Of a stretch of DNA of 33,067 nt, positions 1-33,067 are shown one piece after another (the stretch's first letter is position 1; each line of letters opens with the position of its first letter). The DNA comes from Marinibacterium profundimaris. Lineage in GTDB: Bacteria; Pseudomonadota; Alphaproteobacteria; Rhodobacterales; Rhodobacteraceae. The position numbers and the translations under genes are program-made. The notes beneath the pieces are model-generated. The model saw nothing but the letters and a program-made list of their open reading frames with translations, was not told where the DNA came from and did no database searches. The stretch is taken from the NCBI RefSeq assembly GCF_002210095.1, contig NZ_AQQR01000033.1, positions 1 to 33,067 of the forward strand, read 5' to 3'.

Positions 1-42
1 GCTATTCCTGGATCGTGCTGTCGGCCGTGGGCACCGGGTTCC
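1..42. repeat. Terminal direct repeat, left copy (circular join)
   Basis: Bases 1-42 are identical to bases 33026-33067. Both copies lie inside the oxidase subunit I gene and keep the same reading frame, so joining them gives one uninterrupted gene. This is what an assembly of a circular molecule looks like when its ends overlap. It implies a 33,025 bp circle. Confidence 0.93.
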
Positions 43-1640
43 TCAGCTTCGGGCTCTGGGTCCACCACATGTTCACCACCGGGCTGCCGTCGATCTCTCT
101 GGGCTTCTTCTCGGCCGCGTCCGAGGCGGTGGTGATCCCCACCGGCATTCAGATCTTCGCCTTTCTGGCCACGCTGATGGCCGGCCGGGTAAAGCCCAGC
201 CTGCCGATGCTCTGGATCGCGGGCGCGTTGGCGATCTTCACCATGGGCGGGCTGACCGGCGTGATGCTGGCGCTGGCGCCCTTCGATTTCCAGGCGCATG
301 ACACCTATTTCATCGTCGCCCACCTGCATTACACCCTGTTCGGCGGCATGGTTTTCCCGGTGATCGCCGGGGTCTATTACTTCTTCCCCTTCATCCAGAA
401 GAAGAAACTGTCCGAGACGCTTGGCCGCCGTGCCTTCTGGCTGATCTTCATCGGCTTCAACCTGACCTTCCTGCCGATGCACCTGACCGGGCTCTGGGGC
501 ATGCCGCGCCGGGTCTACACCTATCCCACCGGTCTGGGCTGGGACGGGCTGAACCTGGTCTCGACCGTGGGCGCCTTCATCATCGCCGCGGGCTTCGCGG
601 TCTTCGTCTGGGACCTTGTCCGACCCAAGCATCGCCAGCCGCCGCTTGACCGCAATCCCTGGGACGCCGGCACCCTGGAATGGAGCCACGACATCCCCGA
701 CCAGGCCTGGGGCGTGCGCTCGATCCCGCATGTCACGTCGCGCTACCCGCTCTGGGACCAGCCGAAGATCGTGGAAAGGATGGACGCCGGCCGCTACTAC
801 CTGCCCGATGCCGAGGAAGGGCTGCGCGAGACGCTGGTGACCTCGGTCATCGATGCGCGCCCGGTACAGGTGCAGCGGGTCACCGGGCCGGCCTGGATCA
901 CCCATCTCGCCGCGCTCTTCACCGGCGGGGCCTTCATCTTTCCCACGTTCCACTGGTATCCGCCGGCGATCCTCTGCGTGGTGCTGGCCATCGGCTGCAT
1001 CATCTGGTGGCTCTGGACCTCGACCGCGCGCCCGCCCGAGGCGCCGTCGAAGGACGCGGGCCTGGGCCTGACCCTGCCCACCTATGCCTCGGGGCCGGCC
1101 TCGGTCGGCTGGTGGGCGGTCTGGATCACCATGCTGGGCGATGCCACGGCCTTTGCCTCGCTGGTCTTCGGCTTCTTCTTCTACTGGACCGCCAGCCCCG
1201 ATTTCCCGCCCCAGGGCGCGCTGCATGCCGCGCCGGGGCTGGTGGCGCTGGCCGCCGCGCTGCTGAGCCTCTCCTGGGCCCTGACGGTGGGCGCGCGGCA
1301 ACTCAACCGCGCGGCGCGCACCGGGGCCGCCCGCGCCTGCCTTGCCGTCGCGCCGCTGGCGGCCCTTGGCGGGGCGGCGGCGCTGATGGGGTCCGTGCTG
1401 GGGCTCGAACCTTCGACCCATGTCTATCCGGCGGTGCTCTGGGCGCTGGCGATCTGGGTCGCCGTCCATGCCGGCGTCGGCGTCATCATGCAGCTGTACT
1501 GCCTGGCCGGGATGCTCTTCGGCAAGCTCACGCCGCGCTATGACGCCGACATCTGGAACGTCTCGCTCTACTGGCATTTCCACGCCCTGTCGGTGCTGGT
1601 CACCTGCGCCGTCATGGGCCTGAGCCCGGGGGTGCTATGA
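1..1640 (+). CDS. coxA: Cytochrome c oxidase subunit I-III fusion, C-terminal part (continues from 32095)
   Basis: This is the rest of the gene that starts at 32095; across the join it encodes about 856 residues. The first complete codon here (position 3) is codon 312. The CuB ligand pair is H332-H333 in 'VHHMFTTG'. The haem a3 and haem a histidines are H418 and H420 in 'VAHLHYTLFGG'. After the twelve-helix subunit I part comes a linker, and from about residue 670 a subunit III-like membrane domain, giving a CoxA-CoxC fusion as found in some caa3-type oxidases. The enzyme reduces oxygen to water in the inner membrane and pumps protons. The stop overlaps the next start (ATGA at 1637-1640), which indicates translational coupling in an operon with coxB upstream. 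Confidence 0.95.
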   Translation, partial: YSWIVLSAVGTGFLSFGLWVHHMFTTGLPSISLGFFSAASEAVVIPTGIQIFAFLATLMAGRVKPSLPMLWIAGALAIFTMGGLTGVMLALAPFDFQAHDTYFIVAHLHYTLFGGMVFPVIAGVYYFFPFIQKKKLSETLGRRAFWLIFIGFNLTFLPMHLTGLWGMPRRVYTYPTGLGWDGLNLVSTVGAFIIAAGFAVFVWDLVRPKHRQPPLDRNPWDAGTLEWSHDIPDQAWGVRSIPHVTSRYPLWDQPKIVERMDAGRYYLPDAEEGLRETLVTSVIDARPVQVQRVTGPAWITHLAALFTGGAFIFPTFHWYPPAILCVVLAIGCIIWWLWTSTARPPEAPSKDAGLGLTLPTYASGPASVGWWAVWITMLGDATAFASLVFGFFFYWTASPDFPPQGALHAAPGLVALAAALLSLSWALTVGARQLNRAARTGAARACLAVAPLAALGGAAALMGSVLGLEPSTHVYPAVLWALAIWVAVHAGVGVIMQLYCLAGMLFGKLTPRYDADIWNVSLYWHFHALSVLVTCAVMGLSPGVL

Positions 1641-2041
1641 CCGAAGATCACGCCCCCCGCCCCTGCGAGGACGCGGCGGAATTCGCCGAGGAGCAGTCCC
1701 GGCTCTGGACCATCACGCTGGGGCCGCTGGCCTGGGCGCTGCATTTCGTGGTCTGCTACGGGCTGGTCGCCGTGACCTGCGCCAAGGGCTGGGATTACAC
1801 GGCGGTGCGCAGCGGCCTGCTGATCTTCAGCGCGGGCGCCCTGCTGGGCGTTGCCTGGATCGGCTGGCGCGCCTGGCACCAGTGGAACCCGCGCAAGACC
1901 GGCGATGCCATCGACCGCCACGGCCGGGCCGAGGACCGGCATCATTTCCTGGGCCATGCAGCCTTCCTGCTGGCGATCATCGCCTTTCTCGGGGTTGTCT
2001 TCGTCTCGCTGCCGCTGGTGATGATCGGGGGGTGCAGATGA
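1637..2041 (+). CDS. Small membrane protein of the oxidase operon
   Basis: This 134-residue protein overlaps the oxidase gene by four bases (ATGA) and the next gene in the same way. It has an acidic N-terminus, then about three hydrophobic segments (around residues 27-48, 58-77 and 105-131). The loop between the second and third is rich in His, Arg and Asp ('RHGRAEDRHHF'). I do not recognise a named family. Its position between the oxidase and a CtaG-type assembly factor suggests an accessory or assembly role, but that is inference. Confidence 0.8.
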   Translation: MTEDHAPRPCEDAAEFAEEQSRLWTITLGPLAWALHFVVCYGLVAVTCAKGWDYTAVRSGLLIFSAGALLGVAWIGWRAWHQWNPRKTGDAIDRHGRAEDRHHFLGHAAFLLAIIAFLGVVFVSLPLVMIGGCR

Positions 2042-2610
2042 GACCGGCGCTGCTTCTGCCCGGGCTGGCGATGCTGGCGGCGATCTGGGTCCTGCCGCTG
2101 CAGGCGATGATGCCGGACTTCGCCGCGCATATGCTGCGCCACATGACGCTGGTGGCACTGGCCGCGCCGTTGATCGTGCTGGGCCTGCCCGGGCTGACGG
2201 CGCGCCTGGCGGTGCCGCCGCTGGCCGCCGCCGTGGCCGAGTTCGTCGTGGTCTGGGGCTGGCACCTGCCCGCCGCCCACGGGGCGGGCCGCACCGCGCC
2301 GCCGGGCTTCCTGGCGGAACAGGCCAGCTTTCTGGCCGTCGGTCTCCTGACCTGGGCCGGCTGCCTGCGCGCCGACCGGCCGCTGGCCGGGGCGGGCGGG
2401 CTGCTGCTGACCTCGATGCACATGACGCTGCTGGGCGCGCTGATCGTGCTGGCGCCGCGCGATCTCTATGCCGCGATCTGCGGCACGGCGCCGGACCTCG
2501 CCGGCCAGCAGATCGGGGGCATGCTGATGCTGGCCATCGGCACGCCGGTCTATCTTGGCGCCGGGCTGGCGCTGACCGGGCTGGCACTGCGCGACCGGGG
2601 AACCGCATGA
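2038..2610 (+). CDS. ctaG: CtaG-type (caa3) cytochrome oxidase assembly factor
   Basis: This 190-residue integral membrane protein resembles the caa3_CtaG family, which takes part in cytochrome oxidase assembly and copper-centre formation. Visible family features are an early 'FAAHMLRHMTL' helix with two histidines, 'VWGWHLP', 'SMHMTLLGALI', and a late 'QQIGGMLM' segment. The His/Met pattern within helices suits copper handling. It is shorter than many CtaG proteins. The ATG at 2038 overlaps the previous stop, and its stop overlaps the next ATG at 2607, so it belongs to the same coupled oxidase operon. Confidence 0.82.
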   Translation: MRPALLLPGLAMLAAIWVLPLQAMMPDFAAHMLRHMTLVALAAPLIVLGLPGLTARLAVPPLAAAVAEFVVVWGWHLPAAHGAGRTAPPGFLAEQASFLAVGLLTWAGCLRADRPLAGAGGLLLTSMHMTLLGALIVLAPRDLYAAICGTAPDLAGQQIGGMLMLAIGTPVYLGAGLALTGLALRDRGTA

Positions 2611-3605
2611 GACAGGTTCTGCTGACCCTTGCCGTGCTCGCCGGCCTCGGCCTTGCAGGGGCGGCGGCTGTCGTGGGCTTCGGGCTTTACAATGTCTCGG
2701 CCCAGGTCGGCCACCTGCCCGGCGTCAGCTGGGTCCTGCACACGACCTTCCGCAACTCCGTCCGGCTGCGCGCGCCTTCGATGGAAACGGCGCCCGACCT
2801 GGCCGACCCCGAGCTGATCGCCCTTGGCGCCGGCCATGTCGCCACCGCCTGCGCCCCCTGCCACGCCACGCCCGACACCCGCCGCAACGCCACGATGCGC
2901 GCCATGTCCCCGGCCCCGCCCCGGCTTCGCGAGGCGATCGGGGACTGGGCCCCGAACGAGCTGCACTGGATTGTCGAGAACGGCGTGAAGATGTCCGGCA
3001 TGCCCGCCTGGCCCGCGAAAGGCCGCGCCGACGAGGTCTGGTCCGTCGTCGCCTACCTGGTGGCGATCCGCTCCGGGACGGCCCCGCCTGCCCCGCGCAT
3101 GCCCCCCGAGACCGATCCGCAGGCCTATTGCGCCAGCTGCCACACCCGGATCGGCGGCCGCGTGCCCCGGCTCGACATCCTGTCCCCGGCCTATATCGAG
3201 GCGCAGCTGCAGGCCTATCTCATCGGCACCCGGCACGGCGGCATCATGGCCCAGGCCGCCAGCCTTGTCCCGCGCGACCGCCTGGCCCCCCTTGCCCGCG
3301 CCTTCGCCGCACGGCCCGACCGCGCCCCGATGCCGGTCCCGGACCCCGCGCTGGCCGCACGCGGCGCGGCGCTGGCCCGCACCGGCACGCGTGACATACC
3401 CGCCTGCCTCGCCTGCCACGACGGCCCCGCCCCGGCGCGCGGCCCCGTGCTGGACGGTCAGCGTCAACCCTATCTCGAGATCCAGCTGCGGCTCTGGCGC
3501 GACGGGATCCTCGACCACGATCCGCTCATGCAGGCCGCCTCGCGCGCGCTGGACGAGGACGGGATCCGCGCGCTGGCAGCCTATTTCGCCTCTCGCCGTC
3601 CCTGA
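2607..3605 (+). CDS. Membrane-anchored three-haem cytochrome c
   Basis: This protein has 332 residues. An N-terminal hydrophobic segment (about residues 5-25) can act as an uncleaved anchor or signal. Three CxxCH haem-attachment sites are present: C82-H86 (CAPCH), C175-H179 (CASCH) and C267-H271 (CLACH). The second and third domains together resemble dihaem c4-type cytochromes, so the protein looks like one single-haem domain plus a c4-like pair. As the last gene of the oxidase operon (ATGA overlap with ctaG) it probably feeds electrons to the CuA/haem c subunit. The exact donor and redox partner cannot be read from sequence. Confidence 0.9.
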
Positions 3606-3650
3606 GCCGGTGTCGGAGGGCAGGCCCGTCCGACCCGGCGCTGCGGATTT

Positions 3651-3667
3651 CCCCGATCCGGTCGGGG
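3651..3667 (+). terminator. Hairpin downstream of the oxidase operon
   Basis: The six-base arms CCCCGA and TCGGGG enclose a five-base loop, 45 bases after the cytochrome c stop. No T-run follows, so this is only a possible termination or mRNA-stabilising hairpin. Confidence 0.35.
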
Positions 3668-3745
3668 ACCGGCCTCAGGCCATCGCGATCACCCGGCCGG
3701 TTTGTCCACCCGCACCCGGCCAAAGGCAGCCTGCAACCGGGCCTT

Positions 3746-5041
3746 GTCGGAGGACAGGCCGGCTCACCGCTGGGATTGCAGGCCGAAAGCCCGACCCTGG
3801 CCGAGGTGCTCAAGGCCGAAGGATATCGCACGGGCCAGTTCGGCAAGAACCATCTGGGCGACCGAAACGAGCATCTGCCGACAGTGCACGGGTTCGACGA
3901 ATTCTTCGGCAATCTCTATCACCTCAATACCCAGGAGGAATCCGAGCAACGCGACTACCAGAGGTTTGCCGAACAATATGCCGGCTCGCTCGAAGCCTAC
4001 GAGGAACAGTTCGGCACCCGTGGGGTATTGCACAGCTTTGCCACCGAGACCTTCGACGACACCGAAAGCGAACGCTTTGGCGTGGTCGGCTATCAGACCA
4101 TCGAAGACACCGGTCCGCTGACCCAGGAACGGATGAAAACCTTCGACAGCGACGAGATGATTCCAAAGGCGCTGGATTTCATGGCGGCCTCGCAGGAAGC
4201 CGACGCGCCCTTTTTCGTCTGGCTGAATACCAGCCGGATGCACCTTTACACCCGCCTGAGCGAGGAATCGCGCTATCTCGCCGAGGAATATACCTCGGAA
4301 TATGATTACTACGGCTCCGGCATGATCGAGCACGACAATGACATCGGCCGGGTGCTCGACTGGCTCGAAGAGCAGGGTCTAAGCGACAATACGATCGTGT
4401 GGTATTCGACCGACAACGGCCCGGAACATTCGCACTGGCCGCATGGTGGCACGACACCGTTCCGGGGCGAGAAGATGACCACCTACGAAGGTGGCGTCCG
4501 GGTGCCATCCGCGATCCGCTGGCCCGGCGTCCTGCCCGCAGGCGTGACGCTCAACGGCATGCAGGCGCATCAGGACATGTTCACCACGCTTGCGGTTGCG
4601 GCGGGCATCGAAGACCCGGTCGCCTGGGTCCGGGAAGAGATGGACCAGTACATCGACGGGGTGAACAACCTGCCATACTGGACAGGAGACACGGACGCCT
4701 CCGCGCGGCAGCACATCTTCCACTATTACGAAAGCCGGCTGATGGCCGTTCGCATGGGCCCCTGGAAGATGCACTTCTCGACCAAGGAGGATTACTACGC
4801 ACCGATCCAGTCGCAGACCTTTCCGCCCATGTATAACCTGCGGGCCGATCCCTACGAGAGCTACGATGGTCTCGACGCCCAGGCGCATCTTCTGCAAAAG
4901 ATCTCGTGGCTTTTCCAGCCGATGAACGTGCTGATGACCGAACACCTGCAATCGCTTGCCGAATACCCGCCGGTGCAGGGCGGTTCGTCCTTCGACATGT
5001 CGAATGTCGTGGAAGAGTTCATCAACAAACCGCGGCAGTAA
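3746..5041 (+). pseudogene. Arylsulfatase remnant lacking its N-terminus
   Basis: An open frame with clear sulfatase similarity begins abruptly near 3746 ('[10 protein letters not shown]'), and the longest ATG/GTG/TTG-initiated reading is from TTG 3776 (421 residues). The second sulfatase signature is intact ('[14 protein letters not shown]'), as are '[15 protein letters not shown]' and '[12 protein letters not shown]'. Missing is everything before it: the first metal-binding aspartates and the C/S-x-P-S/A-x-R motif whose cysteine or serine becomes the catalytic formylglycine. The protein cannot be an active sulfatase as it stands. No convincing ribosome site precedes TTG 3776. By eye it is less GC-rich than its neighbours, which suggests separate acquisition followed by truncation at the oxidase-operon boundary. 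Confidence 0.85.
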
Positions 5042-5193
5042 GGCTGGGGCGTTTGCCCCGGTCCGGCATGACGCTGAATGCGCGCGTGAAAATAAGGTCG
5101 GCCGCGTTCAGGCCGCCCTTCTGATCTGGTCCGATAGCTGGTCGTGCCGAAGGTCAGGGCCGCTAACCTCTCAGGTCGTCGGCCAGCCCGCTT

Positions 5194-5213
5194 CCCGACC
5201 CTTACGGGTCGGG
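5194..5213. terminator. Perfect hairpin between the sulfatase remnant and the small minus-strand gene
   Basis: The eight-base arms CCCGACCC and GGGTCGGG enclose the loop TTAC. It lies between convergent genes (sulfatase remnant on plus, small protein on minus) and may stop transcription from either side. A smaller GGGGC-GTTT-GCCCC hairpin sits at 5046-5059 just after the sulfatase stop. Confidence 0.45.
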
Positions 5214-5270
5214 GCGCGACCGGACGAGGGCCGCAGGTGGCCCCCGTCTTCGTCTTCCGGGGTCTCGCAA

Positions 5271-5305
5271 AGCCGGCCCGGGCGCGCATTGGCCCGGCCC
5301 CGGCT
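5271..5305 (-). terminator. Terminator of the small minus-strand gene
   Basis: Read on the minus strand, a GC-rich inverted repeat (arms about 13 bases with a small mismatch, loop about 8) begins 3 bases after the stop of the 60-residue gene and ends in TTT. This fits a factor-independent terminator. Confidence 0.5.
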
Positions 5306-5308
5306 GCC

Positions 5309-5491
5309 TCAGCTCTGCCGGGCACCGCGCATTTCGCGGATCGACAATTGCACCGCGCGCCAGGTCTCGGCCTCCTGCGCGTTGTTCGCATCTTCCAGCT
5401 GTTTGGCTTTCTGGGCGGCCTCGAACTCGGCCTTGTCGCCATGCACATCCAGCAGGGCGCGGGCATATTCGCTGATCTTGGTCCGTTCCAT
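5309..5491 (-). CDS. Small charged helical protein, function unknown
   Basis: The chosen ATG at 5491 gives 60 residues and is preceded by an excellent ribosome site (GGGAGGA, 8 bases upstream); longer upstream readings lack one. The protein begins 'MERTKISEYARALLDVHGD' and continues as Ala/Glu/Lys/Gln-rich sequence that should be largely helical. It has no membrane segment and no cysteine. I believe similar small proteins are common in Rhodobacteraceae, but I cannot name a function. It lies downstream of ccdAB on the same strand, behind its own spacer and hairpin. Confidence 0.75.
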   Translation of the reverse strand: MERTKISEYARALLDVHGDKAEFEAAQKAKQLEDANNAQEAETWRAVQLSIREMRGARQS

Positions 5492-5605
5492 CTGTGTGTC
5501 CTCCCGTTGATCCGTGATCTGGTCAGCCAGCCACGCCGGGCGGGCCGCCTGAATGTCACAGACCCGGCCCGGGCTGCCACGCTGACCCCTCAAATCTGGG
5601 GTCCG

Positions 5606-5633
5606 GGGGGCCATCGTGCAACCTCTGGCCCCC
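5606..5633 (-). terminator. Hairpin downstream of ccdB
   Basis: The eight-base arms GGGGGCCA and TGGCCCCC enclose a 12-base loop, starting 24 bases after the ccdB stop. A second hairpin (GACCCC/GGGGTC, 5584-5603) follows. Neither has a T-run, so termination is likely but not certain. Confidence 0.45.
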
Positions 5634-5656
5634 TCCCCTGCCCCGATGGGCGGCGC

Positions 5657-5950
5657 TCAGAACCCCGAGAACACCATGTCCAGGGCGACGCGGATCTCGT
5701 AATCCCTGTCGCGCAGGTCGGCCACCGGCGGCGCCTTCAGCAGGTGCGAGGGCACGGCCGCCATCTCTGCCGTGTGCAGGACCTGGGCCGTGCCGTCGAT
5801 CTCCAGGATCGGTTCCAGCCGGGTCAGCGGGCTTGGCCCCTCGCCCACGGGCACCAGGGGGGCCACGAGGCGCGTGCCGGTGTCCATCAGGTCCGATTGC
5901 AGGTCGAGCACCAGAGGCCCGCCCGGCAGGCGATAGGCGTGGAATTGCAT
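5657..5950 (-). CDS. ccdB: CcdB-type toxin
   Basis: This 97-residue protein begins 'MQFHAYRLPGGPLVLDLQSD' and shows the CcdB fold pattern, including the central 'TRLVAPLVP' strand and 'LTRLEPILEIDG'. CcdB proteins poison DNA gyrase when not neutralised by CcdA. The family C-terminus, which contacts gyrase, ends here in 'ALDMVFSGF', where classical CcdB has a Trp-Gly-Ile end, so target interaction should be checked. The ATG at 5950 overlaps the ccdA stop (TGATG), the usual antitoxin-first arrangement. On this plasmid the pair should kill or arrest cells that lose it. Confidence 0.92.
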   Translation of the reverse strand: MQFHAYRLPGGPLVLDLQSDLMDTGTRLVAPLVPVGEGPSPLTRLEPILEIDGTAQVLHTAEMAAVPSHLLKAPPVADLRDRDYEIRVALDMVFSGF

Positions 5951-6192
5951 CAGTCGGTCTTCAGCACCTGCCAGGCCGCCAGCGGCGCGCCCTGCGCGGC
6001 GATCCAGGCGCGGCGTTCGTCCAGCGCGGCGGCGTTCTGCTCGGCCCAGCTGCGCGCGGCGGCCTCGCGCACGGCACGCTCCAGCGCCGCCTCGCTTATG
6101 GCCGAGACGTTCAGATCCAGCGCCCGCGCCTCCGACAGGATCCGGGCGTCGACGGTGATGTTGGTCCGCTGCTTCTCGGCGGCTCGGGGCAT
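5950..6192 (-). CDS. ccdA: CcdA-type antitoxin
   Basis: This 80-residue protein has an N-terminal ribbon-helix-helix region ('KQRTNITVDARILSEAR') for operator binding. Its acidic/aromatic C-terminal tail ('RSWAEQNAAALDERRAW') corresponds to the CcdB-wrapping segment of CcdA proteins. The ATG at 6192 has a strong ribosome site (AGGAGGG, about 6 bases upstream). Its stop overlaps the ccdB start, which couples translation. An inverted repeat 27 bases upstream is the probable autoregulatory operator. It belongs to the plasmid maintenance block with rep and parAB. Confidence 0.92.
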   Translation of the reverse strand: MPRAAEKQRTNITVDARILSEARALDLNVSAISEAALERAVREAAARSWAEQNAAALDERRAWIAAQGAPLAAWQVLKTD

Positions 6193-6218
6193 GGCGGTCC
6201 CTCCTGCTTGCCCACAAG

Positions 6219-6241
6219 GATACACATCGCCGGTGTGTATC
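6219..6241 (-). promoter_or_regulatory. Inverted-repeat operator upstream of ccdA
   Basis: The perfect eight-base arms GATACACA and TGTGTATC are separated by seven bases, ending 27 bases upstream of the ccdA ATG. Its position fits the site at which the CcdA (or CcdA-CcdB) complex represses its own promoter. Confidence 0.65.
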
Positions 6242-6275
6242 GCAAGCTCACATGCCGATGGCCCCCCTGCCCGCG

Positions 6276-6968
6276 TCATGCCGAACACCCGATCTTGACC
6301 GCCCGGATCGCGGGATCGACCCGCCGGAACCCGGCCAGCAGCTGCGCGGTCAGGTGCGTGCGCACGTAGTCGGCCACGAACCGGCTGGGCGCGACCAGTT
6401 CCGCGACGCCGTCGCTTACCTCCACCTCGGTCAGCTGCGCGTACCAGACCCGCGCGGTGGCCGCGTCGCGCTCGGCCAGCATCCGCAGCACCCGGGTCCA
6501 TGTGTCGTCGCCCGGCTCTGCCGCCGGCGCGGGCCGCTGGAACGGCACCACCGTCGGATCGGCCTCGGGTTCGGGCGCCGGCGCCGCGCCAAGCCGGTCC
6601 GCGAAATCCGGACCCAGCCTGTCCCAGACCGCGCGGGTGTCCGACAGCACCTGGTCGAAGTCGATCTCGTAGACCGTCACCCGCCCCTTCGCCGGGGCGC
6701 GCTTGATCCGCAGCCAGCCGGCGGCGCGCAGCTTTGCCAGCTCGCGCTTGACGGTGCGTTCGTCCACCGACCACAGCCGCGCGATCTCGGCCCGTCCGAT
6801 CGACAGTTCGCCGCTTTGCCAGTTGTAGCGGGTCGTCACCAGGATCATGACGCGCAAAACCATCCTCTGCCGGTGCTTGTCACCCGACAGGGCATGCGCG
6901 CCAAGCGCCGAGAGGATATCGTACTTCATGGCCGCGGCATTGCGCCCGACCGCCCGTGTCGCCAGCAT
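6276..6968 (-). CDS. Plasmid replication initiator, DnaA-like type
   Basis: This 230-residue protein has an N-terminal winged-helix part (about residues 14-105, with 'GRAEIARLWSVDERTVKREL'), a Pro/Ala/Glu-rich linker (about 125-150) and a C-terminal domain. That C-terminal domain follows the pattern of the DnaA N-terminal domain (W...ML...WYAQL...DGVAELVAPSRFVADYV). There is no AAA+ ATPase domain and no DnaA domain IV. This organisation matches the 'DnaA-like' plasmid initiators described in Rhodobacterales. The start at 6968 has a modest GGAG; Met14 (6929) has none. It is divergent from parAB across an iteron-bearing spacer, which is probably the origin. Confidence 0.82.
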   Translation of the reverse strand: MLATRAVGRNAAAMKYDILSALGAHALSGDKHRQRMVLRVMILVTTRYNWQSGELSIGRAEIARLWSVDERTVKRELAKLRAAGWLRIKRAPAKGRVTVYEIDFDQVLSDTRAVWDRLGPDFADRLGAAPAPEPEADPTVVPFQRPAPAAEPGDDTWTRVLRMLAERDAATARVWYAQLTEVEVSDGVAELVAPSRFVADYVRTHLTAQLLAGFRRVDPAIRAVKIGCSA

Positions 6969-7185
6969 CCTTGGCTCCGCTCGATGTGTCCGGGGTCAAC
7001 CCCGCCTCGGTATCCGGTTATGATCGGCGCTGGACCCGGGGGCAGCCCCTGCCCCAACGCTTTTCCGGACTTGAGCCCAATTAGCGTCCAAGAGCGCGAT
7101 TCTGTCAAGAGGCGTGCCGGATCAGACCCTTGGCCACCGCATCCCCTTCCCCAATTCAAAATGAATTCGGTGAAGATAATGGTGA

Positions 7186-7265
7186 TGGGGGACGGTCAGG
7201 CTGTCCCCCCAACGGGCCGTGATGTCCCCCCAAGACCTCGAGCCGCGGCCGGTGGTGTCCCCCCA
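7186..7265. repeat. Candidate iterons (TGTCCCCCCA)
   Basis: Direct copies of TGTCCCCCCA lie at 7202-7211, 7223-7232 and 7256-7265. An inverted, one-base-shorter copy (TGGGGGAC) is at 7186-7193. Start-to-start distances of 21 and 33 bases are close to two and three helical turns, so bound proteins would sit on one face of the DNA. These are the likely initiator sites. Confidence 0.55.
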
Positions 7266-7368
7266 TCTGTGGTGGGTCCGGCAGGATCCCGGCGACCAAG
7301 GACAGGGCCGCCCGCGACGGCGGGCGAATCGCGCGGCCTCTTGAAAGATCCGGCAATTTCCGGCGCCG

Positions 7369-7388
7369 GTCTTACCCACGGGTAAGAC
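7369..7388. promoter_or_regulatory. Candidate parS partition site, copy 1
   Basis: A palindrome with nine-base arms (GTCTTACCC / GGGTAAGAC) flanks a two-base centre, 96 bases upstream of the parA ATG. Its 16-bp core CTTACCCACGGGTAAG recurs exactly inside parA and inside parB. Placement before the par operon fits a ParB-binding centromere and possibly an autoregulatory operator. Confidence 0.72.
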
Positions 7389-7483
7389 ACCCGTTTCAGA
7401 TTATTTCATTTTACAGAGAACGCAAATCCGGCGTAAATGCGGAAACGAGGCGAAACAACGTCCGGCATATCATGGAGGCAGGC

Positions 7484-8791
7484 ATGTATACCCACGAGGA
7501 TCTCGGCACGCTGCAGAACCAGTCGCTGAAACTGCAGGGCTGGATCCGGCAGCAGACCTTTTCCCCCGAGCTGAAGAAGACGCTCAGGCGGTTTTCGTCC
7601 TGGGAGGTGGCCGAGCTGATCTTCAAGGTGAACCAGAGCACGTTCCGCGGCAAGCTGGCCGCCGATCCCTCTTTGCCCGCCGGCGAGGTCGAGCCGGACG
7701 GGCGGCAGCGCTGGTTCTCATTGGAAGAGATCAACGAGCTGCGCCGCCGGCTCAAGATCAACCGCAAGAGCCTGATGCCCACCCGTCCCGCCGGCAAGCG
7801 CGCGGTGCGCGCGGCGGTGGCCAATTTCAAGGGCGGCGCCGGCAAGTCCACCGTGGCGCTGCATTTCGCCCATGCCGCGGCGCTTGACGGGTACCGGGTT
7901 CTGGTCGTCGATTTCGATCCGCAGGCCACGCTCAGCCATTCCATGGGCCTGACCGACGTGTCCGAGGAACATACCGTCTGGGGCATCATGGCCCGCGACC
8001 TGATCCGCGAGACGGAGCGGATGAACCGCGGCCCTGTCGGTGCCGAGAGCGGCACCGCCCTGCCCCAGCGCCACCTGCCCGAGGCGATCACCGGCCTTGG
8101 CCTGGGCGAATTGCGGATCGACGATTTCATAAAGCCGACCTCCTGGCCCACGATCGACGCGATCCCCTCCTGCGCCAATGCCGCCTTCGTCGAATTCGCC
8201 AGCGCCCAGTATCGCCACCTGAACCCGGACTGGTCCTTTTTCGCCGCCGTGTCGCGGTACCTCGATCAGATCCCGGACGAAAGCTATGACCTGATCGTCT
8301 TCGACTGCCCGCCGGCCATCGGCTACCAGTCGATGAACGCGGTCTTCGCGGCCGACGTGCTGTATATCCCGTCGGGGCCCGGCTACTGGGAATACGACAG
8401 CACCACCTCCTTCATCGGCCAGCTGTCCGAGGCGCTCGAAGATCTCTCCTACGGGTTCGACGGGACCTTACCCACGGGTAAGATCGCGCTGCCCAAGGCG
8501 TTCTACGACATCCGCTTCCTGCTGACCCGGTACGAGCCCGGCAACGAATTGCACCGTGCGATGCTGGAAGCCTTTCGTAAGGTGTTCGGTGATCTTGTGA
8601 CCGACAACCCGGTCGAGATGACCCGCGCGGTCGAACAATCGGGGCGGTTCCTCAGCTCGGTCTACGAGATGGATTACCGCGAGATGACACGCGAGACCTG
8701 GCGCCGCGCCCGGTCCACCTTCGATAATGCCTATGACGAATTTCGCGCCTCGGTCCACGGCGCCTGGGAGAAAATGGAGGCAGGGGAATGA
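7484..8791 (+). CDS. parA: ParA-type partition ATPase
   Basis: From ATG 7484 the protein has 435 residues; GGAGG five bases upstream decides this start over ATG 7472, which has no ribosome site. The N-terminal third carries a MerR/HTH-like DNA-binding region ('FSSWEVAELIFKVNQSTFRG', 'FSLEEINELRRRLKI'), as in long plasmid ParA proteins. The deviant Walker A motif is 'FKGGAGKST', followed by 'VLVVDFDPQATLS' and a Walker B-like 'YDLIVFDCPPAIGY'. With ParB it positions plasmid copies before division and probably represses its own promoter. Residues 328-333 (TLPTGK) are encoded by the partition-site palindrome, with a TTA leucine codon that is unusual here. Its stop overlaps parB (ATGA). Confidence 0.93.
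   Translation: MYTHEDLGTLQNQSLKLQGWIRQQTFSPELKKTLRRFSSWEVAELIFKVNQSTFRGKLAADPSLPAGEVEPDGRQRWFSLEEINELRRRLKINRKSLMPTRPAGKRAVRAAVANFKGGAGKSTVALHFAHAAALDGYRVLVVDFDPQATLSHSMGLTDVSEEHTVWGIMARDLIRETERMNRGPVGAESGTALPQRHLPEAITGLGLGELRIDDFIKPTSWPTIDAIPSCANAAFVEFASAQYRHLNPDWSFFAAVSRYLDQIPDESYDLIVFDCPPAIGYQSMNAVFAADVLYIPSGPGYWEYDSTTSFIGQLSEALEDLSYGFDGTLPTGKIALPKAFYDIRFLLTRYEPGNELHRAMLEAFRKVFGDLVTDNPVEMTRAVEQSGRFLSSVYEMDYREMTRETWRRARSTFDNAYDEFRASVHGAWEKMEAGE
8467..8482. promoter_or_regulatory. Candidate parS partition site, copy 2 (inside parA)
   Basis: CTTACCCACGGGTAAG is identical to the core upstream of parA. The identity with the parB copy extends to 22 bases (8462-8483 against 9670-9691). It is read as Thr-Leu-Pro-Thr-Gly-Lys in parA. 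Confidence 0.7.
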
Positions 8792-9885
8792 GCAGGAAAC
8801 GCAGGATGTTCGACATCGACGTGCCCGACGTGGACAGCATTCCGGTCGGCAAGGCGCCCGAGACGATCGTGCCGTCGCGGCGTGGTCCGATGGCGGCGGC
8901 GATCTCGGAAAACGCGGGATCGCTGCGCGACCGGCAGGCGGCCGAAGACAGCATCCGGGCCGAAAACGACAGGCTGGCGCTGGAATTCGTGGAGCTCAAG
9001 CGCGCCGGTCTGATCGTCGACCGGGTGCCGCTGGACCAGATCGTGACCGAACGCCTGGTGCGGGACCGCAAGCCCGGCCCGGACGAAGAGCTGGACGAAC
9101 TGAAGGGATCGATCCGCGAGATCGGCCTGTCGAACCCCGTGCGGCTGGAACGCCGCGAGGACGGCCGGTTCGAGCTGGTGCAGGGCATGCGGCGGCTGCA
9201 GGCCTATCGCGCGCTGCTGGAGGAAACCGGCGAGGATCGCTTTGCCAGGATCCCCGCCGGCATCGGCGCGCAGGAGGCCGAGACGCAGCTGAGCTATCGG
9301 CGGATGGTGGACGAGAACCTGATCCGCAAGGATATCTCCTTTGCCGAGATGGCGACGCTGGCGCGGCGCTATGCCGAGGATCCGGCGAACGACTGCGCCG
9401 AGGTGTCGGAGGCCGTCGCGCAGCTGTTCAAATCGGCCAGCTACACCAAGCGCAGCTATATCCGCGCCTTTGCCGAACTGCTTGCGCGGCTCGACAAGGT
9501 GCTGATGTTCCCGCAGGAGATCCCGCGCAACCTGGGCGTGGAGCTGAAACGCCGGATGGACAACGACGACGGGCTGGTTGCCCGGATCTCGACCGCGCTG
9601 CGTTCCGCGCCCGAGCGGGACGCGGCGCAGGAGGTCGAGATCCTGCGCGGGTTCCTGGGCGAAGGGGAGGGGACCTTACCCACGGGTAAGACTGCGGCTG
9701 CGAAGCCCGCCAAGCCCCGGCAGGCCAAGACGACCTTCCAGGTGCCGGTGGACACCGGTGTCGCACGGTGCAACGCCTCGGACGGACGGCTGGAGCTGCG
9801 GCACGACCTGGATTTCTCGTCGGTCGATCGACACAGCCTGGAACGCGCGGTGGCGGCGTTCTTTAAGGCTTTGGAGGACGAATAG
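8788..9885 (+). CDS. parB: ParB-type partition protein
   Basis: This 365-residue protein shows the ParB/Srx core: 'ELDELKGSIREIGLSNPVRL' then 'FELVQGMRRLQAYRAL' (the family box usually reads GERRxRA). A central helical region follows ('LSYRRMVDENLIRKDISFAE'), which includes the DNA-binding HTH. The arrangement resembles RepB/ParB of alphaproteobacterial plasmids. It is coupled to parA by an ATGA overlap and has its own ribosome site (GGAGGCAGGGGA). Residues 296-301 (TLPTGK) come from the third copy of the palindrome, in a low-complexity part of the C-terminal region, where an inserted peptide would do little harm. It should bind the palindromes and load onto plasmid DNA. Confidence 0.92.
   Translation: MSRKRRMFDIDVPDVDSIPVGKAPETIVPSRRGPMAAAISENAGSLRDRQAAEDSIRAENDRLALEFVELKRAGLIVDRVPLDQIVTERLVRDRKPGPDEELDELKGSIREIGLSNPVRLERREDGRFELVQGMRRLQAYRALLEETGEDRFARIPAGIGAQEAETQLSYRRMVDENLIRKDISFAEMATLARRYAEDPANDCAEVSEAVAQLFKSASYTKRSYIRAFAELLARLDKVLMFPQEIPRNLGVELKRRMDNDDGLVARISTALRSAPERDAAQEVEILRGFLGEGEGTLPTGKTAAAKPAKPRQAKTTFQVPVDTGVARCNASDGRLELRHDLDFSSVDRHSLERAVAAFFKALEDE
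9675..9690. promoter_or_regulatory. Candidate parS partition site, copy 3 (inside parB)
   Basis: This is the third exact copy of CTTACCCACGGGTAAG, 1208 bases after copy 2 and 2304 after copy 1. It again encodes Thr-Leu-Pro-Thr-Gly-Lys with the codons used in parA. Confidence 0.7.
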
Positions 9886-9952
9886 GGCAGGGGGCGACCC
9901 AGCGGCGCAGACCTTTTACCATTATATATCAATGTCTTAACGTACTTGAATC

Positions 9953-9982
9953 GGGGGCCGTGGCGCAGGACGCCTGGCCCCC
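9953..9982 (+). terminator. Strong hairpin after parB
   Basis: Outer arms GGGGGCC / GGCCCCC enclose an inner GGCG-CAGGA-CGCC stem, 67 bases after the parB stop. No T-run follows, as is common in GC-rich alphaproteobacteria. It probably separates parAB from the importer operon. Confidence 0.6.
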
Positions 9983-9991
9983 AAAACCTGC

Positions 9992-10019
9992 TTGCACTGC
10001 CGATGTGAGGATATGTAAT
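9992..10019 (+). promoter_or_regulatory. Candidate promoter overlapping the 20-bp palindrome
   Basis: TTGCAC (9992-9997), a 16-base spacer and TGTAAT (10014-10019) resemble -35 and -10 boxes. The -10 box lies inside the palindrome, so a bound repressor would block it. Confidence 0.4.
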
Positions 10020-10033
10020 GTTATAACATTACA
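10014..10033. promoter_or_regulatory. Perfect 20-bp palindromic operator, Zur-box-like
   Basis: TGTAATGTTATAACATTACA is its own reverse complement over all 20 bases. The core ATGTTATAACAT matches the general form of proteobacterial Zur (zinc uptake regulator) sites as I remember them; other Fur-family regulators are possible. It is AT-rich within GC-rich surroundings and stands upstream of the cobalamin riboswitch and importer genes, so the operon may answer to two signals. Confidence 0.6.
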
Positions 10034-10111
10034 CACACGCGCAGAGACGAACCGGCAGCACCGCGATGAAGACAGGTTTGAGATCCCAGGACCCATCCGT
10101 CGGGTTGCGGC

Positions 10112-10140
10112 TTGACCAAAGGCCCGCGACCCGGTCTATT
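10112..10140 (+). promoter_or_regulatory. Second candidate promoter just before the riboswitch
   Basis: TTGACC (10112-10117), a 17-base spacer and TCTATT (10135-10140) would start RNA at about 10147, right at the aptamer. It is an alternative or addition to the promoter at 9992. Confidence 0.4.
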
Positions 10141-10144
10141 GCAC

Positions 10145-10328
10145 GGGATGGTGTCCGGGATGGTCTGCATTTCCGGATGAAAAGGGAATGCGGTGCGGCG
10201 TCCAAGGGCGCCAATTCCGCGACTGCCCCCGCAACTGTGAGCGGTGAGCGACCCCGGGAGACCCACTGGCCAGACATGGTCGGGAAGGCTCGGGCAAGCC
10301 GTGACCCGCGAGTCAGGAGACCTGCCAT
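10145..10328 (+). promoter_or_regulatory. Cobalamin (vitamin B12) riboswitch
   Basis: The conserved blocks of the cobalamin aptamer appear in order: AAAAGGGAATGCGGTGC, then GACTGCCCCCGCAACTGTGA, then CCACTGG, then GGGAAGGC, then GACCCGCGAGTCAGGAGACC with CTGCC. Spacing is normal for the family. It precedes an ABC importer of the BtuCDF/FecCD type, so high adenosyl- or methylcobalamin should shut the importer off. Downstream, AGGAGG at 10365-10370 could pair with CCTCC at 10420-10424, which would suit control of translation initiation; this expression-platform idea is inference. Confidence 0.93.
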
Positions 10329-10376
10329 CGTGACATCAACTTTGACCGGGCGGGGTGCTCCGGCAGGAGGTCCGAA

Positions 10377-10559
10377 ATGGTACGACGGCGACAGCCGCAA
10401 AGTGTCATGCGTTCCTTTTCCTCCCCGCGGTCGCGCGGAGGGCGCCGGAACCATGGAACACAGCAACGACAGCCCGGCCGGTCGGGCAAAGCCATCTCGG
10501 GCCATTCCCGGCTCGTTTCCGTCCTGCATCGCCGGTCGCTGGGCTGTCACGCGGCCTGA
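10377..10559 (+). CDS. Possible 60-residue Arg-rich leader ORF
   Basis: An ATG six bases after a perfect AGGAGG opens a frame of 60 residues ('MVRRRQPQSVMRSFSSPRS...'), rich in Arg, Ser and Gly, ending 36 bases before the importer ATPase. No family is recognised and the composition looks like non-coding GC-rich DNA. The ribosome site is too good to ignore. It may be a leader ORF whose translation is the step the riboswitch controls, or a decayed gene. The 267 bases from the riboswitch to the ATPase hold nothing else I can name. Confidence 0.25.
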   Translation: MVRRRQPQSVMRSFSSPRSRGGRRNHGTQQRQPGRSGKAISGHSRLVSVLHRRSLGCHAA

Positions 10560-10595
10560 GCCGGCAGCGGCGCGCCCGGCACAGGGACGGGCGGG

Positions 10596-11378
10596 ATGAC
10601 CGCACCGCACGCCGCCACCTTGCAGGCAGAGGGGCTGAGCTGGGGTCCGAAACGGGGCCTGACGCTTTTGCAGCCGACCACCTTCGGGGTGGGCGCGGGC
10701 CGGATCCTGGCCGTTGTCGGGCCGAACGGGGCGGGCAAGTCGACCCTGCTGCGGCTGCTTTACCGCTACCTGCGGCCCACGTCCGGGCGGGTCCTGCTGG
10801 ACGGGGCGGACATCTGGGCGCTGTCCGCGCGCGAGGTCGCGCGGTCGGTCGCGGTCGTCCTGCAGGAGCAGCCGACCGACTTTGCCCTGACCGTGGGCGA
10901 GATCGTGGCCCTGGGCCGCACCCCGCACCTGCCGGCCAGCGCCAGCGGCGGCGAGGCCGACGCGGCCATCGTGCGCGATGCGCTGGCGCGGCTGGGGCTT
11001 GCCGGCTTCGCGCACCGGCTGTTCGGATCGCTCTCGGGCGGCGAGCGCCAGCGGGTCATGGTGGCCCGGGCGCTGGCGCAGAACCCGCGCCTTCTGATCC
11101 TGGACGAGCCGACCAACCACCTGGACATCCGACACCAGCTGGAGCTTTTGGCGCTGATGCGCGATCTTGGCCCCACGATCATCACCAGCCTGCATGACAT
11201 CAACCTGGCCGCCCGGGTGGCGGACGAGGTGCTGGTTCTGGCCGGCGGGCAGCTGATGGCCTGCGGCCGCCCCGACGATGTCCTGACCGAAGAGCTGATC
11301 GCCCGTGCCTTCGGCGTCCGCGTGCACCGCCAGTCGCTGAAGCCCAGCGGCGATGCGCATCTGACCTTTCACCTATGA
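10596..11378 (+). CDS. ABC importer ATPase, BtuD/FecE type
   Basis: This 260-residue ATPase has Walker A 'VGPNGAGKST', the Q-loop in 'VVLQEQPTDFALTVGEIVALG', the ABC signature 'LSGGERQRV', Walker B 'LLILDEPTNHLD' and the switch histidine in 'TSLHDINLAARVAD'. The 'GRTPH' after the Q-loop and the overall length match ATPases of FecCD-type (siderophore, haem and cobalamin) importers. It is the first clear gene after the cobalamin riboswitch, so a corrinoid or a cobalt-related compound is the likely cargo. Gene order is ATPase, binding protein, permease. No outer-membrane TonB receptor is on this plasmid, so a chromosomal BtuB-like receptor would be needed. Confidence 0.92.
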   Translation: MTAPHAATLQAEGLSWGPKRGLTLLQPTTFGVGAGRILAVVGPNGAGKSTLLRLLYRYLRPTSGRVLLDGADIWALSAREVARSVAVVLQEQPTDFALTVGEIVALGRTPHLPASASGGEADAAIVRDALARLGLAGFAHRLFGSLSGGERQRVMVARALAQNPRLLILDEPTNHLDIRHQLELLALMRDLGPTIITSLHDINLAARVADEVLVLAGGQLMACGRPDDVLTEELIARAFGVRVHRQSLKPSGDAHLTFHL

Positions 11379-11409
11379 CCATCACTACCGCGCCGGAAAG
11401 GCCCGCTTC

Positions 11410-12345
11410 ATGAAATACCTGATCACCTCGCTTGCCCTTGTCGCCGTCACCCCCGCGCTGGCCGATCCCGTCACCGTGCAAAGCTGCGACCGCGAGGTCA
11501 CCTTCGACGCGCCGCCGCAAGCGGCCGTGTCGAACGACATCAACCTGACCGAGATGATGCTGGCGCTGGAGCTGACCGACCACATGGTCGGCTTCACCGG
11601 TATCAACGGCTGGAACAAGATCGACGAGGAAATGCGCGCAGGCATCGGCGCGCTGCCGGAACTGGCCGAGAAATACCCCTCCAAAGAGGTGCTGCTGGGG
11701 GCAGGGGCCGATTTCTACTTTGCCGGCTGGAACTACGGCATGCGCGTCGGCGGCGAGGTCACGCCCGAGACGCTGAAGCCCTTCGGCATCCAGGTCTACG
11801 AGCTAACCGAAAGCTGCATCCATATCATGGACAAGCCCGAGGCCAGCATGGACGACATGTACAACGACCTGCTGAACCTTGGCGCGATCTTCGGTGTGCC
11901 CGACCGGGCGCAGGCGCTGGTCGATGGCTACAGGGCCGATCTTGACGCGGTCCTTGCCGATCTGCCACCGCTGGACCGCGCGCCGCGCGTCTTCGTGTAC
12001 GACAGCGGCGAGGACACGCCTTTCACCGCCGGGCGCTATGCCATGCCGAACGCGTTGATCGAGGCCGCCGGGGGCACCAACATCATGAAGGATTTCGAGA
12101 AAAGCTGGGGCACGGTAAACTGGGAACCAGTGATCGAGCGCAACCCCGAGGTGATCGTGATCGTCGATTACGGCGAGGTCACGGCCGAACAGAAACGCGC
12201 CTTCATGATGGGAACGCCGGCCTTCGCCGATCTTGACGCGGTGAAGAACGACCGGTTCGTGGTTCTGGATTACGTCGAGGCGACGCCGGGCCCCCGCAAC
12301 ATCCGCGCCGTGCGCAAGCTGGCCGAAGGGTTCCGGGCGGAATGA
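11410..12345 (+). CDS. Periplasmic binding protein of the B12-controlled importer (BtuF/TroA fold)
   Basis: This protein has 311 residues with a typical cleavable signal peptide ('MKYLITSLALVAVTPALA'). The mature part has the two-lobe pattern of helical-backbone binding proteins: 'CDREVTFDAPPQAAVS' and 'INLTEMMLALEL' in lobe one, 'KEVLLGAGADFYFAG' in the middle, and 'NPEVIVIVDYG' near the end. It delivers substrate to the permease encoded immediately downstream, with an ATGA overlap at 12342. Cysteines are present in 'VQSCDREV' and 'TESCIHIM' and could form a disulfide. Riboswitch context favours cobalamin or cobinamide; an iron or zinc chelate is the alternative, especially given the Zur-like box upstream. 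Confidence 0.88.
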   Translation: MKYLITSLALVAVTPALADPVTVQSCDREVTFDAPPQAAVSNDINLTEMMLALELTDHMVGFTGINGWNKIDEEMRAGIGALPELAEKYPSKEVLLGAGADFYFAGWNYGMRVGGEVTPETLKPFGIQVYELTESCIHIMDKPEASMDDMYNDLLNLGAIFGVPDRAQALVDGYRADLDAVLADLPPLDRAPRVFVYDSGEDTPFTAGRYAMPNALIEAAGGTNIMKDFEKSWGTVNWEPVIERNPEVIVIVDYGEVTAEQKRAFMMGTPAFADLDAVKNDRFVVLDYVEATPGPRNIRAVRKLAEGFRAE

Positions 12346-13388
12346 CGGATCGCGCCGTCTCGGTCCCCGCGCGCCGCGCGTTTGTCCTGCCGTCGCTGTC
12401 GGTTCTGGGGCTGGCCGCCGTGATCATGTCGATCTCGGTCGCGGTCAGCGTGGGGGCGGTGACGGTGCCGCTGGGCACGGTCTGGGGCGTGGTGGCCGAC
12501 CGGATCCTGCCCGGCCTGATCGAGCCCTCCTGGAGCACGGGCCAGTCGGCCATCGTCTGGGACATCCGCCTGCCGCGCGCGCTGCTGGCGGCGATGGTCG
12601 GCGCCGGGCTGTCGCTGGTGGGCGCCAGCCTGCAGTCGGTCACGCGCAACCCGCTGGCCGATCCGCATCTTCTCGGGATTTCGGCCGGCGGCGCCTTTGG
12701 CGCGATCCTGGCGCTGCTGCATACGGGCCTGTTCATCGGATTGCTGACGGTGCCCCTGCTGGCCTTTGCCGGGGCCATGACCACGGCCCTGCTGGTGCTG
12801 GGGATCACCAGCGCCACCCGGTCCACCGGCGCCGACCGGCTGGTGCTGGCCGGCGTGGCCGTGTCGTTCATCGTGATGGCCTGCGGCAACCTGTTGATTT
12901 ACCTTGGCGATCCGCGCGCGATCCACACGGTGATCTTCTGGATGCTGGGCGGCCTTGGCCTGGCGCAGTGGGATCAGCTGATCTATCCGCTGGTGGTTCT
13001 GATCGGATGCGGCGCCTGGCTGATGTCGCGAAGCCGGCGGCTGAACGCGATGACCATGGGGGACGAGACCGCCTCGACCCTGGGGATCCCGGTGGCGCGG
13101 TTCCGGCTGGCGGTGTTCTTCGTCGGCGCGCTGCTGACCGGCTGCATGGTGGCGTTCTCGGGCATCATCGGGTTCGTCGGCCTGATGGTCCCGCATATCG
13201 TGCGGATGCTGGTCGGCGGGGATTACGCCCGCGTCCTGCCGTTTTCGGCCCTGATCGGGGCAATCTTCCTGGTCTGGGCGGATATCGCGGCGCGGACGGT
13301 GATGAAGCCCGACGACCTGCCGATCGGAATTGTCACCGGGCTGATCGGCGGGGCGTTCTTCGTCTGGCTGCTGAGCCGGCGCAGCTGA
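12342..13388 (+). CDS. FecCD-family ABC importer permease (BtuC-like)
   Basis: This 348-residue integral membrane protein has about nine to ten hydrophobic segments and FecCD hallmarks: 'WDIRLPRALLAAMVGAGLSL', 'SVTRNPLADPHLLGISAGGA', 'VGFIGLMVPHIVRML'-like sequence near residue 280 and 'DLPIGIVTGLIGGAFFVWLL' at the end. It forms the homodimeric channel for the ATPase and binding protein upstream. The start overlaps the binding-protein stop (ATGA). It ends the riboswitch-controlled operon; an inverted repeat overlaps its stop. Confidence 0.92.
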   Translation: MTDRAVSVPARRAFVLPSLSVLGLAAVIMSISVAVSVGAVTVPLGTVWGVVADRILPGLIEPSWSTGQSAIVWDIRLPRALLAAMVGAGLSLVGASLQSVTRNPLADPHLLGISAGGAFGAILALLHTGLFIGLLTVPLLAFAGAMTTALLVLGITSATRSTGADRLVLAGVAVSFIVMACGNLLIYLGDPRAIHTVIFWMLGGLGLAQWDQLIYPLVVLIGCGAWLMSRSRRLNAMTMGDETASTLGIPVARFRLAVFFVGALLTGCMVAFSGIIGFVGLMVPHIVRMLVGGDYARVLPFSALIGAIFLVWADIAARTVMKPDDLPIGIVTGLIGGAFFVWLLSRRS

Positions 13389-13453
13389 CCGGGTCTGGCG
13401 GAGACCATAGACGTTTGAAAACAAGGGACTGACCCGGTCGCAATGTTGTTGCG
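13387..13453 (+). terminator. Inverted repeats after the importer operon
   Basis: The nine-base arms GACCGGGTC (13387-13395) and GACCCGGTC (13431-13439) can pair across a 35-base loop. A smaller CGCAA-TGTTG-TTGCG hairpin occupies 13439-13453. Together they probably end importer transcription before ku. Confidence 0.45.
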
Positions 13454-13533
13454 GCCGGGACCTTCGCACGGGCCCCGGTGGATCACCTGGGTGCGCGGAG
13501 GATCGTTTCAGCCGGGGCCCGGATCGGGCCGGT

Positions 13534-13558
13534 GAAACCAGTCGACCCGTTGCGCGTT
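13534..13558 (+). promoter_or_regulatory. Candidate EcfG-type stress promoter for ku-ligD
   Basis: GAAAC (13534-13538), 16 bases, CGTT (13555-13558) lies 46 bases before the ku ATG. It differs by one base from the general-stress consensus GGAAC-N16/17-CGTT. The same GAAAC-N16-CGTT spacing occurs before the aldehyde dehydrogenase gene. Confidence 0.4.
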
Positions 13559-13603
13559 GGATGTGTAAGGCACATCTCCAAGCGGACCGAGGAGGCAACG
13601 ATC

Positions 13604-14425
13604 ATGGCATCGCGCGCAGTCTGGAAAGGGCAGCTGCGGCTGTCGCTGGTGTCCATCCCGGTCGAGATCCACTCGGCCCGGAACGCCTCGGGCAAGGTGT
13701 CGTTCCGCCAGATCCACGCGCCTTCGGGCAAACCCGTCCGCTACCAGAAGACGGTCAAGGGTGTCGGGCCGGTCGAGACCGACGACATCATGAAGGGCTA
13801 CGAGACGGACGACGGCGATTACATCCTTCTGGACAAGGACGAGATCGACGCCATCAAGCTGGAAACTCGCAAGACGCTTGAGCTGGTGCAGTTCGTCGAG
13901 ACCCGCGAAATCGCCCCGATCTGGTTCGACCGGCCCTATTACGTGGTGCCCTCGGACGAGCTGGCCGAGGATGCCTATCGCGTGATCCGCGACGCCCTGC
14001 GCAGCACCGGCAAGGCGGGGCTTGGCCAGCTGACCATGCGGGGCAAGGAATACCTTTGCGCGATCCGCCCCTGCGGCGACGGGCTGCTGATGGAAACGCT
14101 GCATTACGAGAAGGACATCCGCGACGCCGATCCGCTGTTTTCCGGGATCGAGGACGAGGCCTCGGACGAGGAGCTTCTGGAGGTCGCGACCCAGCTGATC
14201 GAGAAGAAGACCGCGCCCTTCGATGCCTCGGCCTTCGAGGATCATTACGCCTCGGCGCTGCGCGATCTGATCGCGGCGAAGATGAAGAACAAGAAGACGC
14301 CGCGCGCCAAGGCGCCGGAGGACGACGGCGGGGAGGGCGAAAACGTCGTCGACCTGATGGATGCGCTGAAGAAAAGCCTCAAGCAGGGCAAGGGCGGCTC
14401 GGGCCGCCGGAAGAAGGCATCATGA
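13604..14425 (+). CDS. ku: Ku, DNA end-binding protein of bacterial NHEJ
   Basis: This 273-residue protein starts 'MASRAVWKGQLRLSLVSIPV', the usual beginning of bacterial Ku. The start at 13604 has GGAGG eight bases upstream; longer in-frame readings are not Ku-like. The core beta-barrel region includes 'VRYQKTVKGVGPVETDDIMKGYE' (shown in part), and the C-terminal tail is Lys-rich (extension and minimal C-terminus, 'KSLKQGKGGSGRRKKAS') as expected for DNA sliding and LigD recruitment. Ku forms a ring on double-strand break ends and recruits LigD, which is encoded next with an ATGA overlap. Plasmid carriage of a complete end-joining pair is known but uncommon. Confidence 0.97.
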   Translation: MASRAVWKGQLRLSLVSIPVEIHSARNASGKVSFRQIHAPSGKPVRYQKTVKGVGPVETDDIMKGYETDDGDYILLDKDEIDAIKLETRKTLELVQFVETREIAPIWFDRPYYVVPSDELAEDAYRVIRDALRSTGKAGLGQLTMRGKEYLCAIRPCGDGLLMETLHYEKDIRDADPLFSGIEDEASDEELLEVATQLIEKKTAPFDASAFEDHYASALRDLIAAKMKNKKTPRAKAPEDDGGEGENVVDLMDALKKSLKQGKGGSGRRKKAS

Positions 14426-16872
14426 GATCGCTCGACGCCTACGAGAAGAAGCGCGATTTCGACGTCACGCCCGAGCCGCGCGCCGCCCTGGTCGAGGCCG
14501 GCGGCAACCGGCTGTCCTTTACGGTGCAGAAACACGATGCCAGCCGCCTGCATTACGATTTCCGGCTGGAATGGGGCGGCGTGCTGCTGTCCTGGGCGGT
14601 GACAAAGGGGCCGTCCGCCGACCCGTCGCAGAAGCGGCTGGCGGTGCGCACCGAGGATCACCCGGTGTCCTACGGCGATTTCGAGGGCACGATCCCCGAG
14701 GGGGAATACGGCGGCGGCCCCGTCATGCTGTGGGACACCGGATGGTGGGAGCCGCTGCATGATCCCGAGGAGGGGCTGAAGGCGGGCAAGCTGCATTTTC
14801 GCCTGCACGGCACGCGCATGAGGGGCGGCTGGGCGCTGGTGCGGATGCGCCGCAAGAAGGGCGAGACGCGCGACAACTGGCTTCTGATCAAGGAGCGCGA
14901 CAGCCATGCGGGGCGCAGCGCCGACGCGCTGACCAACAAACACCGGACCAGTGTTTCTACGGGCCGTGCGATGCGGGCGATCCGGCAGGGAAGGGACCCC
15001 TATGAGCCGGTCCCGCACGACAAGCCGCTGCCGCGCTTTCGCAAGGTGCAGCTTGCCACGCTGCGCGACGCCCCGCCCGAGGGCGACGGATGGCAGCACG
15101 AGGCCAAGTTCGACGGCTATCGCTGCCTGATCGCCGTGGGCAAGGGCGGCGTTCGGCTTTACACCCGCAACGGCAAGGACTGGTCGGACCGGTTCGGCGC
15201 GCTTTGCGCCCCGGCGGCGACGCTGGACTGCCGGTCGGCGCTGATCGACGGCGAGGTGATCGCCGGGGCAGGGGGCGGCGATTTCTCGGCGCTGCAAACG
15301 GCGCTGAAGGCGGGCGATCCGCTGACCTTCCACGCCTTCGACCTTCTTGCGCTTGATGGCGATGACCTGACCGGCAAGCCCCTGTCGGAACGTCGAGCGG
15401 TCCTTGAGGATCTGTTGCGCGACCAGCCGCCGCGCGGGCCGTTGCGGCTGAGCCCGGTGATCGACGGGGACGGCGCGGCGGCCCTTGCCGCGATCTGCGA
15501 GGCGGGGGGCGAGGGGATCGTCTCGAAGCGCCGGGATGCGCCTTATCGCGGCGGGCGCGGACAAAGCTGGATCAAGGCCAAGTGCATCCGCCGGGCCGAA
15601 TTCGTCGTCGCCGGCTGGTCGCCCTCGGACAAGCGGGGCAGGGCGTTTTCCTCTCTTGTCCTGGGGAGTTTCGAACACGACCGGCTTGTCTACCGGGGCC
15701 GCGTGGGGACCGGGTTCGACCAGCAGGACCTCGATGATCTCATGGCGGCGCTGAAGCCGCTGTCGCGCAAGACCGCACCCTTCGACGAGGACCTGCCGTC
15801 GGAGGCGGAGGGGTCGCGCTGGGTCACGCCGAAGCTGGTGGTCGAGGTTGCCTATACCGAATTCACCAGCGAGGGCCGGATCCGCCATGGGGTCTATGAG
15901 GGCCTGCGCGAAGACAAGGAGGCCCGTGACGTGAGTGCAGAGGCGGAAGCCGGGACCGACAGCGGGACCGAAGACGACGACCGGCAGATCGGAGGCGTGC
16001 GGATCTCGAGCAGTGGGCGCGTCGTCTACCCCGACGACGAGATTTCGAAGGGGGATGTGGCGGAGCATTACGCGCGCGTGGCCGGGCGCATGCTGGAGCA
16101 CATCGCGGATCGCCCGCTGTCCCTGCTGCGCTGCCCCGACGGCCTGTCGGGCGACTGCTTTTTCCAGAAACACGCCGGCAAGGACTTTCCCGACGGGATA
16201 AAGACCCTGCCGATCGAGGAAAAGGACGGCGGGACAGAGGATTACATGTATGTCACCCGACCCGAGGGCCTTCTGGGTGCGGCGCAGATGGGCACTTTGG
16301 AATTCCACATCTGGGGCGCCCGCCGCGACCGGATCGAGAGGCCCGACAGGATGGTCTTCGACCTCGATCCCGACGAGGGCCTGGGCTTTGACGCGGTGAA
16401 GGCGGCGGCGGAGGACGTGCGCGACGGGCTGCAGGCCTGTGGCCTGGAAAGCGTGCCGATGGTCACCGGCGGAAAGGGCGTGCATGTCATCGTGCCGCTG
16501 CGCCGCATCTCGGAATGGGAAACGGTGACCTATTTCGCCCGGACCTTCGCCACCGTGCTCGCCGGGCGCGCGCCCGACCGCTACACCGCGACCATGTCGA
16601 AGGCCAAGCGCAAGGGCAGGATATTCATCGACTGGCTGCGCAACGAACGCGGCGCCACCGCCATCGCGCCCTATTCCCTGCGGGCCCGGCCCGGTGCGGC
16701 GGTCGCGGTGCCGGTCACCTGGGACGAACTTGCGCGGCTGGAGCGGCCGGACGGGTTCCACATCGGCGACATGGCCGACCGCCTGTCGCGGTCCTGCCCC
16801 CTGGACGCGGCCGACGCGTCCGGGGTGGGGGCCACGGCCGTCGATGCGCTGGAGACATGGTCCCAGGGCTGA
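14422..16872 (+). CDS. ligD: LigD, multifunctional NHEJ ligase (PE-LIG-POL order)
   Basis: This protein has 816 residues with three domains. Residues about 1-170 form the 3'-phosphoesterase ('HDASRLHYDFRLEW' with H44, 'EGTIPEGEYGGGPV'). Residues about 200-500 form the ATP-dependent ligase, with the nucleotidyl lysine K229 in 'AKFDGYR' and further motifs 'DGEVI', 'EGIVSKRRDAPYR' and 'WIKAKC'. Residues about 520-816 form the primase-polymerase, with metal-binding D647 and D649 in 'FDLDPDEG' and 'GGKGVHVIVPL'. The order PE-LIG-POL is the Pseudomonas-type arrangement. All key residues I can check are present, so the enzyme should process, fill and seal broken ends held by Ku. Confidence 0.97.
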   Translation: MRSLDAYEKKRDFDVTPEPRAALVEAGGNRLSFTVQKHDASRLHYDFRLEWGGVLLSWAVTKGPSADPSQKRLAVRTEDHPVSYGDFEGTIPEGEYGGGPVMLWDTGWWEPLHDPEEGLKAGKLHFRLHGTRMRGGWALVRMRRKKGETRDNWLLIKERDSHAGRSADALTNKHRTSVSTGRAMRAIRQGRDPYEPVPHDKPLPRFRKVQLATLRDAPPEGDGWQHEAKFDGYRCLIAVGKGGVRLYTRNGKDWSDRFGALCAPAATLDCRSALIDGEVIAGAGGGDFSALQTALKAGDPLTFHAFDLLALDGDDLTGKPLSERRAVLEDLLRDQPPRGPLRLSPVIDGDGAAALAAICEAGGEGIVSKRRDAPYRGGRGQSWIKAKCIRRAEFVVAGWSPSDKRGRAFSSLVLGSFEHDRLVYRGRVGTGFDQQDLDDLMAALKPLSRKTAPFDEDLPSEAEGSRWVTPKLVVEVAYTEFTSEGRIRHGVYEGLREDKEARDVSAEAEAGTDSGTEDDDRQIGGVRISSSGRVVYPDDEISKGDVAEHYARVAGRMLEHIADRPLSLLRCPDGLSGDCFFQKHAGKDFPDGIKTLPIEEKDGGTEDYMYVTRPEGLLGAAQMGTLEFHIWGARRDRIERPDRMVFDLDPDEGLGFDAVKAAAEDVRDGLQACGLESVPMVTGGKGVHVIVPLRRISEWETVTYFARTFATVLAGRAPDRYTATMSKAKRKGRIFIDWLRNERGATAIAPYSLRARPGAAVAVPVTWDELARLERPDGFHIGDMADRLSRSCPLDAADASGVGATAVDALETWSQG

Positions 16873-16898
16873 GCCCTGCAATGCCTGACCCCTTGCCA

Positions 16899-16941
16899 CC
16901 GCCGGATGCCCCCGGGTCTTTGGCGCCCGGCGGTCCGGCGG
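16899..16941. terminator. Bidirectional terminator between ligD and the SDR gene
   Basis: Perfect arms CCGCCGGA and TCCGGCGG enclose a loop that itself can form CCCGGG/CCCGG pairs. It sits in the 81-base gap between convergent genes and could end transcription from both sides. Confidence 0.5.
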
Positions 16942-16953
16942 CGTCTGGCTCCG

Positions 16954-17808
16954 TCACATCATCGGGATGCCACCGGTGACCTCCACCGTCGCGCCGTTGG
17001 TGTGGCTCGACAGCGGATCGGCCAGCATGACATAGGCGGTCGCCAGCTCGGCGGGCTGTGCCGGCCGGCCCATCGGATTGCTTTCGCCGAAATGCGCCAC
17101 CGACTCGGCCGGGAGGGTCGCGGGGATCAGCGGTGTCCAGACCGGGCCGGGCGCAACGCAGTTCACGCGCACATCGCGCGGCGCCAGCATCTGGGCCAGG
17201 CCATTGGTGAAATTCCGGACCGCGCCCTTGGTCGTGGCATAGGCAAGCAGGCCGGGGTTGGGCCGGGCGGAATTGACCGATGCGGTGTTGATGATCGACC
17301 CGCCCTTTTCCATGACCGGCACCGCCGCCTTGCAGAGATAGAACATCGCGTGGATGTTGGTGCGAAAGGTCGTCTCCCACTCTTCGTCGGTGATGTCCTC
17401 GATCGTGTCGACATGCATCTGGTGCGCCGCGTTGTTCACCAGGATGTCGAGCCGCCCGAATGCCTCGTGCGTGTCGCGCACCAGCGTGCGGCAGTGCTCG
17501 GCGTCCTGGATATCGCCGGGCATGACATAGGCGCGGCGGCCTTCCTTCTCGACCAGGGCGCGGGTCTCGTTCGCGTCGTCGTGCTCGTCCAGGTACGAGA
17601 TCATGACGTCGGCGCCCTCGCGGGCATAGGCCAGCGCGACGGCGCGGCCGATGCCGCTGTCGGCGCCGGTGATCAGCGCCGCCATGCCGGTCAGCTTGCC
17701 GGAGCCCTTGTAGCTGTCCTCGCCATGATCCGGGCGCGGGTCCATCCGGTCGGTGTCGCCCGGCAGGGACTGGGGCTGTTCGGGGAAGGGGGGCTTGGGA
17801 TGGTTCAT
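16954..17808 (-). CDS. Short-chain dehydrogenase, YghA/GSP39-like
   Basis: This 284-residue protein has the long Pro/Asp-rich N-terminal extension of this SDR subgroup ('HPKPPFPEQPQSLPGDTDRM'). The cofactor site is 'TGADSGIGRAVAL', with 'GDIQD' and 'ILVNNAAHQ' following. The catalytic Ser-Tyr-Lys are in 'NTASVNSARP' and 'AYATTKGAV'. The C-terminus ends 'VTGGIPMM'. It should reduce or oxidise an aldehyde, ketone or alcohol with NAD(P)H in the cytoplasm; the substrate is not predictable. The start has AAGGAGA about 8 bases upstream. It lies 88 bases downstream of the aldehyde dehydrogenase on the same strand, probably co-transcribed. Relatives in other bacteria are often stress-induced. Confidence 0.9.
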   Translation of the reverse strand: MNHPKPPFPEQPQSLPGDTDRMDPRPDHGEDSYKGSGKLTGMAALITGADSGIGRAVALAYAREGADVMISYLDEHDDANETRALVEKEGRRAYVMPGDIQDAEHCRTLVRDTHEAFGRLDILVNNAAHQMHVDTIEDITDEEWETTFRTNIHAMFYLCKAAVPVMEKGGSIINTASVNSARPNPGLLAYATTKGAVRNFTNGLAQMLAPRDVRVNCVAPGPVWTPLIPATLPAESVAHFGESNPMGRPAQPAELATAYVMLADPLSSHTNGATVEVTGGIPMM

Positions 17809-17896
17809 GTCGTTTCTCCTTGGTGGCAGTCTCGTCGCGCCGCGGCGTCCGGCATATGCGGGGCCGCCGCGGTCTTGGTCTGCGGGGGCGCGGGCG

Positions 17897-19270
17897 TCAC
17901 GCCATGTAGAGCGACTTGACGTTGACGAATTCCTTCATCCCGTAGCCGCCGTGCTCGCGCCCGTAGCCGGAATCCTTGACGCCGCCGAAGGGCATGTTCG
18001 GCATCGCGATGTTGTAGCCGTTGATGCTGACCATGCCGGTGTCGAAATGCTGCGAGGCCAGCTTGCGGGCCCTTTCGGCATCGCGGGAAAAGATGCCCCC
18101 GCCAAGGCCGTAGCGGCTGTCGTTGGCGATGCGCATCGCGTCCTCGTCGTCCCTGGCGCGGATGACCGAGGCGACCGGGCCGAACAGCTCGTCCTCGTAG
18201 GCCGGCTGACCCGGGGCGACATCCACCAGCACGGTTGCGGGATACCACGCCCCCTTGCGGTTCGGCACCTCGCCGCCGCAGAGCACGCGCGCGCCGTTGT
18301 CGACGCTTTTGCGGACCTGGTCGTCGAGCTTGTCGCGCAGGTCGTCGCGCGACATCGGGCCCAGGCCCGTGGCGTCGTCATAGGGGTCGCCCATTTCGAT
18401 GGCGCGCATCTTCTCGGTGAACCGCTCGACGAAGGTGTCATAGTTCTTTTCGGTCACGACGAAGCGCTTGGCGTTCACGCAGGTCTGGCCGTTGTTGAAG
18501 ATCCGCCCGGCGACGCAGGTCTCGACGGCCATGTCCAGATCGGCATCGTCCAGCACGATATAGGCATCATTCGAGCCCAGTTCGAGCACCGTCTTCTTCA
18601 GGTGCTTGGCCGCCTGCTCGGCCACGATCTTGCCGGCGCCGTCGCTGCCGGTCAGGGTCACGCCGCGGACAAGCTCATGTGCGATGATGGCGTTCGACTG
18701 GTCGTGGTCGATCACCAGAACCGAAAAGAGCCCCTGGGGCAGGCCCGCCTTGTCCATCACGTCGCGCAGGAACAGCCCGCTGCCGGTGCAGTTCGCGGCA
18801 TGCTTGAGCAGCACGCCGTTGCCCGCCATCAGGTTGGCGATGGTGTAACGCACGGCCTGGTAACAGGGGAAGTTCCACGGCTGGATGCCGTAGATCACGC
18901 CGATCGGCGCATGGGTGATGACGCCGGTGCCGCCCTGGATCTCGCGCTCTTCGTCGGCCAGTTCCTTCGGGCCGGCAGAGGCGGTGTAATCGCAGATCGC
19001 GGCGCAAAGCTCGATCTCCTGCCGACTGTCGCCGATCAGCTTGCCGACCTCGTCGGTCATCAGCCTGGCGAAGTCTTCCTTGCTGTCGCGCAGCGCCTGC
19101 CCGATGGCAGAGATCACCTTGGCGCGCGCCTCAAGCGGCTCCTGCCGCCAGGCCTCGAAGGCGGCATGGCAGCGTTCGACAGCCTCGCGCGCTTCGGCGT
19201 CGGTCATCAGGTCGTAGGTGGCGAGGGTCTCGCCGGTGGCGGGGTTGATCGTCGTGATCGGACTGGCCAT
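17897..19270 (-). CDS. NAD(P)-dependent aldehyde dehydrogenase, succinate-semialdehyde type
   Basis: From ATG 19270 the protein has 457 residues; GGAGG five bases upstream decides this start over ATG 19282. It begins '[20 protein letters not shown]', like GabD/YneI-type enzymes. The general-base glutamate is E230 in '[12 protein letters not shown]' (the family usually has ELGGND) and the catalytic cysteine is C264 in '[11 protein letters not shown]'. '[13 protein letters not shown]' and 'EELFGPV'-like '[11 protein letters not shown]' complete the fold. It oxidises succinate semialdehyde or a related aldehyde. There is no GABA transaminase nearby, so general aldehyde detoxification with the neighbouring SDR is plausible. 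Confidence 0.9.
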
Positions 19271-19306
19271 CGAAGCCTCCATGTTCGTTGAATCTGTTGC
19301 AGGCTC

Positions 19307-19332
19307 AACGAGGGGAGGGCGGGAATGTTTCC
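19307..19332 (-). promoter_or_regulatory. Candidate EcfG-type stress promoter for the aldehyde dehydrogenase-SDR pair
   Basis: On the minus strand GGAAAC (19332-19327), 16 bases, CGTT (19310-19307) stands 37 bases before the ATG at 19270. Spacing to a start site and ribosome site is as expected for a real promoter. Confidence 0.45.
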
Positions 19333-19400
19333 GTTCGGCCGGTCACGGCTACGCTACGGAACCATCCGTCGTGCCGGAACGGGCGGCCCGGCCAGGGGGG

Positions 19401-19994
19401 TCATCCATCCCGGTCGGGACCCGCGCCAAGGCCGGTGCCGGGATAGTGGATCGTGTTGTGGAACTGTGCCGGGCCGTCCCCGGGATTGCGGTAGCTGTGC
19501 GGCCGATCCGCCCGGAAACGCACCGCCTGGCCCGTGTCATAGCGGGTCCAGCGGCCGTCCAGCTTCAGTTCGACGGCCCCTCGTGTCACGAAGATATCCT
19601 CGACCACGCCATCGTCATGGGGATGCGAGACATGGGTCTGCCCCGGCCGCAGGTGGATCAGGAAGGTTTCCGACCCGAAGGCGGGATCGTAGGGAAACAG
19701 CGTGTCGAAGCTGATGCTGTCGTCGAACCGCACCCGGCTGGCCGGGGCAAGGCGGTGGGGGGCGGCCGGGTCCAGCCCCTCGATGAAGGCGCTCAGCGGC
19801 TGGTGGAACCCCTTGGCCAGCTTCCACAGGGTGATCAGCGTGGGCGAGGATTCGCCGCGTTCGATCTGACCCAGCATCGCCTTGCTGACGCCGGTGACCT
19901 CGGCCGCCTGCGCCAGGCTCAGCCCGGCGCGGGTCCGGACCGCCCTGAGCGTCACCTTCGGGATCGCGGTGTCGGTGGTGGCCTTGGGGGTCAT
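19401..19994 (-). CDS. XRE-family regulator with C-terminal cupin domain
   Basis: This 197-residue protein has a helix-turn-helix at about residues 17-68 ('LSLAQAAEVTGVSKAMLGQI', 'GESSPTLITLWKLAKGF') and a cupin-2 sensor domain at about 100-185 ('HPHDDGVVEDIFVTRGAVEL', 'RFRADRPHSYRN'). Such regulators usually sense a small carboxylate or amine and control the adjacent transporter. The gene is divergent from the BenE-type transporter across a 178-base spacer with repeated CGTTAT elements, so it very likely regulates that gene and itself. Start at 19994, with AGGA upstream. Confidence 0.9.
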   Translation of the reverse strand: MTPKATTDTAIPKVTLRAVRTRAGLSLAQAAEVTGVSKAMLGQIERGESSPTLITLWKLAKGFHQPLSAFIEGLDPAAPHRLAPASRVRFDDSISFDTLFPYDPAFGSETFLIHLRPGQTHVSHPHDDGVVEDIFVTRGAVELKLDGRWTRYDTGQAVRFRADRPHSYRNPGDGPAQFHNTIHYPGTGLGAGPDRDG

Positions 19995-20055
19995 GGATCA
20001 TCCTGTCCGGGCCTGCCGCGTGCCGCGTGCGGATGCCGCGGGCAGAAACCCTCTT

Positions 20056-20105
20056 GTGCGTTATAGCGTCCGTGCGTTATGACGGCCATGGCCGTTATAG
20101 CGCAC
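20056..20105. promoter_or_regulatory. Repeated operator elements between the XRE regulator and benE
   Basis: CGTTATAGCG occurs at 20059-20068 and 20093-20102, with a partial copy CGTTAT at 20075-20080. GTGCGTTAT is directly repeated at 20056-20064 and 20072-20080. Each ten-base element is palindromic at eight of ten positions. A separate perfect palindrome, ACGGCCATGGCCGT, lies between them (20082-20095). These are probable binding sites for the XRE-cupin regulator. Confidence 0.6.
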
Positions 20106-20172
20106 GCATGGCGTCCCGTTCAAACCCTTTGCGTCCCGCGCGGGCGCCTCACCGCAGACCCACGGACACCCC

Positions 20173-21351
20173 ATGTCAGGCCCCATGTCAGGATTGAAGC
20201 TTTCCCACGTCGTATCCGGCGCCATCGCGGTCCTGCTGGGCTATACAAGCAGCGTCGCGATCATCTTCCAGGCGATCGACGTGCTGGGCCTGACGCAGGC
20301 CGAGGCCAACAGCTGGATGCTCGTTCTCGGGCTGGGGATGGGCCTGTCGACGCTGGTTCTGTCGCTCAGGTTCCGGATGCCGATCCTCACCGCCTGGTCC
20401 ACGCCCGGGGCGGCGCTGCTGGTACTCAGCCTTGACGGCGTGTCGCTGCCCGAGGCGACCGGCGCCTTCCTGGTCTGCGGCGCGCTGCTGACGCTGACCG
20501 GGGTGACAGGGTGGTTCGAGAAGGTCGCCCACCTGATCCCGGATGCCATCGGCAGCGCGATGCTGGCGGGGATCCTGTTCCGCTTCGGTCTGGGCGTGTT
20601 CTCGTCGATGGAGGACAACCTGCCGCTGGTCGCCACCATGTGCGCCACCTACCTGGCCGGGCGGCGCTGGTTCGCGCGGTTCACCATTCCGGCAGTGCTG
20701 CTGGTGGGCATCCTGTTCTGCCTGGCGACCGGGGCCTTCGACACGGGCGCGACGTTCACCTTCACCCTGGCTAAGCCGGTCCTTACGCTGCCGGAGTTCA
20801 CGCTGACCGCCGCGATCGGCATCGCGCTGCCGCTGTATATCGTGACCATGTCGTCGCAGAACATGCCCGGTGTCGTGACGCTGAAGGCGGCGGGCTACCG
20901 GCCGCCGGTCTCGGCCGCAATCACCGTCACGGGGCTGACCACGCTGATCCTGGCGCCCTTCGGCGGCTATGCCTTCAACCTGGCGGCCATCACCGCGGCG
21001 ATCTGCGCCGGGCCGGAGGCGGACGAGGACCCCGCGACGCGCTGGAAGGCGGGGGTGGTGACGGGCGTGGTCTATTGCATCGTGGGCCTGCTGGGCGCGG
21101 CGGTCATCAGCCTGTTCCTGATCGCGCCCCAGGCTTTGGTCGTGACGATCGCCGGGCTGGCGCTCTTGAACACGATCTCGGGCGCGCTGAGCACCGCGCT
21201 GGCGGATCCGGGGCAGCGGGAGGCGGCGGTTGTCACCTTCATGACCACGGTGTCGGGGATCACCTTCCTCAACATCGGCGCGCCGGTCTGGGCGCTTGTG
21301 CTGGGCGGGTTGACGGCCTTCGTGCTGCGCCCGCGACGGGTGGCCGGCTGA
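20173..21351 (+). CDS. benE: BenE-family (benzoate/H+ symporter-like) transporter
   Basis: This 392-residue inner-membrane protein has about eleven to twelve hydrophobic segments. The BenE pattern is visible in 'LGYTSSVAIIFQA', 'FRMPILTAWSTPGAALL', 'GILFRFGLGVF', 'TMSSQNMPGVVTLKAAGY' and 'APFGGYAFNLAAITAAIC'. The family was named for benzoate uptake, but many members sit beside XRE-cupin regulators without any aromatic catabolic gene, as here, so the substrate is open. Start at 20173 or 20185 (two Met residues); neither has a strong ribosome site. Confidence 0.88.
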   Translation: MSGPMSGLKLSHVVSGAIAVLLGYTSSVAIIFQAIDVLGLTQAEANSWMLVLGLGMGLSTLVLSLRFRMPILTAWSTPGAALLVLSLDGVSLPEATGAFLVCGALLTLTGVTGWFEKVAHLIPDAIGSAMLAGILFRFGLGVFSSMEDNLPLVATMCATYLAGRRWFARFTIPAVLLVGILFCLATGAFDTGATFTFTLAKPVLTLPEFTLTAAIGIALPLYIVTMSSQNMPGVVTLKAAGYRPPVSAAITVTGLTTLILAPFGGYAFNLAAITAAICAGPEADEDPATRWKAGVVTGVVYCIVGLLGAAVISLFLIAPQALVVTIAGLALLNTISGALSTALADPGQREAAVVTFMTTVSGITFLNIGAPVWALVLGGLTAFVLRPRRVAG

Positions 21352-21415
21352 GGCGCCGGAAAGCGCCCGTAATGAGACTTATGTAAATTTCATGAACAGG
21401 CCGCCCGGGCGGGCG

Positions 21416-22639
21416 TCAGCCTTGCGGCACCACCCCAAGGGTCTCTTCGCCCAAAAGCGTGTCGCGGAAATGGTCCAGCGCCATCGAGATCGCGCCCATC
21501 TGTCCCGCCCGATTGCCGACGCCCGAGATTTCAAGCGCGACGGGATCGGGCATGCAGCCGGCCAGCGCCTCGCGCACCAGCTCCAGCAGTTCGGGCCGCG
21601 CGCCGATACTGCCGCCGAAGATCACCACCTCGGGGTCGAAGATCGACCGGATCGCGACGATGGCCATGGCCAGGGCCCGCGCGACCTCGCGCATGACGCG
21701 CAGCGCGATGGGGCAGCCTTCGGCCATGCGGTCGAACAGGCCGATCATGGTGACGTCCGCGGCGCCACCGGCCGCGCGGTACCGGTCGAGGATCGCGGCG
21801 CTGGAAATCGCCGTCTCCAGCGTGCCGGCGCGGTGGTTGCGGCTGTCGAACGGGTCCCCGGCGACGGGCAGCCAGGCGATTTCGCCCGCGGCCCCATGCG
21901 CGCCGCGCACGATCCGGCCCTCGGACACCAGGCCAAGGCCGACCCCGGTGCCCATGGCGAGGAAGGCGAAGGTGCCCGTCGGGCGGGGATGGCCGCGCCA
22001 GATCTCGCCCTTGGCCGCCAGCGTCACGTCGTTCTCGACGAACACCGGCATGTTCAGCGCGGCGCCAAGCGCCTCTTCAAGGTTGATGTCTTCCAGCCCG
22101 GCGAGGTTGGTGACCATGCTGAACCGCCCCGTCGCCCGGTCATAGGCGCCGGGCACCCCCAGCGCGCCGCAGAAGATCCGGTCGACCGGCAAGCCGTTCT
22201 CCTCGGCCAGCGCCAGCGTCATCCGCGCGATCTGCGCGATCACGGCCGGCCCCCCGGCGGCATCGGTCGGCTCCACCCGTTCTGCGACGATCTCGCCCGA
22301 CAGGTCGGAAAAGGCGATGCTCAGCTTGGTGCCGCCCAGGTCGCCGCCCCAGACATAGGCGCGTTTGCCGTTCAGTTCGTAGTTGGTCGCGCTGCGCCCC
22401 ACCTGCCCGCGCTGCTGGCCGACCTCGCAGACCCAGTCCTCTTTCTGAAGCAGCCGCACGACCTCGGACGTCGTCTGCTTCGACAGGCCGGTGCGCCGCG
22501 CGATCTCGGCCCGCGAAATCGGCCCGCCCGAGACGATCTCGCGCAGGATGGCGCGCTGCGAACTGCGCCGGCTGTGAGTGGCCCCGGGAAAGGCGGTCAT
22601 GTCGCCGCCTGGCTCCCGTATCCGGTCCGGCTGGCTCAT
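21416..22639 (-). CDS. ROK-family transcriptional regulator
   Basis: This 407-residue protein has an N-terminal winged HTH ('PISRAEIARRTGLSKQTTSE') followed by the sugar-kinase-like ROK fold: 'GGDLGGTKLSIAF', 'GALGVPGAYD', 'VFVENDVTLAAKGE', 'AMGTGVGLGLV' and 'GAHGAAGEIAWLPV'. The zinc-binding cysteine cluster that normally follows (C-x-C-G-x-x-G-C) is absent: the corresponding stretch reads 'DPFDSRNHRAGTLE'. It overlaps the ATPase gene (ATGA, 22636-22639) as last gene of the importer operon, so it probably controls that operon in response to the imported compound or a product. Confidence 0.92.
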   Translation of the reverse strand: MSQPDRIREPGGDMTAFPGATHSRRSSQRAILREIVSGGPISRAEIARRTGLSKQTTSEVVRLLQKEDWVCEVGQQRGQVGRSATNYELNGKRAYVWGGDLGGTKLSIAFSDLSGEIVAERVEPTDAAGGPAVIAQIARMTLALAEENGLPVDRIFCGALGVPGAYDRATGRFSMVTNLAGLEDINLEEALGAALNMPVFVENDVTLAAKGEIWRGHPRPTGTFAFLAMGTGVGLGLVSEGRIVRGAHGAAGEIAWLPVAGDPFDSRNHRAGTLETAISSAAILDRYRAAGGAADVTMIGLFDRMAEGCPIALRVMREVARALAMAIVAIRSIFDPEVVIFGGSIGARPELLELVREALAGCMPDPVALEISGVGNRAGQMGAISMALDHFRDTLLGEETLGVVPQG

Positions 22640-23712
22640 GCGGTTTCCAGTGCTTTGCCGGTTTCGGGATCGAAAAGGTAGACCGACGCCGCCGGAACAC
22701 TCACCGACAGCGTGGTGTCGAGGTCCACGCCGGTCAGCCCCTCGCCCTGTGCCACCACCGGGTGCCGCCCGGCGGACAGGTGCACGAGCGCCTCGTGGCC
22801 CAGGCGTTCCACGATCTCGACCTGGCCGGGGATGGTCAGGCCGTCCGGGGCCCCGGTCGTCGGTTTCAGGTCCGGCGGGCGGATGCCCACGGTGACGGCG
22901 CCGGGACGCACGGACCCGGGCAGCCGGCCGCCCGCGCCCTCGATCCCGTCCAGTGTCAGCCGGCCGTCCGCATCGACCGTGCCGGGCAGCAGGTTCATCG
23001 ACGGGCTGCCGATGAACTGCGCGACGAAGGTGTTGACCGGCCGCGCGTACAATTCGTCCGGCGTGCCCAGCTGTTCGATCCGTCCGTCGCGCATGATGGC
23101 GATGCGGTCGGCCAGCGTCATCGCCTCGACCTGGTCGTGGGTGACGAAGACGATGGTGGATTTCAGCCGCTGGTGCAGGCGCTTGACCTCAAGCCGCATC
23201 TGCGCGCGCAGCTGCGCGTCGAGGTTCGACAGCGGCTCGTCGAACAGGAACACCGCCGGGTCGCGCACCATGGCGCGGCCGATGGCGACGCGCTGGCGCT
23301 GCCCGCCCGACAGCTGCGAGGGCTTGCGGTCCAGAAGCGGCGTCAGGTCGAGGATCTCGGCGGTCTCGCGGATCCGCCTGTCCTTGTCGACCTTGCTCAG
23401 CGGCGAGGTGCGCAGGCCGAAGCCGATGTTCCGGTGCACGGTCATGTGCGGGTAGATCGCGTAGTTCTGGAAGACCATCGCGATGTTGCGGTCCTTGGGT
23501 TCGAGGTTGTTGACGACCCGCCCGTCGATGGCGATCTCGCCGCCCGAGGCCTCTTCAAGCCCCGCCAGCATGCGCAGGGTCGTGGACTTGCCACAGCCCG
23601 AGGGCCCGACGAGGACGACGAATTCGCCATCGGCGATCTCCAGGTCGATTCCGTGCAGGACGACCGTTTCGTCGAAGCGTTTGACCAGCTTGCGAAGTGC
23701 AACGTCTGCCAT
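22636..23712 (-). CDS. CUT1-type ABC importer ATPase (UgpC/MalK-like)
   Basis: This 358-residue ATPase has Walker A 'VGPSGCGKST', Q-loop 'MVFQNYAIYPHMTV', signature 'LSGGQRQRVAIGRAM', Walker B 'VFLFDEPLSNLDAQLR' and switch 'FVTHDQVEAMTLADRIAIM'. A C-terminal MalK/UgpC-type OB-fold regulatory domain (about residues 235-358) includes 'FIGSPSMNLLPGTV' and 'VGIRPPDL'. It powers uptake through the two permeases of this operon. The start lies 3 bases after the lyase stop, and the stop overlaps the ROK gene. 'Sugar or polyol importer' is the default family reading; the operon content suggests something less usual. Confidence 0.94.
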   Translation of the reverse strand: MADVALRKLVKRFDETVVLHGIDLEIADGEFVVLVGPSGCGKSTTLRMLAGLEEASGGEIAIDGRVVNNLEPKDRNIAMVFQNYAIYPHMTVHRNIGFGLRTSPLSKVDKDRRIRETAEILDLTPLLDRKPSQLSGGQRQRVAIGRAMVRDPAVFLFDEPLSNLDAQLRAQMRLEVKRLHQRLKSTIVFVTHDQVEAMTLADRIAIMRDGRIEQLGTPDELYARPVNTFVAQFIGSPSMNLLPGTVDADGRLTLDGIEGAGGRLPGSVRPGAVTVGIRPPDLKPTTGAPDGLTIPGQVEIVERLGHEALVHLSAGRHPVVAQGEGLTGVDLDTTLSVSVPAASVYLFDPETGKALETA

Positions 23713-23715
23713 GTC

Positions 23716-25230
23716 TCAGACCTCCTGCGCCGAGGTGCGAAGCGCGTCGAACCTGTCTTGCAGCAGCGCATCGGCGGCCTGCTGGCGGTCCTGATGCGCG
23801 GCGGCGCGGGCGTCCAGTGCCGCCAGCGTGGCGCCATAGCTTTCCAATGCCTCGTCCATCGCTGCCGGGGCGGGCCCGCCGAACCGGTCGCGGACGGCGA
23901 CAAAGCGTTCCGGGCCGACGGCCTCGCGAAAGGCGGCCTCGTCCAGTGTCGTGGCGCGGCCCGCGTGTTGGGCAAAGGCGTCGCGGAAGGCCGGGAACCC
24001 CTGGCTCAGCACGCTGTCCTCGGCCACCACGGCGCGGGCCGTGGCGGTGGCGATCTCGTGCGCCTGGCGGAAGGACAGCCGCTCGGACCGGACCAGCGTA
24101 TCGGCCAGTTCGGTGATGGTGATGCAGGACCGGTCGATGTTGCGGCGCACGTTGTCGGGCCGCACCTCGGCCTGCGCCAGCAGCGCGGCCAGCAGCTCCG
24201 CGACCCGCCCGGCGGTGTCGAAGGCGCGCGCGCCGGCCACCTGCACCTCGCTCTCGCTGTCGTTCATGTCGGTGTTGGGCGTGTTGTGCATCGTCCGCAC
24301 CAGCGCATCGGCCTGGCCAGAGGCGGTGGAGGCCAGGTGGCGCAGGTGCTCGATCGGCACCGGGTTGCGTTTCTGCGGCATGATGGAGCTGATCTGGACG
24401 AGCGCGTTGCTGACGTAAAGCTGGCCGACCTCGAAGGCGGTCCAGTACTGGAAATCCTGCACCAAACGGCCGAGGTGCAGCATCATCAGCGACAAGGCCG
24501 AATAGGTCCCCGTGAGGTAATCCACCCCGGCGATGGAGGCGTAGGAATTGCGCGTGGGCGCGGCAAAGCCGGTCAGTTCGGCCATCAGATGGCGGTCGAC
24601 GGGAAAGCCGCTGGTGGTGATGGCGGCCGCGCCCATGGGCGACAGGTCCACCACCGCGCGGGCGTCCTCCAGCCGCTCGAGATCGCGCAGAAGCGTCTCG
24701 AGCGCGCCCGACAGGTAATGACCATAGGTCGTGGGCTGGGCCGGCTGGCCATGGGTATAGGCGACGACGATCTCGGCCCTGTTGCGCGTGGCCGCGTCCA
24801 GCATCGCCTGCGCCAGCGCCCGGCCCTTGGCCAGGAAATCGTCCAGCAGCCCCTTCAGGCGGATCCGCAGGATCGCATGGTCCAGGTCGTTGCGGCTGCG
24901 CGCGGTGTGCAGGGCGCCGCCCAGCTCGGCGCCGACATGGGCCTTCAGCGCGGCTTCGACCTCGAAGAAGAGATCCTCGTAGGCGCCGGTGTATTCAGCC
25001 GGTTCCAGAATGTCGCTGGCCTCGACCTGCGCCAAAGCGGCGGCGATGCGCGCGGCGTCGGCCTGCGGCAGCACGCCGGTTTCGGCCAGCATCACGCAAT
25101 GCGCCCGGTTGATCCGGATCAGCGGCTCGCCGAACAGCGCCTTGGCGTGATCGTACAGCGGCGCCAGCACGGTGCGGGCATAGACCGGGTCGGGAAAGCG
25201 GCTGGTGTCGTGGTGCGAAGGGTCTCTCAT
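23716..25230 (-). CDS. Argininosuccinate-lyase-superfamily enzyme, divergent
   Basis: This 504-residue protein is longer than typical ArgH (about 460). The superfamily motifs are present: 'LHTARSRNDLDHAILRIRL' (ArgH: TGRSRND), 'AYTHGQPAQPTTYGH' (catalytic His region) and the flexible signature loop 'SSIMPQKRNPVPIEH'. Differences from ArgH include TARSRND for TGRSRND, and 'PNTDMNDSESE' where ArgH has a Y-N-K-D-L-Q-E-D-K type segment contacting the substrate. The family releases fumarate by breaking a C-N bond. Location inside an ABC-import operon, one base after a permease and three before the ATPase, argues for catabolism of an imported N-substituted aspartate (or related adduct), not arginine synthesis. 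EDDS lyase is a known precedent for such a role. Confidence 0.85.
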   Translation of the reverse strand: MRDPSHHDTSRFPDPVYARTVLAPLYDHAKALFGEPLIRINRAHCVMLAETGVLPQADAARIAAALAQVEASDILEPAEYTGAYEDLFFEVEAALKAHVGAELGGALHTARSRNDLDHAILRIRLKGLLDDFLAKGRALAQAMLDAATRNRAEIVVAYTHGQPAQPTTYGHYLSGALETLLRDLERLEDARAVVDLSPMGAAAITTSGFPVDRHLMAELTGFAAPTRNSYASIAGVDYLTGTYSALSLMMLHLGRLVQDFQYWTAFEVGQLYVSNALVQISSIMPQKRNPVPIEHLRHLASTASGQADALVRTMHNTPNTDMNDSESEVQVAGARAFDTAGRVAELLAALLAQAEVRPDNVRRNIDRSCITITELADTLVRSERLSFRQAHEIATATARAVVAEDSVLSQGFPAFRDAFAQHAGRATTLDEAAFREAVGPERFVAVRDRFGGPAPAAMDEALESYGATLAALDARAAAHQDRQQAADALLQDRFDALRTSAQEV

Positions 25231-25231
25231 G

Positions 25232-26077
25232 TCAGCCTTTCAGTCCGGACAGCACGACGCCCCGGATGATGTATTTCTGCAGAAGGATGAAGACGATCAG
25301 CGTCGGGATGGTCGAGACGGCCGCGCCGGTCATCACCATTTCCCAGCGGGTCAGGTTCTCGCTCGCAAACGACGACAGGCCCACGGGCACGGTGAACAGG
25401 TCCCTGTCCGAGGTGACGATCAGCGGCCAGAGGAAGGCCGTCCAGTTGCCCAGGAAGGTGAAGATCGCCAGCGCCGAGAGCGCCGGTGTGACCAGCGGCA
25501 TGGCGATCTCCCACCAGATGCGGAATTCCGACAGCCCGTCGATCCGCGCCGCGTCGATCAGCTCATCCGGAACCGTGCCGAAGAACTGGCGCATCAGGAA
25601 GACGCCGAAGCCGGTGATCAGCCCGGGGAACATGATGCCCCAGTAGCTGTCCAGCCAGCCCATGTGCGAGCTCATGACATACCACGGGATCACCAGCATC
25701 TCGGTCGGGATCATCAGCGTCGACAGGATCGCGATGAAGACAAGGCCGCGACCGCGGAACCTGTACTTGGCCAGCGTGTAGCCGATCAGGCTGTCGAAGA
25801 AGAGCACCGAGGCGGTGACGATCGTCGAGGTGATCAGCGAGTTGACGAACCACGCGGTGAACCGGCCGTCGGCGAAAAGCTCGGCATAATTCGCCAGCGT
25901 CGGGCGCGCGGGGATGAACCGCAGGTCATAGACCTGGTCCGGTGTCTTGAGCGAGGTCGAGATCATGAACAGGAACGGCATGATCATCACGATCCCGCCC
26001 ATCGCCAGCAGGGTCCAGGTCAGGACCCGGACGGGGCGGACGGGTTTGCGGAAGGCGGTGATGTCGGTGATGCTCAT
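25232..26077 (-). CDS. CUT1-type ABC permease, MalG-like
   Basis: This 281-residue membrane protein has about six transmembrane segments and the inner-membrane EAA loop 'DAARIDGLSEFRIWWEI' followed by 'MPLVTPALSALAIF'. The N-terminus is cytoplasmic and basic ('RKPVRPVRVLTWT'), and a long periplasmic loop follows the first helix. The ATG at 26077 overlaps the stop of the MalF-like partner (ATGA at 26074). The pair forms the heterodimeric channel for the binding protein at 27022. Only one base separates its stop from the lyase start, which indicates tight co-expression. Confidence 0.94.
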   Translation of the reverse strand: MSITDITAFRKPVRPVRVLTWTLLAMGGIVMIMPFLFMISTSLKTPDQVYDLRFIPARPTLANYAELFADGRFTAWFVNSLITSTIVTASVLFFDSLIGYTLAKYRFRGRGLVFIAILSTLMIPTEMLVIPWYVMSSHMGWLDSYWGIMFPGLITGFGVFLMRQFFGTVPDELIDAARIDGLSEFRIWWEIAMPLVTPALSALAIFTFLGNWTAFLWPLIVTSDRDLFTVPVGLSSFASENLTRWEMVMTGAAVSTIPTLIVFILLQKYIIRGVVLSGLKG

Positions 26078-26967
26078 TCGGACCTCAGCAGGCGCAGCTG
26101 CACGACGGTGATGGCCAGCAGCACCACGAACAGGACCATGGTCTGCGCGGTGGCATAGCCCATTTCATAATCGACGAAGGCGGAATTGTAGATGTTCAGC
26201 ACCAGCGGCCGCGTGGCGTTCAGCGGCCCGCCCTGCCCGTCCACCGTCATGTTGTAGACCTGGTCGAAGATCCGCAGGAACCCGATGGACGACACCACGA
26301 TCAGGAACAGAAGCGTGGGCTTCAGCAGCGGCAGCGTGATCTCCCACAGGATGGTCCATGGGCCCACGCCGTCGATCCGGGCGGCCTCGTAATAGGTGTC
26401 CGGGATCGCGCGCAGCCCGGCCAGGAAGATGATCACCTGAAAGCCCAGACCCGCCCAGACCGCCGGCGCCAGGACCGAGGGCAGCGATTGCGTCATCGAC
26501 CGCAGGAAGGGCTGCTGCGGCAGGCCCATCGCCGACAGGATCTGGTTGAAAAGCCCGATCGGCACCGGTTCATAGAACCAGCGCCAGACCCAGGCCATGG
26601 CGACGGCGGTGGTCAGGTAGGGCACGAAGTAAAGCGCCCGGATGAAGCCGTGCATGAAGCGCACGCGATCCAGGTAATAGGCCACCGCGAACGAGATCGT
26701 CAGGCTGACCGGCAGGCCGATCGCCAGGTATTTGAACGTGTTGCCGAAGACCTTCCAGAACACCGGATCCCCGAACATGCGCACGTAATTGTCGAGGCCC
26801 ACGAAGTCGCGCGGGCCCATCATCGGCCCCTCGGTCAGGGAAATCCAGCTGGACTGGAACGTGGGCCAGAACCGGACCACGACGAAGAAAAGGACCGGGA
26901 CGATCAGGAACATCCAGGCGGTCGCGGCCCGTTTCTGGCCGACGGTCATGGTATCGCGAAAGGACAT
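26074..26967 (-). CDS. CUT1-type ABC permease, MalF-like
   Basis: This 297-residue permease has about six transmembrane segments and the EAA loop 'EAARIDGVGPWTILWEI' with 'TLPLLKPTLLFLIV'. The sequence before it ('PAVWAGLGFQVIIFLAGLRA') is typical of sugar-type permeases (UgpA/MalF). GGAGG stands 7 bases before the ATG at 26967. It lies 54 bases downstream of the binding-protein gene and overlaps the second permease. The substrate cannot be read from the permease alone. Confidence 0.94.
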   Translation of the reverse strand: MSFRDTMTVGQKRAATAWMFLIVPVLFFVVVRFWPTFQSSWISLTEGPMMGPRDFVGLDNYVRMFGDPVFWKVFGNTFKYLAIGLPVSLTISFAVAYYLDRVRFMHGFIRALYFVPYLTTAVAMAWVWRWFYEPVPIGLFNQILSAMGLPQQPFLRSMTQSLPSVLAPAVWAGLGFQVIIFLAGLRAIPDTYYEAARIDGVGPWTILWEITLPLLKPTLLFLIVVSSIGFLRIFDQVYNMTVDGQGGPLNATRPLVLNIYNSAFVDYEMGYATAQTMVLFVVLLAITVVQLRLLRSE

Positions 26968-27021
26968 GGGGGCCTCCGGTGCGGTGCGGGTGGCGGCGCC
27001 GTGGCCGCCACCCGGCGCCGG

Positions 27022-28278
27022 TTACTCGGTGTAGAAACTGTCGAGCAGCTTCTGTTCTTCCTCGGCGGCGGTGGCCAGCGAGTCCTCGACCGAGACGCCG
27101 CCGATGTTGATCCGGTCGATCATGTCGAGCCAGATCTGCCGCTGCGCGCTTTCGTTGACGAACTCGGTGGTCTGCGCCGTTTCAAGCCCCGCGATGAACG
27201 GGCCATAGACCGGATCATTCGCATTCGCCTCGGTCAGCGCGACCGACGGCTTCGCCGGCAGCTCGCCCACCACGTCCAGCCACAGCTGCATCGCCTCGTC
27301 GGTGGTCAGGTAGGCCAGGAACTTCTCGGCCGCGGCCAGCTCCTCGCCCTCGACGCCCGCCGCGATGCCGTTGACCCAGTAGGACGCATAGTTCGACGTC
27401 ACGCCGTTGTGGCTGGGCAGCGGGGCCACGCCCCAGTTCAGCCCTTCCATCGACTGCACCGCGCCGATCCGGAACGACCCGTCGATCAGGATCCCGGCCC
27501 GCTGCGCGGCAAAGGAGGCCTGGCTTTCGTTCATGAAGCCGTAATCCGTCGCCTTGTCCTCCATGAAGAGGTCCGTGTAGGCGTGCAGCGCCTGGGCGCC
27601 CTCCTCGGTGTTGTAGGTCACTTCGGTGCCGTCGTCGGAATAGGGCTGGCCGCCGAACTGGCGCATCAGCACCTCGCGCCAGTAATGCGCGTCCTGCGAC
27701 ACCGGCGTGGCGGTGATGCCCGCGACCAGCAGGTTGCCGCCCGCGTCACGTTCGGAAATCGCCATCGCCGCCTCGACCAGCTCGTCATGGGTTGCGGGCG
27801 GGTTTTCGGGGTCCAGCCCGGCCTTCTCGAACAGGTCCTTGTTGTAGAACATCGCCAGCGAGCGCACCGCCGTCGGCAGGCCCATATAGGCGCCGTCGAT
27901 CTTCATCCGCTCGACGATGGGAAAGAACTCTTCCTCGATCTCGGCCGGCGGAAAGGCCTCGGTCGAGAGCGGCTGGATCAGGCCGGCCTTCATGTAATCG
28001 GGCAGCCAGCCATAGTAGAACTGCATGACATCCGGCCCCTCGCCCGCCGGCACGGCGGCGGCGACCTTGGTGCGGAACTGGGCATAGGGGAAATGCGTGT
28101 GCTTGACCGTGATGTCGGGGTTCGCCTCCTCGAAGGCCTCGATCAGCTGGTCGATCGCCTTGACGCGCCCGTCGAAGAAATACTGCCAGTATTCGATTTC
28201 GACCGCCGATGCGGGCGCGGCGGTCAGTGCGGCGGCAAGGCCCGCCGCGGCCGTGGTAAGCTTGAGTTTATGGGTCAT
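27022..28278 (-). CDS. Extracellular solute-binding protein, family 1 (UgpB/MalE-like)
   Basis: This 418-residue protein has a clear signal peptide ('MTHKLKLTTAAAGLAAALTA', cleavage near ASA-VE). The mature part starts 'EIEYWQYFFDGRVKAIDQLI', typical of family 1 sugar-binding proteins, with 'FPYAQFRTKVAAAVPAGEGP', 'YMGLPTAVRSLAMFYNKDLF' and 'GILIDGSFRIGAVQ'. Several Tyr and Trp residues could line the ligand site. GGAGG is 7 bases before the ATG at 28278. It follows the MBL-fold gene by 67 bases and precedes both permeases, so it defines the specificity of this import system. Confidence 0.94.
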   Translation of the reverse strand: MTHKLKLTTAAAGLAAALTAAPASAVEIEYWQYFFDGRVKAIDQLIEAFEEANPDITVKHTHFPYAQFRTKVAAAVPAGEGPDVMQFYYGWLPDYMKAGLIQPLSTEAFPPAEIEEEFFPIVERMKIDGAYMGLPTAVRSLAMFYNKDLFEKAGLDPENPPATHDELVEAAMAISERDAGGNLLVAGITATPVSQDAHYWREVLMRQFGGQPYSDDGTEVTYNTEEGAQALHAYTDLFMEDKATDYGFMNESQASFAAQRAGILIDGSFRIGAVQSMEGLNWGVAPLPSHNGVTSNYASYWVNGIAAGVEGEELAAAEKFLAYLTTDEAMQLWLDVVGELPAKPSVALTEANANDPVYGPFIAGLETAQTTEFVNESAQRQIWLDMIDRINIGGVSVEDSLATAAEEEQKLLDSFYTE

Positions 28279-28345
28279 GTGTCAACCTCCGTGTTGCTGT
28301 GGGATGCCGCAGTTCGGCTGCGGCTTGGTCTGTTGTTCCGTCTTG

Positions 28346-29188
28346 TCAGCCTGTCCCGGGGCGATAGACATAGCCGCCCCCGTCCCGTGCGATCCGGCCC
28401 AGCTGCAGCCCGTCCCGGAAATGCCCGGCCCCGATGCGCCAGTCCTCGTCGGCCGCCCGCGCGAGAAAGGCCTCGCGGCTGGCCCGCGCGGTTTCGGCAT
28501 CATGGTCGGCGCGGTGCGACCATGCGGGCCGTTCCACCTGCGCGGGGCAGTGAAAAACATCTCCTGCCACCGCGATCGTGTCGCGCCCGGTGTCGATCAG
28601 CACCGATTGATGGCCCGGCGTATGACCCGGCGTCGGCAGGTAACGGATCCGGTCGGCGATCCGCGCGCCATCCTCCAGCGCCTCGACCCGGCCGGCCTCG
28701 ACCAGCGGCTTGAGGCAGGTCTCGTAGGCGATCAGGTGATGCTCTCCCATGCCCGGCGCGCCGGCCTCGAAATGGGCCAGGTCCGCTGCCGGGGCGACAT
28801 GGCGGGCCTTCGGAAAAAACGGCCCCTCCGGCCCCATGGTCCATCCGATATGGTCCATGTGAAGATGGGTGAAGACCACCAGGTCGATCTCGTCCGGGCG
28901 CACCCCGGCCATCTCCAGCCCCACGGTAAGGCTGCCGTAAAGGCCGCCCAGATAGCGGTTGGGGCCCGGCCCGATCCCGGTATCCACCATCACCGCCCGG
29001 CCATCGATCCGCAGCAGGAAGCAGCCGAGGCTGGGCTGAAACCGGCCCTCGCCGTCCAGACCGGCGCAGGTCAGGCCGGACCAGTCCGCCGCCGCGACCT
29101 GCGGGAACGACCAGCTCACGTCGACCGGAGCCGGAACCGCATCGATCATCGGCAGGATCATCTTATCCGGCGTCGGCAGAGTGGACAC
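28346..29188 (-). CDS. MBL-fold metallohydrolase
   Basis: The metallo-beta-lactamase fold is clear: the metal motif 'THLHMDHIGW' (HxHxDH), a third histidine in 'PTPGHTPGHQS', aspartate in 'VAGDVFHCP' and a final histidine in 'IGAGHFRDG'. I chose GTG 29188 (280 residues) because GGAAGG lies about 9 bases upstream; ATG 29161 (271 residues) is the alternative, and a TTG at 29251 is less likely. No signal peptide is seen, so it is cytoplasmic. Relatives include lactonases and other ester/lactone hydrolases. As first gene of the importer-lyase operon it may open a lactone or ester in the imported compound or in a product. Confidence 0.85.
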   Translation of the reverse strand: MSTLPTPDKMILPMIDAVPAPVDVSWSFPQVAAADWSGLTCAGLDGEGRFQPSLGCFLLRIDGRAVMVDTGIGPGPNRYLGGLYGSLTVGLEMAGVRPDEIDLVVFTHLHMDHIGWTMGPEGPFFPKARHVAPAADLAHFEAGAPGMGEHHLIAYETCLKPLVEAGRVEALEDGARIADRIRYLPTPGHTPGHQSVLIDTGRDTIAVAGDVFHCPAQVERPAWSHRADHDAETARASREAFLARAADEDWRIGAGHFRDGLQLGRIARDGGGYVYRPGTG

Positions 29189-29235
29189 CTTGGCGGCCCT
29201 TCCATTCGTTCCATTGCAGAACAAACTTGCCGTTG

Positions 29236-29251
29236 AGACGGCGTCTGTCAA
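29236..29251 (-). promoter_or_regulatory. Promoter/operator of the MBL-importer operon
   Basis: On the minus strand a perfect TTGACA (29251-29246) is immediately followed by the palindrome AGACGGCGTCT (29246-29236, read on plus). A -10 box at 17-18 bases is poor (AAGTTT). The palindrome is well placed for a repressor such as the ROK protein of this operon. Confidence 0.4.
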
Positions 29252-29290
29252 CTGTGAATCCCGGAGATCAGGCGTTATCCATCGCTATTT

Positions 29291-29310
29291 AGTTCCAAAA
29301 AGTTCCAAAA
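29291..29310. repeat. Perfect tandem 10-bp repeat AGTTCCAAAA
   Basis: AGTTCCAAAA occurs twice in direct succession, about one helical turn apart. It is AT-rich within a GC-rich spacer between divergent genes, so it may be a pair of activator or repressor half-sites. Confidence 0.55.
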
Positions 29311-29379
29311 GGCCCATCGTCCGGCCCTCCGGACCGGGCACAGGCGCCCGCGCTTTCCGTCACGGGATGCGGCGCGACC

Positions 29380-29405
29380 GGAACATTTGCCATACGGCAC
29401 GGGTT
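29380..29405 (+). promoter_or_regulatory. Weak EcfG-like box upstream of sodC
   Basis: GGAAC (29380-29384), 17 bases, GGTT (29402-29405). The -35 element is exact and the -10 differs by one base. It is 192 bases from the sodC ATG, which is far, so support is limited. Confidence 0.25.
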
Positions 29406-29596
29406 GGGTTCATGATGTCGTCGCGCGCATGTCGGACGCGGAGTGCCGCGCCGTCCCGCCTGATAGGCGATCCGCACTTGCTGCGCATCCGGCGTTTCCG
29501 GCCCGCCGCGGGCCGAAAAACCGCGGTCGGATCACAAGGGGACGGACCGGGGGACGGACCGGCCCGCCCCCGTCGACCACCAGGAAGGACCTGATC

Positions 29597-30199
29597 ATGC
29601 TTCATTCCGCCACCACACCCTCCCGCCGGGCCCATGCCCGCACCGATGCGCTGACGCGGTCGCCCGGCCTGACGGGCCTTCTGACGGGCGGGCTGCTGCT
29701 CGCCGCGACCGCCCTTGGCGCCGGCCTGCTGCCGGGTCCCGCCGCGTCTCAGGAGGCCGGGGAGGAGGTCAGCTTTGTCTCGGCCGAGGGCGCCGACATC
29801 GGCACCGCCACCCTCACATCCACCCCCGCCGGGCTGCTGATCGAGCTCGACCTGCACGACCTGACGCCCGAGAGCTGGCACGGGTTCCACATCCACGAAA
29901 CCGGCGCCTGCGATCCCGGCGAAGGCTTCAAGACCGCCGGCGGCCATTTCGCGGGCGATGCCACGGCACATGGGTTCATGGTCGAAGGCGGCCCCCACGT
30001 GGGTGACATGCCGAACCAGTATGTCGCCGCGGATGGCACTCTGAAGGCGCAGGTGCTCAACACCATGGCCATTCTGGGCGGAGAGCAGGACAACGTCTCG
30101 GGGCGCGCGCTGATGCTGCACGGCGGCGCGGACGATTATGAAAGCCAGCCGTCAGGCGCGGCCGGCGACCGGGTCGCCTGCGCGGTGATCCCGGAGTAA
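29597..30199 (+). CDS. sodC: Periplasmic Cu/Zn superoxide dismutase
   Basis: This 200-residue protein has an N-terminal basic region and a long hydrophobic signal ('LTGLLTGGLLLAATALGAGL') ending near 'PAASQE'. Metal ligands are in 'GFHIHETGACD' (two copper histidines), 'GGHFAGDATAHG' (bridging and zinc histidines), 'GPHVGDMPN' (zinc His and Asp) and 'LMLHGGADDY' (copper His). Cysteines in 'GACDPG' and 'RVACAV' should form the structural disulfide. It converts superoxide to peroxide and oxygen in the periplasm, a sensible partner for an alternative oxidase. ATG 29597 has AGGAAGGA about 8 bases upstream; longer readings do not resemble the family. Confidence 0.96.
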   Translation: MLHSATTPSRRAHARTDALTRSPGLTGLLTGGLLLAATALGAGLLPGPAASQEAGEEVSFVSAEGADIGTATLTSTPAGLLIELDLHDLTPESWHGFHIHETGACDPGEGFKTAGGHFAGDATAHGFMVEGGPHVGDMPNQYVAADGTLKAQVLNTMAILGGEQDNVSGRALMLHGGADDYESQPSGAAGDRVACAVIPE

Positions 30200-30232
30200 C
30201 CGCAAGCCTCCCACCCTGCCCTTCCAGTAAAA

Positions 30233-30258
30233 GGCCCTGCGCCCCACGGCGCAGGGCC
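30233..30258. terminator. Perfect 11-bp hairpin after sodC
   Basis: Arms GGCCCTGCGCC and GGCGCAGGGCC enclose the loop CCAC. On the minus strand it is followed by TTTTACT, so it is a textbook intrinsic terminator in that direction; on plus it can still end sodC transcription. Confidence 0.7.
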
Positions 30259-30343
30259 CGATGCGCTTGACCCGGTGTCCCGGCACCGCCCCCCCTGTGG
30301 CCCCCTGTCCTTCCGTCTACGCAACGGCACGACCGCCTCCTGC

Positions 30344-30369
30344 GGATCCGAACGCGGTCGGCGCGCGTT
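30344..30369 (+). promoter_or_regulatory. Candidate EcfG-type stress promoter for exoD
   Basis: GGATC (30344-30348), 17 bases, CGTT (30366-30369) lies 29 bases before the exoD ATG. It differs by one base from GGAAC, and its distance to the start codon fits a short leader carrying the ribosome site. Confidence 0.35.
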
Positions 30370-30398
30370 GTCCGAAAAAAGCAAGAGGAGACACCCAC

Positions 30399-31007
30399 AT
30401 GAGCCAGGCCCCGGACAGCGCCGACCGACAATCTTCCGCACCGTCTTCGATGCGCGACATGCTCGACAGCCTGTCCGACTCGGCTCATGGCGAAGAGACC
30501 TCGCTCGATGACATCGTCGAGGCGCTGGGGCAGGCGTCCTTCGTGCCGGTCCTGCTTGCGCCGGCGCTCGCGGTGGTCACGCCGCTGTCCGGCATTCCCC
30601 TGTTCTCCAGCTTCTGCGGCATCTTCATTGCGCTGGTGGCCGGTCAGTCCCTGATCGGGCGAAGCCACCTCTGGCTGCCCGGCTGGCTGACCCGGCGGGC
30701 GGTGCCCACCAAGCGGCTGAAGAAGGGCATCGACCAGCTGCGCAAGCCGGCCGCCTGGATCGACCGCCATTCCGGGGAACGCCTGACCTTTCTGGTCACG
30801 CCGCCCGCCGACCGGCTGATCTTTCTCGCCTGCCTGCTCTGCGGCATGGCCATGCCCCTGCTCGAGGTCGTGCCCTTCTCGTCCTCGATCCTGGGCGCCG
30901 CCGTCACGCTGATGGCCTTCACGTTGCTGGCGCGCGACGGGCTCTTCGCGCTGCTGGCGCTGGTGGTCATCGCAGGCGGGCTGACACTGGCGGTGCGGTC
31001 GATCTGA
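30399..31007 (+). CDS. exoD: ExoD-family membrane protein
   Basis: This 202-residue protein has a polar N-terminus of about 45 residues, including 'TSLDDIVEALGQASFVPVLL', and then four to five hydrophobic segments. 'IPLFSSFCGIFIALVAGQSL' and 'RHSGERLTFLVTPPADRLI' fit the ExoD family. ExoD was named for an effect on exopolysaccharide production and alkaline tolerance in rhizobia; its biochemical role is unknown. The ATG at 30399 has GAGGAG about 8 bases upstream. The oxidase operon begins 68 bases downstream on the same strand. Confidence 0.88.
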   Translation: MSQAPDSADRQSSAPSSMRDMLDSLSDSAHGEETSLDDIVEALGQASFVPVLLAPALAVVTPLSGIPLFSSFCGIFIALVAGQSLIGRSHLWLPGWLTRRAVPTKRLKKGIDQLRKPAAWIDRHSGERLTFLVTPPADRLIFLACLLCGMAMPLLEVVPFSSSILGAAVTLMAFTLLARDGLFALLALVVIAGGLTLAVRSI

Positions 31008-31041
31008 CCGGAGGCCCCGGACACGGGCGATCAAAATCCCG

Positions 31042-31067
31042 GGAACAATCCGGACCGCCGCGCCGTT
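31042..31067 (+). promoter_or_regulatory. EcfG-type stress promoter match upstream of coxB
   Basis: GGAAC (31042-31046), exactly 17 bases, CGTT (31064-31067) is a full match to the alphaproteobacterial general-stress consensus GGAAC-N16/17-CGTT. It ends only 8 bases before the coxB ATG, so the transcript would be nearly leaderless or translation would start further in. This makes the site less certain despite the perfect match. Confidence 0.45.
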
Positions 31068-31075
31068 CACGGGGC

Positions 31076-32098
31076 ATGACAAGACACAAGCGTGACCCGG
31101 CGCGACCTGGGCGTGATCTGTCGCGTGCGGCAGCGATCGGCCGGGTGGTTCCGCTTCTCGGGCTGGCCGCCTGCGGGGGCGAGCAATCGGCGCTGAACCT
31201 GGCCGGGCGCGACGCCGCCTCTATCGGGCAGCTGTTCTGGGTCATGCTGGCCGGTGCCGTCCTTCTCTGGCTGGCACTGAACGGCGCATTCTACATCCTG
31301 TCGCACATCGCGTCGGACCGCTTCGACGAAAGATACATCCGCCCCCTGCTGATCGGCGGCGGGATCGTCCTGCCCGCCGTGGTGCTGAGCGCGCTTCTGG
31401 TCTGGGGGCTCAGCCTGCTGCCCGATCCGCGCCGCCCCGGCGACGGGCTGGTGGTGCGCGTCACCGGCGAGCAATGGTGGTGGCGCGTGGAATACTGGCC
31501 CGAGGGGGCCGATGCGCCCATCGTCTCGGCCAACGAGATCCGCCTGCCCGTCGGCCAGCGGACCGAATTCCGCCTGACCTCGGACCGCGTCATCCATTCC
31601 TTCTGGATCCCGGCCCTGGGCGGCAAGATGGACATGTTCCCGGGCCGCGAGACGATGATCAGCCTGCATCCCGACACCCCCGGCCGGTTCCGCGGCCAAT
31701 GCGCCGAGTTCTGCGGGGCAAGCCACGCCTGGATGGCCTTTGCCGCGATCACCATGGAGCCGGACGCCTTCGACGCCTGGCTGGCCGCCGAAGCCGCCGA
31801 TGCCGCCCCGCCCACCGGCGCCGCCGCCATGCGCGGCCAGACGGTGTTCTTTGACCAGGGCTGCGGCGCCTGCCACACGATCCGGGGTACCCCGGCGGTG
31901 GGCCAGGTCGGCCCCGACCTGACCCATGTGGGCGGCCGCGCCACCCTGGGTGCCGGCCGGTCCCCGCTTGACCTGGACGCCATCGCCGACTGGATCGCCC
32001 ATACCGGGGATCTCAAGCCCGGGGTGCGCATGCCCGCCTACGACCTGCCCGAGCGGGATCTTGTCGATCTCGCGCATTACCTGGAGGGTCTGAAATGA
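31076..32098 (+). CDS. coxB: Cytochrome c oxidase subunit II with fused haem c (caa3 type)
   Basis: This 340-residue protein has a lipobox-like 'LLGLAACGG' (Cys about residue 33), suggesting a lipoprotein signal, then two transmembrane helices. The CuA domain has H174 ('VIHSFWIP') and 'CAEFCGASHAWM' with C209, C213, H217 and M220, plus the electron-entry motif 'GEQWWWRVEYW'. A C-terminal cytochrome c domain carries C263-H267 (CGACH) and a distal-methionine candidate in 'GVRMPAYDL'. Fusion of haem c to subunit II defines caa3-type oxidases, which receive electrons from soluble or anchored cytochromes. Its stop overlaps coxA (ATGA at 32095). Confidence 0.96.
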   Translation: MTRHKRDPARPGRDLSRAAAIGRVVPLLGLAACGGEQSALNLAGRDAASIGQLFWVMLAGAVLLWLALNGAFYILSHIASDRFDERYIRPLLIGGGIVLPAVVLSALLVWGLSLLPDPRRPGDGLVVRVTGEQWWWRVEYWPEGADAPIVSANEIRLPVGQRTEFRLTSDRVIHSFWIPALGGKMDMFPGRETMISLHPDTPGRFRGQCAEFCGASHAWMAFAAITMEPDAFDAWLAAEAADAAPPTGAAAMRGQTVFFDQGCGACHTIRGTPAVGQVGPDLTHVGGRATLGAGRSPLDLDAIADWIAHTGDLKPGVRMPAYDLPERDLVDLAHYLEGLK

Positions 32099-33067
32099 CC
32101 CGCACCCCGCCCGACAGCGCCCTGCCCGGCCCCTCCGGCCCCTGGCCCCCGACCGAGGCGATGCTGAACGAACCGGTCCCCGAGGCCGTACGGACCGCCC
32201 AGGCGGACCGGCTGCGCAAGGCCTGGGAAACGCCGTCGGGCTGGCGCTACTGGACGGCGGTGAACAATTCCGAGGTCGGGCGCTGGTACTGCATGACCGC
32301 GCTGGTCTTCATGCTGATGGCGGGGGTGATGGCCCTGCTGATCCGCGCCCAGCTGGCGGTGCCGGAAAACGACCTGATCCCGGCCGACCGGTTCAACCAG
32401 CTTTTCACCATGCACGGATCGGCGATGATGTTCCTCTTCGCCGTGCCGCTGTTCGAGGCGATCTCGATCCTGCTGCTGCCCGGGATGCTGGGCGCGCGCG
32501 ACATGCCCTTCCCGCGCCTGTCGGCCTATGGCTACTGGTGCTTCCTGATCGGCGGCATCTTCGTCATCGGATCGATCTTCTTCGATGCCGCGCCGCGGGC
32601 GGGATGGTTCATGTACCCGCCCCTGGCGACCGAGGACGAAGGCCCGGGCAGCGACATCTGGCTGCTGGGCCTCAGCTTCATCGAGGTCGCCTCGATCGCC
32701 GCCGCGGTCGAGCTGATCGTGGGCTCTCTGAAATGCCGGCCGCCGGGGATGCGCGTGAACATCATGCCGCTTTATGCCTGGTACGTGCTGGTGGTGGGGG
32801 CCATGATCCTCTTCGCCTTCCCGCCGCTGATCGCCGGGGATTTCCTGTTCGAGCTGGAACGCTCCTTCGACTGGCCCTTCTTCGATCCGACCCGGGGCGG
32901 CGATCCGATGCTGTGGCAGCACCTGTTCTGGATCTTCGGGCATCCCGAGGTCTACATCATCTTCCTGCCTTCGATCGCCATCGCAGCGATGATCATCCCC
33001 ACCGTCGCGCGCCGTCCCATCGTCGGCTATTCCTGGATCGTGCTGTCGGCCGTGGGCACCGGGTTCC
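32095..33067 (+). CDS. coxA: Cytochrome c oxidase subunit I-III fusion, N-terminal part (continues at base 1)
   Basis: These are codons 1 to about 324 of the fusion whose remainder is at 1-1640. The low-spin haem a ligand is H107 in 'LFTMHGSAMMFLF'. The CuB histidine with its crosslinked tyrosine is in 'GHPEVYIIF' (H283, Y287), and E285 is the conserved proton-pathway glutamate. The D-pathway entrance aspartate is present ('GARDMPFPRLSAYGYW'), but the asparagines that usually line this channel in A1 oxidases are replaced. The ATG overlaps the coxB stop. The reading frame continues exactly across the circular join. Confidence 0.95.
   Translation, partial: MTRTPPDSALPGPSGPWPPTEAMLNEPVPEAVRTAQADRLRKAWETPSGWRYWTAVNNSEVGRWYCMTALVFMLMAGVMALLIRAQLAVPENDLIPADRFNQLFTMHGSAMMFLFAVPLFEAISILLLPGMLGARDMPFPRLSAYGYWCFLIGGIFVIGSIFFDAAPRAGWFMYPPLATEDEGPGSDIWLLGLSFIEVASIAAAVELIVGSLKCRPPGMRVNIMPLYAWYVLVVGAMILFAFPPLIAGDFLFELERSFDWPFFDPTRGGDPMLWQHLFWIFGHPEVYIIFLPSIAIAAMIIPTVARRPIVGYSWIVLSAVGTGF
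33026..33067. repeat. Terminal direct repeat, right copy (circular join)
   Basis: These 42 bases equal bases 1-42. See the left copy for the meaning: the ends overlap and the molecule is circular. Confidence 0.93.

Follow-up and report, generated by a model that had tools for sequence, protein, structure and literature searches.

Candidate parS palindromes before and inside the parAB genes of a plasmid from Marinibacterium profundimaris and their counterparts in related modules

The plasmid, its partition genes and the repeated palindrome

The window analyzed in this study, with its 33,067 bp, makes up an entire contig. The terminal stretches of 42 bases (1–42 and 33026–33067) are identical and a reading frame of CoxI is open across the junction, and the contig is thus probably a complete, closed circular plasmid of 33,025 bp. 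Its kind is probably DnaA-like-I. The genes and sites relevant to this study are as follows.

6276–6968, minus strand: DnaA-like replication initiator, divergent from parAB; PF11638 (DnaA_N), E 4.9e-5, 1.2 bits under the cut-off
7371–7386, plus strand: candidate parS-like site 1, exact match, about 86 bp 5' of the parA start; arms reach 7369–7388
7472–8791, plus strand: parA, ParA-type ATPase with an N-terminal extension, 439 amino acid residues; PF13614, E 4.7e-25
8467–8482, plus strand: candidate parS-like site 2, inside parA, codons 333–337 (L-P-T-G-K); conserved slot
8788–9885, plus strand: parB, 365 amino acid residues, overlapping the parA stop by 4 bp; PF02195, E 1.1e-5, 0.5 bit under the Pfam cut-off
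9675–9690, plus strand: candidate parS-like site 3, inside parB, codons 297–301 (L-P-T-G-K); in a linker of the predicted model, pLDDT below 50

The arrangement by which DnaA-like-I replicons are recognized, a DnaA-like replicase gene divergent from parAB, was found in the window, with the DnaA_N match lying just under the cut-off. The gene order is shared with NC_006569 (a megaplasmid of Ruegeria pomeroyi), NZ_CP022541, NZ_CP021409, and CP010860, the last of which is annotated as DnaA-like-I. In pMaD5 of Marinovum algicola, the gene in the same place as the initiator is annotated as "plasmid replication protein DnaA-like-I." The relatives of ParB are annotated as "ParB N-terminal domain-containing protein." A repABC replicon was considered and rejected: different from repABC plasmids, the window has no repC-sized gene after parB, and the matches to TIGR03453 and TIGR03454 were below cut-off (203.6 bits for parA against the RepA model TIGR03453, whose cut-off is 348.45). 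In the stretch from parB to the transporter gene (10596), the longest plus-strand open reading frame encodes 177 amino acid residues and overlaps a riboswitch; judged on its length, we take it to be too short for RepC. This cobalamin riboswitch (10132–10343, plus strand; Rfam RF00174, 123.6 bits) lies 5' of ABC-transporter-like genes at 10596–13388, including a FecCD permease gene at 12342–13388. The plasmid also carries an end-joining pair at 13478–16872 (plus strand), in which Ku is found beside a LigD with ligase, primase-polymerase, and phosphoesterase domains.

The sequence CTTACCCACGGGTAAG occurs in three exact copies in the window, before parA, within parA, and within parB. A scan of both strands at up to three mismatches found no match beyond these three sites, and an equal number of matches was reached in none of 100 shuffles. 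From the base composition, 5e-6 exact copies per strand were expected. Of the 23 palindromes with the 6+2+6 bp design in the window, only those with the arms of CTTACCCACGGGTAAG were seen at least three times. The 14-bp core had three copies in the 6.15-Mb genome, every one in this window. When up to two mismatches were allowed, the genome search added a single match differing at one base and a few differing at two bases, the latter including the two class-II sites on contig C2 (see below). The claim of the sequence-only reading that the 16-mer is present exactly three times thus holds for the window and for the genome of the host, where no other full copy was found. That reading had also called the repeat a 16-bp palindrome. 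The inverted repeat is real, but its central AC is not symmetric, so that the repeat consists of two 7-bp arms around a 2-bp center; the arms extend to 9 bp at site 1. As claimed, both gene copies are read in one frame as Leu-Pro-Thr-Gly-Lys (ParA residues 333–337 and ParB residues 297–301), and the TTA leucine codon is rare, accounting for 2 of the 74 leucine codons of parA and parB, both within the palindromes.

Placement of the sites in relatives and selection on the parA copy

Genome contigs were scanned with ParB and the best 80 of 407 relatives were kept. TTACCC-NN-GGGTAA was found in 45 of these 80 relatives. Together with the window, these 46 TTACCC-type loci contained 144 sites, of which 46 were at the parA slot (i.e., the position of site 2), 43 were upstream of parA (in 43 of the 46 loci), and the remaining 55 were located within the linker of parB, at the end of the gene, or past it. 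The center dinucleotide was purine-pyrimidine in all 144 sites. In 25 of the best 80 of 407 relatives, the last copy falls in a different frame and ends ParB with (L or I)-T-H-G-stop. In these 25 loci (L007 and 24 others), the palindrome overlaps the end of parB and supplies its stop codon, 1090–1096 bp past the parB start, and 24 of them are from Ruegeria records. In cassette C2 of the own genome (L090, 2747–2760), the first three bases of the palindrome nearest parB are TAA, which is also the stop codon of the gene. Among viral contigs, one relative was found.

The sites were largely confined to the partition module. Whole-genome searches covered the own genome and 27 of the 45 relatives, 28 in total. 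The number of genome copies of TTACCC-NN-GGGTAA equaled that of module copies in 24 of them; the others had one (G005), one (G015), two (G020), and three (G023) extra copies. Among the matches listed, the extra copy of G005 had the center CT, unlike all 144 module sites. Of the complete plasmids, which were 10 of the 12 fetched, three had TTACCC-NN-GGGTAA, module-confined in two, while NZ_CP021409 had one extra copy at 29644. TTCCCC-NN-GGGGAA was found in one of the 10, in six copies that were all within the module. Thus, the hallmark of parS, a short inverted repeat with several copies at parAB that is absent or rare elsewhere, was observed.

The arms were compared in a set of 95 loci, comprising the 80 relatives (best 80 of 407), the window, 11 of the 12 fetched plasmid loci, and three cassettes of the own genome; L103, whose parB is unannotated, was left out. 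Slot palindrome and repeated family were both present in 83 of the 95 loci, and in all 83 the slot arms were those of at least one other module site. The slot arms were TTACCC in 49, TTCCCC in 24, GTCCCC in 9, and TTTTCC in 1. The other 12 loci, including pMaD5 (L098) whose slot is TTATCC, lacked a perfect palindrome in phase at the slot or lacked a repeated family. The ParA peptide at the slot followed the palindrome, being LPTGK, FPTGK or FPAGK, VPAGT, FSAEK, or LSADK. As for other places, Paracoccus loci among L052–L082 (TTCCCC-type) had a second palindrome early in parA, about 1112 bp before the parB start, where codons were also invariant, and a palindrome near the parB 5' end, about 57 bp past its start. 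Some GTCCCC-type modules (L102, L163, L170, and L173) had 9 to 11 palindrome copies, six of which in L102 lay beyond +1100 from the parB start.

A wider sample, which overlaps the first set in shared genomes, was drawn from 244 genomes over the order. Matches were found in 99 genomes and 124 places were listed, of which 121 were outside the own genome; 97 of these were fetched, the rest being a fragment of 206 residues and the 23 weakest matches. By ParB score, 75 were assigned to class I and 21 to class II, and L212, which has two stop codons, was set aside. The class-I parA was readable in 71 loci, and the slot palindrome was perfect in 55, had one mismatch in 7, and was missing in 9. In contrast, only 7 of 21,598 control in-frame positions had a perfect palindrome. 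Among the 55 perfect slots, 52 shared their arms with another module site, L158 and L168 were without a second perfect copy, and L205 clashed, with GTCCCC at the slot vs. a TTCCCC core at the other sites. The slot was lost while repeated sites were kept elsewhere in L156, L164, L203, and L207–L209. Hence, related plasmids keep the palindrome, the lack of which the sequence-only reading had named as part of a refutation, but not universally: the slot is dispensable, as nothing close to a palindrome is found at it in 9 of the 71 class-I genes. Read from these comparisons, the parA position is a conserved slot whose arms switch together with those of the whole module.

Codons were examined in a clade defined on a ParA tree built without the slot columns, of which all 50 rows were used, including L026 that has no perfect palindrome. 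An earlier test had used loci selected by palindrome and was circular; its repetition on the tree-defined clade gave the same result. Of 321 amino-acid-conserved degenerate columns of parA, only five had a single codon throughout, and four of these five encode the L, P, T, and G residues at the site. The mean codon identity in the other parA columns was 0.50. The slot leucine codon was TTA in 49 of the 50 rows, the exception being TTC in L026, while elsewhere in the parA and parB genes of the 46 TTACCC-type loci, 125 of 3269 leucine codons were TTA. In a less diverged Paracoccus clade with TTCCCC arms (n = 21), 22 of 345 columns were invariant, among them the slot codons for F, P, G, and K. 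Given the codon invariance at the site and the drift in the rest of parA, the comparison demonstrates selection at the DNA level on the parA site, in agreement with the suggestion of the sequence-only reading that selection acts on DNA and that the shared peptide does not reflect protein homology.

Structural models added little on the ParA side. The AlphaFold2 model of ParA was poor (mean pLDDT of 57.5), residues 301–355, which include the slot, were below 50, and no secondary structure was predicted at the slot. The best PDB relative of ParA by sequence has a gap at the slot position. The slot may perhaps be a loop in ParA. In the ParB model, the site copy sits in a linker (residues 293–311, pLDDT below 50), which, as modeled, is a tolerant place for the site.

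ParB as the candidate reader and the cassettes of class II

At strict purity thresholds, six ParB columns separated the three main site types, and five of the six were in the helices at residues 206–259 of the model (mean pLDDT of 75). These helices hold 21 of the 117 class-conserved ParB columns, corresponding to a hypergeometric probability of 6e-4 for an interval that was picked post hoc and with kinship uncorrected. At a looser purity threshold, 6 of 12 discriminating ParB columns were within 206–259. In ParA, nine columns separated the site types, three of them at the slot and the others scattered. The helix at residues 219–235, which starts at residue 219, was taken as the putative recognition helix of ParB. 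The palindrome type varies with ParB residues in the predicted DNA-binding helices, but mostly along clades. Since the site types mostly follow clades, this covariation rests on few independent events. The G-x-R-R and E-N-x-x-R stretches of ParB, which presumably are the CTP-binding motifs of ParB clamps, were invariant in the 29 sequences compared.

Residue 251 of ParB was V in 49 of 49 TTACCC, L in 27 of 27 TTCCCC, and L in 9 of 9 GTCCCC loci of the first set. In the wider sample, it was V in 8 of 8 class-I and 7 of 7 class-II TTACCC loci, 3 of 3 TTATCC loci, and 8 of 9 TAACCC loci, and L in 25 of 27 TTCCCC and 25 of 26 GTCCCC loci. As the two sets overlap and the pattern is mostly clade-following, residue 251 was set aside as a specificity code. 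In L026, which is inside the TTACCC clade, all seven sites are mixed, with TTCCCC in one half and TTACCC in the other, one of them having a further substitution, and its ParB has L at 251 against V in the 49 TTACCC loci. Judged from its sites, L026 is possibly a specificity switch caught midway. A second case of mixed half-sites was seen in the TTATCC-type loci L098, L172, L179, L181, and L186, where TTATCC and TTACCC halves are often mixed within a site.

Three further ParB cassettes are present in the own genome and have different repeated 6+2+6 palindromes. Cassette C2, which belongs to class II, has TAACCC twice and nowhere else in the genome. Cassette C14 has TTTCGC three times, with one copy also on each of two other contigs, and the TCTCGC pair of C16 is possibly due to chance. 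Thus, the own genome has class-I TTACCC alongside class-II TAACCC. Class I and class II were both found in 10 sampled genomes; arms were called for both in eight and agreed in none, a comparison with little power as none of the eight has class-I TTACCC. The class-II cassettes (C2 of the own genome, L100, and L213–L233), which are of the DnaA-like type but more distant, share the 6+2+6 design with the window, and their arms are TAACCC or TTACCC where a repeated family was found. Different from the window, however, they have no slot palindrome (0 of 21 with one in phase), and their repeated sites are at or just past the parB end (repeated family in 15 of 21, 1067–1231 bp from the estimated parB start). 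The arms are TTACCC, as in the class-I plasmid of the window, in class-II cassettes L218, L221, L223, and L225–L228.

Interpretation and relation to known systems

The palindromes might be operators or iterons for ParA or the DnaA-like initiator, controlling transcription or replication instead of segregation. The N-terminal extension of ParA may contain an HTH, and one copy precedes parA, a position at which the ParA-type proteins of related systems act as repressors. Autorepression by RepA of repABC systems is the subject of PMC4492784. However, positions within parA, within parB, and downstream of parB are odd places for operators, and the type-separating columns of ParA outside the slot are scattered, whereas those of ParB are concentrated in its predicted DNA-binding helices. 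As to the initiator, cassette L106, whose initiator bears a different name ("replication initiator protein A"), likewise carries four repeated 6+2+6 palindromes at its parB. We therefore regard a role as operator or iteron as very unlikely.

Two further explanations, each of negligible probability in our judgment, are that the repeats act in RNA as hairpins of the parAB transcript and that they reflect a shared Leu-Pro-Thr-Gly-Lys protein motif or chance. The 16-mer folds as a 6-bp hairpin with a 4-nt loop and a predicted energy of -6.1 kcal/mol. Hairpins require self-complementarity but not identity between sites, yet the arms are shared across the module. The sole Rfam match in the window was the cobalamin riboswitch, and no terminator-like site was found in 6950–10050. 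Rejection of the RNA hairpin was mainly based on L026, where the mixed halves break a pair at every site, with -2.8 kcal/mol for the mixed 16-mer. As to a protein motif, a peptide similar to that of the slot persists with a broken palindrome in several relatives, namely L178, L185, L190, and L204 (one mismatch) and L187, L203, and L209 (more). This persistence counts against the sequence-only reading, which is supported on the whole: its refuting conditions that were open to computation were mostly passed, and the site codons are invariant in the 50-row clade. This invariance, the copy before the gene, the parB-end copy in another frame, and the shuffles all argue against a protein motif or coincidence, and the codon data led us to reject both.

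In contrast to these explanations, the three palindromes are very probably parS sites that constitute the centromere of a DnaA-like-I plasmid and are bound by ParB. The comparison establishes at the sequence level that the sites are at recurring places in the operon and that their sequence changes jointly across the module and together with residues of the ParB helices that are predicted to read DNA. From this, we infer binding of the sites by ParB and a role in segregation. A ParB dimer would read each palindrome, with one subunit per half-site, and would thereby load on the plasmid both at its own operon and inside it, after which ParA would move the ParB-bound plasmid. Site 1, before parA, may in addition serve to repress the operon, which we only infer, as a promoter scan of the coding strand upstream of parA found nothing. 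We further propose, tentatively and with some doubt, that the slot is a fixed place in the parA coding sequence, that parS and the ParA residues encoded there are rewritten as ParB specificity changes, that the mixed half-sites of L026 represent a switch under way, and that placement within genes is selected.

In a 2011 abstract by Petersen and colleagues (Mol Biol Evol 28:1229), conserved palindromes in the DnaA-like module are reportedly given as probable centromeric anchors, with two compatibility groups. The DnaA-like-I modules of Rhodobacterales and the window both have a DnaA-like replicase with parAB; the slot with switching arms is drawn here from sequences. A parS is also found inside spo0J, a parB-type gene of Bacillus subtilis. 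That site shares the placement in a parB-type gene but belongs to a chromosomal system, has another consensus, and is not a parA slot. Thus, palindromes in DnaA-like modules, as reported, and intragenic parS are known kinds.

In repABC plasmids, palindromes are established compatibility-specific partition anchors, as stated in three sources (PMC5613091, PMC3910702, PMC3910554), and parS sites inside genes are described in PMC9040568. Similar to the sites of the window, the repABC parS/inc palindromes are short, often several per module, and compatibility-group-specific, and some are at the repB 5' end or in other genes, according to the relevant passages of PMC5613091 and PMC9040568. In the same passages, those of Rhodobacterales are mainly between or downstream of genes and those of Rhizobiales mainly before repA and around the repA/repB junction; for neither do the passages give a fixed position in the ParA-type gene (PMC9040568, PMC5613091). 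No description of a fixed slot with a switching sequence, of a replicon in which all seven sites are mixed, or of a palindrome-supplied parB stop was found in the literature searched, which was largely openly available. What may be new is the locking of the slot in position, the concerted switch of the arms, and the site at the stop codon.

If placement within genes is selected, it would, for example, stop the exchange of parA or parB between plasmids without a matching centromere; alternatively, ParB loaded there would respond to transcription of the operon. With five arm types at one codon position and mixed intermediates, centromere specificity may be read from DNA and traced through switches. 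The ParB residues 218, 219, 229, 248, and 251 form a short candidate list for specificity swaps. How specificity changes in partition systems without loss of the plasmid is hard to study and would be testable here. Moreover, the class-II cassettes with TTACCC arms are predicted to interfere with the plasmid of the window, and the slot arms may offer a simple compatibility typing of DnaA-like-I plasmids.
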